Shown here piece after piece: positions 1-64,000 of a DNA stretch of 64,000 bases (position 1 is its first letter; every line of letters starts with the position of its first letter). The translations under genes were made by a program, and so were the position numbers. Origin of the DNA: Opitutia bacterium (GTDB taxonomy: Bacteria; Verrucomicrobiota; Verrucomicrobiia; Opitutales; Opitutaceae); the NCBI GenBank assembly GCA_016187945.1, contig JACPIT010000002.1, positions 1-64,000 of the forward strand, read 5' to 3'. The notes below the pieces were generated by a model. That model was given only the letters and a program-made list of their open reading frames with translations. It was not told the origin of the DNA and ran no database searches.

Positions 1-2
1 CC

Positions 3-95
3 TTCGCGTGGATCGATGGCTTCTACAATACCCGCCGCCGCCACTCTTCTATCGGCTATCTCTCGCCGTTTGACTTCGAAAACCAAACCAACTGA
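3..95 (+). pseudogene. IS3-family transposase (OrfB), C-terminal fragment
   Basis: The frame enters from the left edge and ends at TGA 93-95. The residues FAWIDGFYNTRRRHSSIGY followed by LSPFDFE are the classic C-terminal tail of the IS3-family DDE transposase OrfB (the conserved YN..R.HS.LGY..P..FE signature). Only about 30 residues are in the window, so the rest may lie upstream. About 40 bases later the remnant of a different element begins. Confidence 0.8.
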
Positions 96-137
96 AAAAT
101 CCTCCCTGCGCCCCAAGTCTACAAATCGAAGGTAATC

Positions 138-306
138 CCAGCTTCAGCCGCGTGCGCTCGCGGTTGGTGAAGCAGAACACCGCGCCCAGTTTCGGATCTT
201 CGCCAAGCTGCGACTGCGCTGCCGACCACAATCCGTCGTATTGCTTGCGCATGTCCACCGGCTCCAACGCCACGAAGATCCGCACCGAATGAGGGAACGC
301 CAGCAT
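138..306 (-). pseudogene. tnpB: IS66-family TnpB, N-terminal fragment
   Basis: From ATG 306-304 the frame reads MLAFPHSVRIFVALEPVDMR and continues to NRERTRLKL. This is the N-terminal half of the small IS66 accessory protein TnpB (pattern R.(I/F)(Y/V)...P.DMRK..DGL...LGEDP..G..F.F.NR.R.R.K). After about residue 56 the similarity stops and the frame runs into unrelated DNA antisense to the IS3 fragment, so the gene is truncated. It follows tnpA by 7 bases, the normal IS66 order. Confidence 0.75.
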
Positions 307-313
307 CGCCGTC

Positions 314-697
314 TCAACTCCGCAACGCCCGCACCAGCGCGACGAGTTCCTCGACGCTGCCGCCGCGCACCGTCGTGCCGTCGGCCAATCGCACTTCGAG
401 CATGCTCCCTCCGCTCGCGCTCGTAGACGAACTCGAGGGCAACGCCACCTCTGCGAAGCGCACCGGCGCCGACAACCCCGTCGACCCAGCGAGACCACGC
501 TTCGCCGCGCGCTGCGTCCAATTGCAGAACGTCGTGTAGCGGATGCCCTCGCGCCGCGCGAACGCCCGTCGCGTCAATCCGCTCTCCCGGAACGACGCTA
601 ACAACTGCTCGCGCCGCTCTCGCGGCACGTGCTGTCGCCCCGCTCGGTCCCTCCGTTCCCCGTGATGCACCAACTCCGTAGTTACCGTAGTTCCCAT
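314..697 (-). CDS. tnpA: IS66-family accessory protein TnpA
   Basis: This 127-residue protein has an N-terminal helix-turn-helix typical of IS66 OrfA/TnpA: REQLLASFRESGLTRRAFARR followed by EGIRYTTFCNWTQR. Its C-terminus contains the family signature LEVRLADGTTVRGGSVEELVALVRAL. IS66 elements carry tnpA, tnpB and tnpC; here tnpB is cut short and tnpC is missing, so this is the surviving intact gene of a dead element. The function of TnpA within the family is poorly known; DNA binding is inferred from the HTH. Confidence 0.85.
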   Translation of the reverse strand: MGTTVTTELVHHGERRDRAGRQHVPRERREQLLASFRESGLTRRAFARREGIRYTTFCNWTQRAAKRGLAGSTGLSAPVRFAEVALPSSSSTSASGGSMLEVRLADGTTVRGGSVEELVALVRALRS

Positions 698-772
698 CCC
701 GCCACTCTATCAGCCCGCAGCTCCCGTAACCACGAGGCACCCGAGGCGACGCTTACGGAAGTGTGAGGAATG

Positions 773-850
773 CATCGTTCCGTCCGAAGACAAGATTCGT
801 CAGGTTGTTGGGCGATGAAGACCAAGACCTGCGAAGTGGACGGAACGATG
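773..850. repeat. 13-bp perfect inverted repeat between IS remnants
   Basis: CATCGTTCCGTCC at 773-785 is exactly complementary to GGACGGAACGATG at 838-850, with a 52-base spacer. Just outside the arms lie CGCTTAC (750-756) and GTAAGCG (851-857), so the whole 750-857 block is symmetrical. It may be a joint of two IS66-type ends or a small non-autonomous insert. Confidence 0.6.
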
Positions 851-870
851 GTAAGCGTCCGGCCGGTCTT

Positions 871-1376
871 TCAATTTCCCACAATTTCGACGCGGAGTGA
901 GTAGCCGATGGCGATATCGGTAAGGAGAGCGAGGCCGCGCCACATGACGATATTACCTGGTGCCGGATCGCAGGCGCGAGCGAGATATCCGCCGAGTCGG
1001 GCAATTTTGACTATATAGTGCGAGAGCAAGGGTGGGGGTGATTGCGCTGAAGTCGTTGGATCAGGGGAGAGCCGATCGAGAAGCCGGAGCTCGAGCTGGG
1101 TGAGAGCTACCGTCGGCTTGGCAGCGAGCTGGCTGCGATTGATCATCGTCAGCCAGAAGATCCGCCAAGCCACGACACAGCAGGTCGCAATCAGATTCAC
1201 CAAGCGCGTTGCAGTGCGCAATCGCGACTCCTCAGCCCGGCAACCGGATTTCAGGATCTTGTGGAATAGCTCGATTTTCCAGCGGAGCGCATACCACTGG
1301 ATTTTTTCAAGCGCTTCCTTCACCGAACGCACGGGCAGATCGGTCAACGGTTTCCAACTAATGCGCTCCCGGGCTT
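871..1376 (-). pseudogene. IS4-family transposase, C-terminal fragment
   Basis: The minus-strand frame ending at TGA 873-871 contains WKPLTDLPVRSVKEALEKI and, further on, WYALRWKIELFHKILKSGC, followed by EESRL. This is the Y(2)R(3)E(6)K signature that carries the catalytic glutamate of IS4-family DDE transposases, followed by the usual C-terminal tail. The N-terminal two thirds are missing: near base 1376 the frame abuts an IS21 fragment on the other strand. Confidence 0.8.
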
Positions 1377-1379
1377 TGT

Positions 1380-1739
1380 GTGATCGAGCAACTGCGGCCT
1401 TACGCGCCCGCGCTCGCCCGCAAAGTCGATGCCGAGTCGCTCGTTTCCTACCGCGGCAGCCGTTACTCCGTGCCGCCCGCACACGTCGGCCAGCGTGTGA
1501 GCGTCCAAGCCCTCGGCGGCAAAATCACCATCAAGGTCGGCGAATTGATCGTCGCCGAGCACACACCCGTGCCCCAAGGCCACAGCCAGATCGCGCCCGA
1601 GCACCTGCAAGCGCTCTGGAAACAAACCGTCGCGCGCGCCACCGCCGAGCGCCACGCTCCGCCACCACGCTGCCAAATCGCGTTTACCCAATCCGTCGAG
1701 CGACGCCCGCTCAGCGTCTACGCGGAGGTGGCCGGATGA
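1380..1739 (+). pseudogene. istA: IS21-family transposase IstA, C-terminal fragment
   Basis: About 119 residues match the C-terminal beta-rich region of IstA: DAESLVSYRGSRYSVPPAHVGQRV, then a KVGELIVAEH-like strand and the terminal PLSVYAEVAG. The catalytic DDE core is absent. The stop codon overlaps the istB start (ATGA at 1736-1739), the normal IS21 gene order and coupling. Confidence 0.75.
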
Positions 1740-1875
1740 GCGCCGCCGTTTTTGAACCGAAGGCCGCCACCGCGCTTGCCGCCCTCGGACTCGACACCAC
1801 CCACGCTCGACTCGATGCGATCGCCCAGCAAGCCGCCGCCGCCCAGTGGAGCTACAGCCACTTCCTCACAAAAAC
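1736..1875 (+). pseudogene. istB: IS21-family helper ATPase IstB, N-terminal fragment
   Basis: The start overlaps the istA stop. The first ~45 residues (ALAALGLDTTHARLDAIAQQ, then AAAAQWSYSHFL) match the N-terminal leucine-rich domain of IstB, after which the frame diverges around base 1875. The AAA+ ATPase domain is missing, so this end of the IS21 element was also deleted. The neighbouring HDOD gene ends 80 bases further on. Confidence 0.65.
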
Positions 1876-1954
1876 CGTTCGCCGGAGGCGGCATCCGACT
1901 GCGGTCACGGCCGGCTCCCGCTTCAGCAGCGCGATTTCGTCGAGTGGGCGGTGC

Positions 1955-2884
1955 TTAACGCGCGGCGATTATGGCGCGGGCGCCGCTGGGGAACGCGAGC
2001 ACGCAACTCTCTCCCGATGCATCGTTGAGAAACGAACTGATCTCGCGGAGACGGGTTTGCACGTGCACGACGCACTCCCGCACCTGCGCGGCTGTGACGC
2101 CGGCACGCCGCAGGAGCGCGGGTTCGAGCGGGCGCGTGGTTGGCTCCGGCAACAACGCCGCAGTCTGAGTCCATTTTGCGAGAGAGAGGAGCGATGCCAG
2201 TTGACCGTGCGCGGCGGTCGCCGTCGGCAGGTATTGCCAGCGAACCGGCTCGGACATCACCGCCGGAAATTCCCACAACCGCAGCAGCGCGGCACCGGCT
2301 TCGGCGTTGTGGAAGCCGAGCAGGCGGCGCTCTTCCTCGCATGTTTCGAGCGGCGACGCCTGTTTCTGAAACCGAAAATCCGGCGCGCCGCGTTCGAGCC
2401 ATTCGTTGATCGCGACGAGGCCAACTCGGTGCAGCAAGCCGATCGTGTAGGCGATGTCGCAATCGATGTTGATCACTTCCGCGAGACTTTCGGCGGCGAT
2501 GGCGCACGCGATGGAGCTCTGCCACAGCTCGTCCGCGCCGATCGAGTAAGTGGCGAGCGGCCGCACGAGCACTTCGGAGGCGACGGCGTGGGCCACCAGT
2601 TCGTAGATTTGCCCGTAGCCGACGCGATGCACGGCTTCGTCGACGGTGTAGCAGCGCAGCCCTTGGTTGTAGTAGGCCGAGTTGCCGACTTGAAGGACGC
2701 GCGCGGCGATGCCGGGATCCAGGCGGATCATTTCAACGACCTCGTGCAGCGACGAGTTTCCGTCGCTCAACAGCCGCTTCAGTCTCGGCAGCACGCGCGG
2801 GGCCGAGGGCAAATGCGTCAAGCGCCGGACTATGTCTTCCGGCGTCGTTCGCGGTAAAGTGGGGCAGGAGCTGACAGGGCTCAC
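1955..2884 (-). CDS. HDOD-domain signalling protein (first of three)
   Basis: This 309-residue cytoplasmic protein carries an HDOD domain over about residues 15-215. Recognisable parts are an N-terminal PSAPRVLPRLKRLLSD helix, IRLDPGIAARVLQVGNSAYY, and a degenerate HD segment at GLLHRVGLVAINEW. HDOD proteins lack the metal-dependent phosphohydrolase residues and act as signalling scaffolds. The annotated start is a GTG at 2884-2882. AGGAG lies directly against it, and a sigma28-like -10 box ends only 7 bases upstream, so the transcript would be nearly leaderless; a start slightly further in cannot be excluded. A 308-residue relative lies at 7387-8313. Its promoter places it in the flagellar regulon. 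Confidence 0.85.
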   Translation of the reverse strand: MSPVSSCPTLPRTTPEDIVRRLTHLPSAPRVLPRLKRLLSDGNSSLHEVVEMIRLDPGIAARVLQVGNSAYYNQGLRCYTVDEAVHRVGYGQIYELVAHAVASEVLVRPLATYSIGADELWQSSIACAIAAESLAEVINIDCDIAYTIGLLHRVGLVAINEWLERGAPDFRFQKQASPLETCEEERRLLGFHNAEAGAALLRLWEFPAVMSEPVRWQYLPTATAAHGQLASLLSLAKWTQTAALLPEPTTRPLEPALLRRAGVTAAQVRECVVHVQTRLREISSFLNDASGESCVLAFPSGARAIIAAR

Positions 2885-2891
2885 CTCCTGT

Positions 2892-2918
2892 TCATCGGCT
2901 AATTCGCCGTAAACTTTC
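2892..2918 (-). promoter_or_regulatory. sigma28-like promoter for HDOD gene 1
   Basis: On the minus strand, GAAA (2918-2915), a 15-base spacer and GCCGATGA (2899-2892) match the flagellar sigma28 consensus TAAA-N15-GCCGATAA at 9 of 12 positions. The predicted transcript start is within a few bases of the GTG start codon. Confidence 0.55.
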
Positions 2919-2940
2919 GCGATTTGCGCGGGATGCGGCG

Positions 2941-3321
2941 TCAGGAGTGCCGCTGATAGATTTTTTGCAGCATGCCGGGCGGCATCATCGTCGGCGTTGG
3001 TGCGACGGGGCGATTGCCGGTGAGACTGAAACGGAGGAGCAACTGTTCGTTTTCCTTCTCGAGTTGCAGCACTTGGAGAATGCGGGCGCGGGTCTTTTCG
3101 AGCGCCTGGCGAAGCGCGGCCTGGTTGCCGCTGTCGCCTTGGGCACCGCGCAGCGCGGCGAGGGTCTCGTCGAGCCGCGCGAGCAGCGCTTTCTTCTTTT
3201 CGAGGAGCGGGGCGTCGGGCGCCCGCTGATTTTGCTGTAGGAAACGGTTTTCTTCCAACGCGAGCGCGTGGAGCTCGTCACAGAGTTGGTGGTGTTGCTG
3301 CAGGGCTTGCAGAGGCGTCAT
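2941..3321 (-). CDS. Small coiled-coil protein, FlgN-like
   Basis: This 126-residue, almost entirely helical protein is rich in Leu, Gln, Glu and Ala. The helical stretches include ELHALALEENRFLQ, then EKKKALLARLDETLAALRG and EKTRARILQVLQLEKENEQL. Size and heptad pattern resemble FlgN-type export chaperones for hook-associated proteins, but no diagnostic residue allows a firm call. Its start lies 44 bases inside the end of the TPR gene, so the two are translationally coupled. The shared upstream promoter is sigma28-like, which supports a flagellar role. Alternative: an unrelated coiled-coil protein. Confidence 0.6.
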   Translation of the reverse strand: MTPLQALQQHHQLCDELHALALEENRFLQQNQRAPDAPLLEKKKALLARLDETLAALRGAQGDSGNQAALRQALEKTRARILQVLQLEKENEQLLLRFSLTGNRPVAPTPTMMPPGMLQKIYQRHS

Positions 3322-4558
3322 GGGGCGGTGCGGAAGCGGGAAGCGGAGGTGTTTGGCCCGTCGTCGTCGAGAACGCAGCGGTCAGTTTGCGGTCGGCTTG
3401 ATCGTGCCACTCCATGTTGCTTATGCGCCACGTGGCCATTTTGGCGAGTTCGTTCAGCTCGGCCGATGCGGTCGGCAATTTGGCGACTGTCGTGACGATG
3501 TTTTGGTAGGTCTCGCGGGCGCGGTCGATCGCGCGTAATTGCTCCTGACAGAGTGCGACCTGATAAAGAACGGGCAACTGCCAGTGGGCGTCATTCGAGA
3601 GCGCAGCCAGGCCTTGGTAGATCGCGAGCGCATTGGCGGTGTCGCCGCTGTGGAAAAATTCGTTCGCGAGCTGATTGCCCGTCCGGCGTTGCCAATACAC
3701 CCAGCGGCGTGGCTCGGCGTTCGACTGATGCTGCTCGCCGCGCAGGAGCGCGAAGGTCTCGGTCAGCGCTTCGTCGGTGCGACCGAGTTTGCGCAGAGTG
3801 GTCGCGAGCAGGAAGCGCGCTTCGGGCACGTTTTCGTCCTCGGGCCATTGTTCGAGGTATGCGCGCAAGGCGGTGACGGCGGCTTCGGAGTCGCCGGCGA
3901 GCTGCATCGAGTAGGCCGACTTGAAATGCGCGCGCGCGCGGTCGGCAGGCGCGAGATCGAGGAGGCGCAGGCGCGAGAAGAATTTTCCGGCCTCGGCATA
4001 GTTGCCCGCCTCGAAGTGCGTTTCGGCGATCTCGAATTGGGCGGTTTTGGCGAGTAGCTGATAGTGGTCGAAGGTATCCGCGGGGAGCTTCAGCGTCGAA
4101 TTCAGCACGCTGTAGAAACGCGCGATCGCCATCTTGTGCGCGCCCATCGCGCGCAGCGTGCGGCCGACGTCGAGCAGCACGTCGGGCACGCGGCCGTCCT
4201 CCGGGAATTCCTTGAGGAATTTTTCGTAGACGGCGGTGGCCTTCGTGTAGGTGCCTTGTTTGCGGTAGCAGCGGCCCATGCCGATGAGGGCTTCTTGTTG
4301 CTCGACTTTGTTGAACGAGCTCGACTGGAGAATCTGCCGGTAAGCGATCTCGGCGGCGGTGTAGTCGCCGCGGTCCGTGAGATTGTTGCCGAGCTTCAAC
4401 AGCCCGCGCGCTTCCGCCGAGAGTGTCGGCGCCGCGTGTTCGGCGTCGTCCGGTTCGCTCTTGGCCCCTGCGCCGCGCGCGCTCGCGAGCAGCACCGCGG
4501 CGAGAAAAAGCACGGTGAGCAGGCGGCCGCCGGGCGGAAGGTGGAGCGGGCGGATCAT
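3278..4558 (-). CDS. Secreted or anchored TPR-repeat protein
   Basis: The 426-residue protein begins with a hydrophobic signal or anchor segment (LLTVLFLAAVLLASARGAGA, about residues 13-32). Several tetratricopeptide repeats follow between about 50 and 370, for example LGNNLTDRGDYTAAEIAYRQIL, GRCYRKQGTYTKATAVYEKF and AHFKSAYSMQLAGDSEAAV. The C-terminus is low-complexity Pro/Ala/Ser. It probably forms a periplasmic or membrane-tethered scaffold. The start overlaps the preceding gene by ATGA (4558-4555), and its end overlaps the FlgN-like gene, giving a tight three-gene operon. The exact partner is unknown. Confidence 0.8.
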   Translation of the reverse strand: MIRPLHLPPGGRLLTVLFLAAVLLASARGAGAKSEPDDAEHAAPTLSAEARGLLKLGNNLTDRGDYTAAEIAYRQILQSSSFNKVEQQEALIGMGRCYRKQGTYTKATAVYEKFLKEFPEDGRVPDVLLDVGRTLRAMGAHKMAIARFYSVLNSTLKLPADTFDHYQLLAKTAQFEIAETHFEAGNYAEAGKFFSRLRLLDLAPADRARAHFKSAYSMQLAGDSEAAVTALRAYLEQWPEDENVPEARFLLATTLRKLGRTDEALTETFALLRGEQHQSNAEPRRWVYWQRRTGNQLANEFFHSGDTANALAIYQGLAALSNDAHWQLPVLYQVALCQEQLRAIDRARETYQNIVTTVAKLPTASAELNELAKMATWRISNMEWHDQADRKLTAAFSTTTGQTPPLPASAPPHDASASPAATPPTL

Positions 4559-5100
4559 TGCTGGCGATAAGTGGCGGAGCTGGCGGGCAACGGCGCCGCG
4601 GTGGGCGCGGAGTTCGGCACGGGCGCGACGACCGTTACGTCGCCGTTGGCCGAGCCGGAGCCGGGGAATTGGAAGAAGGGCAGGAAATCTTCGGCGCGCA
4701 CTTTCGGGCGAGTATCGTCAGGCAGGATTTCTGCCGGCGGTTTGCCCGGCGCGACTTTGGTCGTGTCGGTGGACGCGGGTAGATCGACCGGTTTCGCGAC
4801 CGGCGGCACCACGGTGACGTCGCCTTTCGCCGGCTCGACGAGCGGGGCGGCGTGTTCCTCGGCAGGGAGTGGCGGAGCCGCCGCGGCCGGGCGGGCCGAG
4901 AGATCGGGCGGAGGGATCGCTTCGCCGAAGCGGAGCGCGGGTGAGCCGACCGTCGCGAGGTAGGGGCGACTGATCGAACTCGAGGGTTCGGGGGCGACAG
5001 ACGGGGCGGAGATGGCCACGACCGGCAAAAGCGACAGCACCAGGCGGACTCCCGCCCAATGCGCGCCTGCCGCTCGAGGCGGTTTTGCGCTCTGATTCAT
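4555..5100 (-). CDS. Proline-rich exported protein of unknown function
   Basis: The 181-residue protein starts at ATG 5100. The segment VRLVLSLLPVVAISAPSVA gives a signal peptide or single membrane anchor near residues 15-35. The rest is proline- and alanine-rich and apparently disordered, with GDVTVV occurring twice (a short internal repeat). A longer frame reaches 5193, but a sigma28-like -10 box at 5162-5155 puts the transcript start near 5148, which favours the inner ATG. It is the first gene of the operon with the TPR and FlgN-like genes. No known family recognised. Confidence 0.6.
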   Translation of the reverse strand: MNQSAKPPRAAGAHWAGVRLVLSLLPVVAISAPSVAPEPSSSISRPYLATVGSPALRFGEAIPPPDLSARPAAAAPPLPAEEHAAPLVEPAKGDVTVVPPVAKPVDLPASTDTTKVAPGKPPAEILPDDTRPKVRAEDFLPFFQFPGSGSANGDVTVVAPVPNSAPTAAPLPASSATYRQQ

Positions 5101-5154
5101 TTTTTGTGCAACTACGGTCCATGGGAATGGATCGGTCTGATTCGCCGTCTGGTT

Positions 5155-5181
5155 GCATCGGCCCGGGGCATTGAATCTGTA
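5155..5181 (-). promoter_or_regulatory. sigma28-like promoter for the proline-rich/TPR/FlgN-like operon
   Basis: Minus strand: TACA (5181-5178), a 15-base spacer and GCCGATGC (5162-5155). Nine of 12 positions match TAAA-N15-GCCGATAA. The start of the first gene lies about 48 bases downstream of the predicted transcript start. Confidence 0.5.
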
Positions 5182-5229
5182 GCGATTTTGCATGTGCCGG
5201 GCGGTTTTGAGGGATTCTCCCTCCTCGAC

Positions 5230-7146
5230 TCAGGAGCTGATTTCTTTGCCGTCCAGCACCGCCCGCAAATTCCGCCCGAGTTCTTCGAGCGTGTAGGGCT
5301 TCTTCACGAAGTTGTGCATGCCCATCTTCTCAAACTCGCCGCGCGCTTCCGGGGTAAGGTGTCCCGTCAACACGAGCACTTTCAAATCCGGCTTCGTCGC
5401 GCGGATGACGCGGTAGACCTCCACGCCGTTCGCGCCGGGCATGTTCAAGTCGAGCAGCACCGCGTCGATTTTCGAGTCGGGGCTCGCGATCGCCTCGATC
5501 GCTTCGAGTCCGTCGGCGGCGCTGCGCACCTGGTAGCCTTTGCGCGAGAGCGCCGCTTCGAGCAGCAGCCGCAGCGGCGCTTCGTCGTCCACGACGAGGA
5601 TCGACTCGGTGCCGCCGGGAAACTCGCTCGCGCGCGCCAGCGACGGCGGCACGATGGCGGCGTCGGCCAGCGGCAGGTAAACTTTGAAGGTGCTGCCGAT
5701 ACCGGGCGAGCTCTCGACTTCGATCGTGCCTTCGTGGCTCGCGACGATGCCGTAGACGACGGCGAGACCGAGGCCGGTGCCTTTGTTGACCGCCTTCGTG
5801 GTGAAAAACGGCTCGAAAATGCGCGCGCGCACCTCCGGCGTCATGCCCGTGCCCGTGTCCGTGACCGCCAGACACGCGCAAGCGCGGCCGCCGATCACGG
5901 CGCTGGGCACCGCGGCGCCCTCGACGCGCGTCGTGGTGATCGTGAGCGTGCCGCCCGAGGGCATGGCGTCGCGCGCATTCACGCAGAGGTTGAGCACGAT
6001 TTGCTGAAGCTGATTCTGGTCGGCGAGGAGCGGCGGCAGGCCGTCCTCGAGCGCGAAGTTGAAAGTCAGGTTGCGCGGGAACGTCTCCGAGAGCAGCGCC
6101 ACGAGTTCGCGCACGAGTTGGTTGAGGTCGAGCGGTGCGAAGCGCACCTCCGCTTTGCGGCTGAACGTCAGGATCTGGCGCACGAGGCCGCTGGCGCGCT
6201 GCGAGGCCTTTTTGATTTCGCGCATGCACTTCTGCAGCAGCGCCGCGTCGCCCGGATTCAGCAGCGCAAACTCCGCGTAGCCGTTCATCACGGCGATGAT
6301 GTTGTTGAAGTCGTGTGCGATGCCGCCGGCGAGCGTGCCGAGGCTCTCCATCTTCTGCGCCTGGCGGAGTTGCTCTTCGAGCGTCTTGCGGCTCGTGACG
6401 TCCTCGCGCAGGCAAAGGAAATTCGTGATCTCGCCGGTCGGGCTGCGGAGACACGACACCTGCACCGACTCGAAGACTTTTTTGCCGTCCGGGCCTTCGC
6501 GCGTGAGCTCGCCGCGCCACTCCTGACCGCCGTTCACGGTTTCCCAGAATTTCGAGTAGGACGCCTCGTCCGGATGTCCTTCGCGGAGCACTTGCACGTC
6601 CTCGTCGAGCAGGCGTTCGAGCGTGTAGCCGGTGTCCTCGGTGAACTTCGCGTTCACGTATTGGACATTGCCGTCGGCATCGGTGATCGCGATCGCCACG
6701 GGCGACTGCTCGACGGCGCGCGAGAGTTTGAAATACTGCTCCTCCGCCACGCGCTGACGCGTGATGTCGTGGCCGACCGAGCGCACGCCGATCCATTTGC
6801 CGCTGTCGCAGATCGCTTTTTCCTCCCAAGCGATCCAACGCCAGCCCTGCGGGGTGAGCCAGCGCGACTCGCACGACGTGCGGCGCGGTTCCTGGTTCAG
6901 TTCCGAGTCGGCCGCGACGAGCGCGGGAGCGTCGTCCTGATGCAACCAAGCCGCCACTGGGCGCCCCGGCAGGTCGCCGATCGGGCAGCCGAACTTTCGA
7001 GCGAAAGTCTGGTTGGCCGCGAGGATGCGGCCCTCCCAATCTCGACAATAAACGAGCGCGTCGCTGCCCGCCCAAGCGCCAAGCAAAGCCTCCGGCGGCG
7101 GATACGCGCGTGCGCCCGCGATAGAATCGCTGATCACGACTGACAT
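5230..7146 (-). CDS. PAS-PAS hybrid sensor histidine kinase with receiver
   Basis: This 638-residue protein has no membrane segment and should be a cytoplasmic sensor. PAS domains lie at about 25-130 and 140-255 (the second with [16 protein letters not shown]). The HisKA box follows, with the phospho-accepting His278 in GIAHDFNN. The HATPase domain at 340-495 has N-box [11 protein letters not shown]1 DTGTGM and G2 [11 protein letters not shown]. The receiver at 515-630 has VVDDE, phospho-Asp566 in LLDLNMP and Lys616. It therefore autophosphorylates and passes phosphate to its own receiver; the output partner is not evident. The first 14 bases of the gene are identical to those of flagellin gene 20260-21072, and a sigma28-like promoter ends only ~10 bases upstream of the ATG. 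This leaves almost no leader. Confidence 0.92.
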
Positions 7147-7155
7147 GCAGCCCGT

Positions 7156-7182
7156 GTATCGGCGCGCCGGACGCGAACTTTA
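7156..7182 (-). promoter_or_regulatory. sigma28-like promoter for the hybrid kinase
   Basis: Minus strand: TAAA (7182-7179), exactly 15 bases, then GCCGATAC (7163-7156). Eleven of 12 consensus positions match. The ATG of the kinase is at 7146-7144, so the transcript would begin only a few bases before the start codon. Confidence 0.65.
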
Positions 7183-7323
7183 AGGCCGTCCGGCCCGGTG
7201 GGGACACGCTCGTCGCGTAGGCGGCAGAAATTGCTCAGCAGAAGGACGCTGACACGTTTTCCGCGGTGCGCGGTTCGCACGAGTTGCACGCCGGGGCGCG
7301 ACTACCGGCCTCGGCCTCCGGAG

Positions 7324-7342
7324 CGGCGATATTATATCGCCG
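7324..7342. repeat. Perfect hairpin downstream of HDOD gene 2
   Basis: CGGCGATA (7324-7331), TTA loop, TATCGCCG (7335-7342). It lies about 45 bases after the stop of the HDOD gene ending at 7387 and could help end that transcript, but no T-run follows on either strand. Confidence 0.4.
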
Positions 7343-7386
7343 TTCCCTTTCTCCCCGGCGGACGTATTCTCGCGATCGGGCGACGC

Positions 7387-8313
7387 TCACACCAACCCGC
7401 TCAACATCGCCGGCAGGCGTTGCAGCGCGTTTTCGATCGAGGCGCGCGCGAGCGTGGATTCCGGGCCGTCGGCTCCGTAGAGGACGTTCCAGCCTTCGAG
7501 TCGGAGCCAGCTATCGCGTTCGACCGGGTCGACTTTTTCAAAACCACCCGTCACGCCCGCGTGACGCACGAGATGATCGGCCACCTGCACCGCCGCGGCA
7601 AAGAGCCGGTGGCGCGGGGCGCGGTCGGGTTCGCAGTGGTAGCGCACCGCGAAGGCGATTTCCTCGCAGACTTGGTGCTTCTGAAGATAGTGCGCGCCGA
7701 TCTGCGCGTGGTCCCAGCCGATCAACTGCCGCTCGAGCCGGCAGACGTCGGCTGGCGTGGGGAGTTGCGTGTTCGAGATCTGCACCAGTTCGTCGGGGAA
7801 CGCATACGCCATGACGACCTTGCCGACGTTGTGCAGCAGGCCGACGAGGTAATCCGTGTCGTCGTCGATCGTGAGCGGCGTGGCGCGCAGGATTTCGCGC
7901 GTGAGGATTGCGCAGCCGATGCTGTGCGCCCAGAGATCCTTCCACGGCAGCGGCGTCGAGACGTTGCCCTGCAAGCGCTCGAGCTCCTCGATCACGGGCG
8001 TCGCGACGGACAGCTCGCGGATTTGCCGTAACCCGAGGAAAAACACGGCCTCCTCGATGTTGTTCACGCGCGCGCCGAGGCCGAAATAGACGGAGTTCAC
8101 CATGCGCAGGAGCCGCGCGGAGAGCGACGGATCGCGCCGGATGATCTCGGCGATTTGCGACGTCAGGCTCTGGTCGGATTTCACGAGCGCGCTGAGGGCG
8201 TCGTTGTTGGCCTGAAGCGAGGCGAGTTTGGGGCAGGCGTTGATGCGGCGCCGGATTTCCTGATCGTCGAGAACGACGCGACCGGCGACGGGTGGTGTGG
8301 AAAGGGACGACAT
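7387..8313 (-). CDS. HDOD-domain signalling protein (second of three)
   Basis: The 308-residue protein contains an HDOD domain at about 30-235: CPKLASLQANNDALSALVK, IIRRDPSLSARLLRMVNSVYFG, a degenerate HD region YLVGLLHNVGKVVMAYAF, and a downstream GWDHAQIGAHYLQKH helix. The frame is open to 8556, but the ATG at 8313 is chosen because a sigma28-like promoter occupies 8367-8393 and excludes the longer version. It shares a bidirectional promoter region with the OGT-like gene. HDOD proteins usually act as adaptors in motility or second-messenger signalling; the partner here is unknown. Confidence 0.87.
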   Translation of the reverse strand: MSSLSTPPVAGRVVLDDQEIRRRINACPKLASLQANNDALSALVKSDQSLTSQIAEIIRRDPSLSARLLRMVNSVYFGLGARVNNIEEAVFFLGLRQIRELSVATPVIEELERLQGNVSTPLPWKDLWAHSIGCAILTREILRATPLTIDDDTDYLVGLLHNVGKVVMAYAFPDELVQISNTQLPTPADVCRLERQLIGWDHAQIGAHYLQKHQVCEEIAFAVRYHCEPDRAPRHRLFAAAVQVADHLVRHAGVTGGFEKVDPVERDSWLRLEGWNVLYGADGPESTLARASIENALQRLPAMLSGLV

Positions 8314-8366
8314 GGGTGTTGTCACGAATGCCGCCGGCGTGAGCCGCCCGCGCTCATTCAAGCCAT

Positions 8367-8393
8367 TCATCGGCGGCAAGTGGCGGCACTTGA
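8367..8393 (-). promoter_or_regulatory. sigma28-like promoter for HDOD gene 2
   Basis: Minus strand: TCAA (8393-8390), 15 bases, GCCGATGA (8374-8367). Ten of 12 consensus positions match; it gives a leader of about 47 bases. Confidence 0.55.
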
Positions 8394-8404
8394 ATAGATT
8401 TCGC

Positions 8405-8431
8405 TCAATCTCCGCCGGCCGTGGCCGATTA
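8405..8431 (+). promoter_or_regulatory. sigma28-like promoter for the OGT-like glycosyltransferase
   Basis: Plus strand: TCAA (8405-8408), 15 bases, GCCGATTA (8424-8431). Ten of 12 positions match. It is back to back with the promoter of the HDOD gene at 8367-8393. The start codon lies about 51 bases downstream of the predicted transcript start. Confidence 0.55.
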
Positions 8432-8488
8432 GCTCGTTGGCGAATCGTCGGTCCGGAGCCTCTCCGGGCCGGGGCTTCGCGTTCCCGC

Positions 8489-10411
8489 ATGTCTCCGGCC
8501 CAACTGCAAAGCCTCCTCCAACAAGCCATCGCGCACCACCGCGCGGGCCGGCTCACGGAGGCGGCTGCGATCTACACGCGCATTCGCGCCGTCGCGCCGC
8601 GGAGCTTCGACGCCGTGCATTTGCTCGGCGTGATCGCGCTCCAGCAGGGGCGCGCGGCGGAAGCGGTCGATTTGCTGAAAAAAGCGCTGTCGCTCGACGC
8701 GCGACACGCGGTTTGCCGCATGCGTCTCGGCCTCGCCCTGATGGCCGCCGGCCGCGCGAAGGACGCCGAGCCCGAGTTTCGCGAGACGCTGCGCCTGAAA
8801 CCCGATCTGGTCGAGGGTTGGGACAACCTCGCTTACTGCTTCAAAGCGCAGGACCGCCTCCAGGAGGCGGTCGAATGTCACGAACGCTCGCTCTCGCTCA
8901 ATCCGCGCAACCCGATCGGTTGGTATAACTACGGCCTCACGCTCAGCCTCTACGGCCGGGTGGGGGACGCGCTGCGTTGCCACGAACGCGCTCTCGCCGC
9001 CGACCCCAACTACGCCAAGGCCCACTTCGGCCGCGCGCAGGCGCTCCAGCAGGCGCACCGCATTCAGGAATCGGTCGAGGCCTACGCGACCTACCTCCGG
9101 CGCGAGCCGCGCAACTTCGATGCGCACAGCTACCGGCTGTTCGCGCTCAACAACCTCGACTCGCTCGCGCGCGAACAGGTTTTCGCCGAGCACGTCGCCT
9201 TCGGTCGCGCGGTCGGCGAGTTTCCGATGCCCGATTTCCCGAATGAGCCGCAGGCCGGTCGCCGCCTGCGCGTCGCGCTCATCTCGCCGGACTTCCGCAC
9301 GCACTCGTGCGCGTATTTCATCGAGCCGCTGCTGCGCCACCTCGATCCCGCGCAGTTCGAGCTGTATCTTTACCACGACCACTTCCGTGAGGACGCGCTC
9401 TCGCAACGCTTCAAGTCGCTCGCGACCGTCTGGCGCAACTTCGTTGGCCAGTCGAACGAGATGGTCGAAAAAACCATTCGCGCGGACCAGCCCGACATCA
9501 TGGTCGATCTCGCGGGCCACACCGGAGTGATGAACCGCCTCCCGGTGTTCGCCCGCCACTTGGCGCCCGTGCAGATCAATTACCTCGGCTACCCGAACAC
9601 CACCGGCGTGCCGGCGATCCGTTACCGGCTCACCGACGCGATCGCCGATCCGCCCGGCGACTCGGACGCGCTCGCGACCGAGCGACTCGTGCGCTTCGCG
9701 CCGACCGCGTGGTGCTATCAACCCGCCGAGCGCGCGCCCGAGCCAGCGGCGCCGCCCTGCCTCGCGGCCCCGGATGCTCCGTTCACTTTCGGTTGTTTCA
9801 ACAACCTCGGCAAAATCACCGAAGCGACGCTCCGCATGTGGGGCCGCATCCTCGCTGAAGTGCCCGACGCGCGATTCCTTTTCAAAGGCCGCGGCCTCGG
9901 CGAACCCGCCGCCCGCGAGCGGCTCCTGGCGCGCTTCGCCGCCTGCGGTCTCCCGCCCGAACGCATCGAGATGCTCGACCGCACGGCCGAGACATCCGAC
10001 CACCTCGCGCTCTACCACCGCATGGACGTCTCGCTCGACACTGCGCACTACTGCGGCACGACGACGACCTGCGAATCGCTCTGGATGGGCGTCCCGGTTG
10101 TCACGCTCGCGGGCGACCGCCACGCCGCCCGCGTCAGCGCCAGCCTGCTCACGGCGGTCGGCCACGAGGAGTGGATCGCGCACAACGCCGACGACTACGT
10201 CGCGAAAGCCGTCGCCCTCGCACGCGACCGCGCCGCGCTCGCGCCGATCCGCGCCGCGCTCCGCGACGAAATGAAACGCAGCCCGCTCCTCGACGCCGCC
10301 GGCCAATCGCAGCGCTTCGCCGCCGCGCTGCGCCAATGCTGGAGCGAGTGGTGCGCGCAGCGCGAATCCGAGAAGCTCGAGCAGTTCGCGCCGCTCAATG
10401 CTGGCGCTTGA
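8489..10411 (+). CDS. TPR O-linked N-acetylglucosaminyltransferase-like protein (GT41)
   Basis: The 640-residue protein starts at ATG 8489. Residues 1-230 hold about six TPR repeats. From about residue 257 the catalytic SPINDLY/OGT region runs to the end: RVALISPDFRTHSCAYFIEP, DIMVDLAGHTGVMNRL, PVQINYLGYPNTTGVPAIRY, FTFGCFNNLGKITEAT, and DTAHYCGTTTTCESLWMGVP. These are the conserved blocks of glycosyltransferase family 41, which transfer a sugar from a UDP-sugar to Ser/Thr of proteins. The sigma28-like promoter and proximity to a Maf-type gene and to flagellins suggest flagellin as the acceptor; this is inference. Confidence 0.9.
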   Translation: MSPAQLQSLLQQAIAHHRAGRLTEAAAIYTRIRAVAPRSFDAVHLLGVIALQQGRAAEAVDLLKKALSLDARHAVCRMRLGLALMAAGRAKDAEPEFRETLRLKPDLVEGWDNLAYCFKAQDRLQEAVECHERSLSLNPRNPIGWYNYGLTLSLYGRVGDALRCHERALAADPNYAKAHFGRAQALQQAHRIQESVEAYATYLRREPRNFDAHSYRLFALNNLDSLAREQVFAEHVAFGRAVGEFPMPDFPNEPQAGRRLRVALISPDFRTHSCAYFIEPLLRHLDPAQFELYLYHDHFREDALSQRFKSLATVWRNFVGQSNEMVEKTIRADQPDIMVDLAGHTGVMNRLPVFARHLAPVQINYLGYPNTTGVPAIRYRLTDAIADPPGDSDALATERLVRFAPTAWCYQPAERAPEPAAPPCLAAPDAPFTFGCFNNLGKITEATLRMWGRILAEVPDARFLFKGRGLGEPAARERLLARFAACGLPPERIEMLDRTAETSDHLALYHRMDVSLDTAHYCGTTTTCESLWMGVPVVTLAGDRHAARVSASLLTAVGHEEWIAHNADDYVAKAVALARDRAALAPIRAALRDEMKRSPLLDAAGQSQRFAAALRQCWSEWCAQRESEKLEQFAPLNAGA

Positions 10412-10550
10412 GCCGGTTCGTCGGCTGGTTGGGAAAAATCTGCCGCTGTTTTCGGGGGATTGATTGGAGGCGTCGATTCTTCCCGGGGCGTTTCGCAGAA
10501 AAATTTTCTAAACACGGACGAGCAGTGGCTTGCATGTCTGGCGAGAGGGA

Positions 10551-10566
10551 CGGCCTGCGGTTTGCT
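10551..10566 (+). promoter_or_regulatory. Possible sigma54 promoter ahead of the sugar-modification genes
   Basis: CGGCCTG (10551-10557), four bases, then TTGCT (10562-10566) resembles TGGCACG-N4-TTGCW, with the invariant GG and GC correctly spaced by 10 bases. It is the only candidate seen in the 284-base gap before the aminotransferase. A sigma54 activator gene exists at 27219-28703. Tentative. Confidence 0.3.
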
Positions 10567-10695
10567 AAACGCGGCTCTCTCCCGCACGGATGCCATCGAA
10601 CCCCGCCCTCGCTCGCCGTCTCGCCCCGGATTCCGCGCCTCTGGCCGGAAACTCGCCGCGCGTGATCGCGCGCCGGAATTAACCCCGCCTCCGCC

Positions 10696-11838
10696 ATGTC
10701 CTCCGTCGCTCTTCCGGAAATCACCGTCACGAAGCCCGCGTTGCCGCCGCTCCAGGAATACGTCGCCTACCTCGAACAGATTTGGGCGGCAAACTACGTC
10801 ACGAACAACGGCCCGCTCCTGCGCCAACTCGAGGCGCGGTTGCGCGAGCGCCTCCAGGCGCCGCACCTGTGGTTCGTCAGTAACGGCACCATCGCGCTCC
10901 AGCTCGCGCTCCACGCCGCCAACGTCGAAGGCGACGTCCTCACCACGCCGTTCAGCTTCGTCGCGACGAGCGGCGCGATCCTTTGGGAGCATTGCCGGCC
11001 GGTGTTCGTCGACATCGAGCCGCGTTTTCTGACGATCGATCCCGCGAAACTCGAAGCCGCACTCACGCCGCGCACGACGGCGATCCTTGCGACGCATGTC
11101 TACGGGTTCCCCTGCGCCGTCGACGAACTCGCGGAGTTCGCGCGCGCCCACGGGTTGAAATTGATCTACGACGCGGCGCACACGTTCGGTTGCGAACTCA
11201 ACGGCAAGCCGCTCGTCAGCTACGGGGACGTGAGCTGCCTGAGCTTTCACGCCACGAAGATTTTCCATACGATCGAGGGCGGTGCCGTCGTGATCAACCG
11301 CGACGACGTCCTCGCCGAGCGCGTGAAGCTCATGCGCGCCTTCGGCCAGTGGGGCGAAAATTTCCGCTGCGAAGGCATCAACGGCAAGAACTCCGAGTTC
11401 CATGCCGCGATGGGTCTGTGCATGTTGCCGCGCGTCGAGGCGTTGATCGCCGAGCGTCGCGAGCAGGTGCTGCTCTACCACGAGTTGCTCGCCGGCACCG
11501 AAGCCGTGCTGCCGAAACCGCCCGAGGAAAATTTCAGACACAACTACGCCTACTGCCCGATCATCCTTCCGACGCCGGTGACCTCGCAGGCCGTGCTCGA
11601 CGATCTCGCGGCGTTCGGCATCCGCGCGCGCCGCTACTTCTTCCCGCCGCTCAACCGCCTCGCTTATCTGGCCGAGACGCGCGACTGCCCGATCGCCGAG
11701 GACATCGCGGGACGCGTCCTGTGTTTGCCGACCTCGGCGGACGTGATTCCGGCCGTCCAGCATCGGGTGGCGAACATCATTCTCGACGTGCTCGCCCGCT
11801 CCCGGCGGCGCGTCGCCGGCGATCATGTGGCGTCCTGA
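10696..11838 (+). CDS. DegT/DnrJ/EryC1-family PLP sugar aminotransferase
   Basis: The 380-residue protein matches the family in length. PLP-binding landmarks are visible: SNGTIALQLAL near residue 62, the acidic LIYDAAHTFG near 157, and Lys188 in SFHATKIFHTIEGG, the Schiff-base lysine. NSEFHAAMGL (around 235-244) is the usual C-terminal motif. Such enzymes transaminate keto-sugar nucleotides to make amino sugars. The last 14 bases overlap the next gene, so it is co-transcribed with the ATP-grasp gene. The likely use is in making a surface or flagellar glycan; the precise sugar is unknown. Confidence 0.92.
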   Translation: MSSVALPEITVTKPALPPLQEYVAYLEQIWAANYVTNNGPLLRQLEARLRERLQAPHLWFVSNGTIALQLALHAANVEGDVLTTPFSFVATSGAILWEHCRPVFVDIEPRFLTIDPAKLEAALTPRTTAILATHVYGFPCAVDELAEFARAHGLKLIYDAAHTFGCELNGKPLVSYGDVSCLSFHATKIFHTIEGGAVVINRDDVLAERVKLMRAFGQWGENFRCEGINGKNSEFHAAMGLCMLPRVEALIAERREQVLLYHELLAGTEAVLPKPPEENFRHNYAYCPIILPTPVTSQAVLDDLAAFGIRARRYFFPPLNRLAYLAETRDCPIAEDIAGRVLCLPTSADVIPAVQHRVANIILDVLARSRRRVAGDHVAS

Positions 11839-13003
11839 AAAAATCTTCCTCGTTCCGAGCGGCTACAACTTCCGCGCCGTGCTGGCGTTCTGCCGCGCGC
11901 TGGAACAGGCCGGTCATACGCCCGCCGTGGTCGCGTGCACGGACGACGATCCGATTTTCCGCACCCGGTTTCGCAACGCCGTCGTCTTCACGCGGCAGAG
12001 CCGCGCGCTCGAAATCGCCGATTTCGTCGCCGCAGTCCCGGCGGCACGCGCAGTGACCGGCGCGAAGAACTGCGTGCTGGCTCCGGCGTCGGAGTATCTC
12101 GTGCGTTGGGCGCTGCGGCACCGGGCGGAGTTGGCCGCGGCCGGTTGCGAGCTTCCGCTGCCGGAGGAGTCCACCTATCTCCGCGTGACCGACAAGGCGT
12201 CGTTCACGGCGTTCTGTCGCGCGCGCGGGCTGGCGGTCCCGGATGAACTCGGCGAGGCCGCGCCGCTCCCGTGCGTGGCGAAGCCGCGCTGGAACGTCGC
12301 TCCCGACGGCACATCGCTCTACCCGTGGTTGCTGCGCACGCCCGAGGATCGGTTGCGCTTCGAGCGCGAGACACAGCCCGAGCACTTCTTTTTCCAAGAG
12401 TGGGTCGGGGGCCGCAGCCTCTATTTGTTTTTCCACCTGCCGCGCCGCGGGCGCGCGACGGTCTTCTCGCAGGAGAATCTCGCCCAACAGCCGGGCGGCA
12501 AATCCGTGCTCCTCGCCCGCGCCGCACGCTTGCACGAAGACGCCCGCGAGGTCGCATTTTGGGAGGACGCGCTTCGGTCAGCCGGCTTTCACGGTGTCGT
12601 GATGCTCGAATTGCGCCAGCGCGACGACGGCGAGTGCGTGCTGATCGAGGCGAACCCGCGGTTGTGGGGGCCGCTGCAACTGTGCGTCGATGCCTGTCCG
12701 CCGCTGCTGCGCGACTACATCGAAGAGCACCTCGGCCGCTCGCCAGCGGCGCGCCCCGCGGGCGCGATCCGCACGCGCACCGCTTATCTGTGGTCCGGCG
12801 GCTTCGCGGCGGGTGAGCCGGTGTGGCATGGCGCGACGCCGCGCCGGGGCTGGCTTGCCCGTTTGCGCCACGCCGCCGCCGACGTGTATCTGCGCGCGGA
12901 TTCATGGCGGCAGTTTCTGCACGAGCATCGCCGCACGTCGCACGCTGACGCCGGTCGTTCCGTTTCCGAGAAGCCCAACCCGACTCCCGCTTCGCTAAAC
13001 TGA
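11825..13003 (+). CDS. ATP-grasp-type carboxylate-amine ligase-like protein
   Basis: The 392-residue protein has an N-terminal Rossmann-like part (KIFLVPSGYNFRAVLAFCRA) and a central ATP-grasp core: RVTDKASFTAFCRARGL is the typical entry helix, PCVAKPRW carries the ATP-binding lysine, FQEWVGG follows, and VMLELRQRDDGECVLIEANPRLWG contains the metal-binding Glu and Asn. These enzymes join a carboxylate to an amine or thiol with ATP. Sitting directly after a sugar aminotransferase (14-base overlap), it may acylate an amino sugar with an amino acid. This is inference from context; the C-terminal 80 residues match nothing I recognise. Confidence 0.72.
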   Translation: MWRPEKIFLVPSGYNFRAVLAFCRALEQAGHTPAVVACTDDDPIFRTRFRNAVVFTRQSRALEIADFVAAVPAARAVTGAKNCVLAPASEYLVRWALRHRAELAAAGCELPLPEESTYLRVTDKASFTAFCRARGLAVPDELGEAAPLPCVAKPRWNVAPDGTSLYPWLLRTPEDRLRFERETQPEHFFFQEWVGGRSLYLFFHLPRRGRATVFSQENLAQQPGGKSVLLARAARLHEDAREVAFWEDALRSAGFHGVVMLELRQRDDGECVLIEANPRLWGPLQLCVDACPPLLRDYIEEHLGRSPAARPAGAIRTRTAYLWSGGFAAGEPVWHGATPRRGWLARLRHAAADVYLRADSWRQFLHEHRRTSHADAGRSVSEKPNPTPASLN

Positions 13004-13021
13004 TCTCTCTTTCGCCGCAAC

Positions 13022-13888
13022 ATGAGCACGCTCACCGTTCCCGACGCCACGCTGGCCGCGCGCCTGCACCAGCTTTATCACGATCAGTCGAAGCATTCGG
13101 TTTACCAGAGCGTGCCGGCCTTCATCGCGCGCGCACTCGGCTACCAGGAGGAAATCCACTCGCTCTGGCGGAGCGATGCACCGCGCTACGATTACCTCGC
13201 GGCCAGACTCGATCTGTCGGCCGAGGCCACGATCGCCGACGTCGGAGCGAACACGGGGTTCTTCACGCTGAACCTCGCGCACGCCTTTCCGCACTGGCGC
13301 GTGGAGGCCTATGAATTGAATCCGCGGCACGCAGAGTTCATCCGCCTGACCGCGGAAGGCTTCGGCCTCGCGAGTGTCACGGTGCGCTCCCAATCGTGCG
13401 ACTTTGCCGGACTCGAGCGCCTCCCGAGATTCGACGCCGTGTTGCTGCTGAACGTCGTGCATCACGCCGGCTTCGATTTCGATCGCGAGTTGCCCGACGA
13501 CAACGCGGCCTACACGCGCTACATCATCGCCTATTTGCAGCGTCTGCGCGCGCACGCGCGGCAGCTCGTTTTCCAGATCGGCTCGAATCGCGGCGGCGAC
13601 AAGTCTCGCCCGGTTCACCCGCGCGATGACGACAACCAACGCCTCCGTTGGACGAGCGATGTGCTCCGCGCGGCCGGCTGGCGGATGAGCGCGCTCGGCT
13701 ACGCCCAACTCGACGACGCCGGCGCCGTGGTGTTCCGCGACGCGCCCGATGCGCTGCGCGAACGTGCCAATACCGGCGCGCTGGCCGAGAGCGAAAATTT
13801 CTTCGCCGAGGCGAAATTGAACCGGTTTCCCGGCGAGTTTCACCGCCGTCCGCTGGTGATCGCGAGCGCCGACGAGGGGAATACCTGA
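13022..13888 (+). CDS. Class I SAM-dependent methyltransferase
   Basis: The 288-residue protein has SAM motif I at about 70-80 (IADVGANTGFFTLNLA), an acidic ribose-contact position in VEAYELNPRH, and DAVLLLNVVHHAGFDF as the motif IV/post-IV region. Residues 180-225 (GSNRGGD, DDDNQRLRW) are unusual and may form the acceptor site. It lies 18 bases after the ATP-grasp gene, and its stop codon directly abuts the next ATG (13889), indicating one operon. The substrate is probably a sugar or a sugar-linked group, judging from neighbours. Confidence 0.82.
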   Translation: MSTLTVPDATLAARLHQLYHDQSKHSVYQSVPAFIARALGYQEEIHSLWRSDAPRYDYLAARLDLSAEATIADVGANTGFFTLNLAHAFPHWRVEAYELNPRHAEFIRLTAEGFGLASVTVRSQSCDFAGLERLPRFDAVLLLNVVHHAGFDFDRELPDDNAAYTRYIIAYLQRLRAHARQLVFQIGSNRGGDKSRPVHPRDDDNQRLRWTSDVLRAAGWRMSALGYAQLDDAGAVVFRDAPDALRERANTGALAESENFFAEAKLNRFPGEFHRRPLVIASADEGNT

Positions 13889-16800
13889 ATGGCCGCACGC
13901 GCTGACACTTCCACGCTACGGCGCGATGATCCGAATTTTCCGATCGGGCTGACGGAGTTTCTCGCTCGGTTTCAGAAGGCGGAAGTGCGCGAAGTGGCTA
14001 ACCGGTGCGCGTTGCAGCCGCTGGTTTCGGTGATCGTCACGACTTACAATCACGGCCGGTTCATTGGCCAAGCGCTCGATTCGATTCTCGCTCAGCAAAC
14101 CGACTTTCCCTTCGAGATCTGTGTTGGGGATGACGATTCGCGCGATGGGGCGCGCGAAATTTGTCTCGATTACGCGGCGAAACATCCCGATCGCATCCGG
14201 CTATTCCTGCACTCGCGGGCCAACAACCTCGCGATCGATGGACGGCCGACCGGTCGATTCAACCTCGTTTACCTGAATTTCACGGCGCGCGGTCGCTATC
14301 TCGCGATGTGTGAGGGTGACGATTGCTGGACGCATCCGGGCAAGCTGGCGACGCAGGTGGCGTTCCTGGAGAAAAATTCGGATTTCGCCGCGTGCTTCCA
14401 CAACGGCATCGTGCTCTGGGAGGACTCAGGGAAGACCATGCCCTATCTTGGGATGGTTGGGCGCGGGGCCGGCGAGGCGCACCGTCTGCTCGATCGCGAC
14501 GTATTCACGACACGCGAATTGTTGAGCCCCGTGACGTTCATTCCGACGGCGAGTCTGATGTTTCGCGCCGAGGGTTTGCGTGCGCTGCCGGCCTGGTTTT
14601 TTGAGATTTTCTCCGCCGACATCGCGATCGTGTCGATCCTGTCGCGCGGCGGGAAAAAGGTAAAATTCCTCGATCTCGACGGTTGTCTCTACCGCAAACA
14701 CGAGGGTGGCGTGTCAGCAGGCCTCGGGCCGCTGGACATCTATCGGTGCCGCAAGCCGCTCTACGAGCGGCTCAGCGAGTTTCACGGCTATCAATTCGAG
14801 CCGGAGTTTGTCCGCCTCGTCGAGCGACACCGCCAGATCGCTCGGAAATGGGCGCAGGACAATCTGGCCATGCTGCCGGAGCCGATGCGCACCAAGGCGC
14901 GCGAGTTTCTCGAGCTTTCGGTCGAGCCCGTCACGACGTTGCGGCGGCCGCCCGAGAGAGCGGTCGCGGGCATGTCAACCGGCCCCGCCGATCTCCCCGC
15001 CATGAGCCACGCCGCGCCGCACCCGTTCACGAATCCGCCGCTCGAGATCAACAATGTCGATCTCTACTGGACGCGGGCGTCGATCCTGCGCGCGGTGCGC
15101 GAGGCCGCGCCGCAGTTTCACGGCGTGTTCCTCGACATCGGCTGCGGCGTGATGCCGTATCGCGAGATCATCCGCCAATCGGCCCCGCGTCTCACGCGCT
15201 ACGTCGGGCTCGATATCGAGACGCCGATCTACAAAGCCGAGGTCGATCTGCGTTGGGACGGACGAAAAATTCCGCTCGCGGACGCGTCGGTCGACAGCGC
15301 GATGCTCACCGAAGTGCTCGAGCATTGTCCCGAGCCATGGGTTGTGCTCAAGGAGGCGCGTCGCGTCCTGAAACCCGGCGGCGTGCTCTTCTTCACCGTT
15401 CCCTACATCTGGCCATTGCACGACGCGCCGTGGGATTTCTTCCGCTACACGCCGTTCGCGTTGGAAAAACTCCTCGCGGAAGCCGGCTTCGCCGACGTGA
15501 AACTTCAGGCGCTCGGCGGTTGGAACGCGAGTCTCGCGCAGATGATCGGCCTCTGGCTAAAACGCGCGCCGCTCGCGAGCGACGTGCGACAAAAGATGGC
15601 GCGCGAACTCTGGCCGCTTTTCCAGAAACTCGTCCGCACCGACCAGCTTCCCGTCGATCCGAAGGCCGGCAACACGATGGCCACCGGCTGGACTGGACTC
15701 GCGCACGTGCCCGCCGCCGTCGCGCCCGCTCCCGCTCGCCGGACCGCCGGCGATCTTCCCATGGTGCTCGTGCGTTCGCACGAGTTCAACTACTCGGAGA
15801 CGTTCGTCGAGGATCACGTCAATTTCCTCAGCTCGAACCTCACGCTCGTCTACGGATTTCCGTTTCCGCGCTTCCTGCGCGGCGGAAAATCCGTTCTGCC
15901 GGCGGCGACGGAGCGGAAAATCGGGAACGCGTTGAGCGGGAAATGCCCGATCACGAGCGAACTGTGGGCCGAATACTCGACGGGGCTCGCGCAGTTTCTC
16001 GCGCACTCCGGCGCGAAGTCGGCGCTCGTCGAGACGGGCTTGATGGGCGCGTTTGTGCACGAGGCCTGCGAGCAGGCGAAGCTGCCGTTCGTCGTGCATT
16101 TCCACGGAGTCGATGCGTTCGGGCGTGAACTGCTCGAGCGCTGGTTGCCGAGCTACCGGAAATTTTTTGCGACCGCGGCGAGCGTCGCCGTTGTGTCGAA
16201 GGCGATGCGCGCGCAGTTGCTCGAGCTCGGCGCCACGCCAGAGCGGACGCTGCTCGCGCCCTACGGCGTAGCGGTCGATCTGCCCGCCTTCGCTGCGCCG
16301 GCGAAGGCGCCGCCGCATTTCGTGGCCGTCGGGCGCTTCGTCGAAAAGAAGGCCCCGCAACTGACGTTGCAGGCGTTCGCGTCCGTGTATCGCACGGTGC
16401 CGGAAGCGCGCCTCGTCATGATCGGCGACGGTCCGTTGCTTCCGGTTTGCCAAAAATGGGCGGCAGAAAACGGACTCGCGGACGCGGTGACGTTCGCGGG
16501 CGTGCAGTCGCGCGAGGAAGTCTCTCGTCGCATGGCGGCAAGTCGCGCTTTTGTGCAACACAGCGTCGTCGCGGCGAACGGCGACAGCGAAGGCCTGCCG
16601 CTCGCGGTGCTCGAAGCGGGCGCGCATGGGCTGCCGGTCGTGTCGACGCGGCACGCGGGCATTCCCGATGCGGTGCGCGAAGGCGTGGACGGATTTCTCG
16701 TGACGGAAAGGGATGTGGCCGCGATGGCGGAGGCGATGTTGCGCCTCGCGCACGACGGTGAATTGGCGGCGCGCCTCGGCGCGTCCTTCCGTGCGCACGT

Positions 16801-18367
16801 CGTCGCGCACTATTCTCGCGAGCGCTCGCTCGGGCGCCTGCACGGCATTTTGGTCGCCGCGGCCGAAGGACGCTCGGCGTGCGAGTGCGATGCGGACGCG
16901 TCGGTGCCGTCCGCGGCGGAGCCCGCGCCGCGCACTCCGCGGCAATTGATCGCAGAAGACCGCAACAACCTGAACGCCTACCTCGATCTCGCGGCGACGA
17001 TGCTCGATGCGGGAAAGCTTTCCGGTGCCTATCTCGCCGTCGCCGAGGCGCACCGCCTCAGTGGCGGCTCGGAGCAGACCACCGAAGCGTTGAAGCAGCT
17101 CGAGTCTCACGGCGTGTTGGACGATCCGCAGATCCAGGTCTTCCGGGCGCGTGCCGGCTGGACGCCGCGCGCGCCAAATCCGACTCCGCGTCGCATCCTC
17201 GTGGTCACGAATCTGCTCCCACCCCAGGAAATGGGCGGCTACGGACGGACGGTGTGGGAGTTTTCGCGCGAGTTGCTCGCGCGCGGTCACGCCGTCCGCG
17301 TCCTCGCGGCGGACATGCCGCATCTGCTGCGCAAGCCGACGGTGGAGCACGAGGCGTTCGAGGCGAATGTGCGGCGCTCGCTGAAGCTCTTCGGCGATTG
17401 GGTGGACGGCACCGTCGTGGCGGAGCCCGACATGGAACGCCGCAAGGCGATCGCGCGCGGCAATCATCAGACGATCCTGCGCGAAATCGAGGAATTCGCT
17501 CCCGACGCGATCATGGCGGGCAATCTGGATTTCGTCGGGCATTTCTTCGTTCAGGTCGCGCTCGATCGCGGCATCCCGGTGCTGCACCGCCTCGGCAACG
17601 CGTATCCCGGCTACGAGCCGGCGCAGTCGCCGCAGGGTCCGCTGTTCTGCCTGGCGGGTTGCAGCGCGTGGGTGAACGAGGGGATTCGCGCGAAAGGGTA
17701 TCCGATTTCGCGCTACGAAGTCGTGCCGCCGGGCTCGCCGTTGACGGAGTATTTTCGCGCCTGGACGCCACAGCGCGACCGTCTGCGGATCGCCTACGCC
17801 GGCCTGCTCATGCCCTACAAGGGCGCGCACGTGCTCGTGAATGCGCTGGCGCATCTCGCGCGCGCGGGGATCGATTTCGAGTGCACGCTCGCGGGAGATA
17901 CGACGCGGCCGGAGTATCTCGAAACCATGCGCGCGGTCGCGACCGGGCATGGTTTTCTCGAGCGGCTGCATTTCCCCGGATTCCTCGGCAAGGGGGAGCT
18001 CGCTGCGCTCTACGCGCGGAGCAACGTGCTCGTTTTTCCGAGCGTGTTCGAAGAACCGTTCGGCAAGACGCAGATCGAGGCGATGGCCGCGGGCCTGCTC
18101 GTCATTTCGAGCGGCAGCGGTGGTGCGAGCGAGATCGTCGAGCACGGCAAATCCGGTCTGCTCTTCAAAGCCGGGGATGCGCGGGCGTTGGCGGAGCGGC
18201 TCGCCGCGGTGGCGCAACATCCGGCGGCCGCGGAAAAAATCGCGCTCACCGGCCAGGCGCGAGCCTTCGAGTTCACGACGGAAGCGTCGGTCGATCGCAT
18301 CGAGACGGTGTTCGACGAATTGCTGAACCTGGCTGGGCGCACTCGCGTCGCGGCAGTCGCGACGTGA
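13889..18367 (+). CDS. Four-module glycan enzyme: GT2, methyltransferase, GT4, GT4
   Basis: This is a 1492-residue single frame. Module 1 (about 40-330) is a GT-A family 2 glycosyltransferase: PLVSVIVTTYNHGRFIGQAL, VGDDDSRDG, AMCEGDDCW. Module 2 (390-580) is a SAM methyltransferase: FLDIGCGVMPYREI, SAMLTEVLEHCPEP, LKPGGVLFFTVPY. Module 3 (625-1000) is a GT4 (GT-B) transferase ending with EGLPLAVLEAGAHGLPVVST. A helical linker (1000-1095) follows. Module 4 (1100-1480) is a second GT4: NLLPPQEMGGYGRTVWEFS, then EPFGKTQIEAMAAGLLVISS. It probably builds a methylated oligosaccharide in a set order. The stop overlaps the Maf gene by GTGA. No frameshift scars are seen at domain joints. Confidence 0.9.
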   Translation: MAARADTSTLRRDDPNFPIGLTEFLARFQKAEVREVANRCALQPLVSVIVTTYNHGRFIGQALDSILAQQTDFPFEICVGDDDSRDGAREICLDYAAKHPDRIRLFLHSRANNLAIDGRPTGRFNLVYLNFTARGRYLAMCEGDDCWTHPGKLATQVAFLEKNSDFAACFHNGIVLWEDSGKTMPYLGMVGRGAGEAHRLLDRDVFTTRELLSPVTFIPTASLMFRAEGLRALPAWFFEIFSADIAIVSILSRGGKKVKFLDLDGCLYRKHEGGVSAGLGPLDIYRCRKPLYERLSEFHGYQFEPEFVRLVERHRQIARKWAQDNLAMLPEPMRTKAREFLELSVEPVTTLRRPPERAVAGMSTGPADLPAMSHAAPHPFTNPPLEINNVDLYWTRASILRAVREAAPQFHGVFLDIGCGVMPYREIIRQSAPRLTRYVGLDIETPIYKAEVDLRWDGRKIPLADASVDSAMLTEVLEHCPEPWVVLKEARRVLKPGGVLFFTVPYIWPLHDAPWDFFRYTPFALEKLLAEAGFADVKLQALGGWNASLAQMIGLWLKRAPLASDVRQKMARELWPLFQKLVRTDQLPVDPKAGNTMATGWTGLAHVPAAVAPAPARRTAGDLPMVLVRSHEFNYSETFVEDHVNFLSSNLTLVYGFPFPRFLRGGKSVLPAATERKIGNALSGKCPITSELWAEYSTGLAQFLAHSGAKSALVETGLMGAFVHEACEQAKLPFVVHFHGVDAFGRELLERWLPSYRKFFATAASVAVVSKAMRAQLLELGATPERTLLAPYGVAVDLPAFAAPAKAPPHFVAVGRFVEKKAPQLTLQAFASVYRTVPEARLVMIGDGPLLPVCQKWAAENGLADAVTFAGVQSREEVSRRMAASRAFVQHSVVAANGDSEGLPLAVLEAGAHGLPVVSTRHAGIPDAVREGVDGFLVTERDVAAMAEAMLRLAHDGELAARLGASFRAHVVAHYSRERSLGRLHGILVAAAEGRSACECDADASVPSAAEPAPRTPRQLIAEDRNNLNAYLDLAATMLDAGKLSGAYLAVAEAHRLSGGSEQTTEALKQLESHGVLDDPQIQVFRARAGWTPRAPNPTPRRILVVTNLLPPQEMGGYGRTVWEFSRELLARGHAVRVLAADMPHLLRKPTVEHEAFEANVRRSLKLFGDWVDGTVVAEPDMERRKAIARGNHQTILREIEEFAPDAIMAGNLDFVGHFFVQVALDRGIPVLHRLGNAYPGYEPAQSPQGPLFCLAGCSAWVNEGIRAKGYPISRYEVVPPGSPLTEYFRAWTPQRDRLRIAYAGLLMPYKGAHVLVNALAHLARAGIDFECTLAGDTTRPEYLETMRAVATGHGFLERLHFPGFLGKGELAALYARSNVLVFPSVFEEPFGKTQIEAMAAGLLVISSGSGGASEIVEHGKSGLLFKAGDARALAERLAAVAQHPAAAEKIALTGQARAFEFTTEASVDRIETVFDELLNLAGRTRVAAVAT

Positions 18368-19887
18368 AGCCGGAGACCGCAGCGGGCGAGGAGCTGAAGT
18401 CGTTTGTGCAGGAATATCCCGGCGCGACGACCTGCGTCGTGATCGGCGCCGTGCAACCGGAGTGGCGCGAGCAGTTGAGCCGTGCACGGGCGGTGCTGTG
18501 GTGCGCGGATGAGCGCGATTGCGCGGCGGGGGCGCCGGCGGTCGCTGGAGAGCGCATGCATTTTTTCCCGCTCGCCGGTGCATCGCTGGCGCAGTGGAGC
18601 GAGGCGCTGGTGCGTTTCGTGCGGCTCGACGCCCGGCGGCTGCCGTCGGTCTTCGTGGCGGCGGCGGAGGCGGACGACGACGAGCGCCGGCGTGCTCCGT
18701 TCGTGGCCGTGGTGGTGGACGAGTTGCGCGAGCAGCATCGCGGACGCGTGACGCGGCAGCAGGACGGATTTCGTTGGCAACAGCACGTGCTCGCGAACTT
18801 GTCGCGTTACACGCGACGGCCGCTGCCGTCCGAGTGGCGCGGCGCGCTGGCGGGGCTCCCGGCGGCGGTGTGCGGCGCGGGACCGTCGCTCGACCTCTCG
18901 GCGCCGCGACTGGGGGCGGGGCAGGAGGGTTGCGTGGTCTTCGCGGCCGACTCGGCGCTGCGCACGCTCGCGCGGCATGGGGTGCGCGTGGATTTTGCGG
19001 TGTCGATCGATGTCGCGAAGCTTCCGGAGAAGTGTCTGCCCGAGACGGGCGAGTTGCCGGGGCGCGTGGTGCTTTCCGCGGTGAGTCCGGCCGGCTGGAG
19101 CGAGCGGGTGGGGAAGGAGCGGGTGCATTTCGTTTCGAGCCGGCAGATCACGACCGACTGGCTGGCGAAGAGCGGAGTGCCGGCGCCGGCGCTGGCGAGC
19201 GCGGAGAATTGCGGCGTCACGGCACTCGAGCTGGCGCGCTGGCTCGGTTGCGCGCCGATTTTTTTGTTCGGACTCGATCTGGCGCTGAGCGGAAGACAGC
19301 GGCACACGGGGGCCGCGGACGCGTCGATCTACGTCCGCTCGGGTTTCGACGCGGCGCAGGAGTTTTCGAAGGTGCCGGGCAATTGGGAGGAACGCGTCTC
19401 GACGCACGCGCCGGGCGACTGGCGGGCGTTGAATGCGCGACTGGCGAGTTTTCCGGCGGGGTCGGTTTTCAACGTCAACGATCGCGGCGCGCGCTTGGAA
19501 AATGCGACGCCGGTGCGGCCGGATGCGTGGACTCCGCCGGAGGCGTGCGCGAAGGCCGAGCGGCTCGCGCTTCTCGCGCGCGGCGGAGCCGACGCGCCGG
19601 CGCCCGCGGCGGCGACGGCGGCGTTGGCGGAGTTGCGCGCGTGCGGCCGACGGTTGCTCGCGACGACGCCGGAGTTGCGGCGGGCGCTCGCGGCGCGCGG
19701 ACCGGAAGCGGTCGCGGTGGCGTTGCGACCCGTGCTTGCGGACCCGGCGTTCGGCCGGGCGCTCGGCGGATTTGCGCTGAAGCTGATGCCGCACTTGCTG
19801 CCGCCGACGGAGGGCGATGCGGATTTTTGGCGCGGGTTGCTCGATGAGTTCGAGGCGCTGGCAATCGCGCTCGAATCGGTGGGCTGA
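18364..19887 (+). CDS. Maf/DUF115-family motility-associated glycosyltransferase
   Basis: The 507-residue protein starts at GTG 18364, overlapping the previous stop. The core motif LPAAVCGAGPSLDLSA (about 160-175) is the hallmark nucleotide-binding loop of the DUF115/MAF family. VVFAADSALRTLARHGVRVDFAVSID follows, and downstream lies GCAPIFLFGLDLALSG. Members transfer nonulosonic acids such as pseudaminic acid to flagellin Ser/Thr. The gene ends the sugar operon, is followed by a strong terminator (20094-20123), and sits next to two flagellin genes. This makes flagellin the likely acceptor. No nonulosonate synthesis genes are in the window. Confidence 0.82.
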   Translation: MKPETAAGEELKSFVQEYPGATTCVVIGAVQPEWREQLSRARAVLWCADERDCAAGAPAVAGERMHFFPLAGASLAQWSEALVRFVRLDARRLPSVFVAAAEADDDERRRAPFVAVVVDELREQHRGRVTRQQDGFRWQQHVLANLSRYTRRPLPSEWRGALAGLPAAVCGAGPSLDLSAPRLGAGQEGCVVFAADSALRTLARHGVRVDFAVSIDVAKLPEKCLPETGELPGRVVLSAVSPAGWSERVGKERVHFVSSRQITTDWLAKSGVPAPALASAENCGVTALELARWLGCAPIFLFGLDLALSGRQRHTGAADASIYVRSGFDAAQEFSKVPGNWEERVSTHAPGDWRALNARLASFPAGSVFNVNDRGARLENATPVRPDAWTPPEACAKAERLALLARGGADAPAPAAATAALAELRACGRRLLATTPELRRALAARGPEAVAVALRPVLADPAFGRALGGFALKLMPHLLPPTEGDADFWRGLLDEFEALAIALESVG

Positions 19888-19984
19888 CGCAGAGAAATCC
19901 GGTTGCCCGCGAATTTGCGCGAATCGGCGCGAGTGCGAAACGGCGGGGAGTTCGCGTGGATCGGCGTGATTCGCGGAAGAGGGC

Positions 19985-20046
19985 TCACACGAAGGAAGCG
20001 AAGGCTGCGAAGAACGGACTTCGCGATCTTTGCTTCCTTCGTGTGA
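19985..20046. repeat. 15-bp perfect inverted repeat with 32-base spacer
   Basis: TCACACGAAGGAAGC (19985-19999) is exactly complementary to GCTTCCTTCGTGTGA (20032-20046). The spacer contains further GAAG/CTTC symmetry. It has no T-run and looks like a dispersed palindromic element rather than a terminator. Confidence 0.65.
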
Positions 20047-20093
20047 AAACGGTTCGGGCGGGATGGCGGTCGGCGTTACTCGGAAAACAAGAA

Positions 20094-20123
20094 GACCCCG
20101 GAGGGTGACTCCGGGGTCTTTTT
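20094..20123 (+). terminator. Rho-independent terminator of the glycosyltransferase operon
   Basis: A perfect 10-bp stem, GACCCCGGAG / CTCCGGGGTC, with loop GGTGA is followed directly by TTTTT on the plus strand. It lies about 200 bases after the Maf gene stop. Confidence 0.85.
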
Positions 20124-20193
20124 GCGGATAGAGGACTGCTAAGGGCCCCAGGCCGCACATCGGTTCCGGTGGCGTCTCGCCCGCCGCCCCTAG

Positions 20194-20219
20194 CCCGGCC
20201 GCTCTTGCGAGCGGCCGGG
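20194..20219 (-). terminator. GC-rich hairpin downstream of flagellin 1
   Basis: A perfect 11-bp stem CCCGGCCGCTC / GAGCGGCCGGG closes a 4-base loop (GCAA on the minus strand, a GNRA-type tetraloop), 40 bases after the flagellin stop. No U-tract follows, so it may protect or end the flagellin mRNA, or be a REP-like palindrome. Confidence 0.5.
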
Positions 20220-20259
20220 GGGTTGGGCGAATCAGAACAACCACTAGAACTAGGCGGCG

Positions 20260-21072
20260 TTAGCCGATGAGGCGCAGAGCGACTTGCGCGCTCTGGTTGG
20301 CCTGCGACAGCATCGCGGTGCCGGACTGGACGAGGATGTTCCAGCGCGCGAGTTGCGTGCTTTCCTCGGCCACGTCCACATCGGTGATGCGGCTGTTGGC
20401 TGCCTCAAGGTTGGCTTTGTTGACGGTCAACACTTCCGAAGCGAAGCCGAGGCGGCTCTGCTCCGCGCCGTTGGTGGCGCGCATCGTCGCGACGCTTTGG
20501 ATCGCGTCGGTGATTTCCGACAGAGAGACCGCACCGAGATCGGCCGAGGCCGCGGTGTCCGTGAGGACGCCGACGCCGGCGGTCGAGCTGGCGAGATCCT
20601 TCGAGGAGAGGGCGACCGTCTGGTTGCCATCTTCGGAGACTTGAACCGTCTGGCTGGCACCGAACAGGGACTTGCCGTTGAACTTCTCGCCGGCGAGCGA
20701 CGAGAGTTCGGACTGCAATTGCGTGAACTCCGCGTCGTAGTTCGCGAGGTCATCGCTGTTCTTGGTCGGGTCCGAGTAGAGCGTCTTGAGTTCGCTCATG
20801 CGGTCCAGGACTTTGCCGGAGACTTTCAGCACACCGTCCTGCGTTTGGAGGAACGAGACGGCGTTGCCGATGTTCGCGGAAGCCGCACCGGAGCGTTTGG
20901 CCGCGGCGCTGAACTTCATCGACACGGCGAGACCGCCGGCATCATCGGAGGGGTTGACGATTTTCGAACCGCTGGACAGCCGGTTAAGGCTGCGCTGCAG
21001 GCTGGCGTTCGAGCTCGCGAGGTTGTTGGAGGCAACCGTCGCCGCGTAGTTGGTATTAATCACGACTGACAT
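20260..21072 (-). CDS. fliC: Flagellin 1
   Basis: The 270-residue protein contains the conserved N-terminal D0/D1 helices (MSVVINTNYAATVASNNLAS, then SLQRSLNRLSSGSKIVNPSD) and C-terminal helices (ANLEAANSRITDVDVAEEST, then QLARWNILVQSGTAMLSQAN). Only a short central part separates them, so the exposed D2/D3 domains are absent. It builds the filament. AAGGA lies about 10 bases before the ATG. A 100-base leader runs from a sigma28-like promoter. It is similar to flagellin 2 (21278-22096), consistent with a tandem duplication. The many Ser/Thr in the central part (QTVALSSKDLASSTAG) are plausible glycosylation sites for the nearby transferases. Confidence 0.97.
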   Translation of the reverse strand: MSVVINTNYAATVASNNLASSNASLQRSLNRLSSGSKIVNPSDDAGGLAVSMKFSAAAKRSGAASANIGNAVSFLQTQDGVLKVSGKVLDRMSELKTLYSDPTKNSDDLANYDAEFTQLQSELSSLAGEKFNGKSLFGASQTVQVSEDGNQTVALSSKDLASSTAGVGVLTDTAASADLGAVSLSEITDAIQSVATMRATNGAEQSRLGFASEVLTVNKANLEAANSRITDVDVAEESTQLARWNILVQSGTAMLSQANQSAQVALRLIG

Positions 21073-21178
21073 GGTATCTATCCTTGATCATTGCGACCTT
21101 CCGTCGTCGCCACGGACCTGGAGGATGCGGCGCCGGGTCGCGCCGTTTGAGGCTGGTGCTTCAAAGGGACGGCGCGGC

Positions 21179-21206
21179 TATCAGGCGCGCCGGTGGGAAA
21201 CATATA
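21179..21206 (-). promoter_or_regulatory. sigma28-like promoter for flagellin 1
   Basis: Minus strand: TATA (21206-21203), 16 bases, GCCTGATA (21186-21179). It aligns base for base with the flagellin 2 promoter over TTTCCC-ACC-GCGC in the spacer, so both are probably duplicates of one ancestral promoter. Confidence 0.5.
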
Positions 21207-21277
21207 GACAACCGCTCTGACAAACGCGGGGTCGGGGGACTAGTCCGACCGCCGCGGACTACCTAACGGCCCGGGGA

Positions 21278-22096
21278 TCAGCCCAGGAGCTTGAGCGCGA
21301 TCTGTGCGCTCTGGTTCGCTTGCGACAGCATGGCCGTGCCGGACTGGACGAGGATGTTGTAGCGGGCGAGCTGGGTGGACTCGCTGGCGACATCGACGTC
21401 GGTGATGCGGCTGTTGGCGGCTTCGAGGTTGGCCCGGTTGATCGTCAGGACTTCGCCGGCGAAGCCGAGGCGGCTCTGTTCGGCGCCGTTGGTGGCGCGG
21501 AACGTCGCGACGCGTTGGATGGCGTCGGTGATTTCGGAGAGCGAGACCGCGCCGAGGTTGGCCGAAGCGGCCGTGTCGGTGAGGACGCCCACGCCGGCGG
21601 TGGAGCTGGAGAGATCCTTGCCGCTGAGGCTGACGGTCGACGAGACGCCGTCTTCCGAGACCGGGACGCTGAGGCTGGTGGTGCCGAAGAGCGAGACGCT
21701 GTTGAATTTCTCGCCGGTGAGCGAACCGAGTTCGCTCTGCAGCTCGGTGAATTCGGCATCGTAGTTCGCGAGGTCGTCGGAGTTTTTGGTCGGGTCCGAG
21801 TAGAGCGTCTTGAGCTCGCCCATGCGCTCGAGAACCTTGCCGGTCACCTTGAGCACACCGTCCTGCGATTGCAGGAAGGAAATCGAGTTGCCGATGTTGG
21901 TGTTGGCCGCGGCGGAGCGCTTGGCGGCAGCGGACAACTTCATCGAGACGGCCAAGCCGCCAGCGTCGTCCGCGGGGTTAACGATTTTCGAGCCGCTCGA
22001 GAGACGATTCAGGCTCTTTTGGAGCATATCGTTCGACGCGGCCAGGTTGTTCGACGCGACGGTCGCGGCGAAGTTGGAGTTGATGACGACTGACAT
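21278..22096 (-). CDS. fliC: Flagellin 2
   Basis: The 272-residue protein starts at ATG 22096 (AAGGA 10 bases upstream) and has the same organisation as flagellin 1: MSVVINSNFAATVASNNLAA, NRLSSGSKIVNPADDAGGLA and the C-terminal RITDVDVASESTQLARYN, then NILVQSGTAMLSQANQS. Differences cluster in the middle (residues 130-170). It is transcribed from its own sigma28-like promoter with a ~96-base leader, so it may be expressed separately from flagellin 1. A weak hairpin, TAGTCCG / CGGACTA at 21241-21261, follows its stop. Two similar flagellins suggest a mixed filament. Confidence 0.97.
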   Translation of the reverse strand: MSVVINSNFAATVASNNLAASNDMLQKSLNRLSSGSKIVNPADDAGGLAVSMKLSAAAKRSAAANTNIGNSISFLQSQDGVLKVTGKVLERMGELKTLYSDPTKNSDDLANYDAEFTELQSELGSLTGEKFNSVSLFGTTSLSVPVSEDGVSSTVSLSGKDLSSSTAGVGVLTDTAASANLGAVSLSEITDAIQRVATFRATNGAEQSRLGFAGEVLTINRANLEAANSRITDVDVASESTQLARYNILVQSGTAMLSQANQSAQIALKLLG

Positions 22097-22198
22097 GATA
22101 TCTTCCTTGATTTTAGAGTGCGACGTCCGTGTCGCATTCGGCTCCTGATTCGCGGCTCTGGAGCGCACCGGCCTTGGTTCTGATTCGCGGCAGATGAA

Positions 22199-22225
22199 GT
22201 AACGGCGCGCGGTGGGGAAAATTTA
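22199..22225 (-). promoter_or_regulatory. sigma28-like promoter for flagellin 2
   Basis: Minus strand: TAAA (22225-22222), 15 bases, GCCGTTAC (22206-22199). It has a perfect -35 and 6 of 8 in the -10. Confidence 0.7.
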
Positions 22226-22331
22226 GCCGCTTGCGGGCAGGAATTTTTTTCCGGGTGCTTTTTGCCGCGCGGGAGCGCCGCGCGCGTTTCACTCGGAAAA
22301 TCGCATTCGGGACCGGTCAAAATTTGCCGGG

Positions 22332-22358
22332 CAAAAATTTTCCGCTTTTCGCAGATCG
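22332..22358 (+). promoter_or_regulatory. Weak sigma28-like promoter for fliD
   Basis: Plus strand: CAAA (22332-22335), 15 bases, GCAGATCG (22351-22358). It matches 8 of 12 consensus positions, so it is offered only because the gene is a late flagellar gene with no better candidate. Confidence 0.3.
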
Positions 22359-22419
22359 ATTTAACTTTTTGCCGGAATGGTCGATGAAGGATTGGGCAAT
22401 TGTCGCCCGACACACCGCC

Positions 22420-24129
22420 ATGGCCGGACTACAACTCTCAGGACTCGCTTCGGGCTTCGATTGGAAGTCGCTCGTGGAACAGCTCATGTCGGTCGAGCAG
22501 GTCCGCGTGACGCGGCTCGAGAAGGAGCAGGCCACCAACACGGCGCAGTCGAGCGCCCTCTCCACTCTCGGCACGAAAATCACCGCGCTCACCGCCGCGG
22601 CGGACGCGTTGAAGGACGTTTCGGTGTTCTCGAGCCGCAAGGTGAGTTCGGCCACGACGGACTCGACCTGGACGCTCTCCGCCTCGGCCGGCTCCGCCTC
22701 GGGCAGCTACCGCATCGCCGTCAGCAAACTCGCCACCGCGTCGCGCCTCAACGGCACGAGCGACATCGCCGGCCCGCTCAACACGAGCGACGACGTTTCC
22801 GGTCTCACGCTCGCCAACCTCCGCACCGGCGCCGCGCCGACCGCCGGCACGTTCACGGTCAACGGGCAAAAAGTTACCGTGGCGACCACCGACTCGCTCC
22901 AAGGCGTGTTCGACGCGATCTCGACCGCGACCGCCGGCGATGTCACCGCCACTTACGATCACACGACCGACAAGGTCACCTTCACCAGCGCCAGCAACAG
23001 CACGATCACGCTCGGCGCCGCGAACGACACCTCGAATCTCCTGCGTGTGCTCAAGCTGGCCAACAACGGCGGCGACACTGTCACGAGTTCCGGTGCGCTC
23101 GGCGCGCTCAAGACCAGCGGCGCGCTCGACGCCGCCGGCCTGCGCACGGCGATCAACTCCGGCGACAATACGTTTTCGATCAACGGCGTCAGCATCAGCT
23201 ACAACGCCGCCACCGATTCGCTCAGCACCGTGCTGAAGCGCATCAACGCCTCGACCGCCGGCGTCACCGCTAGCTACGACTCGGCCCTCGATCGGGTCGT
23301 GCTGGCGAACAACACCACCGGCGATCTCGGCCTCACGGTCAGCGAGGCCGCCGGCGGCCTGCTCGGTGCGCTCGGCCTCACGGGCGGCACGCTTGCACGC
23401 GGCCAGAACGCGGAATTTTCGATCGACGGCGGCGCGACGCTCACGAGCACGGGCAACACGCTCGACGAAACCGCCACCGGCATCGCCGGCCTCAGCGTCA
23501 AGGTGGACAGCGAGACGACGCAGACGATCACCGTCGCCGCCGACACCGATACGATGCAGACGAAGATCAAGAGCTTCATCGACGCGTTCAACTCGGTCCA
23601 AAGCTACGTCGACGACAAGACCAAGGTCACCAGCGCCAACGGCAAGGTCACCACCTCCGTCCTCTCCGCCAACCGCGAGGTGCAGGCCTGGGCCGATCAG
23701 TTGCGCTCCACCGCGTTCGCGGCGGTCTCCGGTCTCAGCGGCACGATCAAACGCCTCGAGCACCTCGGCATCGATTTCGACGGCACCAGCAGCCAGTTGG
23801 AAATCGCCGACGAGGAGAAGCTCACCGCCGCCCTCCGCGACAAGCCGGCCGACGTCGAAGCGTTTTTCCAGACGAGCTCCACCGGCTTCGTTGCCCAGCT
23901 CACGACGCTCCTCGATCGCATGAGCACGTCGAACGACGGCCAGCAGGAGCGCCTGACGAAGTCCAACAGCAACCTCGACAAGCAGATCGAGGACGTGCAG
24001 CGCCAGCTCGATGCGGAGAAAGAGCGCCTGACCTCGAGTTTCGTTGCGATGGAAAGCGCCCAGGCGAAGATCCAGCAACAGAGCTCCGCCATCACGAACG
24101 CCTTCTTCAGTTCCTCGTCCTCCAAATGA
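22420..24129 (+). CDS. fliD: Flagellar filament cap protein FliD
   Basis: The 569-residue protein starts at ATG 22420, with MAGLQLSGLASGFDWKSLVE followed by QLMSVEQ, the FliD N-terminal signature (G.(G/A)SG.D...LV..LM..E). The middle is Thr/Ser/Ala-rich with repeated beta-type segments such as AAGLRTAINSGDNTFSINGV. The C-terminus has the FliD_C pattern (MQTKIKSFIDAFNSVQSYVD, LGIDFD, EKLTAALRDKPADVEAFF) and ends in a coiled coil around residues 515-560. FliD caps the growing filament and directs flagellin folding. An in-frame ATG at 22384 is possible but less like other FliD starts. The stop overlaps the next gene by ATGA. Confidence 0.95.
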   Translation: MAGLQLSGLASGFDWKSLVEQLMSVEQVRVTRLEKEQATNTAQSSALSTLGTKITALTAAADALKDVSVFSSRKVSSATTDSTWTLSASAGSASGSYRIAVSKLATASRLNGTSDIAGPLNTSDDVSGLTLANLRTGAAPTAGTFTVNGQKVTVATTDSLQGVFDAISTATAGDVTATYDHTTDKVTFTSASNSTITLGAANDTSNLLRVLKLANNGGDTVTSSGALGALKTSGALDAAGLRTAINSGDNTFSINGVSISYNAATDSLSTVLKRINASTAGVTASYDSALDRVVLANNTTGDLGLTVSEAAGGLLGALGLTGGTLARGQNAEFSIDGGATLTSTGNTLDETATGIAGLSVKVDSETTQTITVAADTDTMQTKIKSFIDAFNSVQSYVDDKTKVTSANGKVTTSVLSANREVQAWADQLRSTAFAAVSGLSGTIKRLEHLGIDFDGTSSQLEIADEEKLTAALRDKPADVEAFFQTSSTGFVAQLTTLLDRMSTSNDGQQERLTKSNSNLDKQIEDVQRQLDAEKERLTSSFVAMESAQAKIQQQSSAITNAFFSSSSSK

Positions 24130-24785
24130 GCCGGCTGCGACACCTCCTTCCCCTCGTGGCGATGGTCTGGCTCGCCGGCTGCGAGATCACGCCCGATCTC
24201 GCCGATCCCGTGCGCTACGGACCATTCTACGCGCCGAAGAATTTCGCCGCCGAAAAGAAACTCCCGGCCGACTTGCGCCGCGTGCTCGTGCTGCCGGTGT
24301 CGGTCGGGCCGCTCGCGCCGGAGGAAACCGCGGTTACGCTCGACGGCGTGATCGCCCGATCGTTGCAGGAGCAGCAGCGCTTCGAGGTCGTCCCGCTGCC
24401 GCGCGAGGAGAGCCTGCGGCTTTTCGGCACGCGTGAGTTTTCGTCCACGGCAGCGTTGCCGCACGGCATGATCGAGCAACTCGCCTCCCGCTACGCCGTC
24501 GATGCGGTGCTGTTCACCGACCTCACCGCTTACCAGCCGTATCGCCCGCAATCGATCGGCTTCCGCAGCAAACTCGCCACCGTGCGCGATGTCCGGCTCG
24601 TGTGGACGTTCGACGAGGTCATCTCCGCGAGCAACCCGGCCGTCGCCAACAGCGCGCGCCGCCTCCCGTTTCAGGCCGCGCAAGGTCGCGGACCGGTCGA
24701 TCTCAGTCCCGGCACGCTCCTCAGTCCGTCGCGCTACGCCGCGTTTGCGGCGAGCGAGATGTTCCGCACGTTGCCCCCGCGATGA
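24126..24785 (+). CDS. Lipoprotein of unknown function in the fliD operon
   Basis: The 219-residue protein begins with a lipoprotein signal (LLPLVAMVWLAGCEITPDL, Cys19 as the acylated residue). The rest is mixed alpha/beta with LRRVLVLPVSVGP, IARSLQEQQRFEVVPLP and YAVDAVLFTDLTAYQPYRP. These are reminiscent of the nucleotide-fold lipoproteins that build outer-membrane secretion or flagellar rings (CsgG/FlgP-type folds), but I cannot assign a family. It overlaps fliD by 4 bases (ATGA) and must be co-translated, so a flagellar envelope role is likely. Confidence 0.75.
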   Translation: MSRLRHLLPLVAMVWLAGCEITPDLADPVRYGPFYAPKNFAAEKKLPADLRRVLVLPVSVGPLAPEETAVTLDGVIARSLQEQQRFEVVPLPREESLRLFGTREFSSTAALPHGMIEQLASRYAVDAVLFTDLTAYQPYRPQSIGFRSKLATVRDVRLVWTFDEVISASNPAVANSARRLPFQAAQGRGPVDLSPGTLLSPSRYAAFAASEMFRTLPPR

Positions 24786-24812
24786 CTTCACGGCGCCTTT
24801 ACCAGTTCATCC

Positions 24813-24839
24813 TAAAGATTTCGCCCGCGCAGACGATAT
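24813..24839 (+). promoter_or_regulatory. sigma28-like promoter for the flgM-like/fliS operon
   Basis: Plus strand: TAAA (24813-24816), 15 bases, GACGATAT (24832-24839). It has a perfect -35 and 6 of 8 in the -10, about 63 bases upstream of the start codon. Confidence 0.6.
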
Positions 24840-24908
24840 TCAGCCTATCAACCAACGGCGTTCCCTGGCCTCTATCAGCGGCTGACCGTTCCCTCCAACG
24901 CTGAGTCC

Positions 24909-25190
24909 ATGATTCATTCCACTTCTTCATCCGACCGGACGGCACGAACGGACGCTGTGTCGCTGGTCCCGCAAAAACCCGTGGTGCGCGGTCCCGGCGC
25001 CGACAGCTTCTCCGCCGCGAACTCCACCGCTCTCCGCGCCGCCCTCCAGACGCAGCCGGAAGTCCGACCGGAAGTCGTCGCGCGCGGCAAGGAACTCGCC
25101 GCCGACCCGAGCTACCCGTCGAACGACATTCTCCGCAAAGTCGGCGAGGCGCTCCTGAACTCGCCCGATCTCACCGAAGACGAATCCTGA
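24909..25190 (+). CDS. FlgM-like anti-sigma28 factor (candidate)
   Basis: The 93-residue protein has a disordered, polar N-terminal half and a helical C-terminal half: VRPEVVARGKELAADPSYPS followed by NDILRKVGEALLNSPD. The pattern R.E.V...K....(D/G).Y..(D/N).(I/L)..K(V/L)..AL is that of FlgM, which holds sigma28 inactive until it is exported through the flagellum. Length also fits. The gene is itself behind a sigma28-like promoter and 11 bases before fliS, a common flgM context. Similarity is limited, so this is a candidate only. Confidence 0.55.
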   Translation: MIHSTSSSDRTARTDAVSLVPQKPVVRGPGADSFSAANSTALRAALQTQPEVRPEVVARGKELAADPSYPSNDILRKVGEALLNSPDLTEDES

Positions 25191-25201
25191 GCCATCCTCC
25201 C

Positions 25202-25630
25202 ATGGTCGCCCAAGATTACGCGCGGACCTACCGCTCGAACGCGGTCCTCACCGCCAGCCCCGGCCAGCTCGTATTGATGCTCTACGACGGTGCCCTGCGC
25301 GCACTGCACGGCGCTCGCGGCGGCTTTGCCCTCGGCGAGAACGACGCGCGCCGCATCGAGGTCATCAACACGCAACTGCTCAAGGCGCAGGCCATCATCT
25401 CCGAGTTGCAGGGCACGCTCAACCTCGACGCCGGCGACGGCAAATTCGCCCGCGAGATGCACCGCCTCTACGACTACTACCTGCGCCGCCTCATGGAGGC
25501 GAACATCCGCAAGGACGAGCAGCCGATCGTCGAAGTCGAACGTCTGCTCGGCGAAGTGCGCAACGCCTGGGCCGAGATGCTCTCCAAAAACGACTCCAAC
25601 GCGCCCGAAGGCATTCGCGGCGTCGCCTGA
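25202..25630 (+). CDS. fliS: Flagellin export chaperone FliS
   Basis: The 142-residue protein has the family hallmark near the N-terminus (YRSNAVLTASPGQLVLMLYD followed by GALRAL). The four-helix bundle continues (INTQLLKAQAIISELQGTLN, and MHRLYDYYLRRLMEANIRKD). FliS binds the C-terminal helix of flagellin in the cytoplasm to prevent premature polymerisation. It lies between the FlgM-like and FliT-like genes with gaps of 11 and 5 bases, so it is clearly in one operon. Its C-terminus (KNDSNAPEGIRGVA) is slightly longer than typical. Confidence 0.95.
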   Translation: MVAQDYARTYRSNAVLTASPGQLVLMLYDGALRALHGARGGFALGENDARRIEVINTQLLKAQAIISELQGTLNLDAGDGKFAREMHRLYDYYLRRLMEANIRKDEQPIVEVERLLGEVRNAWAEMLSKNDSNAPEGIRGVA

Positions 25631-25635
25631 TCGAG

Positions 25636-25998
25636 ATGGAAACGCCGCTCCAGACCGCGCTACGCCTGCTCTCCGCGCTCGAAGATCTCGCGGGCCAGGA
25701 AGCGGTGCTGCTGCGCTCGCTGGATTTGGTGGAAGCCGTGCAGATTTCCGAACGCGCGGCGCCTCTGATCGAGAAGCTGTGCGCGCTCTCGATCGATCCC
25801 GGCGTCGCCGCCCTGCGGCCGCGCGTCGAGGAACTCGTCGCGCAACGCCGCCGCAACGCCGTGTTGCTCGATTCGCATCTCGCGCGCCTGCAAGGAGAGC
25901 TGCGCCGCATCGACGAGGCCCGCTCGCGCCTCGCGCGCGTCGCACCCGTCTACGGCGGCGCGATGCCCGTCGAATCGCGGTTGAACACCGCCGCGTAA
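25636..25998 (+). CDS. Small helical protein, FliT-like position
   Basis: The 120-residue, nearly all-helical protein (LQTALRLLSALEDLAGQEAV, LRPRVEELVAQRRRNAVLLD, LARLQGELRRIDEARSRLAR) follows fliS by 5 bases. In many bacteria fliS is followed by fliT, a 100-130 residue helical chaperone of FliD, so size and position fit. The sequence itself is too generic to prove this. It ends the operon before a strong terminator. Confidence 0.6.
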   Translation: METPLQTALRLLSALEDLAGQEAVLLRSLDLVEAVQISERAAPLIEKLCALSIDPGVAALRPRVEELVAQRRRNAVLLDSHLARLQGELRRIDEARSRLARVAPVYGGAMPVESRLNTAA

Positions 25999-26003
25999 GA
26001 TCT

Positions 26004-26029
26004 AAGCCGGTCTCCCGACCGGCTTTTTT
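26004..26029 (+). terminator. Rho-independent terminator of the fliS operon
   Basis: The 9-bp stem AAGCCGGTC / GACCGGCTT has a TCCC loop and runs into TTTTTT on the plus strand, a few bases after the stop of the FliT-like gene. Confidence 0.88.
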
Positions 26030-26121
26030 GTTTTCGCCTCGCTTGGAATCGCGCGCCACCTCAGCCGGCAATCGCGAGAATTGCGCGCGCGGCGTAAAGC
26101 CGCTCCGACAATTTCCGACGC

Positions 26122-26155
26122 CGAAAAACAAAAAAGGCCTCCCGCAGGAGGCCTT
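26122..26155 (-). terminator. Rho-independent terminator behind the 130-residue gene
   Basis: The stem AAGGCCTCC (26134-26142) / GGAGGCCTT (26147-26155) is followed, on the minus strand, by a T-rich tract (complement of 26122-26136). It lies about 50 bases after the stop of the gene ending at 26204. Confidence 0.8.
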
Positions 26156-26203
26156 GATTTAACCCGGGCAAAGAAAATTTCGGAGCGGCAGCGGCGCGTG
26201 CAC

Positions 26204-26596
26204 TCAGATCGCGGTCGCGAGCGTCGGCGGAGCGTCTTCGACCACGACGACTTCGGGCGCGCCAGCCATCCACTCGGCGGCGACCTTGCGCGCTTCGCTG
26301 GTCCAGTTGACGTCGGGTTTCGAGTAGATCGCGCGGGTCGCGCTGTTGTCGGTGCCGATCCACGCGAGCGCGGCTTTCAGGCACGGCGTGCCGTCGGCGA
26401 GGCGATAGCTCTGGAGCAACACGTTGCCGCGGGCGACGAGGCCGGTGGCGGTGCGGACATTCAAGTTCAGGCGCGCGAGGCCGAGATGATAATTCACGGT
26501 GCGCGAAGTCTCCCACTGGCCGTCGAGCGGTGCCGGATCATCCGCGGCCAAAGCGCGCTCGAGGTCGGAGAGGAAGGAGAGGAGGCGAGTGTGCAT
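26204..26596 (-). CDS. Hypothetical protein, 130 residues
   Basis: I do not recognise the family. The protein is soluble, with an N-terminal helix (MHTRLLSFLSDLERALAADD), a central mixed region (VNYHLGLARLNLNVRTATGL, VLLQSYRLADGTP) and an acidic, disordered tail. It is convergent with the fliS operon and has its own terminator, which supports a real gene. A weak sigma28-like site (TCAA-N15-GCCGAAGG, 26645-26619) lies just upstream. No ribosome binding site is evident before the ATG. Confidence 0.6.
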   Translation of the reverse strand: MHTRLLSFLSDLERALAADDPAPLDGQWETSRTVNYHLGLARLNLNVRTATGLVARGNVLLQSYRLADGTPCLKAALAWIGTDNSATRAIYSKPDVNWTSEARKVAAEWMAGAPEVVVVEDAPPTLATAI

Positions 26597-26618
26597 GAAC
26601 AGTGAGGCTCAAGCGCTG

Positions 26619-26645
26619 CCTTCGGCACATTCGGCGACGGCTTGA
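26619..26645 (-). promoter_or_regulatory. Weak sigma28-like promoter for the 130-residue gene
   Basis: Minus strand: TCAA (26645-26642), 15 bases, GCCGAAGG (26626-26619). The spacing is right, but only 8 of 12 consensus positions match. Confidence 0.3.
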
Positions 26646-26711
26646 GCGAATTTTTCCAGAAAGAAAGCTCGCGCTCTCTCTTGAGGCCGATTGGCTGTTG
26701 CTCCCTCTCGC

Positions 26712-27134
26712 ATGCGCGAAACCTCGCTTACGCCACCGGTTCCCGCTGAGCCACTGCGTCGCAACGCGGTCCTCCTCCTCGAGGACAACGAAATCATCGC
26801 CAGTATGCTGACGGCGCTGCTGAAATCGCTGTCCCTGCGCGTCATCTGGTGCGCAGACAGCGCGACCGGCGAGCGGATGTTCGCCGAACGCGAAGGCGAG
26901 GTTCTGCTCGTCCTCGCCGATTGCCGTCTGCCGGACGGCGACGGCCGCGAGTTGTGCGCGCGCTTCCGCACGCGCGTGCCGCAATTGCCGGTGCTCGTGA
27001 CCAGCGGAAGCGTCTCCGGTCGCGGCGTCGCGCCGCTCGAGCGAAATCGCTTTGTCGAATATCTGCCCAAACCCTACGCGCCGGCGGAAGTGATCGCACG
27101 CGTGCGCCGGTTGATTGAAGTGGCGGCGGCGTGA
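26712..27134 (+). CDS. Single-domain response regulator (CheY-like)
   Basis: From ATG 26712 the protein has 140 residues: a short N-terminal extension, then a receiver domain with LLLEDNE (acidic pocket), VLADCRLPDGDG (the Asp before CRLP is the phosphorylation site), VLVTSGS (Thr/Ser switch) and YLPKPY (conserved Lys). A TTG at 26691 with GAGG just upstream is an alternative start. It has no output domain. It precedes the NtrC-type regulator by 84 bases and may share its signalling pathway. Confidence 0.85.
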   Translation: MRETSLTPPVPAEPLRRNAVLLLEDNEIIASMLTALLKSLSLRVIWCADSATGERMFAEREGEVLLVLADCRLPDGDGRELCARFRTRVPQLPVLVTSGSVSGRGVAPLERNRFVEYLPKPYAPAEVIARVRRLIEVAAA

Positions 27135-27218
27135 AACACAGGTTTGGTTTGAACCGCCGCGCGCGGCTCTCTAGCTGTTAAGGTTCCCAACCGAACCCAC
27201 CGCCGCGCCGCCGCTCCC

Positions 27219-28703
<1,485 letters not shown>

Positions 28704-28750
28704 CGCCCGCGCGCCGTTGCCGCCCTCGCCGTTGCCATCTTCGCCGTAGC

Positions 28751-28778
28751 AGCCGACGCGAGTCGGCTGTTTGTTTTT
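28751..28778 (+). terminator. Terminator of the NtrC-type gene
   Basis: The stem AGCCGAC / GTCGGCT with loop GCGA is followed by GTTTGTTTTT on the plus strand. GTAG precedes the stem (28746-28749), so the element also fits the GTAG-hairpin family of this window. A second small hairpin (GGCGCT/AGCGCC) follows. Confidence 0.75.
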
Positions 28779-28919
28779 CGGCGCTGCGAGAGCGCCGCCG
28801 GCCGCTCGCCCGCGAAAACGGCGAACGGACTCTCGCCCGCATTTCAGTCCCGCGCGCTTGTGCCGATAGCACCTCATGCCGCTGGCGTTCGTTCGCACGC
28901 ACTTCCGCGAAATTTTGCG

Positions 28920-28947
28920 TAAAGTCCCCCGCGAGGTGGGCCGATAA
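28920..28947 (+). promoter_or_regulatory. sigma28-like promoter for cheX
   Basis: Plus strand: TAAA (28920-28923), 16 bases, GCCGATAA (28940-28947). Both boxes are perfect; the spacer is one base longer than the consensus. The cheX start is about 33 bases downstream of the predicted transcript start. Confidence 0.75.
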
Positions 28948-28986
28948 CCTTGCAGAGCCACGTCTGGCACGAGCCCCCTTTTTATC

Positions 28987-29520
28987 ATGCCCGCCACCCA
29001 GGAAATCTCCGAATCCCTCGTCCGCGAGAACATCACCCGCGCGATCTCCGACGTTTTCAAAACCATGTTGGGTAAATCGTCGGAACTCTCCACGACCGCG
29101 ACCCAGGGCACCGAGGCGAGCTGGCCGCCCATCCCCGTCGAGGGCGCCAACTGCACGCCGCAAGTCGTCGGCACCGTCGGCTTCATCGGCGACGCCAACG
29201 GCCTCATCTACCTCTACCTCCCGGTCAACTTCGCGAAGCTCTGCACCTGCCACCTCCTCGGCATGACCGAAGCCGAGATCGACGAGGCCGGCGACGAAGT
29301 GATCAACGACGCCATCGGCGAACTCACCAACATGAGCGTCGGCTCGTTCAAGAACGGCCTCTGCGACGCCGGTTATCCGTGCATGCTCACGATTCCGTCG
29401 ATCCTTCGCGGCAGCAATTTCTGCGTCGAGCCGATCAGCTCCGCGCAGCGCTACATCTACTCCTTCGAATGCGGCGGCCACAAGATCGTGACCGACATCC
29501 TCATGAAGACCGGCAACTGA
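28987..29520 (+). CDS. cheX: CheX-family CheY-P phosphatase
   Basis: The 177-residue protein has the CheX/CheC/FliY-type active-site helix DEVINDAIGELTNMSVGSFK, with Glu112 and Asn115 in the required E..N spacing, and the surrounding beta strands (VVGTVGFIGDANGLIYLYLP). CheX dephosphorylates phospho-CheY and so resets the flagellar motor signal. It has a slightly longer middle (residues 30-60) than the Thermotoga protein. It is followed after 20 bases by the REC-REC-STAS gene, so its natural substrate may be that protein's receiver. Confidence 0.85.
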   Translation: MPATQEISESLVRENITRAISDVFKTMLGKSSELSTTATQGTEASWPPIPVEGANCTPQVVGTVGFIGDANGLIYLYLPVNFAKLCTCHLLGMTEAEIDEAGDEVINDAIGELTNMSVGSFKNGLCDAGYPCMLTIPSILRGSNFCVEPISSAQRYIYSFECGGHKIVTDILMKTGN

Positions 29521-29540
29521 ACCGTTTTCCGACTCCACCC

Positions 29541-30689
29541 ATGCGCAACAAAGTTCTCACCGTCGACGACTCCAAGACCGTCCGCATCATCGTGCGGAAG
29601 GCGTTCAAGCCCTACGACTGCGAAATCCTCGAAGCGGCCAACGGCGTCGAAGGCCTCGCCGTCGCGGCGAAGGACATGCCCGACCTGATCCTTCTCGACG
29701 TGACGATGCCTGTCATGGACGGCGTCGAGATGCTCACGAAGCTCAAGGCCGATCCGCAGCTCAAGGGCATCCCCGTCATGATGCTCACCGCCGAAGGCGG
29801 CCGCGACAACGTCCTCAAGATCGCGAAAATCGGCGTGCGCGACTACATCGTGAAGCCGTTCAAGGAGGAAGTCCTCGTCGAGAAAGCCGGCCGCATCATC
29901 GAGCTCAAGCCGCTCACCGACGGCCCTGCCAAAGCCCGCTCCATCTTCGATCCCGCCAACGTCCTCGTCGTCGAGGACAAGCCCGCCATCGTCCAGCAGA
30001 TCCAGGAAGGCCTGAAGCACACGCCTTGGAAAATCCACGGCGTCAGCACGCAGGGCGAGGCGATCGACTACTGCACGAAGTCGCCGCCCGACCTGATCAT
30101 GATCTCGCTCTCGCTGCCGGAGGATGCCGCCTTCACGCTGTTCCGCCTCATCCGCACGAACGTGAAGACGAAATACACGCCCGTCTTCGGCCTTGTCGTG
30201 AAAACCGAGACCGGCCCGCAACAGCAGGCGCAGACCGTCGGCTTCACCACCGTCATCACGAAGCCCATCGACCTCGGCGAACTCGAGACCAAGATCGCCA
30301 AGGCGATGAACCTCGACACCTCCCAGCGCTACTTCGCCATCGAAGGCGAGAGCCTGATGATGAAGGTGCCGGACAACTGCTCGCAGTCCGTCATCGCCGA
30401 GATCACCACCTACATGAAGCCGAAGATGGCCGAGGCCGTCGACGCCGGGCACAACAAGGCCATCATCGACGTGCACCAGCTCAAGTCGCTCCACATGGGC
30501 GTCATCAAGCTCCTCGTGCAGGCGATGCAGACGTGCCGCGAGCTCGGCGTGCAATTCGCCCTCGTCGGCAACAGCGCGATCGCGACGGAGTGCAAAGGTT
30601 TCGAGGACACCCGCACGTGGGCCTTCCACGAGAATGTCGACGAAGCCCGCGCGAGCCTCAGCAAGCAGCCCGCGCTCGCCAACGCCTGA
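29541..30689 (+). CDS. REC - degenerate REC - STAS-like signalling protein
   Basis: The 382-residue protein has three parts. Receiver 1 (1-120) is complete: TVDDS, phospho-Asp53 in LLDVTMP, MLTAEGG, and Lys105 in DYIVKPF. Receiver 2 (about 138-260) keeps VVEDK and ITKPIDL, but Ser189 stands where the phosphorylated Asp should be (DLIMISLSLP), so it cannot be phosphorylated normally. The C-terminal part (265-375) resembles a STAS domain (KAIIDVHQLKSLHMGVIKLL, CRELGVQFALVGNSAI) but lacks a clear conserved STAS serine. The gene forms an operon with cheX. This looks like a partner-switching output tied to chemotaxis phosphate flow; no characterised protein of this layout is known to me. Confidence 0.85.
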   Translation: MRNKVLTVDDSKTVRIIVRKAFKPYDCEILEAANGVEGLAVAAKDMPDLILLDVTMPVMDGVEMLTKLKADPQLKGIPVMMLTAEGGRDNVLKIAKIGVRDYIVKPFKEEVLVEKAGRIIELKPLTDGPAKARSIFDPANVLVVEDKPAIVQQIQEGLKHTPWKIHGVSTQGEAIDYCTKSPPDLIMISLSLPEDAAFTLFRLIRTNVKTKYTPVFGLVVKTETGPQQQAQTVGFTTVITKPIDLGELETKIAKAMNLDTSQRYFAIEGESLMMKVPDNCSQSVIAEITTYMKPKMAEAVDAGHNKAIIDVHQLKSLHMGVIKLLVQAMQTCRELGVQFALVGNSAIATECKGFEDTRTWAFHENVDEARASLSKQPALANA

Positions 30690-30765
30690 GCGCATCGCCC
30701 GTCGTTCGACCGATCCGCACCCGGACAGCCGCACCTGACTCCCAAAACTCTTCTTTGCGCATCCC

Positions 30766-30793
30766 ACGCCGCGGCCGAATGCCGCGGCGTTTT
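30766..30793 (+). terminator. Terminator of the cheX operon
   Basis: The stem ACGCCGCGG (30766-30774) / CCGCGGCGT (30782-30790), with a 7-base loop, runs into TTTTC on the plus strand about 75 bases after the stop. Confidence 0.75.
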
Positions 30794-30884
30794 CATTCAC
30801 TGTGGGGCGACACCCCGGAGGTGGCTCCGGCGTGGATGTAGCAGCGACCGTAAGGCCGCTGGCGCACCGCCCAGGCGATAGCCC

Positions 30885-31000
30885 GGATATTTCACCCGCA
30901 GAACGAAGCGCGCGACGTTGCGCAGTAGCGGAATTCGTGAGAATTTCGCCGCTGCCGAGGCACGAAAACCTCACGGTTTCCGCTACGCGGTGAAATATCC
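30885..31000. repeat. 116-base nested palindromic element
   Basis: Outer arms GGATATTTCACC (30885-30896) and GGTGAAATATCC (30989-31000) are perfect complements. Inside, GTAG at 30925 opens and CTAC at 30983 closes a second palindrome with imperfect ~28-base arms (GTAGCGGAA-x-CGTGAG). The form matches a mobile repeat (REP/BIME- or MITE-like). Confidence 0.65.
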
Positions 31001-31231
31001 AGACTGGAGCAAATTCGGGAAAAATGTAGCCGCACTTGAGTCGGTGGCGTTCCGAGCGAAGCGAGATTCTGCCAAGCGTGGCCCGAGTGAAACCACGTTG
31101 TCGCTGCGCTCGAGCGCGGCTGCGCCTTTCTTGAAATTGCTCGAGAACGGGACCGCGACGAGTGCCTTGGCCTCGGCGGCTGGGCCCGCCGCGCACGCGG
31201 CGCGGCGGCGGTCCAGCATGGGAGCTTATTG

Positions 31232-31366
31232 GAGCTCGCCCAATAGACTGACGTGCAATTTGTCGGTGGTAGGGCGGAGCGGCCCGCTCCGCCGCGGGCG
31301 TGTTGCGGTTTTCGCGGCGCACCGGGCCGGTGCGCCCTACCCGTCAGCCTGATCGGCGAGACTCAA
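31232..31366. repeat. Palindromic element copy C (GTAG...CTAC core)
   Basis: The core 31269-31340 starts GTAGGGCGGAGCGG and ends CCGGTGCGCCCTAC. It holds two hairpins (GGCGGAGCGG/CCGCTCCGCC and GGCGCACCGG/CCGGTGCGCC). Flanks GAGCTCGCCCAATAGACTGACG-like (left) and CGTCAGCCTGATCGGCGAG (right) are imperfect inverted repeats. The right flank and following CTCAATA match copy B at 46758-46908, but the two hairpins are in swapped order. Confidence 0.65.
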
Positions 31367-31389
31367 TAAAGCGTCTCGCGTCGTCTCGC

Positions 31390-34300
31390 TCACTGCGCCG
31401 CCGGGCTCGCGAGTGCGCCCGCCACCGCGCGCGCCAGGTCGGCCATGCTGGGCGGCTTGCTCAGCACGGCGGCGATGTGCAGGCGCGACGACTCGGCGCG
31501 TCGATCGGCTTCGAGATGCCCGGAGACGATGAGGATCGGCAGCGTCGCATTCATGTCGCGCACTTGCCGCGCGAGTTCAAAGCCGGTCATCCCCGGCATC
31601 GCATAGTCCACGACCAGCAAATCGAAACCTGTCGGTTGCGCGGCGAATTTGAGCAGCGCTTCGGCGGGATTGCCGACCGCGGTGACTTGATAACCGAGAA
31701 ACTGGAGCATGTCCGCGAGCGCGGCCCGCGGGCCGGGATCGTCGTCGACGAAGAGAATGCGCTGGTGCTGGCCGCGCGGGATGTCCGCCGCGAGCGCGGG
31801 CAGCGCGTCGGCGGCCGCCGGCTGTTCTCCGAGGGCGCGGAAATAGAGCTCGAACGTCGTGCCGGCGCCGGGCGTGCTGCGCACGAGGATCGCGCCGCCA
31901 TGGTCGCGCACGATGCCGTGCACGACGGCGAGGCCGAGCCCCGTGCCGCGTCCGGCTTCCTTCGTCGTGAAGAACGGGTCGAAAATGCGCTGGGCCACGT
32001 CGGGCGTCATGCCGCAACCGTCGTCGGTGACGGTCAGCACCACCGCGAGGCCCGCGGGCAGCTCGGGGTTCTCGGATTGTTGGGCGGCGGTGACCTCGCG
32101 TCGTTCGAGTCGCACGCCGATGCGTCCGCCGTCGGCCGGCAGTGCCTGCCAGGCGTTCGTGCAGAGGTTCATCATCACCTGGTGGAGCTGGGTGGCGTCG
32201 CCGCGGATCGGCGGACAGGCGCGGTCGAGGTGCGCGTCGATCTGCACCATGGGCGGCAGCGTGGAGCCGAGGAGGCGCAGGGCTTCCTCGACGACGCGGA
32301 CGAGGTCCACCGCCCCGCGTTCGCCTTCGCTGCGGCGCGAGAAGGCGAGGATCTGTTGCACGAGGCGCTTGGCACGCGCGCCGCCGCTGGCGATGTTCTC
32401 GAGCCAGCGCTGCGCCGCATGCTGTCCGGGTAACTCGAGGCGGATGAGCTCGGCCGAGCCGAGGATGCCGGTGAGGAGATTGTTGAAATCGTGGGCGATG
32501 CCGCCGGCGAGCGTGCCGAGCGATTCCATCTTCTGCGTCTGGCGCAGGCGCGCTTCGGCGACGCGCTGCGCGGTGATGTCCTGGATCGAGTTCAGCGTGT
32601 AGCGCTGGCCGCCGATCTCGATGAGGCTGCCGCTGAACAGCGCGGAAAACACCTCGCCGTTCAGGCGGCGCATGCGGGTCTCGTAGCTCGCGACGTGACC
32701 GTTGTCCCGGAGCATTTTCAGATAGCGGTCGCGCTCGGCCTGATCGACCCACGCGGCCAGTTCCAGCGACGTGCGGCCGAGCACCGCAGCCCGCGGCGAG
32801 CCGAAGCCGCGCTCGGCCGCGGAGTTGACCTCGACGATTTTGCCGTCGGGAAACGAGAGGAGGAACATCATCACCGGGCTCTCCTCGAACACGGCGTGAA
32901 ACCGCTGCTCGCCCTCGCGCAGGGCGCGCTCCGTGCGCTTGAGGTGCGTGACGTCGATGAAGGTGTTGAGCGAATACCCGCGACCCGCGATTTGCACGAG
33001 GCGACTATGCATGAGCAGCTCCAGCCGCGCGCCGCTGCGGTGCCGCATGCCGACCTCCATCTCCTCGAGCCGGCCGGTTTCCGCGAGCACGCCGAGCCAG
33101 CGCTCGCGCTTTTCCTCGTCGGACCACAGTCCGGCTTCGAGCACGTGCCGGCCGATGCACTCTTCGCGTGTGTAGCCGAACGCCGTCGTGACAGCCGTGT
33201 TGACGTCGGCGATGATGCCCTCGGGAAACGACGCGAGCACGACCGGCACGGGGCCGTGGTCGAACAAACCGCGGAACTTTTCCTCGCTCTCGCGCAGGGC
33301 CGTGGTCTTCGCGTCGGCCTCGCGCACGGCGTCCTCGTAGATCGTGGCGTTGCGCAGCGCCAGGGCCGAGAGCTGCGCGAGGAGGCGCCCCTTTTCGACG
33401 TCATCGGCGGTGAACGGCTGATCGGGCTGGAAGCGGCAGACGCCGAGCACGCCGATCGCACGGTCTTCGTGGAGGATGGGGAAAACCGCGGCGGCGCGCA
33501 CGCCGGCTTCGCTGTAGGCGGCGACGGCGCCGTCGAGCGTGCGGTAGTTATGCGCGACGGCCGGCTGGCATGTCTCGATGGCGCGCCACGCGAGCACCGC
33601 CTCGCGTCCGACGGGTTTGAGGCCCTCCTCGGGCACGGTGCCGCACCACGCGCGCGGCACGAGCAACTCGTTTTCGAGGAGCGCCACTTCGGCCGACGGC
33701 GCATCGAGCAGCGTTGCCGCGCGATCGACGAGTCCGCGCAACACCGCCGCCGTGCCGCGGCGCGCGAGCAGGTCGAGCGCGGTTTCATTCACCGCCGAGT
33801 AGAGCTCGGCCTGGCGCCCGGCGGCGAATTCCGAGGCTTTCATCGCCGTCAGGTCGACGTTGATGCCGATGATGCGCAGCGCCCGGCCGTCCGCGTCGCG
33901 CTCGACGCAGCGGCCGCGGCTGCGCACCCACACGATCGAGCCGTCGTCGCGACGGTAGCGGTGCTCGACGACGTATTCGTCGCTGTGCCCGAGTTCGATG
34001 CGTTCGAGTGCGGCGAGCACGCGCGGGCGTTCCTCCTCGGGCACCTTGAGCAGGAGCGCCTGGAGCGTGATTCGCGTCTCGCCCGGCGGCGCGCCGATGA
34101 ATTGCGCCCAGCGCTCGTCGAGAAACACGCTGCGGTCGCGCAGGTCGGCGTCCCACAGGGCGCTGCCGGACGCCGCGAGCGCGAGACGGAGCTGCTCTTC
34201 GCGACGCTGGAGATTTAGCTCGGCGATCTTGCGCGTCTGGATGTCGGCGTGCGTGCCGGACAGCCGCAGCGCGCGACCGTCGGGGCCGCGCTCGACGATG

Positions 34301-35457
34301 CGGCCGAGCGAGCGCACCCAGCGCCACTCGCCCGACTTGGCGCGGAAGCGCACTTCGATCTCGTAGCGTTGCGCGTCGCCCTTGAGGTGGGCGCGCGTGG
34401 CGGCCCTGGCGCGCGGGAGGTCGTCGGGATGCAGCAGGTTGTCCCAACCCGCGGCCGTCTGGGGAATCTCGCCCGGAGCGTAGCCGAGGATGTCGACGCA
34501 CAACGACGTGAAGTCGACCGTGTCCGCGGCGGCGTTCCATTCCCACGTGCCGAGCTGGCTGCCGTCGAGCGCGCGGCGGAGTTGGGCGCGGCTTTCCTGC
34601 AACTCGCGCTCGCGTTCGCGCAGCTCCGCGGTGCGGGCGGCGACCTGCCGCTCGAGTTCCCCGCGGGAGAAGGCCGTGGAGCGGAGCTGGTCGATCGTGT
34701 CGTTGACGGCGCGCGCGAGGGCGCCGAGTTCGTCGTCGTCGGTGTAGGTGAAGCCGACGTGGAGGCGTTCGCCGCGGTTGACGGAGCGGGCCTCGCGCTC
34801 GATGCGGCGGAGGGGCCGGAGAAATTGCCGGTTGATCGCGTAGAGGCAGATGCCGATCGCGCCGACGAGGACGAGCGAGCCGGCGACCTGGCGGTTGCGC
34901 TCGCGGTGGATTTGGGCGGCGAGCCGCTGTTCGCCGCGGGTGCGGAAGTCCGCGAGTTGCCGCTGCACGGTTTGGAGCGAAGGGACAACATCGCCGCCGA
35001 GCGCGGGTGCGAGCACGTGCGCAGCGACGCGCGCGGCGTCCTCCTCGGAAACGAGGGCGCGAAAACTGCGCCAGTGGCGCTCGAATTCCGCCGTCGCGCT
35101 CTGGAGAACGACGACGGACGCCGCGAGCGGATCGCCCGAGGGCGCCGTGCGCATCTCGCGGTCGGACTGGATTTCGTCGAGCGAATGTCGCAGGAGCGTG
35201 ATCGCGCGTTCGCCGGTGACGCCGAGTTCGTTCCATTCGCGAGTGCCGGGCACCGACGGACGCGCGAGCGCGGCGGCCAGCGCCGTGAGTTGATCGCCGG
35301 TCGCGCGCAGCGAGACGCGTTCGGCGTTCAGGAACGCGCTGCGGCTCGCTTGTTCGGCTTCCCACGAGTTCCAACGCACGAGGTCGATCGCGGCGTCCCC
35401 GACGATCAACAGCACCGCGCCTGCCGTCAGGAGATGGATCTTAGTGGCGATTTTCAC
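31390..35457 (-). CDS. Membrane hybrid histidine kinase with HAMP, four PAS, GAF and receiver
   Basis: The 1355-residue protein starts at GTG 35457 (GGAAGG six bases upstream; a longer frame would run into repeat copy A). Order: TM1 (4-24), periplasmic helical domain, TM2 (about 190-212), HAMP (to ~262), PAS (295-410), PAS (420-540), GAF (555-705), PAS (725-845), PAS (850-970), HisKA with the phospho-His near 988 (GIAHDFNN), HATPase (to ~1220, [11 protein letters not shown]), and receiver (1235-1350, phospho-Asp in LLVVDYAMP). It senses an external cue plus several internal ones and feeds its own receiver. No dedicated output regulator adjoins it. The HisKA core closely resembles that of the kinase at 5230-7146. 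Confidence 0.92.
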   Translation of the reverse strand: MKIATKIHLLTAGAVLLIVGDAAIDLVRWNSWEAEQASRSAFLNAERVSLRATGDQLTALAAALARPSVPGTREWNELGVTGERAITLLRHSLDEIQSDREMRTAPSGDPLAASVVVLQSATAEFERHWRSFRALVSEEDAARVAAHVLAPALGGDVVPSLQTVQRQLADFRTRGEQRLAAQIHRERNRQVAGSLVLVGAIGICLYAINRQFLRPLRRIEREARSVNRGERLHVGFTYTDDDELGALARAVNDTIDQLRSTAFSRGELERQVAARTAELRERERELQESRAQLRRALDGSQLGTWEWNAAADTVDFTSLCVDILGYAPGEIPQTAAGWDNLLHPDDLPRARAATRAHLKGDAQRYEIEVRFRAKSGEWRWVRSLGRIVERGPDGRALRLSGTHADIQTRKIAELNLQRREEQLRLALAASGSALWDADLRDRSVFLDERWAQFIGAPPGETRITLQALLLKVPEEERPRVLAALERIELGHSDEYVVEHRYRRDDGSIVWVRSRGRCVERDADGRALRIIGINVDLTAMKASEFAAGRQAELYSAVNETALDLLARRGTAAVLRGLVDRAATLLDAPSAEVALLENELLVPRAWCGTVPEEGLKPVGREAVLAWRAIETCQPAVAHNYRTLDGAVAAYSEAGVRAAAVFPILHEDRAIGVLGVCRFQPDQPFTADDVEKGRLLAQLSALALRNATIYEDAVREADAKTTALRESEEKFRGLFDHGPVPVVLASFPEGIIADVNTAVTTAFGYTREECIGRHVLEAGLWSDEEKRERWLGVLAETGRLEEMEVGMRHRSGARLELLMHSRLVQIAGRGYSLNTFIDVTHLKRTERALREGEQRFHAVFEESPVMMFLLSFPDGKIVEVNSAAERGFGSPRAAVLGRTSLELAAWVDQAERDRYLKMLRDNGHVASYETRMRRLNGEVFSALFSGSLIEIGGQRYTLNSIQDITAQRVAEARLRQTQKMESLGTLAGGIAHDFNNLLTGILGSAELIRLELPGQHAAQRWLENIASGGARAKRLVQQILAFSRRSEGERGAVDLVRVVEEALRLLGSTLPPMVQIDAHLDRACPPIRGDATQLHQVMMNLCTNAWQALPADGGRIGVRLERREVTAAQQSENPELPAGLAVVLTVTDDGCGMTPDVAQRIFDPFFTTKEAGRGTGLGLAVVHGIVRDHGGAILVRSTPGAGTTFELYFRALGEQPAAADALPALAADIPRGQHQRILFVDDDPGPRAALADMLQFLGYQVTAVGNPAEALLKFAAQPTGFDLLVVDYAMPGMTGFELARQVRDMNATLPILIVSGHLEADRRAESSRLHIAAVLSKPPSMADLARAVAGALASPAAQ

Positions 35458-35558
35458 GCGGCACCTTCCCCTCGGAAGTCGACACCAACGTTGCCGAACT
35501 TGAGCGCGAAGACTAGGCGAAAGTCCCGGGCCGGCTCGGAGGCCGGCGCCGATTGCGC

Positions 35559-35707
35559 CTCGCGTATCGGACTGACAGGTGGGGCGCACCGCCAAGGCAT
35601 CGCCCTCGTCGCCGGCCCGGTGCGCCGCGAACGTGCTATCGTCCTCGCGGCGGAGCGGGCCGCTCCGCCCTACCTTCCGCTTCGTGCGCGTCAGCCGGTT
35701 GCGCGAA
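35559..35707. repeat. Palindromic element copy A
   Basis: About 149 bases, very similar to copy B (46758-46908) in the same orientation. It starts CCTCGCGTATCGGACTGAC, contains the hairpins GGCGCACC...GGTGCGCC and GGCGGAGCGG/CCGCTCCGCC followed by CTAC, then CTTCCGCTTCGTG, and ends GCGTCAGCCGGTTGCGCG. It lies between the big kinase gene and the chemoreceptor gene. Confidence 0.8.
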
Positions 35708-35717
35708 CCTTAATAGA

Positions 35718-35751
35718 TGCGTCGCAGCCGATGTGGGTCGGCTGCGACGCA
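35718..35751. repeat. Perfect 14-bp hairpin downstream of the chemoreceptor gene
   Basis: TGCGTCGCAGCCGA (35718-35731), loop TGTGGG, TCGGCTGCGACGCA (35738-35751). It follows the minus-strand stop at 35790 by about 40 bases and may act as a terminator or RNA stabiliser, although the following tract (ATCTATT on the minus strand) is only weakly U-rich. Confidence 0.6.
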
Positions 35752-35789
35752 ACAGAGTGGTGGCGCGACTGGCGCGAGCGTGGCCCGCT

Positions 35790-37319
35790 TCAGGCGTCGA
35801 TGAAATGCGGCTCGCGCGCCGCAGCGGCGGTGCGCGGCCGCGCGACGTGAGCGTGCGGGGTGCTGGGCGGAGAAATTTTCTGCGCGCGGTCGCCGGCTTT
35901 GCCGCCGGCGAGGGCTTGGAGTTGAGTCACGGCGTCCTTGAGCATCGCGGCCTGGCTGTTGAGTTCCTCGGCGGCGGCGGCGGTTTCCTCGGCGCTGCCG
36001 GCGTTGCCTTGCGTGACCTTGTCCATCTGCGACACGGCGTTGGTGACCTGGCCGATGCCCTGGCTTTGCTCGGCCGAGGCGCGGGCGATCTCGGTCACGA
36101 TGTCGTCGAGTTCGCGGATGTGTTTCTGGATCGCGGCGAAATTCGTGGCCACCTCGCTGCTGATCTCGACGCCCTGCTTCGACTGCGCGACGGAGGCGTC
36201 GATCTTCTCGGCGGTTTCCTTGGCGGCTTGGGCGGAGCGCTGGGCGAGGGCGCGGACTTCCTCGGCGACGACGGCGAAACCGGCGCCGGCCTCGCCCGCG
36301 CGGGCAGCTTCGACGGCGGCGTTGAGGGCGAGGATGTTGGTTTGAAACGCGATTTCGTCGATCGTCTTGAGGATTTTCGTGATGCCCTCGCTGGCGGATT
36401 TGATGCCCTCCATCGCGTGCTGCATCGTCTGCATGCGATCGGCGCCGGCGTCGGCGGCGTGGCGGGCGCGGGCGGCGGTGTCCTTGGCCTGCGTGGCGCT
36501 CTCGGCATTGCGCTTGGTCATGCCGGACATTTGTTCGAGCGAGGCGCTGGTTTCTTCGAGCGCGGCGGCTTGCTGGCTGGAGCCTTCGGCGAGCGTCTGG
36601 CTCGAGGAGGAAATCTGGCTGGCGGCGCTGGCGGTCTGCTGCGCGCCGGCGTCGATCTGGCCGATGGCGGCGCCGAGCGCGCGGCTCGTGCTGCGGGCGA
36701 TCCACACGGCGATCGCCAGGCTCAACACGAGTGCGATGACGAGGCCGGCGCCGATGGAGAGATTGGCCCGGGCGACGTGGGCGGTGATGCTCTGGCCGGC
36801 CCGCTCGCCGTTCGTGCGGTTGTAGTCGAGCAAGGCGTGGATGCTCCGGTCGAGCGGGGCATAAGCGGGTTCGAGGCGCTCGCGCAGCAGTTGCGCGGTG
36901 GCGGGATCGTTCTTGTTGCTGGCGGCGATGACCTCGCGGAAGGCACCGACGTAGCCGGTGCGGGCGGCCTTCAGCGCGTCGAAGAGTTCACGATCGAGCG
37001 GCGTGCGGATCGTCGGTTCGTATTTCGCGAGCAACGCGTCGATCTCGGCGACGTTCTTCTCGATCTCGGCGAACGCGGCCTGTTTGTCGGCGGCGGTGGT
37101 GGCCAGCACGTGGCGCTGGGTGTGGATGTAGTTTTCTTGAACGACGTTCGAGATCAGCGCGACGGTGGCCATGCCGGGCAGGCAATCGCCGGTGATGTCG
37201 GAGGCGTCGGCATCGATGCGGACGAGGTTGATGCGCGCGAAGATGCCGAGCGCGAGCACGACCGCGATAATGGCGGAGAAGCCAAGCGCGATCCGCTGGG
37301 CGACAGTGAGTTTGTTCAT
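35790..37319 (-). CDS. Methyl-accepting chemotaxis protein (4HB type)
   Basis: The 509-residue receptor starts at ATG 37319. TM1 is about 8-28, the periplasmic four-helix-bundle domain about 30-185, and TM2 188-208. There is no evident full HAMP; the protein runs straight into the signalling coiled coil. The hairpin tip is [20 protein letters not shown] followed by [20 protein letters not shown] (322-360). The long frame open to 39323 overlaps the next receptor in another frame and is rejected. The last residues EPHFIDA resemble the DAHFIDS end of the neighbouring receptor. A sigma28-like promoter (37426-37400) lies 74 bases upstream. Ligand unknown. Confidence 0.93.
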
Positions 37320-37399
37320 GAGGACGGGAGGAGAGGTGAACGCCGGGGGTAACGGCGCGCCCGGTGCGCGGCGGAGCACCGCGCATCGGACCTGACTTC

Positions 37400-37426
37400 C
37401 TATCGGCACAAAATCGCGCGGCTGAA
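37400..37426 (-). promoter_or_regulatory. sigma28-like promoter for the 509-residue chemoreceptor
   Basis: Minus strand: TTCA (37426-37423), 15 bases, GCCGATAG (37407-37400). The -10 matches 7 of 8; the -35 is weaker. Confidence 0.55.
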
Positions 37427-37468
37427 TCGCGATGACAGCCTCATGACGCGGACGGACCGCGGGCCGGC

Positions 37469-39982
37469 TCAACTGTCGATAAAATGGGCGTCGTTGTTCC
37501 GGCTCGAGTGAGCGGCGACGGCCGGAGCGCGGCCGAGCTGCGGCTTGACGGCGCGGGCCGGCGCTCGCGGAGCGTCGCTGGTGGGTTTGGCGGCGGCCTT
37601 CGCGCGCGGCGCCACGACGGCCGCACCGGCGTGCTGCACGGCGCCGACGAGGTGACGGAGCTCGACGACGGCGTCGTTCAGCGTGACGGCTTGCGCGCTC
37701 AGCTCCTCGGCGGCGGCGGCGGTTTCCTCGGCGTTGCCGGCGTTGGATTGCGTGACTTTGTCCATCTGCGAGATCGCGGTGTTCACCTGCGAGATGCCGC
37801 GCGTCTGCTCCTGCGAGGCGTTGGCGATCTCGCCGACGAGGGTGTCGACCTGCCGGGCGCGCTCGACGATTTGCTGAAGCGAGGCGGCGACCTTCGCGGA
37901 GATTTCGACGCCGTGCTGGCTCTTGCTGACGGAGTCTTCGATCTTCGCCGCGGTTTCCTTGGCCGCTTCGGCGGAGCGCTGGGCGAGGGCGCGGACTTCC
38001 TCGGCGACGACGGCGAAACCGGCGCCGGCCTCGCCCGCGCGGGCGGCTTCGACGGCGGCGTTGAGGGCGAGGATGTTCGTTTGGAAGGCGATCTCGTCGA
38101 TCGTCTTCACGATCTTCGCGATCTCGCCGGAAGAGTGTTTGATGGCGGCCATGGCGGATTTCATCTCGTCCATGTCGGTCGAGCCGGCGTCGGCGGCCGA
38201 GCGGGTTTGCGCGGCGAGCTCCTTGGCCTGGCCGGCGCTGTCGGAATTGCGTTTCGTCATCGAGGCCATCTCTTCGATCGACGCGGAGGTTTCCTCGAGC
38301 GAGGCGGCCTGTTCGCTGGCGCCTTCGGCGAGCGACTGGCTGGAGGAGGATACCTGACCGGAGGCCGTGGCGATCTGCTCGGCGCCGTCGCCGACGGTGC
38401 GCGTGATCGTCGTGAGCGGGCCGACGATGCTGCGGGCGATGATGAAGGAGAACGCGCCGCCGACGAGGAACGCGCCGGCGCCGATCCAGACGATGAGCGA
38501 CTGGGTGTAGAGGAGTTTCGCCTGCACGAGCGGGCCGAGGTGGTTTTGGTCGGCGAGGAGTTCCTCGGTGAGGATCTCGAGTTCGTGGTCGATGGTGGAT
38601 CCGATGGCGCCCATCTGGCTGTTGAGCTCCCGCGTGCTGCTGTCGCGGCGGGCCTGCACGCTCTTGACGAGCTGGCCGTGCAACTCGGCGTGGCGTTTGA
38701 CCTCGGTTTCGATGCGGGAGAATGCCTGCTTGTGGTTGGCGTCGTCGAAGGAATCGAAGGCGTGGCGGACGAGTTCGAGCGTGGCGTTGGTGCGCGCGTG
38801 GTAACGCTCGATGGATTCCTGGGTGCGGAAGATCACGAGATCCTTCGCCGCGATGCGCATTTCGAGGAAAGTCGACTGCACTTGCTCGACCAGGACGCTG
38901 TGGCGGGCGTCGGTGCGATACTCGGTGAAGCCGAGCAGCGAGGAATGCGACGATTCGTAGCTGATCGTGGCTAGCACGCCGAGGATGACGAGCACCGTGG
39001 CGAAGCCGGCGGCGATGCGGCGACCGACGGTCCAGGACTTCATGCCGGTGCGGGAAAACGCATACACGCCCCACAACGCGAGGGCGACGAGCACGACGCC
39101 GACGCCGACGGACCAAAGGCTGACGGCGGTCGCGGGTGCAGCGGCGGCGTCCGTCGCGTGACCGGTGGACGCGGTGGCGTTGTCGTGCGAGGAAGCGGCA
39201 GGCGCGGCGTGGGACTCGGCGGCGCCCGCGTGGGCGTCGGTCGCGGCGTGTTCCCCGCCGTGCTCGCCGGCGCCGCCGGTGTAGGCGAGGAGGCGCGCGA
39301 GTTCGGGGTGTTCGCCCTTCCACTGCACCTGGCCGGACGCCAGGTCGTAGACGGCGCCGACGACCTTGAGCTTGCCGGCTTTCACGAGGTCGCGGACGGT
39401 TGCGCTGTTTTCAAAGAGGTTGTCGATCGATTGCCAGACGTTGGCTTCGACGGCTTTTGCGATCAGCGGCGCGCCGGCGAGACCGGGGTTCGCGGCTTTG
39501 GTTTTTTCGACGGCGGGGACGATGGTGTCGACGAGTTGCGGGATGTTGCCGTGGAGCTCCGCGCCCTCGGCGACGGCCTTCACGGCGCCGCAAGAACTGT
39601 GGCCGAGCACGACGAGCAGCGCGGTGCCGAGGTGGCCGGCACCGTATTCGATCGAGCCGATCTCGTCGGTCTTGGCGACGTTGCCGGCGACGCGCACGAC
39701 GAAGAGATCGCCGAGGCCCTGGTCGAAGATCGCTTCGGCGGGCACGCGCGAGTCGGAGCACGTGAGCACGGTGGCGAAGGGCGACTGGCCCTGCGCGACC
39801 TCGGTGCGGCGATCGGCCGATTGATTGGGATGCTCGGCGTGGCCGGACGTGAAGCGCGTGTTGCCGTCGGTGAGTCGCTGGAGCGCATCGGCGGGCGAGA
39901 CGGGAGAAGCCGCCGTGGCGAGGACGGCGGCGGCGAGTGCGCTGGCGAGCGCAGCGAGGCGGGTGAGGCGGGCGATGGCCAT
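37469..39982 (-). CDS. Secreted beta-carbonic anhydrase fused to a methyl-accepting chemotaxis protein
   Basis: One uninterrupted 837-residue frame. Residues 1-26 form a Sec signal peptide. Residues 30-235 are a beta-carbonic anhydrase with Cys75 and the Asp77-Arg79 dyad (LTCSDSRVP) and His128 and Cys131 (LGHSSCGAV), the complete zinc site. Residues 238-280 are an Ala/His-rich linker with six histidines. TM 288-308 leads to a short cytoplasmic turn. From Met314 the sequence is a whole chemoreceptor: TM 322-342, periplasmic helical domain 345-495, TM 496-516, and signalling hairpin tip 630-668 ([20 protein letters not shown]). The anhydrase would face the periplasm. It should interconvert CO2 and bicarbonate next to the sensor, suggesting CO2, bicarbonate or pH taxis. 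It lies between a receiver gene and the second receptor, near cheW and cheA. An internal start at 39043 is possible, but no ribosome binding site is seen. Confidence 0.93.
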
Positions 39983-40186
39983 GACGGAGAAACCCGGGAG
40001 GTGACGGGCGGACGACAGGTTAATGAGCGAGTGACACCAACGCAGGGGTTGGTCGCGTCGCTCCCGGTCCTTGCAAGCCTCACGCTTGCCCGAACGAGGC
40101 GGCCGTGTGTCGCACGCCGCAACGCAGTTACTGATTTCGTCGCGGGCGCGAAAAAATTTAGCCCAAAGTCGCGGCCATTGCGTGTC

Positions 40187-40828
40187 TCACTCGCCCAGCG
40201 CGCGCCGCAAGCGCTGGCGGAGCTGGCCGAGCTCGCGCGAGTGGAAACTGTCCTTCGTGCGCTCGATCACGCGGATCGCATCCGCGAGTGCGTCGCGCAG
40301 ATCGCCCATCGGGGCACGCGTGGAAGGATCGGCTTCGAGCAGTGGCCAGAGCTCCTGCAATTCGCGCAGATTCCGCGCCAGCGCCGCCTCGTCGCCGGCA
40401 TCGCCTTGCGCCAGGGCCGCGCGCAGGGCCTCGACACAGGCCTTGCCGCGGCGGCGGGCGCGCGCGGTGTCCCGCAGCGTCGTGAGAATGGTTTCCAACT
40501 CGGAAAAATCCGGCGGCTTCACCAGATAGGCGGCGACGTGGAGATTCGCGGCCTTGATGGCGTTGTCGATGCGGGGCGAGCCGGTCAGCAGCACGACTTG
40601 CAACGCGGGGTGCTGGCGCGCGACGCGCTCGACCCACGCGAGGTTTTCGTTGCCGGGCATGTGGATGTCGCTCAGCAACACGTCGAATTCCTGCCCGGTC
40701 AGCGCGGCATCGGCCGCTTCCGTCGTTTCCACGTAGATCGTCTGCGCGCCCTTGTGCTCGAGCCAGGTGCGCACGCTCAGGCCGGCGATGGGGTCGTCTT
40801 CGACGAAGAGGATGCGTGCGTCCTTCAT
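40187..40828 (-). CDS. Receiver-domain protein with helical C-terminal extension
   Basis: The 213-residue protein starts at ATG 40828. The receiver (1-125) is complete: FVEDD, phospho-Asp54 in LLSDIHMPG, LLTGSP, and Lys in YLVKPPD. The remaining ~90 residues are helical and charged (ACVEALRAALAQGDAGDEAA, RDALADAIRVIERTKDSFHS) and match no output domain I know. The extension may be a protein-interaction module. It lies between cheW (131 bases upstream) and the carbonic anhydrase receptor (204 bases downstream) on the same strand. Confidence 0.82.
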   Translation of the reverse strand: MKDARILFVEDDPIAGLSVRTWLEHKGAQTIYVETTEAADAALTGQEFDVLLSDIHMPGNENLAWVERVARQHPALQVVLLTGSPRIDNAIKAANLHVAAYLVKPPDFSELETILTTLRDTARARRRGKACVEALRAALAQGDAGDEAALARNLRELQELWPLLEADPSTRAPMGDLRDALADAIRVIERTKDSFHSRELGQLRQRLRRALGE

Positions 40829-40959
40829 GGTCGACGTGAACTTGGCCCAACCACGCGACGGCGACAAGCCCCGGCTGGCCGCGACGTCGAAAAACGGCCG
40901 GCCGCGCGACGGCGCTGGGCCGGGGCGCGGCGGAAAACGGGCGGCGGACGCGCGTCCGA

Positions 40960-41460
40960 TCAGACGTTCGAGGCGATCGTCTGCATCGTCTCGGGTGCGA
41001 CGACGCGATCGATGTCGAGCAACGTCTTCACCTGGCCTTTGACCTTGGCCATGCCGAGCAGGTAGGTCGTGTCGACGCGGGTGCCGAACTCGGGCGTGGG
41101 CTCGATTTCCTCGGCGGGGAGGTGGACGACTTCCTCGACGGAATCGACGATCAGGCCCATCTGCACGAGGGTGTCGTTGGGCAGCTTGACCTGGACGACG
41201 ACGATGCAGGTGCGCTCGGCGAACTCGGCTTTCAGGCCGAACTTCACGCGGAGGTCGACCACCGGGATGACGCGGCCGCGGAGATTGATCACGCCCTTGA
41301 CGAAATCCGGCATCTGCGGGACCGGCGTGATTTTTTGCATACGGATGATTTCGCGAACCTTCAGCACCGCGATGCCGTAGGCTTCGTTGTCGAGGACGAC
41401 GGTCAGGTATTTGCCGGCGTGCTTGTTTTGGGTGGAGGCGGCCGAGGCGGGAGAGCTCAT
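40960..41460 (-). CDS. cheW: Chemotaxis coupling protein CheW
   Basis: The 166-residue protein has the CheW fold throughout: KYLTVVLDNEAYGIAVLKVR, REIIRMQKITPVPQMPDFVK, GVINLRGRVIPVVDLRVKFG, MGLIVDSVEEVVHLPAEEIE, YLLGMAKVKGQVKTLLDIDR. CheW links receptors to CheA in the signalling array. The short N-terminal extension (SSPASAASTQNKH) is disordered. It is divergent from cheA across a 269-base gap holding two sigma28-like promoters, and heads the minus-strand run of receiver and receptor genes. Confidence 0.96.
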   Translation of the reverse strand: MSSPASAASTQNKHAGKYLTVVLDNEAYGIAVLKVREIIRMQKITPVPQMPDFVKGVINLRGRVIPVVDLRVKFGLKAEFAERTCIVVVQVKLPNDTLVQMGLIVDSVEEVVHLPAEEIEPTPEFGTRVDTTYLLGMAKVKGQVKTLLDIDRVVAPETMQTIASNV

Positions 41461-41586
41461 GAGTTTAGTGAATCGAGGAAATGCGGGCGTGGGGGGAGCG
41501 GCCCGGTCGCAGGGAGCGCGGCACGCCGGTTTTCACCGGAGAACTGCGCGGCGCGGCGATCGAAACCGACACGGCAGGCGTTTCTC

Positions 41587-41613
41587 TCATCGGCACCGTC
41601 AGGCGGAACTTTT
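41587..41613 (-). promoter_or_regulatory. sigma28-like promoter for cheW
   Basis: Minus strand: AAAA (41613-41610), 15 bases, GCCGATGA (41594-41587). Ten of 12 positions match; it gives a leader of about 120 bases. Confidence 0.6.
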
Positions 41614-41674
41614 GCGTTTTCTTGCCGGATCGGCCCGCCGGCGCCGCGCCGGACGGCGGACGAGAGTTGAGAGC

Positions 41675-41701
41675 TAAGGTTTTCCGCCAACGCGCCGATG
41701 A
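41675..41701 (+). promoter_or_regulatory. sigma28-like promoter for cheA
   Basis: Plus strand: TAAG (41675-41678), 15 bases, GCCGATGA (41694-41701). Ten of 12 positions match. The cheA start codon is about 22 bases downstream of the predicted transcript start. Confidence 0.65.
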
Positions 41702-41729
41702 CAGAGCAAGCGGATCCAATCCTTTTCCA

Positions 41730-43901
41730 ATGCCCCTCGCTCCGGAATCCTTCCAAGCGCTCGATGACTCGCTGAGTCGTTTGGCGGCCGAATCCATTCT
41801 CGCCCAAGCCGGGCGCGACGACGGTCTCATCCCGTCCTACAGTCTGCTCGGCGAAATGCGCGAGCGTTGCACCGACGAGCCGGCGCTGCGCGACGCGATC
41901 GCGGCCGTGCACGGCCTCATCGACAAGCGCCTCGACGCCGCGCAGCCCTTCGACGAGCCGACGCTGGCCGAATTGCGCCGCTTGATCGGCTGGCTGCCCG
42001 AGGCGCTCGAAGCCGCCAAGGCCGGCCGCGCGCCCGCGCCGTTTGCCGGCGAAACCGCCGCGCCCGCCGCTCCCGCCGCCGCCGCGTCCGCCGCCGAGGC
42101 GGAACACGCGCCGGCCGACGTGATGCTCGAGCTGCACTTCGCCGAAAACCAGGAACTGCTCACCGAGTTCTACGCCGAAGCGGTCGACCACCTGCAACAG
42201 ATCGAGGCGGCGCTCCTCGTCCTCGACCAGCGGCCGGACGACCCGGAGGCGCTGAACTCGATCTTCCGCTCGTTTCACACGATCAAGGGCAACGCCGGCT
42301 TCCTCGGCCTCGTGCCGATGCAGACCCTCGCCCACGAAGTCGAGTCGCTGCTCGATCTCGCGCGCAACCGCGAGCTCCGCCTCACGCCCGCGATCATCAC
42401 GGAAATCCTCCGCAGTCGCGACGCGTTGCAACAGCTCACGCAGCAGATCGCCATGGCGCTCGAAAAAGGGCATCTGCCGAGCACGATCGTCCCCGTCAGC
42501 CATCTCGTCGTCGCCGTGAAAGCGCTCGCGCGCGGCGATGCGCCCACGGCTCCGGCTGCTCCGACTCCGGTCGCTCCGAAACCCGCGCCCGCCGCCGCGC
42601 CCGTCGTTCCGATCGCGTCCGAGGCGCCGGCTGCTGCAACAGCCGCGGTTGCGCCCGCGCCGGAGACCGCGCCCGCCGCGGCCACGACTTCCGCCGCCAA
42701 CGCCATCGAGAACCAAGCTTCCGCCAAAGCCACCGCGGGCGGCCAGACCGTGCGCGTCAACACCGAGAAACTCGACTCGCTCATGGATGTCGTCGGCGAA
42801 CTCGTGATCGTGCAGAGCCAGCTCATCGAGTCCGCGCGCGGCATTTGCGACGACGGCTCGCCGATGCAACGCAACGTCGCGCAGCTTTCCCGGATCGCCA
42901 AGGAACTCCAGCACACCGCGATGTCGCTGCGGATGATTCCGATCAAGCCGACGTTCCAGAAAATGGAGCGCCTCTCGCGCGACCTCGCGCGGAATTTCGG
43001 CAAGAAGGTCCATTTCCAGGTCAGCGGCGAAGACACCGAGCTCGACCGCACCGTCGTCGAGGAAATTGCCGATCCGATGGTCCACATGGTCCGCAACGCG
43101 CTCGACCACGGCCTCGAGTTGCCGGACGTGCGCGTCGCCTCCGGCAAGTCCGAGCAGGGCACGGTGCACCTCAGCGCCTACCACCAGGGCAGCAACATCG
43201 TCATCGAGCTCAAGGACGACGGCCGCGGCATCGATCCCGACAAGATTTTCAAGAAGGCCGTCGAAAAGGGCATCCTCGCGCCGAACGCCAGCCTCACCCG
43301 CGAGGAATGCTACGCGCTGATCTTCGCGCCGGGTTTCTCCACCGCCGAAAAAGTCACCGCCGTCTCCGGCCGTGGCGTCGGCATGGATGTCGTGAAACGC
43401 AACATCGAGAAGCTGCGCGGCAAGATCGAGATCACCTCCGAGGTGGGGAAAGGCTCGACGTTCAAGATCAAGCTCCCGCTCACGATGGCGATCATCGACG
43501 GCCTCGTCGTGCGCGTCGGTGCCGACAAATTCATCCTGCCGAGCACCTCCGTGCAGATGGCGATGCGCCCGACGAAGGACTCGATCACCACCGTGCACGG
43601 CACCGGCGAAGTGCTCGAACTGCGCGGCAAAATTCTCCCGTTGCACCGCCTGCACCGCCGTTTCGGCATCCCGGCCGACGCCACGCAACCGTGGGACGGC
43701 ATCGTCGTCATCGTCGAGCACTCGGGCCGCGTTTCGGCGCTCCTCGTCGACGAGATGGTGAGCAAGCAGGAGGTCGTGATCAAGAATCTCGGCGCGTTCA
43801 TGCAAGGCCTCCCCGGTGTGGCCGGTGGCGCCATCCTCGGCGACGGCAACATCGCCCTCATCCTCGACCCGGCGTCGCTGCTTCAGGCTGCCGCCGCCTA
43901 A
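41730..43901 (+). CDS. cheA: Chemotaxis histidine kinase CheA
   Basis: The 723-residue protein starts at ATG 41730, just behind the promoter. An unfamiliar helical domain (1-125) comes first. The HPt domain follows (about 130-235) with phospho-His183 in FRSFHTIKGNAGFLG. A Pro/Ala/Thr linker (270-335) replaces a clear P2 domain. Then come the dimerisation helices (VRVNTEKLDSLMDVVGELVI), the HATPase (HMVRNALDHGLE, DDGRGID, GRGVGMDVVKRNIE, GSTFKIKLP) and a CheW-like regulatory domain (580-720). It phosphorylates receiver proteins in response to receptors. The extra N-terminal domain, pushing the HPt histidine from ~48 to 183, is unusual. The HDOD gene follows after 35 bases. Confidence 0.95.
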   Translation: MPLAPESFQALDDSLSRLAAESILAQAGRDDGLIPSYSLLGEMRERCTDEPALRDAIAAVHGLIDKRLDAAQPFDEPTLAELRRLIGWLPEALEAAKAGRAPAPFAGETAAPAAPAAAASAAEAEHAPADVMLELHFAENQELLTEFYAEAVDHLQQIEAALLVLDQRPDDPEALNSIFRSFHTIKGNAGFLGLVPMQTLAHEVESLLDLARNRELRLTPAIITEILRSRDALQQLTQQIAMALEKGHLPSTIVPVSHLVVAVKALARGDAPTAPAAPTPVAPKPAPAAAPVVPIASEAPAAATAAVAPAPETAPAAATTSAANAIENQASAKATAGGQTVRVNTEKLDSLMDVVGELVIVQSQLIESARGICDDGSPMQRNVAQLSRIAKELQHTAMSLRMIPIKPTFQKMERLSRDLARNFGKKVHFQVSGEDTELDRTVVEEIADPMVHMVRNALDHGLELPDVRVASGKSEQGTVHLSAYHQGSNIVIELKDDGRGIDPDKIFKKAVEKGILAPNASLTREECYALIFAPGFSTAEKVTAVSGRGVGMDVVKRNIEKLRGKIEITSEVGKGSTFKIKLPLTMAIIDGLVVRVGADKFILPSTSVQMAMRPTKDSITTVHGTGEVLELRGKILPLHRLHRRFGIPADATQPWDGIVVIVEHSGRVSALLVDEMVSKQEVVIKNLGAFMQGLPGVAGGAILGDGNIALILDPASLLQAAAA

Positions 43902-43936
43902 CGCAAGCTCCGTATTACGGAGTTTCCCTCTGAAAA

Positions 43937-44815
43937 ATGTCTTCGACCACACCGCCTCCGACCCTCGAGCAAGTCTGCGAAAAAGCGCTGCGCCTCCCGT
44001 GTTCTCCGTCATTGCTGCCCCGCCTCGCCATCGCGCTCCAGGCCGATGACAGCTCGGCCGCGGAGATCGAGCGGCTCATCTCGCTCGACGCGTCGCTCGC
44101 GGCGGCGACGCTGCGCCTCGCCAACTCGGCGATGTTCGCGCGCGGCACGGTCGAGACGGTCGAAGCCGCGGTGTTCCGTCTCGGTGCCAAGGAAATCTAC
44201 CGCCTCGCCGCGCTCGTGCTCGTGAGCCGCTGGGAGGGCGGCCAGCAAGGCCTGCGTTGGGAACCGGGCGATTTTTCGCGCCACGCGCTCATTACCGCCA
44301 TCGCGGGCGAAGTGCTCGCGTCGACCACCGAGCGCATCGATCCGCAGCTCGCCTACACCGCGGGCCTCGTGTGCGATCTCGGCAAACTGGCGCTCGCGCA
44401 CTCGTGCAACGAATTCTATCCGGCCGTGCGCGCCTTCCGCGAGCGCATGCAATGCACCTGGGATCAAGCCGAGCGCGCCGTGCTGGGATACCACCACGCC
44501 GACGCGACGAAGAAGCTGCTCGAAGCCTGGCATTTTCCGAAGGTGTTTCAGCTCACCGCCGAATTTCTCACGCGCCCGACCGAGGCGCCAGCGGAAGCGC
44601 TGCCGCTGCTCGCGCATTTGCACGCCGCGAAATACCTCGCGACCTCGCTCGGGCCCGGCGTCACCGAGGAGGGCTTCCTCACGACGGTGCACGGCAGTTT
44701 CCTGCGCGAGTGGGGCTTCACGCCCGAGCTGCTCGAGGCGGCGATGCCCGTCGTGCACGACCGCGCGCTCCAGCGCCTCGGCGACAAGCTGACGGTCGGC
44801 GCGGTGGCGATGTGA
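43937..44815 (+). CDS. HDOD-domain protein in the cheA operon (third of three)
   Basis: The 292-residue protein has an HDOD domain over about 10-215: LPCSPSLLPRLAIALQADDS, LDASLAAATLRLANSAMFAR, a degenerate HD segment AYTAGLVCDLGKLALAH, and the helix WDQAERAVLGYHHADATKKL. It directly follows cheA (35 bases; a small CTCCGTA/TACGGAG hairpin lies in the gap) and is presumably co-transcribed. It is more divergent from the other two HDOD proteins than they are from each other. A role in coupling chemotaxis to another signalling pathway is inferred from position only. Confidence 0.85.
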   Translation: MSSTTPPPTLEQVCEKALRLPCSPSLLPRLAIALQADDSSAAEIERLISLDASLAAATLRLANSAMFARGTVETVEAAVFRLGAKEIYRLAALVLVSRWEGGQQGLRWEPGDFSRHALITAIAGEVLASTTERIDPQLAYTAGLVCDLGKLALAHSCNEFYPAVRAFRERMQCTWDQAERAVLGYHHADATKKLLEAWHFPKVFQLTAEFLTRPTEAPAEALPLLAHLHAAKYLATSLGPGVTEEGFLTTVHGSFLREWGFTPELLEAAMPVVHDRALQRLGDKLTVGAVAM

Positions 44816-44819
44816 AGCA

Positions 44820-44989
44820 GGGCCGGTTTTCAACCGGCCCAAGGACGCCCGCGAATCACGCGGATCCCGTGGCGGCGGTCTATGACCGCCGGGATCGTGC
44901 GCGGACGTTCGCTCGCGGTCGCTCGTGCCAGACTTCGCCGATGGCGACCGCGGCGGAAGCGTTTTGGGCCGGTTGGAAACCGGCCCTAC
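44820..44989. repeat. Three hairpins of the GTAG/CTAC family between convergent genes
   Basis: GGGCCGGTT/AACCGGCCC (44820-44840), GGCGGTC/GACCGCC (44874-44890) and GGGCCGGTT/AACCGGCCC followed by CTAC (44966-44989). The last is repeated identically at 50525-50548. They may serve as a bidirectional terminator for the HDOD and propeller genes. Confidence 0.65.
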
Positions 44990-46491
44990 TTGGCCGGCAG
45001 TGCGATGAGGTTTCCGTCGAAGCCGGCGGCGATGATCTTGTCGCCGGCGAGCGCGAGCGTGCCGGCGTAGCCGGTGAACGATCCTTCCACGCCTTCGGGC
45101 GCGACGAGCCGCCACTTGAACGCGCCAGTGCGCCGGTCGAGCGCCGCGATGCTGCCGCGATGCGCGATCACCGTGCCCGCCATGTGTTGCGCGACCGTGC
45201 CGGTGAACACCGCATCGTCCGTCACGAGCGGCGAACCCCAGTTCATACCGTGGACTTTCGTGGACCATTTTTCTTTGCCGCTGGCCGGATCGAGAGTGGT
45301 GACGCGCGAGTAATCCGACGCGCCGACGTAGAGCACGCCGTCGCGGAGCACGGGCGTGGATTCGATCCACGAGAACCAATACGAGTAGCGCCACGCGACG
45401 GAACCATCGGCGAGATTGAAGCCGTAAAGCATGTAGTCGCGGCTGCCGGCGATGACCTTGTCACCGACGACGAGCGGCACCGTCACCACGCCGCCGCCGG
45501 TTTGCGCGCGAAAGGTTTCCTTCTGTGTGCGGCGGTCGAGGATGACGACGGAGCCGTCCATCGTGCCGAACGTGAGCAGGTCGGCGCCATGCCGGCCGAT
45601 GCCGGAGAAGATCGCGGCGCGCGCGTCGTGGCGCCACAGTTTTTTGCCCGTCGTTGCGTCGACAGCGTAGAGACCGCCGTCGCTCGAGCCGCAGTAAAGC
45701 ACGCCATCGAGCCACAGCGGAAACGCCGCGCGGCGGTTGAACGTCGGATTATCGGGCGCGGGTTTGCCGGCGAGCTGTTCGTCGTGCAGCGGTGTCGACC
45801 AGCGCAGAGTGCCGTCGGCGCGAGCGAGCGCGACGAGATTGATTTTTCCGTCGATAAAATAGATCGATTCGTCCGTCACCACCGCGCGGCCATCGATGCG
45901 AGCCGTGCCGGCGTAAGTCCAGAGCGCCGCGCCGTCGCTCGCGCGCACGGCATGAAATTTGCCGTCGCTCGCGCCGATATAAATCGCGTCGCCGTGCACG
46001 ACCGGCGGCGCCCAGGTCGGCGCGCCGAGCGGGTGCGTCCAGAGCGGCGCGGGGGCGGGCGGGTGGTGAGGCGCCGGCGGTTTCGTCGACCACTCGCCAC
46101 CGCGATGGAGCGCGAGCGGCAGCTTGCCGGCGCCGAAGGTGCCGGTGAGTTCGTCGCCGGCGCGGGTGAGATCGATCGCGAAGTTCGGTTCGATGCGGTA
46201 ACGCCCGGCGCCATCGGCCTCGACCGGAATGCCGAACGGGTGTGCGTAGGTGAACATCGCCGGGGAATTCAGGCGAAAGATCAGCGTGCCCTTTTTGCTG
46301 CGGAAAAATTCAAGGCCGAACTCCTCGACGGTGCCTTGCGGCGCGGTGATCGTGCCGGTCCAGCGGCCTTCGATCGGATCGGGCGTCGCCGGCGCGGGGT
46401 GCGGCACGGCTGAGGAGGTCGGCTGAGAGTCGGCCGCGCTCGCCGCCGCGACGGCGAGCGCGAGGAGCGCGGGGAGGGGCGGAAAGCGCAT
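44986..46491 (-). CDS. Secreted PQQ-type beta-propeller protein
   Basis: The 501-residue protein has an N-terminal signal peptide (FPPLPALLALAVAAASAADS). From about residue 140 it carries repeated PQQ-propeller blades: APPVVHGDAIYIGASDGKFH, GVLYCGSSDGGLYAVDATTG, VPLVVGDKVIAGSRDYMLYG, GVLYVGASDYSRVTTLDPAS. The N-terminal 40-130 segment (EGRWTGTITAPQGTVEEFGL) is a separate beta domain. Ligand and role are unknown; blades of this type bind proteins or PQQ. Its 3' end reaches into a GGGCCGG hairpin. It appears to be a single-gene unit. Confidence 0.85.
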   Translation of the reverse strand: MRFPPLPALLALAVAAASAADSQPTSSAVPHPAPATPDPIEGRWTGTITAPQGTVEEFGLEFFRSKKGTLIFRLNSPAMFTYAHPFGIPVEADGAGRYRIEPNFAIDLTRAGDELTGTFGAGKLPLALHRGGEWSTKPPAPHHPPAPAPLWTHPLGAPTWAPPVVHGDAIYIGASDGKFHAVRASDGAALWTYAGTARIDGRAVVTDESIYFIDGKINLVALARADGTLRWSTPLHDEQLAGKPAPDNPTFNRRAAFPLWLDGVLYCGSSDGGLYAVDATTGKKLWRHDARAAIFSGIGRHGADLLTFGTMDGSVVILDRRTQKETFRAQTGGGVVTVPLVVGDKVIAGSRDYMLYGFNLADGSVAWRYSYWFSWIESTPVLRDGVLYVGASDYSRVTTLDPASGKEKWSTKVHGMNWGSPLVTDDAVFTGTVAQHMAGTVIAHRGSIAALDRRTGAFKWRLVAPEGVEGSFTGYAGTLALAGDKIIAAGFDGNLIALPAK

Positions 46492-46909
46492 GGCGGGCAG
46501 GAGAGGCGATCGCGGCTCAGGAGGCGACGCGATTGCGACGCTCGGTCGGGCACGGTCGATGAAGCGTCGATCGACGACGGTGACTTTGCGACGAGCGACA
46601 GCGCTCGGGCTGTGCCTGAATACCTCCCGTGCTGCCTCGCAGCCCTTTGGCCTAGGTCCGGTCTTTGACCGAACGGCAGAGGCGGCGCAGGCCAGTCAGA
46701 GACTGGCCCTACTTGTTTGCCGGCTGCCCGCGGTCGCGCGCTCCGCGCCCTACTAAGCCTCGCGTATCAGACTGACAGGTAAGGCGCACCGCCGAGGCAT
46801 CGCACTCGTCGCCGGCCCGGTGCGCCGGGAACGTGATATCACTCTCGCGGCGGAGCGGGCCGCTCCGCCCTACCTTCCGCTTCGTGAGCGTCAGTCTATC
46901 GCGCGAGGC
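46492..46909. other. Intergenic region with hairpins and element copy B
   Basis: No gene is supported. It contains a CGGTC-TTT-GACCG hairpin near 46658, GGCCAGTC/GACTGGCC followed by CTAC (46690-46711), and palindromic element copy B (46758-46908). 46500-46640 shows no recognisable feature. Confidence 0.6.
46758..46908. repeat. Palindromic element copy B
   Basis: A 151-base element with imperfect terminal inverted repeats (CCTCGCGTATCAGACTGAC at the left; the right end GTCAGTCTATCGCGCGAGG matches its complement at 15 of 19 positions). It contains GGCGCACC/GGTGCGCC and GGCGGAGCGG/CCGCTCCGCC hairpins. It ends two bases before the pepT stop codon. Confidence 0.8.
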
Positions 46910-48151
46910 TCAATAGGCGCCGCTCGCCCAGAGTTGCGCGAGGTGCAGGAGCGTTTCGGCGGATTTCTGCATGTCCTGCAACGTCACCCACTCGCGCTGG
47001 CTGTGCACCTCGTGCATGCCGGTGAAAATGTTCGGCGTCGGCAGGCCGCGCTGCGTGAGGTTCGAGCCGTCGGTGCCGCCGCGGATCGGCTGCGCGAACG
47101 GCGTGACGCCGGCGCGGCGCGCGGCTTCCTCGGCGAGGCGGACGGGGCGCATGTCGTTTTCGAGCCAGTAGCGCATGTTGCGGTATTGCTCGGTGAACTT
47201 GATCTCGATGCGCGCCTTCGGTTCGGCGGCGCGCAGCTCGGCGGCGATTTTTTCCAGCATGGCGTGGTGTGCGGCCAGTCCGGCGAGCTCGAAATCGCGC
47301 AGGATGAAGCGCAGCACCGCGTGCTCGGCGGAGCCGCTGCAGGCGATCGGGTGGATGAAACCGTCGCGGTCGCTCGTGCGCTCGGGGGATTTTTCCATCG
47401 GCAGCGCGGCGACGAAGCGCGCGGCGAGGCGAAGCGCATTCACCATCACGTCCTTCGCCCAGCCGGGATGCGCGGCGACGCCAGTGATCGTCACTTCGGC
47501 GGCATCGGCGGAAAACGTCTCAAAGCAAATCTCGCCGCGCTCGGCGCCGTCGAGCGTGTAGGCGAATTGAGCGCCGAGTTGCGCGAGGTCGAGCTTGGTC
47601 ATGCCGCGGGCGATTTCCTCGTCGGGGTTGAAGCAGAGGCGAATTTTGCCGTGCGGAATACCGGGGTTGCGCAGCAGGTGGCGCGCAGCGCTCATCACGA
47701 CGGCGACGCCGGCCTTGTCGTCGGCGCCGAGCAGAGTCGTGCCGCTCGCGGTGATGACGTCCTGACCGATCGCGTCGCGCAGGAAGGGCGTCGTCTCGAC
47801 GGTGAGCGTTTGCGCCGGGTCGTCGGGCAACACAATCGGCCGGCCGTCGTAGGCGCGGTGCACGATGGGTTTCGCGGCGCCGGGGAGATTCGGGGCGGTG
47901 TCGACGTGCGCGCACCACGCGATGACCGGTGCGGTCGCGGGGCTCGTGGAGGGAATCGTGGCGAGCACGTAGCCGTGGTCGGTCAGCTCGACGTCGGCGG
48001 CACCGAGTTCGCGGAGCTCGCGTTCGAGGAGGCGGAGCAGGGCCCATTGCACCGGCGTGCTGGGACAATCCGACGAAGCGGGATCCGAGCGCGTGTCGAT
48101 CTGAACGTAGCGGAGAAAGCGGTCGAGCAGGTCGGCGGTGTCGAGAGACAT
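46910..48151 (-). CDS. pepT: Peptidase T (tripeptide aminopeptidase)
   Basis: The 413-residue protein matches the length of PepT. M20 landmarks are visible: LLDRFLRYVQIDTRSDPASS, WCAHVDTAP (zinc His and Asp), TLLGADDKAGVAVVMSAARH, CFNPDEEIARGMTKLDLAQL (catalytic Glu region), GRGGTDG-like IRGGTDGSNLTQRGLPTPNI, and the final FTGMHEVHSQREWV with a zinc His. It removes the N-terminal residue from tripeptides in the cytoplasm. The start at ATG 48151 fits the family. A palindromic element abuts its stop codon. Confidence 0.95.
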   Translation of the reverse strand: MSLDTADLLDRFLRYVQIDTRSDPASSDCPSTPVQWALLRLLERELRELGAADVELTDHGYVLATIPSTSPATAPVIAWCAHVDTAPNLPGAAKPIVHRAYDGRPIVLPDDPAQTLTVETTPFLRDAIGQDVITASGTTLLGADDKAGVAVVMSAARHLLRNPGIPHGKIRLCFNPDEEIARGMTKLDLAQLGAQFAYTLDGAERGEICFETFSADAAEVTITGVAAHPGWAKDVMVNALRLAARFVAALPMEKSPERTSDRDGFIHPIACSGSAEHAVLRFILRDFELAGLAAHHAMLEKIAAELRAAEPKARIEIKFTEQYRNMRYWLENDMRPVRLAEEAARRAGVTPFAQPIRGGTDGSNLTQRGLPTPNIFTGMHEVHSQREWVTLQDMQKSAETLLHLAQLWASGAY

Positions 48152-48303
48152 GCGGGCGAGTTTTGCGCAACCGACGAGTCGCGCCAATGCGGAATTACGA
48201 GTGCGCGACGCGCGGGAGCGGTGGAACGAGTGGAAGCGGCTGACGCCCCGACGCTCGGCGCGCGTTTGACGTCGGCGCGTAAAGCCCCGTCCGCCCGGAC
48301 GCG

Positions 48304-48957
48304 TCATGGCAGCGGCACGGGCGTGGCGCCGTTCGTCGAGGGATCGACGGCGCCACCGGTCACGGCGTAGCGCATGGCGTCGCCCGCGCTGAGTTTTTCC
48401 AGCGGACGGACGCGGTCGCGCGGCACGAGGTAGAGCTGGCCGGCGACGTTGTAGGCTTGCGGGACGTAGATCGCGACGAAGTCCGCTCCGAGCTCGAAGG
48501 CTGCGATGTCCTCGCCGGTCAAAAAGCCGATCGCCCAGACGTCGGTGTCGAAGAGGCGCACGAGCACGGTGCGGTTGAAGCGCCGCTCGCGGCCGACGAG
48601 GGCGTTGAGGAAATCGCGCACGGGCGCGTAGACGAGCCGCACGCCGGGCACGCGCGCGAGCCATTCGTCGAGGATGTCGATGATGCGTTCGATGACCCAG
48701 AACTCGCTCACCCAACCCACGAACAGGATCAGGAGGAAAACCGAAACGAAGCCGGCGCCGGGAATCTGGACGTAAGGCTGGAGGAGATTGTCGATCGAGC
48801 GAAACAGCCAGCCGAGCGCGGCGAGTGTGATGGCGATCGGCGCGAGCACGAGAACGCCGCGCACGACGTAGTGACCGAGTCGCCGGACGTAGAGGCGTGC
48901 GCGCCGTCTTTTCGGGATGGCGGGTTTGGAATCCGGGGTGGAGCGGGGTGTGCGCAT
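48304..48957 (-). CDS. DUF502-family integral membrane protein
   Basis: The 217-residue protein has a basic N-terminus (KRRRARLYVRR) and two membrane helices (YVVRGVLVLAPIAITLAALG, GFVSVFLLILFVGWVSEF). It then carries the DUF502 signature regions: VYAPVRDFLNALVGRERRFN, VLVRLFDTDVWAIGFLTGED, VAIYVPQAYNVAGQLYLVPR. The family is widespread but of unknown function. The start is ATG 48957; the neighbouring BON gene is divergent. Confidence 0.88.
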   Translation of the reverse strand: MRTPRSTPDSKPAIPKRRRARLYVRRLGHYVVRGVLVLAPIAITLAALGWLFRSIDNLLQPYVQIPGAGFVSVFLLILFVGWVSEFWVIERIIDILDEWLARVPGVRLVYAPVRDFLNALVGRERRFNRTVLVRLFDTDVWAIGFLTGEDIAAFELGADFVAIYVPQAYNVAGQLYLVPRDRVRPLEKLSAGDAMRYAVTGGAVDPSTNGATPVPLP

Positions 48958-49098
48958 CGGTGGCCGCCGCACGAGGCGTTCGAGTGCGCCCGCGCGTATG
49001 CGGCAAAAATGTGACCGGTGCGCCGACGGCAGGTTTTTCGGGGGAAACCCGATTCGTGCGTCGTGAACCGTGGCGGCGGCGTGTTGTCGGCAACAGGC

Positions 49099-49560
49099 AT
49101 GAGATTCCTCCTCGCATTCGTGGTCATCGGCATCCTCGTCTACCTCCTCACCGTGCGCGCGCCGTCGCCGATGGCGCGGAGTTCCGGCGAACGCGATACG
49201 AGTGCGGCGACGCCGCCACGCGAAAACCGCTCCGACGCGAGGGCCGGCGCGCGCGACACCGTGCACGACGTGCGCGACAACGTCGCCCGCGCGGGCGACA
49301 CTTTGCAGGAGAAGGCGCGAGTCGCCGGCGATCGGATCGACGACGCGCGGGTCATCACGGTCATCAAGAGCAAGTTTGCGCTCGATAGAGAGCTCGCGGC
49401 GGGCGCGATCAGCGTCAGTTGCCAGGACGGTCGGGTGGTGCTCGACGGGACCGTGCTGAGTCAGGAGTTGGCCGACCGTGCGCTGCAACAGGCGCAATCG
49501 ACGGAAGGCGTGCTGACGGTGACGTCGCACCTGACGATCGGCGCCGCGCCGGAACGGTGA
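49099..49560 (+). CDS. BON-domain protein with N-terminal membrane anchor
   Basis: The 153-residue protein has an N-terminal hydrophobic segment (MRFLLAFVVIGILVYLLTVR), a charged helical linker (30-80) and one BON domain (about 84-150: ARVITVIKSKFALDRELAAG, VVLDGTVLSQELADRALQQA, GVLTVTSHLTI). BON domains are thought to bind phospholipid or other envelope surfaces. The anchor places it facing the periplasm. Alone in its transcription unit, divergent from DUF502. Confidence 0.85.
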   Translation: MRFLLAFVVIGILVYLLTVRAPSPMARSSGERDTSAATPPRENRSDARAGARDTVHDVRDNVARAGDTLQEKARVAGDRIDDARVITVIKSKFALDRELAAGAISVSCQDGRVVLDGTVLSQELADRALQQAQSTEGVLTVTSHLTIGAAPER

Positions 49561-49670
49561 GCGGGCGGTCTTGCGCTTCGCGCGCGGGTTCACGCGCTCG
49601 GAGTCGCGGGCTTCGGCTGTTTTGTCGTGGCGGCCTGTGACCGCGGGAGAATGTGATGCGGTGCCCTTTT

Positions 49671-49693
49671 CGGCGGTCATAGACCGCCGCTAC
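49671..49693. repeat. CTAC-tagged hairpin
   Basis: CGGCGGTC, ATA loop, GACCGCCG followed by CTAC (49690-49693). It lies between convergent genes and belongs to the family seen at 44820-44989 and elsewhere. Confidence 0.55.
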
Positions 49694-49697
49694 AGTT

Positions 49698-50372
49698 TCA
49701 GTGACGACGGCAGCCGCCGGCTCCGCCGGGACCGAAACCGCCGCCGATGCGTCCCACGCTCATGTATCGCGTCGGCATGTAGTCGTCGTCGTAGGCGTAA
49801 GGATCGCCGTAGCCCCACCAGCCGTCGCCGGAGAATTGGCTGTAACCGAGGCCGAGTGTGAGGCCGGTTTCCTTGTCGTAGATTTCGGTGTAGAGCGAGC
49901 CCGCGCGCATGTCGCGGCCGCCGCGGCCCCAGCCGTAGGCGAGAGTGACTTCGCCGTGGATTTCGAGGCGGTCGTTGCGCGCGACGTCGCTCGGCTTGAT
50001 GCGGCGGGGGAGCGTCGCTTGCGCGGGGCCGGCAGCGATGGCGTTGGCGACGAGGAGATCGAGTTGCTCGAGTTCGGCGGGCGAGAGGCGATCGAGGCCG
50101 GCGGCGGCGCGCTCGGCGGGCTTGCGACGTGAGCTGAATGTGCCGGCAAAGGCCTTCACGTTGCCTTGGCGGGCGAGAGCGACTTCGCGGGCGACGAGGG
50201 TGTTGATCATCGTCTGCTCGTCGGCGGAGAGATGCGTGAGGCCGGCGGTAGATTGCTGCTCGGAGCTGAGCGTGACAATGAAACCACCGGTGCCGTCCGC
50301 GGCGAAGGCGGCGGTGGCGAACGCGAGGACCGCGGCGAGAAAGAGACCGAGATGCGAGGGGCGCATGGGCAT
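49698..50372 (-). CDS. Exported protein of unknown function
   Basis: The 224-residue protein starts at ATG 50372 (a second ATG two codons in is equally possible). It has a signal peptide (HLGLFLAAVLAFATAAFAAD), a helical middle with SADEQTMINTLVAREVALAR, then a beta-rich part (LEIHGEVTLAYGWGRGGRDM, SLYTEIYDKETGLTLGLGYS), and a Gly/Tyr-rich C-terminus. The last part resembles a short outer-membrane or surface segment. No family recognised. Confidence 0.6.
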   Translation of the reverse strand: MPMRPSHLGLFLAAVLAFATAAFAADGTGGFIVTLSSEQQSTAGLTHLSADEQTMINTLVAREVALARQGNVKAFAGTFSSRRKPAERAAAGLDRLSPAELEQLDLLVANAIAAGPAQATLPRRIKPSDVARNDRLEIHGEVTLAYGWGRGGRDMRAGSLYTEIYDKETGLTLGLGYSQFSGDGWWGYGDPYAYDDDYMPTRYMSVGRIGGGFGPGGAGGCRRH

Positions 50373-50479
50373 TGAGACGCGTGCGGACGCAAAATGTTTC
50401 CGCCCGGGTGCGAGAGCGAGAGTCTTGTCGCGGCGGGGCCGGAAGGGTGACGGAGCGGGAGTGGAGCGACGAGGCGTGA

Positions 50480-50548
50480 GTAGGGCCAGTCTCCGACTGG
50501 CCTGCGCGGATGGGCGAGTCCTTTGGGCCGGTTGGAAACCGGCCCTAC
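50480..50548. repeat. GTAG...CTAC paired hairpin element
   Basis: GTAG (50480-50483) then GGCCAGTC/GACTGGCC (50484-50502), a 22-base spacer, then GGGCCGGTT/AACCGGCCC ending in CTAC (50525-50548). The two hairpins face each other as in REP-derived BIMEs. The second hairpin is identical to that at 44966-44989 and the first matches that at 46690-46708. Confidence 0.7.
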
Positions 50549-50646
50549 GCCGAAGGGCTGCGCTGATCTGTTGAGGAAAACAAAAGCCGCCGGCGTTTCT
50601 TGCCGGCGGCTCGAGAGGCAATGCGGTGCGCGCGTGCGGCGTTCGC

Positions 50647-52779
50647 TCAGTTCTTCGCGTTCAGGCCGCGGCGTTCGAGGAGGGGCTCGAGATACGGGTC
50701 TTTACCGGTGAAGTCGCGGAAGAGCTTCATGGCGTCTTCGCTGCCGCCGCGCGAGAGGAGCGCCTGGCGGAAGTGGTCGCCATTCTCGCGCTTCAGGCCG
50801 CCGTGGGATTTCATCCATTCGACGCTGTCGGCATCGAGGACTTCGCTCCAGATGTAGGAGTAGTAACCGGCGGAGTAGCTCGTGAGGGCGTGCGAGAAGT
50901 AGGTCGTGCGATAGCGCGGCGGGACGGGCGCGAAGTCGACGCCGGCTTTCCGGAGCGCAGCGGCTTCGAAATCGAGCACGCCGTCGGCGCCGGGGACTTC
51001 GTCGGGCTTGAGCTGGTGCCAGGCTTGGTCGAGGAGCGTGGCGGAGAGGTATTCGGTGGTGGCGAAGCCTTGGTTAAATTTCTCAGCGGCTTTCACCTTC
51101 GCGAGGAGTTCGGCCGGGATCGGCGCGCCGGTTTGGTAGTGCTTCGCGTAGTTTTGGAGAATCTCCGGCCAGTCGGCCCACATTTCGTTCACCTGCGAGG
51201 GATACTCCACGAAGTCGCGCGGGACAGCGGTGCCGGCGAAGCGCGGGTATTTCACGTTGGAGAACAGGCCGTGCAGCGCGTGACCGAACTCGTGGAACAT
51301 CGTGCGCACGAAGTCGTGCGTGAGCAGCGTGGGCTCGCCGGCGGGCGGTTGCGGGATGTTCAGGTGATTCGCGATGACGGGCATCGTGCCGAGCAACTTC
51401 GATTGCGAAACGTAGGCGTTGGCCCAGGCGCCGCCGTTTTTGTTCGAGCGCGCGTAGTAGTCGGCGAGGAAGATGCCGAGTTGCGAGCCGTCCTCGTTGA
51501 ACACGTCGAACACGCGCACGGTCGGCTCGTAGACGGGCAGGTCGTGGCGCTCCTTGAAGCTGAGGCCATAGAGGCGGTGCGCGGCGTAGAACACGCCGTC
51601 GATGAGCACGTGGTTGAGCTCGTAGTAGGGCTTGAGCTGCGAGGCGTCGAAGGCGTAGCGCGCCTGGCGGACTTTTTCCGAGTAGAGCTGCCAGTCCCCC
51701 GCAGCGATCTGGAAGCCGCCCTTTTCCGCGTCGACGATGGCCTGCATGTCGGCGGCTTCCTTCCTGGCGTTGGCGACGGCGGGGCCGGCGAGTTGGGCGA
51801 GGAGTTTGTTGACGACGTCGACCGAGCCGGCGGTCTGTTCGTCGAGTTGGAAAGCGGCGTGCGTCGGGTAGCCGAGCAGATTGGCGCGTTCGGCGCGGAG
51901 CTTGGCGATGCGGGCGACGGTGGCGCGGAGATCGAACTCGCCTCCGCGGCTGCCGCGGGCGAACGAGGCGGCCATGATCTTCTCTCGCGTGGCGCGGTTC
52001 TTCAAATCGGTGAGCGGCGGCTGGCCGGTGGTGTTTTGCAGGGCGACGAGGAACTTCCCGTCGTGTCCGGCTTTCTTGGCGGCTTCGGCCATCGTGCCGA
52101 TCTGCGCGTCGGTGAGGCCGTCGAGTTCGGCGCGGGTGTCGATGAGCACGGCGGAGGCGTCGCGCTCTTTCAGGATGAACTGGTTGACGGTCGTGCCGAG
52201 CGTGGCGAGCTCGGCGTTCATCTTCTTCAGCGTCTCCTTGTCGGCGGCGGAGAGGTTGGCGCCGGCGCGGACGAAGTCCTTGTAGTAACGCCAGAGCAGG
52301 CGCTTCGATTCCGGGTCGAGGCCGAGCGTGTCGCGCGTTTCGTAGAGCGCCTTCACGCGGGCGAAGAGCACCGGGTTGAGGTTGATCGCGTCGCCGTGCG
52401 CCGCGAGCTTGGGCGCGAGCGTGCGCTGGATCTTCTGCATCTCCGGGTTGGTGAGCGTCCCGTTGAGGTTGAAGAACACGCGGCTGGCGCGGCCGAGGAG
52501 CTCGCCGGATTTTTCCAGCGCGACGATCGTGTTGTCGAAGGTCGGTGCGGCGGGGTTGTTGGCGATGGCTTCAACCTCCTGGAGGTTTTCGGTCATGCCT
52601 TGCTCGAAGGCGGGCAGGAAGTGCTCGTTCTTGATCTTGTCGAACGGCGGGTATTGCAGCGGCAGCGGACTCGGGGTCAGCAGCGGGTTGTCGTTCATAG
52701 GGGAGGCGGCCGGGTCGGTGGCGAGCGCGGTGAGCGCCGCGCCGAACGCGATGGTCAGGAGGGTAGGGCGAAACGTCAT
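50647..52779 (-). CDS. M3-family zinc metallopeptidase (peptidyl-dipeptidase Dcp/oligopeptidase A type)
   Basis: The 710-residue protein fits the M3A family in length. The zinc motif HEFGH lies at about residue 496 (TMFHEFGHALHGLFSNVKYP), with the downstream zinc Glu region that follows in this family. N-terminal NPLLTPSPLPLQYPPFDKIK and the signature FYAAHRLYGLSFKERHDLPV are typical. A hydrophobic N-terminus (LLTIAFGAALTALATDPAAS) suggests export, as in periplasmic Dcp relatives. It degrades short peptides. It ends just after a palindromic region and has no close operon partner. Confidence 0.93.
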   Translation of the reverse strand: MTFRPTLLTIAFGAALTALATDPAASPMNDNPLLTPSPLPLQYPPFDKIKNEHFLPAFEQGMTENLQEVEAIANNPAAPTFDNTIVALEKSGELLGRASRVFFNLNGTLTNPEMQKIQRTLAPKLAAHGDAINLNPVLFARVKALYETRDTLGLDPESKRLLWRYYKDFVRAGANLSAADKETLKKMNAELATLGTTVNQFILKERDASAVLIDTRAELDGLTDAQIGTMAEAAKKAGHDGKFLVALQNTTGQPPLTDLKNRATREKIMAASFARGSRGGEFDLRATVARIAKLRAERANLLGYPTHAAFQLDEQTAGSVDVVNKLLAQLAGPAVANARKEAADMQAIVDAEKGGFQIAAGDWQLYSEKVRQARYAFDASQLKPYYELNHVLIDGVFYAAHRLYGLSFKERHDLPVYEPTVRVFDVFNEDGSQLGIFLADYYARSNKNGGAWANAYVSQSKLLGTMPVIANHLNIPQPPAGEPTLLTHDFVRTMFHEFGHALHGLFSNVKYPRFAGTAVPRDFVEYPSQVNEMWADWPEILQNYAKHYQTGAPIPAELLAKVKAAEKFNQGFATTEYLSATLLDQAWHQLKPDEVPGADGVLDFEAAALRKAGVDFAPVPPRYRTTYFSHALTSYSAGYYSYIWSEVLDADSVEWMKSHGGLKRENGDHFRQALLSRGGSEDAMKLFRDFTGKDPYLEPLLERRGLNAKN

Positions 52780-52938
52780 GGTGTGGTGCGTTTCGGGGCA
52801 ACGTGCGGATTCGCCGGCGCGACGGCAAGCGCGGTTCGACCAACGCCGTCGTGCCGCCGACGAGTGCGACCGGGGGGGGATGCAACCGTCGCGGCGTCGC
52901 GCGCATCGGCGGGAGATCGGCGCGGGCGGCGGTTTTTT

Positions 52939-52989
52939 GTAGGAGCGGCTTTACGCCGCGAACCGATCGCGGCGTGAAGCCGCTTCTAC
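52939..52989. repeat. GTAG...CTAC palindrome (BIME-like)
   Basis: GTAGGAGCGGCTT... and its near-complement ...AAGCCGCTTCTAC give 23-base arms with two mismatches around a 5-base centre. The form matches head-to-head REP units. Confidence 0.75.
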
Positions 52990-53013
52990 AGTTTTCGCCA
53001 GCGGGGGCCGGGT

Positions 53014-53074
53014 GTAGCGCGGTGCTTTAGCCCGCGCGGGAGACGATGCTGCGCGGGCTGAAGCACCGCGCTAC
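53014..53074. repeat. GTAG...CTAC palindrome (BIME-like)
   Basis: 24-base arms (GTAGCGCGGTGCTTTAGC... and ...GAAGCACCGCGCTAC) with one mismatch around a 13-base centre. It lies just downstream of the receiver gene 53078-53518 on its strand and could end that transcript. Confidence 0.75.
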
Positions 53075-53077
53075 TGG

Positions 53078-53518
53078 CTACACGGCGGGCGACGGTGCGG
53101 CGTAGAGTTCGCGCAGCGAGTTGCGGAGCTGCGTCGGGAAAATCGGCTTCGGCAGGATGCGATCGACGGCGAGCTGCCGGTATTTTTCCTGGATGACGGG
53201 GCTGATCTCGGAGCTGAAGACCATCACCTTGCCCTTGAAGGTCTGTTCGCGCAGGCGGCGGACGAGTTCGAGGCCGTTCATCTCGGGCATGTGGTGGTCC
53301 GTGATGACGAGGTCGTAGTCGTGCGGAGCCGAGGCGAGCTGTTGGAGCGCGGCGCTGCCGTTCGGTGCGGTCTCCACGGTGTGGCCCTCGCGGCCGAGCA
53401 CGATCGTGATGAGCTCGCGAAGCTCCTTCATGTCGTCTGCATAGAGGATGCGCAGCGGCCGACCGGGGGTGGGAAGCGAGGGTGCTGGCACGGAATTGCT
53501 CACGAGGCTCGTCGTCAT
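53078..53518 (-). CDS. Single-domain response regulator (CheY-like)
   Basis: From ATG 53518 the protein has 146 residues: a 20-residue Pro/Ser-rich lead, then a full receiver domain with LYADDMKE, phospho-Asp in DLVITDHHMPEMNG, VFSSEIS and the conserved Lys in ILPKPIF. There is no output domain. It is isolated from the chemotaxis cluster by 9 kb, and no kinase is adjacent. It could serve as a CheY for CheA or in another pathway. Confidence 0.85.
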   Translation of the reverse strand: MTTSLVSNSVPAPSLPTPGRPLRILYADDMKELRELITIVLGREGHTVETAPNGSAALQQLASAPHDYDLVITDHHMPEMNGLELVRRLREQTFKGKVMVFSSEISPVIQEKYRQLAVDRILPKPIFPTQLRNSLRELYAAPSPAV

Positions 53519-53806
53519 GTTAGCGGTAAGACGTGGAAATGCACGGATTGGTTCTGCGAAAAGCATGCGAAAGTTTGCCCAGCGCGGCTGTGGGTTTTCC
53601 GCCCCAGAAACGCGGGAGCCGGACCGCAGCGAAGTCCGGCTGCCGGGTGAAATCGCCCGGATGCCGGTGGCGACGACGAGCGTTTCGCGCGCGTCGTGCA
53701 GGGAAAGTTTGGGAGCGCAGCCGCACTGCGCTCGCGAGAACGACGCCGCGTTCGCAGGAAGGGCGCCGCGTGACGGCGCCCCGGGGACGGCGGACATGTT
53801 TCCGCC

Positions 53807-54256
53807 TCACTGCTCCGCGCGCGCTTTCGCGATGGAGGCCTGAAGTTTGTCCCACGCGGCGGCCGCTTCGTCGCGCGCTTGATTCCAGGTGTCCTGTGTG
53901 GCACGGGCGAGGGCGGCGGATTTTTCGTCGAAGGCGGCCTTGTCGCTCTTCACCTGGGCGATCGCGTCCTTGCGGGATTGCGAGGCGATGGCGCTCGAGG
54001 CGTCGGCTTGGAGCTGGCTGACCTCGGCATCGATCTTGGCGCTCATCGCGGTGAGGCTGGCGTTGAACTCGCTACGCTTTTCGAAGGAGTAGGAGCGGAG
54101 TTCGTTCCAGTTGTCGGTGGTGGCTGGGGCGGAGGCGGCGCTGGCCGCGGACGAGCTGGCGTTGCTTGCGCCGGTTTCGGAGGAGCGGTTGCGCGTGCGG
54201 CTGCAGGCGGTGAATGCGAGCGCGCCGACGAGGAGGAGAGCGAGGATTGCTTTCAT
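53807..54256 (-). CDS. Small helical lipoprotein
   Basis: The 149-residue protein starts at ATG 54256 with a lipoprotein signal (MKAILALLLVGALAFTACSR, acylated Cys18). A Ser/Ala-rich tether (20-48) and a long amphipathic helix pair (FEKRSEFNASLTAMSAKIDA, QVKSDKAAFDEKSAALARAT) follow. The pattern resembles small periplasmic or outer-membrane coiled-coil lipoproteins. Function unknown. Confidence 0.75.
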   Translation of the reverse strand: MKAILALLLVGALAFTACSRTRNRSSETGASNASSSAASAASAPATTDNWNELRSYSFEKRSEFNASLTAMSAKIDAEVSQLQADASSAIASQSRKDAIAQVKSDKAAFDEKSAALARATQDTWNQARDEAAAAWDKLQASIAKARAEQ

Positions 54257-54445
54257 GGGAACGGGTTGTGCGGATGGGAACGTGTCGCCGGCCGGACGCC
54301 GCGCGGCGCGGTCGGGCTTGGCGGCTTTGACCACGCCGCACCGGAGCCGTGCGCGCGCACGCGAAAAATCGGGGCGTTTACCTAGGGGCCAGGGAGGACA
54401 TCTGCCAGTTTGACGCGCTGGACCGGACTCGCATCCTGCGTCGCG

Positions 54446-55120
54446 ATGAGCCGGGTCGTCATGCTGTCGCTGGGATGCGTCGCCTTTTTTTGTGCCGGCG
54501 CGACGCCGGGTGCGGCTCAGGCGGTGCTGGATTTCGACGCGCTGACGCTCGCGAACTACGCCGCGCTTCCGGCGAGTTACGGCGACGGTTTCGATGCGAA
54601 CATCCCCGACGTGCAATATCGCACCTTCACGGTCGGCACGGACGCGACGCTCAACAATTTCGTGGAATTCTGGAACGCGGACTACGGCGACCTGAGCAAA
54701 GTGGTTTATCCGGAGGAGAACGGCTACGCGGCCGAGATCGCGTTCGTGCCGGCGGCGGGCTGCGGCGTGCGGCTGATCAGCTTCGACATGGCGGGCTACT
54801 CGCACGTCGACCGCACGAACAGCACGCTGCGCATCCTCGATGCGGCCGGGAACGTCGTGCTCGACTACGTTGCGACGCAGGGAGGCGGCGTGGAAGGCGA
54901 CGGCAACGGGCCGCAGCACTCGAGCTTCACCCCAAATCTTTTCGTGCCCGGCACGCTGCGCATTCAGTGGGGCAACGACTGGGACATCGGGATGGACAAC
55001 ATCGTGTTCGAGTCCGCGCCGCTGACCGTGCCGGAGCCGACGACGACGGCGTTGCTCGGCCTCGGCGGCGCGCTCGCGGCGGCGGGTGCGCTCATGCGGC
55101 GGCGCGCAGCGCGGGATTGA
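54446..55120 (+). CDS. PEP-CTERM-anchored secreted protein
   Basis: From ATG 54446 the 224-residue protein has a signal peptide (VVMLSLGCVAFFCAGATPGA) and a beta-rich body with IDMAGYSHVD-like jelly-roll strands (VRLISFDMAGYSHVDRTNST, LRIQWGNDWDIGMDNIVFES). It ends in a PEP-CTERM sorting tail: VPEPTTTALLGLGGALAAAG followed by ALMRRRAARD. PEP-CTERM proteins are processed by exosortase and usually released or surface-linked. A TTG at 54410 behind AGGGAGG is an alternative start. No exosortase is in the window. Confidence 0.85.
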   Translation: MSRVVMLSLGCVAFFCAGATPGAAQAVLDFDALTLANYAALPASYGDGFDANIPDVQYRTFTVGTDATLNNFVEFWNADYGDLSKVVYPEENGYAAEIAFVPAAGCGVRLISFDMAGYSHVDRTNSTLRILDAAGNVVLDYVATQGGGVEGDGNGPQHSSFTPNLFVPGTLRIQWGNDWDIGMDNIVFESAPLTVPEPTTTALLGLGGALAAAGALMRRRAARD

Positions 55121-55151
55121 CCGCGCGGGCGGTTTGCCGCGGGCTGGGGGC

Positions 55152-55826
55152 GTGTCCCGCTCCGTCGTCCTTCGCGAAACTCCCCGCTGCACGCGCTGCC
55201 AGTTGCCACCGCGCTGGTGCATTTGCGCGGGCGAGCGCGCGGTGGAGTCGCCATTGCGAGTCGACGTGCTGATGCACGTGATGGAAAGCTACCGGCCGAG
55301 CAGCACGGGGCATTTGATCAAGCGCGTTATGCCGGCCTCCGGCCGGCACCTGATCGGCCGCGAAACCACGCCGACGCGCGAGCAAGTCGTGCAGCCCGGC
55401 CGCGAGTTGTGGGTGCTGCACCCGCAAGGCGAGGCGTTGCCCACCGGGCCGGCGCCGCGCGCGGAGACGCTGCAAGTGCTGCTGCTCGACGGCACGTGGG
55501 TGCAATCCACGGAGATGGCGCGGCACGTCGGGACCTGGGGGCGGCGCGTGCGGCTGCCGATGGAGGGCGAGAGCCGCTACTGGCTGCGCACCCAGGCGGG
55601 TGCGGGGCGGTTTTCGACGATCGAGGCGCTGCTGTTCCTGATGGAGGCGCTTGGGCTGACGGAGGCGCATGCGGTGTTGCGCGCGCAATTCGAGCTGCAC
55701 GTCTACGCGACGTTGCGTGCGCGGGGTTTCAAAGAAAAGGCCGCCGCCTATCTCGCGACATCGCCGATCGGCGAGGCGTTTCCGGAGTTGCTCGCGCGAC
55801 TCGACGAGCGGCGACCGAATGTGTGA
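55152..55826 (+). CDS. DTW-domain tRNA-uridine aminocarboxypropyltransferase
   Basis: From GTG 55152 (GGGGG just upstream) the 224-residue protein has the N-terminal Cys cluster CTRCQLPPRWCIC and the family motif LLLDGTWVQST (the D.TW block). ESRYWLRTQAGAGRFSTIEA and the C-terminal AQFELHVYATLRARGFKEKA helices follow. DTW-domain enzymes (TapT/YfiP type) add the acp group from S-adenosylmethionine to uridine in tRNA. The family fit is clear; which tRNA position is modified is not known from sequence. Confidence 0.88.
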   Translation: MSRSVVLRETPRCTRCQLPPRWCICAGERAVESPLRVDVLMHVMESYRPSSTGHLIKRVMPASGRHLIGRETTPTREQVVQPGRELWVLHPQGEALPTGPAPRAETLQVLLLDGTWVQSTEMARHVGTWGRRVRLPMEGESRYWLRTQAGAGRFSTIEALLFLMEALGLTEAHAVLRAQFELHVYATLRARGFKEKAAAYLATSPIGEAFPELLARLDERRPNV

Positions 55827-55912
55827 GCGCAGGCCGGGGCGGTTGGTCTGGCTTCGGGCGGAGCGGTCGCGGCGAGACGCGCGCGCGTGCGTGCGCGAGC
55901 GAGGGGCCGATT

Positions 55913-55935
55913 GGACCGGCTGAAGCCGGTCCTAC
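55913..55935. repeat. CTAC-tagged hairpin
   Basis: GGACCGGCT, GA, AGCCGGTCC then TAC (55913-55935), a perfect 9-bp stem, between the convergent DTW and transglutaminase-like genes. It can act as a bidirectional end signal. Confidence 0.6.
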
Positions 55936-56816
55936 TTCTGCGGCGCGGCGATTTCGCCGGCGAGCGCGCCGGAGTGGCCGCTCGGCTGCAGCGGCTCGCC
56001 AAACGGAAAGCCGGCGGTCTGCGCGGAGAGCGCGCGATTGTCGGGGGGCGTGACAGCGACGCCGGGGGCGAGGCGGGCCCAGTCGGTGGCGCGGCGCTCG
56101 CGGAGATTGCCGGCGACGGAGTCCACGCCGAGCAGGCCGAGGCGGATGCCGGAGGCGACGTCGAAGTTCGTGCGCTGCGCCCACGCGCGGCGCCACTCGA
56201 ACATCGGCGGGTGGTTCGGCGCGCGGAGCATCCAGTTGAAAAGCTTGTAGGCGGTCGATCCGGTCGGCGCGCCCTCGGGTTGGAAGTCGAGGATGTCGTA
56301 GTCGGTGCCGTCGATCGTGGCGACGACCCAGGCGTGCGCGCGGATGCGCGAGCCTTCGAGGCGATACTTGATGCCGAGCGAGGCGAGCAGGTGCGCGGCG
56401 AACACGGCGCGTCCGTCGCAGTCGTCGCGCAGGTAGAGCCAGCCGTGCTCGCGGCGGTTTTGGATCATCTCGTCGAGCGTGGCGTGATACTCGTCGCGCC
56501 CGTAAACGCGCCAGTCGTCGTCGAAGTCGACGAGCAGGTGCGTGACGTCGTTGACCATCACGAGTTGCTCGAGCGGATTCGTCGTCACCTGGCGGATCGC
56601 GTCGGCGACGGGGACGATGGCGGGGTGATCGGCGCGGATGCTCGCGGCGATCCTGGACTTGAAGCGGGCGATCGTCTGCGGCTCGTGGCTCAGCTCCATG
56701 CCGCGGGCGGCGAACGGAGCGATGGCGAGCAGCGACACGAAAACGACCCGGCGCAGCGTCGCGGAGACGCGCAAAAACCGGGCGGAGGGTCGGGGATTTT
56801 TCGGGTGGCGTGGCAT
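55932..56816 (-). CDS. Transglutaminase-like exported protein
   Basis: The 294-residue protein has a signal or anchor segment (RVVFVSLLAIAPFAARGMEL). The papain-like transglutaminase core shows Cys in YLRDDCDGRAVFAAHLLASL (about 134), His in RIRAHAWVVATIDG (about 160) and Asp in YDILDFQPE (about 177), the expected Cys-His-Asp order. The C-terminus (200-294) is variable. It is probably a periplasmic protease or peptide-linking enzyme rather than a true transglutaminase. Single-gene unit. Confidence 0.8.
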   Translation of the reverse strand: MPRHPKNPRPSARFLRVSATLRRVVFVSLLAIAPFAARGMELSHEPQTIARFKSRIAASIRADHPAIVPVADAIRQVTTNPLEQLVMVNDVTHLLVDFDDDWRVYGRDEYHATLDEMIQNRREHGWLYLRDDCDGRAVFAAHLLASLGIKYRLEGSRIRAHAWVVATIDGTDYDILDFQPEGAPTGSTAYKLFNWMLRAPNHPPMFEWRRAWAQRTNFDVASGIRLGLLGVDSVAGNLRERRATDWARLAPGVAVTPPDNRALSAQTAGFPFGEPLQPSGHSGALAGEIAAPQK

Positions 56817-57188
56817 CGGGGATTTCCGATGTCACACCAGAAAACTCCCCGACGGAAACGCCAGCCGAATCTCGCAATTTCCCGAGTGAAACGGAGGGTG
56901 CAAAATGCACGATGCGCCAAGAGAAAATCCGGGAGCGCAGTCCAGCGCGCTATCGAAGTTCCTGTCGACGAAGCGGGCGCGCGAACGGACGCGCTTCGGC
57001 GCCGGTGCGCTGTTTTGGCGCGTTCAAATTTCAGGGCGCGGCGACGCGAAAAAAAGTTTCGCGAACGCGGCGTCCGACCGCTCCGTCAAAGGAGCGGCGC
57101 CGCGCTCGGTGAGGGCGGCGGGGCGGGCCGCCGGGGCGCTGTCGCGGAGACGCGACGCCGGGAATCCCCGGGGGCGCGCCGGGGCGTT
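56817..57188. other. Intergenic region without recognised features
   Basis: No gene, terminator or strong repeat is visible in 56817-57188. Open frames here lack ribosome binding sites and show no protein-like composition. Confidence 0.5.
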
Positions 57189-57440
57189 TCACCGACTGGC
57201 GCGGCGGTGTTGCCAGAGCCAGAGCGCGCTGCCGCCGAAGGCGCCGGCGAGCCACGGCAACAGCGCGGCGGCCGGGGACTCGGCGGCGCCGCACAGCTCG
57301 CGGCCGAAGAGCGCGCCGCTCGCGGCAAAAGCGGCGAGACAGCACACTCCCTTTGGCGCGACGGCGAAGAGCGCGACTGGCGCGATTCGCCGGACGCGCG
57401 TGCGCCACGAACGCTCAGGCGGTGACGGCGGGAACTTCAT
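57189..57440 (-). CDS. Small two-helix membrane protein
   Basis: From ATG 57440 the protein has 83 residues with a basic N-terminus (RSWRTRVRRIAP) and two hydrophobic segments (APKGVCCLAAFAASGALFG, AALLPWLAGAFGGSALWLWQ). The P-K-x-x-C-C-L motif in the first helix recalls small membrane proteins with a conserved cysteine pair seen next to thiol-redox or metal genes. The start overlaps the end of the DUF899 gene by 26 bases, suggesting co-translation with it. Assignment is tentative. Confidence 0.45.
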   Translation of the reverse strand: MKFPPSPPERSWRTRVRRIAPVALFAVAPKGVCCLAAFAASGALFGRELCGAAESPAAALLPWLAGAFGGSALWLWQHRRASR

Positions 57441-58155
57441 AGCGGTCGTGGTAGCGCACCCACTCCATCGGATACTCGAGGCCCTCCTCGTCGCGGCCAT
57501 TCGGCACGAGATCGAGGATGTTGTAGGTGTTCATCAGGTGCTCGAAGCCGCGGCTGTAGGTCGAGTAGGTGTGGAAGAGTTCGCCCGCGGCGTTGCGCAC
57601 GAACACGCTGAAGCCGGGCGCCTCCTCGAAGGGGAACGACGGGAGGTCGGTGAAGTTGTAGCGGATCCTGCCGGCGGCGATTTCCTCGGGCGTGAACGAC
57701 ACATGGAAGTCGTAGTTGAAATCGTTGCTGTGCGACGAGACCCAGTTGAACTGCCAGCCCATGCGCTGCTTGAACGGCAGGAGTTCGCTCAGCGGCGCGC
57801 GCGAGACGACGGCGAACGACACGTCGCGGGCACGGAGGTGCGGCAGCATGCCGTCGAAGTGATCGGAGACGAACGAGCAGCTCTTGCAGCCCTCGCCCCA
57901 GCCGGGGCCGAACATGAAGTGGTAGACGATGAGCTGGCTGCGTTCGCCGAGGAGGTCGTTGAGCGTGACGGGGCCGTCGACGCTTTCGAAGACGTAGGGC
58001 TTCGGCAGGCGCTGCCAGGGGAGGGCGCGGCGGCGCGCGGCGAGCGCCTCGCGCTGTTTCGTGAGTTCCTTTTCGGCGCGGAGCAGTTCGAGCCGGGCGG
58101 CGAGCCACTCGGCGGGTGAGACGATGCGGGGAGCAGGCGTGGTTTTGGTTTTCAT
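57415..58155 (-). CDS. DUF899-family thioredoxin-like protein
   Basis: The 246-residue protein starts at ATG 58155. The family signature is clear: SPAEWLAARLELLRAEKELT, then LIVYHFMFGPGWGEGCKSCS (thioredoxin-like strand plus Cys pair), NWVSSHSNDFNYDFHVSFT, and the C-terminal FHTYSTYSRGFEHLMNTYNI. DUF899 proteins commonly accompany ArsR and AHSA1/SRPBCC genes, as here. Their reaction is unknown; the CKSC cysteines suggest redox chemistry. It is the distal gene of the ArsR cluster on the minus strand. Confidence 0.9.
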   Translation of the reverse strand: MKTKTTPAPRIVSPAEWLAARLELLRAEKELTKQREALAARRRALPWQRLPKPYVFESVDGPVTLNDLLGERSQLIVYHFMFGPGWGEGCKSCSFVSDHFDGMLPHLRARDVSFAVVSRAPLSELLPFKQRMGWQFNWVSSHSNDFNYDFHVSFTPEEIAAGRIRYNFTDLPSFPFEEAPGFSVFVRNAAGELFHTYSTYSRGFEHLMNTYNILDLVPNGRDEEGLEYPMEWVRYHDRYEVPAVTA

Positions 58156-58232
58156 GGGAAAAATCTGGGCAAAGCGGTAGCTGCGGCGTGCGGTCGCACG
58201 CGGGCAGGGAGAGAACGGGGCGCGACTGTGCG

Positions 58233-58676
58233 TTAGGAGCTCAGCGCGCGTTCGAGAGCGTCGGCCATCTTTTGCCAGGAAGCGGCGGCGCGATCGGCGA
58301 AGGCGGCCCAATCGGGCGCCATTTCATGGTGGAGCGTGAGCTGGCAGGCGGCGTCACCGAGCGGCTCGATTTGCACGGTGACTTTGCTGGTGGTGGGCAG
58401 CATATCGCGCATCGCCCACGTGAACACGAGGCGGTGCGGGCGCTCGAGCACGAGGTATTCGCCGACGTGGTCGACGGTCGTGCCCGCGCGATCGACGACG
58501 AACAAAAACTGTCCGCCGACGCGCGGGTCGTTCGTGAGGCGGACGATTTTCTCGTCGCGCACGGTGGGGCCGAACATCCAGCGGCCGAGCCACTGCGGGT
58601 CGAGCCACGCGTCGAAGACGCGCTCGGCGGACGCGGCGAAACGCTTGCTGATGCTAGCGGTGGCGGGCGTGGACAT
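58233..58676 (-). CDS. SRPBCC/AHSA1-family protein
   Basis: The 147-residue protein has the START-like fold pattern: RFAASAERVFDAWLDPQWLG, then RWMFGP, GGQFLFVVD, YLVLERPHRLVFTWAM, and the terminal helix ADRAAASWQKMADALERAL. Such proteins bind hydrophobic ligands; their exact substrate is rarely known. It lies between the second SRPBCC gene and DUF899 and may belong to the ArsR-controlled unit, although a palindromic element (58705-58761) sits just upstream. Confidence 0.85.
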   Translation of the reverse strand: MSTPATASISKRFAASAERVFDAWLDPQWLGRWMFGPTVRDEKIVRLTNDPRVGGQFLFVVDRAGTTVDHVGEYLVLERPHRLVFTWAMRDMLPTTSKVTVQIEPLGDAACQLTLHHEMAPDWAAFADRAAASWQKMADALERALSS

Positions 58677-58704
58677 GGAAGAGTGATGGTTCGAGGAGGT
58701 CAGG

Positions 58705-58761
58705 GTAGGGCGCGGACTCCGCTCCGCGCCGCCACGGCGGCGAAGGGACTCGCCGCCCTAC
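58705..58761. repeat. GTAG...CTAC paired hairpin element
   Basis: GTAG (58705-58708), GGCGCGGA/TCCGCGCC hairpin, spacer, GGCGGCGA/TCGCCGCC hairpin, CTAC (58758-58761). It has the same architecture as at 50480-50548 and 31269-31340 but different hairpin sequences. Confidence 0.7.
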
Positions 58762-58781
58762 GTTCGCGGGCGGGTGTTCGA

Positions 58782-59330
58782 TCAGCGCGGGACGACTTGT
58801 TCGTAGTGCGCGCTGAGGCGGGTGTGCATTTCCCAGAGCTTGGGCGTCGGTCGGCCTTCGAGCAGCGCGACGAGGAAGGCCAGGTGGATGTGCCAGCCGC
58901 CGGCGTAGTTTTTCTGTTCCGGGATGTCTTCGCCAGTCGAGCGGTGGGTGAGAACAAGGAGGACTTGTTTGCCTTGCGGCGTGAGCTCGAAAGTGACCTG
59001 CGAGTCCTCGGCGCCGAACGTGTAACTCAGCACGTGCGGCGGCTCGTAGCGGAGCACGCGGCCCTCGAACGTCACGCCGGGCTCGTGCACTTGGGCGTAT
59101 TTCGCGGGCGGCGTCTCGGTCGGCGAGAGCTTCGAGTGGTGCATCTCGAAGACGATTTTGCCGCCGGCTTTCGGTTCGGTGGCGCCACCGCAGATCCAGC
59201 GGGAGCGTTTTTCGGGATCGGTGAGAAATTCCCAGACGCGCTCGATGGGGCCGGGGAGGAGGCGGACGATGCGGAGTTCGCCGCGGGCGGGGAACTCGGC
59301 GTAGGAGTCGTTGTTGATGGGCGTGGTCAT
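58782..59330 (-). CDS. SRPBCC/AHSA1-family protein, ArsR-coupled
   Basis: The 182-residue protein starts at ATG 59330, overlapping the ArsR stop by ATGA. It shows IVRLLPGPIERVWEFLTDPE followed by KRSRWICGGATEP, GGKIVFEMHHSKLSPTETPP, FEGRVLRYEPPHVLSYTFGA and GGWHIHLAFLVALLEGRPTP, all typical of the AHSA1-like SRPBCC family. An adjacent ArsR-SRPBCC pair is a common, poorly understood arrangement; the two are translationally coupled. Confidence 0.88.
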   Translation of the reverse strand: MTTPINNDSYAEFPARGELRIVRLLPGPIERVWEFLTDPEKRSRWICGGATEPKAGGKIVFEMHHSKLSPTETPPAKYAQVHEPGVTFEGRVLRYEPPHVLSYTFGAEDSQVTFELTPQGKQVLLVLTHRSTGEDIPEQKNYAGGWHIHLAFLVALLEGRPTPKLWEMHTRLSAHYEQVVPR

Positions 59331-59653
59331 TTGGAAGGTTTCTTCTTCTTCGCGTCGTCGGCGCGCAGCTCGCGCTCGAGGGCGTCGAGGCGGCGGCTCC
59401 ACAGGCTGCGCATGCGTTCGAGCCAGTCGGCGAGTTCGTCGAGTCCGTCGCCGTTGAGCGACTGGATGCGCGTCTGGCCTTCGGCGCGGGTGGTGATGAG
59501 GCCGGCGTCGCGGAGGACGTTCAGGTGTTGCGAGATTGCGGGGGCGCTCATGTCGAACTCGGCGACGATCTCGCCGGTGGTGCGCTCGCGCTGGGCGAGC
59601 AGCTCGACGATGCGGCGGCGCGTCGGATCGGCGATGGCTTCGAGGGTTTGCAT
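59327..59653 (-). CDS. ArsR-family transcriptional repressor
   Basis: From ATG 59653 the 108-residue protein has a winged helix: QTLEAIADPTRRRIVELLAQ, TGEIVAEFDMSAPAISQHLN (recognition helix), VLRDAGLITTRAEGQTRIQS (wing). No ArsR-type metal-binding CVC motif is present, so it may sense something other than metal. The C-terminus is lysine-rich. An operator-like repeat lies directly upstream (59664-59691), and the same repeat occurs at 61201-61226, suggesting autoregulation plus control of the SDR unit. Confidence 0.93.
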   Translation of the reverse strand: MQTLEAIADPTRRRIVELLAQRERTTGEIVAEFDMSAPAISQHLNVLRDAGLITTRAEGQTRIQSLNGDGLDELADWLERMRSLWSRRLDALERELRADDAKKKKPSK

Positions 59654-59663
59654 GGCGACAAAC

Positions 59664-59691
59664 AATTAAGGCAAAGCTTAATTAAGCAAGG
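59664..59691 (-). promoter_or_regulatory. Putative ArsR operator, site 1
   Basis: TTAAG, six bases, CTTAATTAAGCAAGG (59666-59691), extended by AA at 59664. The arms are AATTAAG/CTTAATT. It lies 11 bases upstream of the ArsR start codon. Site 2 at 61201-61226 has the same layout. Confidence 0.65.
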
Positions 59692-59754
59692 GGGAAACAG
59701 AACGGGGACGACGGGCCCGTCGGGCGCGGGGCGCGCTCAATCGGCCTGCGCGCG

Positions 59755-60312
59755 TCACCACGGGCTGGGTTGGGTCTTTCCCGTGAGGATGAGGTTGCGG
59801 AGGTTTCCGTTCACCAGCGCATCCCAGGCGTTGGAGCATTTGTCGTAGCATTCGTTGCTCTGCATCAAGCCGCGGTGAGTGAAACGGAGCTCGGTTTTTT
59901 GGCCCTGTTTCGCGATCTCAAACACAATGTCGGTGCCCTTCCATTCGCCGGTGTCCTTCACGAACGTGAGGTCGGCCTCCACGACGTGCCACATGACCTT
60001 CCGGCCTGGGACGAGGGTGGTGATCCTTTGTTTGGTGTAGTGCACGTTGGGCACGCGGTAGGTGAATTCCGCGCCGAGTCGATCCGTGATGCCCACGATC
60101 TCTCCCGACCACCAGCCACGCACGTTGTTGATCGCGGCGAATACTTGTTCGGGAGTCTGCTCGACGGTGAAGGAGATGGTGTAGTTTGGTTCGGTCTTCA
60201 TGGTTGGAGGAGGGAGGTTATTTCCGGCGCAGAGCGTGTGGGCGGCGAGGAGCGAGAGGACGAGGGCGGCGAACGCCTTCAGGGCGGCAGAGGGTGCAGG
60301 ACTGGTTTTCAT
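59755..60312 (-). CDS. SRPBCC-fold protein with apparent signal peptide
   Basis: The 185-residue protein has SRPBCC features: YTISFTVEQTPEQVFAAINN, then VRGWWSGEIVG, VPNVHYTKQRITTLVPGRKV, then MWHVVEADLTFV, FTHRGL. Unusually the frame begins with a signal-peptide-like segment (KAFAALVLSLLAAHTLCAGN), then a second Met at residue 38 (60201) where a normal cytoplasmic SRPBCC protein would start. Either the protein is exported or translation starts internally. It follows the SDR gene by 9 bases, so both are one unit. Confidence 0.78.
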   Translation of the reverse strand: MKTSPAPSAALKAFAALVLSLLAAHTLCAGNNLPPPTMKTEPNYTISFTVEQTPEQVFAAINNVRGWWSGEIVGITDRLGAEFTYRVPNVHYTKQRITTLVPGRKVMWHVVEADLTFVKDTGEWKGTDIVFEIAKQGQKTELRFTHRGLMQSNECYDKCSNAWDALVNGNLRNLILTGKTQPSPW

Positions 60313-60321
60313 GATGGAGAG

Positions 60322-61062
60322 TCAGGTGAGGCGGTAACCGCCATCGATGCGGACTTCGGCGCCGACGATGTAGCTGGAATCGGCGGAAAGAAGGAAGCGG
60401 GCGAGCTTGGCGACTTCGACCGCGGTGCCGAAGCGCTTGGTGAGCAACCGGGCCGTCGTTTGTTCGACAAAGCCCTGCACGGCTTCGGGCGGCAGACCCA
60501 ATTTGTCGAAGATGGGCGTGGTCACCGGTCCGGGGTTAATGGTGTTGAGCCGCACGCCGCGGGGCGCCAGTTCGGCGGCGAGAGTCCGGCCAAAGGCGGC
60601 GACGGCAGCTTTGGTGGCCGCGTAGACGCTGCTATTGGGGAGCGCGAGATCGGCCGCGAGGGAGGCGTTGAGGACCACGGCGCTGGGATTCGCGAGCATC
60701 GGGAGCAGCGACTGCAGTTGAAAATAGAGGCCGCGAACATTCACCCCGAACTGCTCGTCGAAGAACTCGGGTGTCACCGCGTCGAAGGGGGCAAACCGGG
60801 CGATCCCAGCGTTGAGGAAAACGCCATCGAGCTTGTCGGCGTGCGGCGCGACCTGGCTGCCCAGGGATCTGGCGTCGGCGAGCGAGGCGGAATCGGAACG
60901 GAGGACAGCGGCGGTCGGACCCAGCGTGGCGCCAGCGGCGGCAAGCGTCTCCGGGTTGCGGCCGGTGACGATGACCCGCGCGCCTTCGGCTTGTAGGAGT
61001 TGGGCGGTAGCGAGACCGATGCCGGTCGTGCCGCCAGTGATGAGGACGGTTGGTTTATTCAT
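60322..61062 (-). CDS. Short-chain dehydrogenase/reductase (SDR)
   Basis: From ATG 61062 the 246-residue protein has the classical SDR core: TVLITGGTTGIGLATAQLLQ (cofactor-binding TGxxxGxG), NAGI around residue 85, the catalytic Ser in VVLNASLAADLALPNSSVYA, and YxxxK as YAATKAAV. C-terminal SSYIVGAEVRIDGGYRLT is typical. It is an NAD(P)-dependent oxidoreductase of unknown substrate. The start codon overlaps a short upstream frame (61190-61059) by ATGA. An operator-like repeat lies at 61201-61226. Confidence 0.93.
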   Translation of the reverse strand: MNKPTVLITGGTTGIGLATAQLLQAEGARVIVTGRNPETLAAAGATLGPTAAVLRSDSASLADARSLGSQVAPHADKLDGVFLNAGIARFAPFDAVTPEFFDEQFGVNVRGLYFQLQSLLPMLANPSAVVLNASLAADLALPNSSVYAATKAAVAAFGRTLAAELAPRGVRLNTINPGPVTTPIFDKLGLPPEAVQGFVEQTTARLLTKRFGTAVEVAKLARFLLSADSSYIVGAEVRIDGGYRLT

Positions 61063-61190
61063 GCGTTCGGAATAAGGGAAATGTGGGCAAGGCGGTGGCC
61101 GCGGAGCGTGTTCGGGCCGTTGAACGAGGCGCGTTCGGCGCAGCCGCTCTTGAGTGGGCGGACGGCGTTCAGGCGATGGAGGCGTGGCAT
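61059..61190 (-). CDS. Possible 43-residue leader peptide upstream of the SDR gene
   Basis: ATG 61190 opens a 43-codon frame (MPRLHRLNAVRPLKSGCAER at its start) ending in TGA that overlaps the SDR ATG (ATGA). The operator-like repeat lies 11 bases upstream, just as it does for the ArsR gene, which argues the transcript begins here. It is basic and has no recognised homology. It may be only a non-coding leader. Confidence 0.25.
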   Translation of the reverse strand: MPRLHRLNAVRPLKSGCAERASFNGPNTLRGHRLAHISLIPNA

Positions 61191-61200
61191 GCGCCAACAG

Positions 61201-61226
61201 TTAAGCATGGACTTAATTAAGCAAGG
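61201..61226 (-). promoter_or_regulatory. Putative ArsR operator, site 2
   Basis: TTAAG (61201-61205), six bases, CTTAATTAAGCAAGG (61212-61226). It is identical in layout to site 1 at 59666-59691; the six spacer bases differ. Confidence 0.6.
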
Positions 61227-61273
61227 ACAAAAATAAAGCCGGGCCATTGAGGCCTCGGCGAGGCGCGACCGCC

Positions 61274-61302
61274 GACAAAAATGCCCGAGCGCGGGCTCGG
61301 GC
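61274..61302 (-). terminator. Terminator behind the SGNH-like gene
   Basis: The stem GCCCGAGC (61283-61290) / GCTCGGGC (61295-61302) is followed on the minus strand by ATTTTTG. It lies about 90 bases after the stop at 61392, beyond the palindrome 61311-61384. Confidence 0.7.
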
Positions 61303-61310
61303 GAAAAGAG

Positions 61311-61384
61311 GGAGGCGGGGCGATCAGCCCCGCGTGGCATTAGCGTCGCAGCGTCGAACTCGCGGGGCTGATGGCCCCGCCTCC
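61311..61384. repeat. 24-base-arm palindrome
   Basis: GGAGGCGGGGCGATCAGCC... (61311-61334) and its complement ...GGCTGATGGCCCCGCCTCC (61361-61384) pair with one mismatch across a 26-base centre. It lacks the GTAG/CTAC tag and lies directly behind the SGNH-like gene. Confidence 0.7.
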
Positions 61385-61391
61385 ACGGAGA

Positions 61392-62537
61392 TCACTGCGA
61401 GCCGGAAGGCGCGCCGGTTGCGGCGGCAGTGAGTTTCGCGACGCGCTGGTTTTCGCGTTCGACGGCTTCGCGGAGGTGCGGGACGAGGCATTGCGTGAAC
61501 TCGACCGAGTCGGGCGCGGAAAGGTGCGACCACTCGGGGAGCTTGAACGCGGCGAGTTCGGCGTGGTCCGCGAAGTTGATCGCGGGCACGCCGTTTTCGG
61601 CGACGAGTCGACCCCAACCCGCGGCGAGCGGCACGATTTTTTCCTCTTTTTCGTTCAGGATCGGATCGACCGGCAGGCGCACGAAGACGACGCGCGCGCC
61701 GCGCGCACGCAGAGCGGCGACGTGCTTTTGCGTATCCTCGAAGCGCTGCTCGATCGCCTGGCCCATCATCGCGCCGAATTTGTCGGCGGGAATGAACTTC
61801 GGCGGCGGGGGCAGCGTGAAGAGCGGCAGCCAGCCGTGCGCGACGCGTTGCTGGAGCGGCGAGCCGACGACGGCCGCCTCGTCGAACATCCGGCCGCGGC
61901 GGTCGCGGTCGACGGTGTAGAAGTAGGGCGGCAGCGCGGGGCCGATGGCGGCATCGGCGCGATCGGGAATCGGCACGCGCTGGAGGAGCTGGCCGAGCGT
62001 GAGGTCTTCCTGCTTGAGGAACGCGAGGCGTTCTTCGAGGAGCATGCCGAGTTGATGGCTCCAGCGTTGCGCGAGATTCCACTCGTGTTTCCGCTTCAGC
62101 GCTTTTTGGGAAACTTCCATCGGCGGACCGGCCGGCGCGAGGAACATCGCGGGCACGATGTCGACGATCACGGTGCCGTGGAAGCTCTCGTTCTTGGCGA
62201 GATCCTCGAGCACGGGGAACGGCGAGCTGCCCGCGAGGGCGAGTTGCACGGGGCGCTGGCCGAAGGCTTTTTCGAGCACGTCGAGGTCGGCGTCGAAGAG
62301 CATGCGGGACGTGCCGACGAGCACGAGCGAGTTGGGCTGCACCTTCTCGCGCGTCTGCGCCCAGAGGTCGGGCGTGTCGTTGAGCGAGGGCGAGTAGCCG
62401 TGGCGGCGCGCGTAGTATTCCCAGCCGACGGCGGCGGTCGCGGTGAGCGCGACGACGGCCGCGAGCACGGCTTTCCACGGGACGGACGGGACGACGCGGG
62501 CGAAGTCGAACTCAGAATTGGAAGTAGATGAAGGCAT
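61392..62537 (-). CDS. Membrane-anchored SGNH-like partner of the MBOAT acyltransferase
   Basis: The 381-residue protein has one N-terminal membrane helix (WKAVLAAVVALTATAAVGWE). A periplasmic domain with SLVLVGTSRMLFDADLDVLE follows (a G-T-S block resembling the SGNH nucleophile region), then VQLALAGSSPFPVLEDLAKN and ARVVFVRLPVDPILNEKEEK. The C-terminus carries WSHLSAPDSVEFTQCLVPHL, placing an Asp/His-like pair late in the domain. It overlaps the MBOAT gene by 26 bases, as in AlgI-AlgJ/AlgX pairs that O-acetylate exported polysaccharides. Confidence 0.75.
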   Translation of the reverse strand: MPSSTSNSEFDFARVVPSVPWKAVLAAVVALTATAAVGWEYYARRHGYSPSLNDTPDLWAQTREKVQPNSLVLVGTSRMLFDADLDVLEKAFGQRPVQLALAGSSPFPVLEDLAKNESFHGTVIVDIVPAMFLAPAGPPMEVSQKALKRKHEWNLAQRWSHQLGMLLEERLAFLKQEDLTLGQLLQRVPIPDRADAAIGPALPPYFYTVDRDRRGRMFDEAAVVGSPLQQRVAHGWLPLFTLPPPPKFIPADKFGAMMGQAIEQRFEDTQKHVAALRARGARVVFVRLPVDPILNEKEEKIVPLAAGWGRLVAENGVPAINFADHAELAAFKLPEWSHLSAPDSVEFTQCLVPHLREAVERENQRVAKLTAAATGAPSGSQ

Positions 62538-63933
62538 TGCCGTTTCCTTGGGTGAGCATGATGGAGCAGAGCATGACGGTCCAAACGCCGGTGATGGCCC
62601 AGCGGGGCGCGCGGGCGACGACGGCTTCCATCGTCGTGTGGCGCAGCAGCCAGTGCGCGCCGAGCAGGCCGGCGGTCACGAGCGCAACTTGGAGAATGTC
62701 GCGCGTCGGCAGGATCGCTTCGCCGCTCGGGATTTGTCCGAACATGGCGAGGATGATGGCGGTGGCGGTGCCGAAACTTTGCGCGCGGAAGAACACCCAC
62801 GCGATGCAGACGACGAGATACGTCACCGCGCCGACGAGGAGTTGGACACCGAGGGCGTCGGTCCAGGTGGAGTCTTTGAACAGCGCGCGCACGACGCGCT
62901 CAAGCACGAGGAACACGCCGTGGATGACGCCCCACGCGACGAAGGTCCACGCGGCGCCGTGCCAGAGGCCGCCGATGAACATGACGATCATCAGATTCAG
63001 CGCCGCGCGCACGACGCCGGCGCGGTTGCCGCCGAGCGGGATGTAGAGGTAGTCGCGCAGGAACGTGGAGAGCGAGATGTGCCAGCGGCGCCAGAAATCC
63101 GAGAAACCGACCGCGGCGTAAGGGAAGCGGAAGTTGTCGCGCAGGTGGAAGCCGAGCGTGAGCGCGCAGCCGATCGCGGTGGTCGAGTAGCCGGCGAAGT
63201 CGAAGAAGATCTGGCCGGAGAACGCCAGCACGCCGGTCCACGCGTCGAGGCTTTGCAGCGGGCCTGGGAAGCCGAAGATTTTTTCGGCGGAGTTCGCGAG
63301 CAAGGTGTCGGCGAGGACGGTTTTCTCGAACAGGCCGAGCGTCATCAGCAGCAAACCCCAGATGAAGCGCGACGCGTCGGGCTTCGGCGGTTGCACGGCT
63401 TGCGGAAGAAAATCCGCGGCGCGCACGATCGGGCCGGCGACGAGTTGCGGGAAGAACGACACGGCGAGCACGAAGTCGCGCAGCGAGCGCGTCGGCTGCG
63501 TGGCGCCGCGATACACGTCGAGCGTGTAGCTCAGCGAGTGAAACGTGTAGAACGAAATGCCGATCGGCAGAAACAGATCGAGGTGCGGCGGCTGGTAGGC
63601 GATGCCGACGAGGCCGAGCAGCGCTTGCGTGTTTTCGAGGAGGAAGTTTCCGTATTTGAAAAACCCGAGCATGCTCAGGTTGGAGGCGAGGCTGGCGACG
63701 AGCCAACCGCGACGCGCGCCGGACGAACCGGCCGCGGCGATGCGGGCGCCGAGCCAGAAGTCGAGCGCGGTGGTCGCGAAGAGCAGGATCGCGAACGGCG
63801 GATTCCAGGCTCCGTAGAAGACGTAGCTCGCGACGAGCAGGAGGTTCTTGCGTGCGTCCCAGTGGCGCAGCGTCCAGTAGGCGCTGAGCACGACGGCGTA
63901 GAACACGACGAACGTGAGTGAATTGAATATCAT
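62512..63933 (-). CDS. MBOAT-family O-acyltransferase (AlgI-like)
   Basis: The 473-residue polytopic membrane protein matches the AlgI family in length. SLTFVVFYAVVLSAYWTLRH, VASYVFYGAWNPPFAILLFA, then QLVAGPIVRAADFLPQAV and the signature WRRWHISLSTFLRDYLYIPL are present. The conserved histidines lie in LWHGAAWTFVAWGVIHGVFL (about 321 and 333). It transfers an acyl group, usually acetyl, across the inner membrane to a glycan. The downstream SGNH-like gene is translationally coupled. The target polysaccharide is unknown; the gene start is 67 bases from the window end. Confidence 0.93.
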   Translation of the reverse strand: MIFNSLTFVVFYAVVLSAYWTLRHWDARKNLLLVASYVFYGAWNPPFAILLFATTALDFWLGARIAAAGSSGARRGWLVASLASNLSMLGFFKYGNFLLENTQALLGLVGIAYQPPHLDLFLPIGISFYTFHSLSYTLDVYRGATQPTRSLRDFVLAVSFFPQLVAGPIVRAADFLPQAVQPPKPDASRFIWGLLLMTLGLFEKTVLADTLLANSAEKIFGFPGPLQSLDAWTGVLAFSGQIFFDFAGYSTTAIGCALTLGFHLRDNFRFPYAAVGFSDFWRRWHISLSTFLRDYLYIPLGGNRAGVVRAALNLMIVMFIGGLWHGAAWTFVAWGVIHGVFLVLERVVRALFKDSTWTDALGVQLLVGAVTYLVVCIAWVFFRAQSFGTATAIILAMFGQIPSGEAILPTRDILQVALVTAGLLGAHWLLRHTTMEAVVARAPRWAITGVWTVMLCSIMLTQGNGNAFIYFQF

Positions 63934-64000
63934 GGCGTGGAACGGAGGAGCCTAGTGATTCGCCGCACGGATGTCAGCGGGCCGGGCGACCAAAGCGCAC

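Follow-up and report, generated by a model that had tools for sequence, protein, structure and literature searches.

What does a carbonic anhydrase do when it forms a single protein with a chemoreceptor? This question is raised by a locus in the window, that is, the whole stretch of 64,000 nucleotides of bacterial DNA analyzed here. An original prediction, made from the DNA letters, had placed a β-carbonic anhydrase (CA) fused in frame to a methyl-accepting chemotaxis protein (MCP) at positions 37469-39982. Its coordinates proved right, and the strand, which it did not give, is the minus strand. The locus encodes one protein of 837 amino acids (P0001) in a single uninterrupted open frame, with the ATG at 39982 and the stop codon at 37469-37471. 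From the N to the C terminus, the protein consists of a hydrophobic N terminus, the CA, a linker rich in alanine and histidine, a first membrane helix (TM1), a basic loop with Met314, a second membrane helix (TM2), a helical bundle, a third membrane helix (TM3), and the MCP hub. These parts are located as follows:

37469-39982, minus strand: whole gene of the CA-chemoreceptor fusion (open frame with Pfam Pro_CA and MCPsignal matches, uninterrupted in nine further genomes)
39905-39982, minus strand: probable signal peptide, residues 1-26 (hydrophobic N terminus by hydropathy)
39278-39898, minus strand: β-carbonic anhydrase, residues 29-235 (Pro_CA at 71-219; nearest solved structure Rv3588c)
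39746-39760, minus strand: catalytic motif C75-S-D77-S-R79 (C, D, and R invariant in 10 of 10 fusions)
39590-39601, minus strand: zinc ligands H128 and C131 in the motif H-S-S-C (invariant in 10 of 10 fusions)
39131-39277, minus strand: Ala/His-rich linker, residues 236-284, probably disordered (30% identity; pLDDT below 50 for 236-287)
39059-39130, minus strand: TM1, residues about 285-308, an extra helix that would link the periplasmic CA to the receptor's cytoplasmic start (all 10 fusions show the hydropathy peak)
38954-39058, minus strand: short basic, putatively cytoplasmic loop with the apparent relic start Met314, then TM2, residues about 323-343 (alignment and hydropathy)
38507-38950, minus strand: putative periplasmic helical bundle, residues 345-492 (four predicted helices)
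38915-38920, minus strand: invariant Tyr355-Arg356 in the bundle (F..YR in 12 of 12 aligned receptors)
38435-38506, minus strand: TM3, residues about 493-516 (hydropathy; inside a continuous predicted helix, 447-648)
37751-38221, minus strand: MCP signaling domain, residues 588-744 (Pfam PF00015, 158.2 bits)

Pfam recognized both halves of the window protein, with 138.7 bits for Pro_CA (residues 71-219; cut-off 25.7) and 158.2 bits for MCPsignal (PF00015, residues 588-744; cut-off 34.6), and both domains exceeded their curated cut-offs in all 10 uninterrupted fusions described below. Hydropathy peaks corresponding to TM2 (about 323-341) and TM3 (about 493-515) flank the predicted helical bundle, from which we infer a periplasmic sensor held between two membrane helices. 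The extra TM1 is consistent with this topology, as it is needed for the C terminus of a periplasmic CA to reach the cytoplasmic start of the receptor. An AlphaFold2 model built with nine rows was usable in parts only (mean pLDDT 62.5, pTM 0.32). It predicted the four helices of the bundle with a pLDDT of 87-95 across residues 361-470, falling to 72-83 at either end, while the linker (residues 236-287) stayed below 50 and much of the first half of the CA below 60. Foldseek matched the receptor part to the Escherichia coli chemotaxis core signaling unit (8c5v_I, E 2.9e-7). No Pfam match to a HAMP domain was found after TM3 in the window protein, and the predicted helix is continuous over residues 447-648, with no break of the HAMP kind; this domain is usual in MCPs, though not universal. 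Likewise, 4HB_MCP_1 (cut-off 27 bits) gave no match to the window protein down to 0.001, or to the bundle alone down to E 1. In the nine other fusions, one passed (L054, 36.7 bits), one fell short at 25.5 bits (P0004), and the rest had no match down to 0.001. Weak CHASE3 matches to the bundle lay below the cut-off.

The methionine at position 314, kept in 9 of the 10 fusions, appears to be a vestige of an ordinary MCP's start, judging from the starts of unfused paralogs. It is possible that initiation at this internal codon still yields a separate ordinary MCP. A ribosome-binding-like sequence was not consistently present before Met314 among the fusions; the main ATG lacks a clear one as well, so this absence counts for little.

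Uninterrupted fusions were found in at least 10 of the 252 genomes of the family, spread over six genera, by a search with the CA part followed by domain scans of the DNA of the matches listed (G000, G001, G007, G008, G250, G229, G231, G126, G266, and G214). Within the genus, at least 4 of 13 genomes carry the fusion among the matches listed, and a search of 57 relatives returned full-length matches with 59-66% identity in three other genomes of that genus. Among the matches listed, no fusion came from G005, a genome of the same genus rated 100% complete, or from most genomes of the family. The fusion of G266 runs off a contig end and is missing its first residues.

A missed stop or an assembly error in relatives was looked for, and the frame was uninterrupted in nine further genomes; the same open frame in 10 different genomes rules out both. 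That the gene is an artefact of assembly or gene calling, or is decaying, is hardly credible, even if an eleventh fusion, in G263, which begins at a contig end, contains an in-frame stop, and the hub of G126 departs near its end, running in the same frame into UPF0029/DUF1949. Against these two cases stand the ten different genomes without a stop in the frame and the low rate of nonsynonymous change (dN) in the CA, and also in the hub except in the pair with G126. The UPF0029/DUF1949 run-on of G126 (L050, 263-2764) could represent a second fusion, a frameshift, or an assembly join.

Outside the family, no confirmed fusion was present among the matches listed for samples of 387 phylum genomes and 372 order genomes, which overlap each other and the family. 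At least 17 genomes outside the family contain CA frames longer than 600 amino acids. Twelve of these frames were examined (L159-L168, L172, and L173; those of G439, G448, G765, G848, and G855 were left out) and showed no MCP in frame or nearby. These twelve were therefore rejected as further fusions, and the four scanned whole with Pfam (L159, L160, L162, and L164) are SulP-CA proteins; in L165, the last 218 residues alone were scanned and gave a Pro_CA match. A contig scan with two narrow peptide patterns returned three loci (L013, L014, and L015), of which L013 and L014 show no MCP. Our search of open-licence papers found no description of a chemoreceptor with a carbonic anhydrase; a published domain-architecture table could still list one.

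Is the fused CA likely to work as an enzyme? C75 and H128 lie at the positions given in the original prediction, and together with D77, R79, and C131, they are invariant in all 10 fusions. The mean pairwise identity among the fusions is 67% for the CA and 67% for the hub (G126 excluded because its C terminus departs), as compared to 30% for the linker, which varies from 32 to 49 amino acids in length, and 32% for the bundle. In four pairs, the CA showed a dN of 0.05-0.14 with a dS of 0.54-0.87, and the bundle a dN of 0.43-1.03 with a dS of 0.89-1.33, values that come from a simple method and are near saturation. Judged by these rates, the CA is under purifying selection, and its strict conservation makes use as an enzyme the most likely explanation.

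The nearest solved structure is that of Mycobacterium tuberculosis Rv3588c (E 2.3e-37 by sequence), which Foldseek also retrieved with the CA part (E 1.1e-9, rmsd about 10, in a region where the model has low to middling confidence). Because some hydrolases with the β-CA fold use COS or CS2, the enzyme might act on another small molecule of this kind, with the receptor following that compound or its product. A weak sequence match to the CS2 hydrolase 3ten (E 6e-4) speaks for such a substrate; we regard it as very improbable given the far closer match to the carbonic anhydrase Rv3588c and the full set of CA catalytic residues. The genome of the window also carries a second Pro_CA gene without such a hydrophobic N terminus, and stand-alone CAs of the secreted type are common in the family. 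Six of the latter (L052, L053, L058, L059, L060, and L061) end in short His tails like the fusion linker, possibly a metal-holding tail.

The fusion lies in a chemotaxis cluster, most of which recurs in G007 and part of it in G008. Its neighbors in the window are as follows:

35790-37352, minus strand: ordinary 4HB chemoreceptor (Pfam 4HB_MCP_1 and MCPsignal), with its Met a few residues inside the stretch given
40187-40867, minus strand: response-regulator receiver protein, upstream of the fusion (Pfam Response_reg)
40960-41460, minus strand: CheW (Pfam CheW)
41481-43901, plus strand: CheA, with Hpt, H-kinase_dim, HATPase_c, and CheW domains (Pfam)

In the wide-flanked loci from other genera (L048, L049, and L055), neither CheA nor CheW was found near the fusion. 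Each of the 10 genomes whose fusion is uninterrupted has matches to FlhA and CheR. Downstream of the two chemoreceptors, the window contains a long multidomain sensor kinase frame (31390-35595, minus strand), and related kinase frames neighbor several CA or receptor loci. The fusion and the neighboring MCP also share an HFID(S/A) ending at the C terminus (37472-37486 and 35793-35807, respectively), perhaps a docking tail for CheR/CheB.

The fused receptor belongs to a family that includes members without the enzyme. The matches listed for a profile of the TM1-TM3 region included the 11 fused receptors and, with scores above 140 bits, six CA-less relatives; the next receptor match below these six, in G213, reached 95 bits. 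Four of the CA-less receptors keep the hydrophobic N terminus and TM1 (G236, G016, G103, and G090), and two lack TM1 as well (G018 and G061). In a receptor tree that took in 8 of 17 other unfused MCPs, all 17 clade members were split from these eight (100/100). The CA-less receptor of G236 stood next to the fused one of G229 (100/99), and those of G103 and G090 were grouped with G126, G229, and G236 (100/99). This suggests that the CA was lost more than once. The G236 locus (L108, 2693-4507), from a genome without a FlhA match, retains what appear to be the first CA residues, a His-containing linker, and TM1, and the body of the CA is missing. FlhA was found in the three other CA-less genomes with TM1, and loss of the flagella was rejected as a general rule for loss of the CA.

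Because these four relatives keep the N terminus, TM1, and the receptor but lack the CA, the receptor probably works without it and senses through its own bundle, the CA being an accessory. An F..YR motif in the bundle is invariant in all 12 aligned receptors, 10 of them carrying the CA and 2 lacking it. Since it is also found in CA-less receptors, Tyr355-Arg356 provides no evidence of bicarbonate binding.

The same relatives bear on the idea that the CA domain itself is the sensor, with substrate, product, or pH altering its conformation or dimer state and the change being passed to the receptor. The CA is the best conserved periplasmic part of the protein, and some β-CAs have pH- and bicarbonate-dependent states. 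We nevertheless consider it distinctly unlikely. A little conserved linker of 32-49 residues, predicted to be disordered and followed by a separate membrane helix, makes stiff coupling improbable, and the CA-less receptors persist. In a comparison by hand, moreover, the Trp39 of the noncatalytic bicarbonate site in Haemophilus influenzae appears to be replaced by Val72. The original proposal of one protein with its CA on the periplasmic side of a taxis receptor is supported by the open frame, the inferred topology, and the conservation in six genera, with one correction: the enzyme is not a substitute for the sensor domain. The linker and its own membrane helix lead to a receptor with its own putative periplasmic bundle, which four relatives retain without the enzyme. 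It is therefore more probable that the CA converts the signal locally than that it does the sensing.

Further evidence came from CAs that are separate from, and adjacent to, chemoreceptors. Of 51 distinct nonfused secreted-type CA genes, 5 have an MCP gene as their immediate same-strand neighbor, the two frames overlapping or lying no more than 29 bases apart: L063 (G114), L139 (G250), L148 (G108), L154 (G066), and L176 (G581). L139 was chosen because its neighbor had already been noticed, and leaving it out gives 4 of 50; frames above 480 amino acids were omitted, the near-identical L013 and L014 were counted as two, and 47 of the 51 genes were flanked by 1 kb or more of sequence on each side. 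The genomes with these pairs have 6-11 MCP matches each, and by our estimate, fewer than one such neighbor would be expected by chance, for loci that are partly related and include L139, picked because it was noticed.

L148 and L154 are close kin in the CA tree, and both adjoin a CheW gene. L176 (1-6501) is a CheW-MCP-CA-CheB cluster in a genome related at the phylum level only, and its CA has a His-rich tail; a short piece of the MCP sequence is repeated after this CA. In the CA tree, built from 67 of 78 sequences after 11 that were long or of the cytosolic type had been omitted, four of the five paired CAs fell on a different branch from the fused CAs, and the CA of G581 in the fused half. 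The receptors of those four pairs gave HBM- or 4HB-like sensor matches, with L139 (HBM) the only one above the Pfam cut-off. Thus, a CA and a chemoreceptor have probably been brought together more than once. A single origin of all fusions was not established: the CA tree needs three changes, a single clade of the 11 fusions (G263 included) is not rejected (p-AU 0.14), and the receptor tree, much of it unresolved within the clade, places CA-less members among the fused ones.

The pairs also bear on a reading in which the receptor is a mere anchor: a periplasmic CA would be fixed to the membrane, or to the receptor array, so as to supply CO2 or buffer pH, with no input to the sensor. Two points speak for it: the family has many stand-alone CAs of the secreted type, and CAs are fused to SulP transporters in the phylum (all four long frames scanned whole). 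We think this reading unlikely: a full MCP with a conserved hub would be a costly anchor, FlhA and CheR occur in every genome with an uninterrupted fusion, and secreted CAs are paired in operon-like loci with separate MCPs that supply no anchor.

We therefore return to the reading of the CA as a local converter, in which the tethered enzyme would bring CO2 into balance with bicarbonate and protons next to the receptor; the receptor would read the product and so direct the flagella. We favor it with modest confidence. The CA domain, whose family and catalytic residues are established, would sit on a flexible leash outside the inner membrane, where it would rapidly convert CO2 to bicarbonate and H+, and back, in the immediate vicinity of the receptor. 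Reading of bicarbonate or protons would fall to the periplasmic bundle of the receptor itself, and the signal would pass through TM3 and the MCP hub, via the CheW/CheA machinery encoded in the cluster, to the flagella. Uncatalyzed, the CO2 reaction is far slower than the chemotaxis memory of a swimming cell, which compares conditions over a few seconds. With the enzyme, a change in CO2 could therefore register as bicarbonate or pH before that comparison is over. Both β-CAs and MCPs work as dimers, which makes the stoichiometry of the two halves compatible. Given the loose leash and the CA-less relatives, such a tethered converter is more plausible than a CA that signals by a change in shape. 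CO2, bicarbonate, and pH are reported to equilibrate within minutes on their own and nearly instantaneously with CA (PMC3085406). Several observations count against the mechanism. The four receptors of the same clade without the CA show that the receptor can dispense with it, and three of their genomes have FlhA. Conservation of the bundle is poor apart from a few residues, Tyr355-Arg356 among them. Among the matches listed, most genomes of the family, G005 included, gave no fusion, and neither CheA nor CheW was found close to it in L048, L049, and L055.

Taxis to CO2, bicarbonate, or protons, which the original prediction had suggested, would follow from such a mechanism. This suggestion is strengthened by the purifying selection on the CA, the occurrence of FlhA and CheR in all 10 fusion genomes, and the separate CA-MCP gene pairs elsewhere. 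More broadly, and with slightly less than even confidence, we propose a class of enzyme-coupled chemoreceptors, in which a tethered external catalytic domain turns CO2 into ions to be read by the receptor; flagellated members of the family would thereby steer by CO2, and the pairing would have arisen at least one more time as separate neighboring genes, from different CA and receptor lineages. To our knowledge, bacterial receptors for CO2 itself are poorly known. If the proposal is correct, a membrane receptor can come to respond to a gas through chemistry carried out on the spot instead of through a cofactor that binds the gas. Animals and fungi do something similar with CA and bicarbonate-regulated cyclases, whereas here a single molecule would suffice. 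The CA-less and split versions would provide natural controls.

The fusion can be compared with several known systems. It resembles MCPs with a 4HB sensor in its MCPsignal hub, in the arrangement of a periplasmic helical bundle between TM2 and TM3, and in its place beside CheW and CheA. It differs from them by an added N-terminal enzyme, a linker, and a third membrane helix, by the lack of a recognized HAMP domain, and, in the window protein, by not reaching the 4HB cut-off. With the secreted β-carbonic anhydrases (Pro_CA; Rv3588c), it shares the family and the catalytic residues, and His-rich tails are also found at the ends of several closely related secreted CAs from the family; in contrast to them, the CA of the fusion is a covalent part of a chemoreceptor. 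The SulP-CA fusions from other families of the phylum likewise join a β-CA to a membrane protein. However, their CA lies at the C terminus of a transporter (Sulfate_transp), and they have no signaling domain. TlpA of Helicobacter pylori, a receptor for arginine, bicarbonate, and acid, is a chemoreceptor with a reported response to bicarbonate (PMC5245789, PMC8406319), but its sensor is a dCache domain, and no enzyme is reported for it. Bicarbonate is reported as an attractant acting through TlpA, where the stimulus may be either the ion or the pH (PMC5245789). A further parallel is the CO2 sensing of animals and fungi, in which CA makes bicarbonate from CO2 and a sensor reads the bicarbonate (PMC3085406). 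There, the enzyme and the sensor are separate proteins in other organisms, and the output is that of a cyclase, whereas in the fusion described here, both would act within one chemoreceptor.
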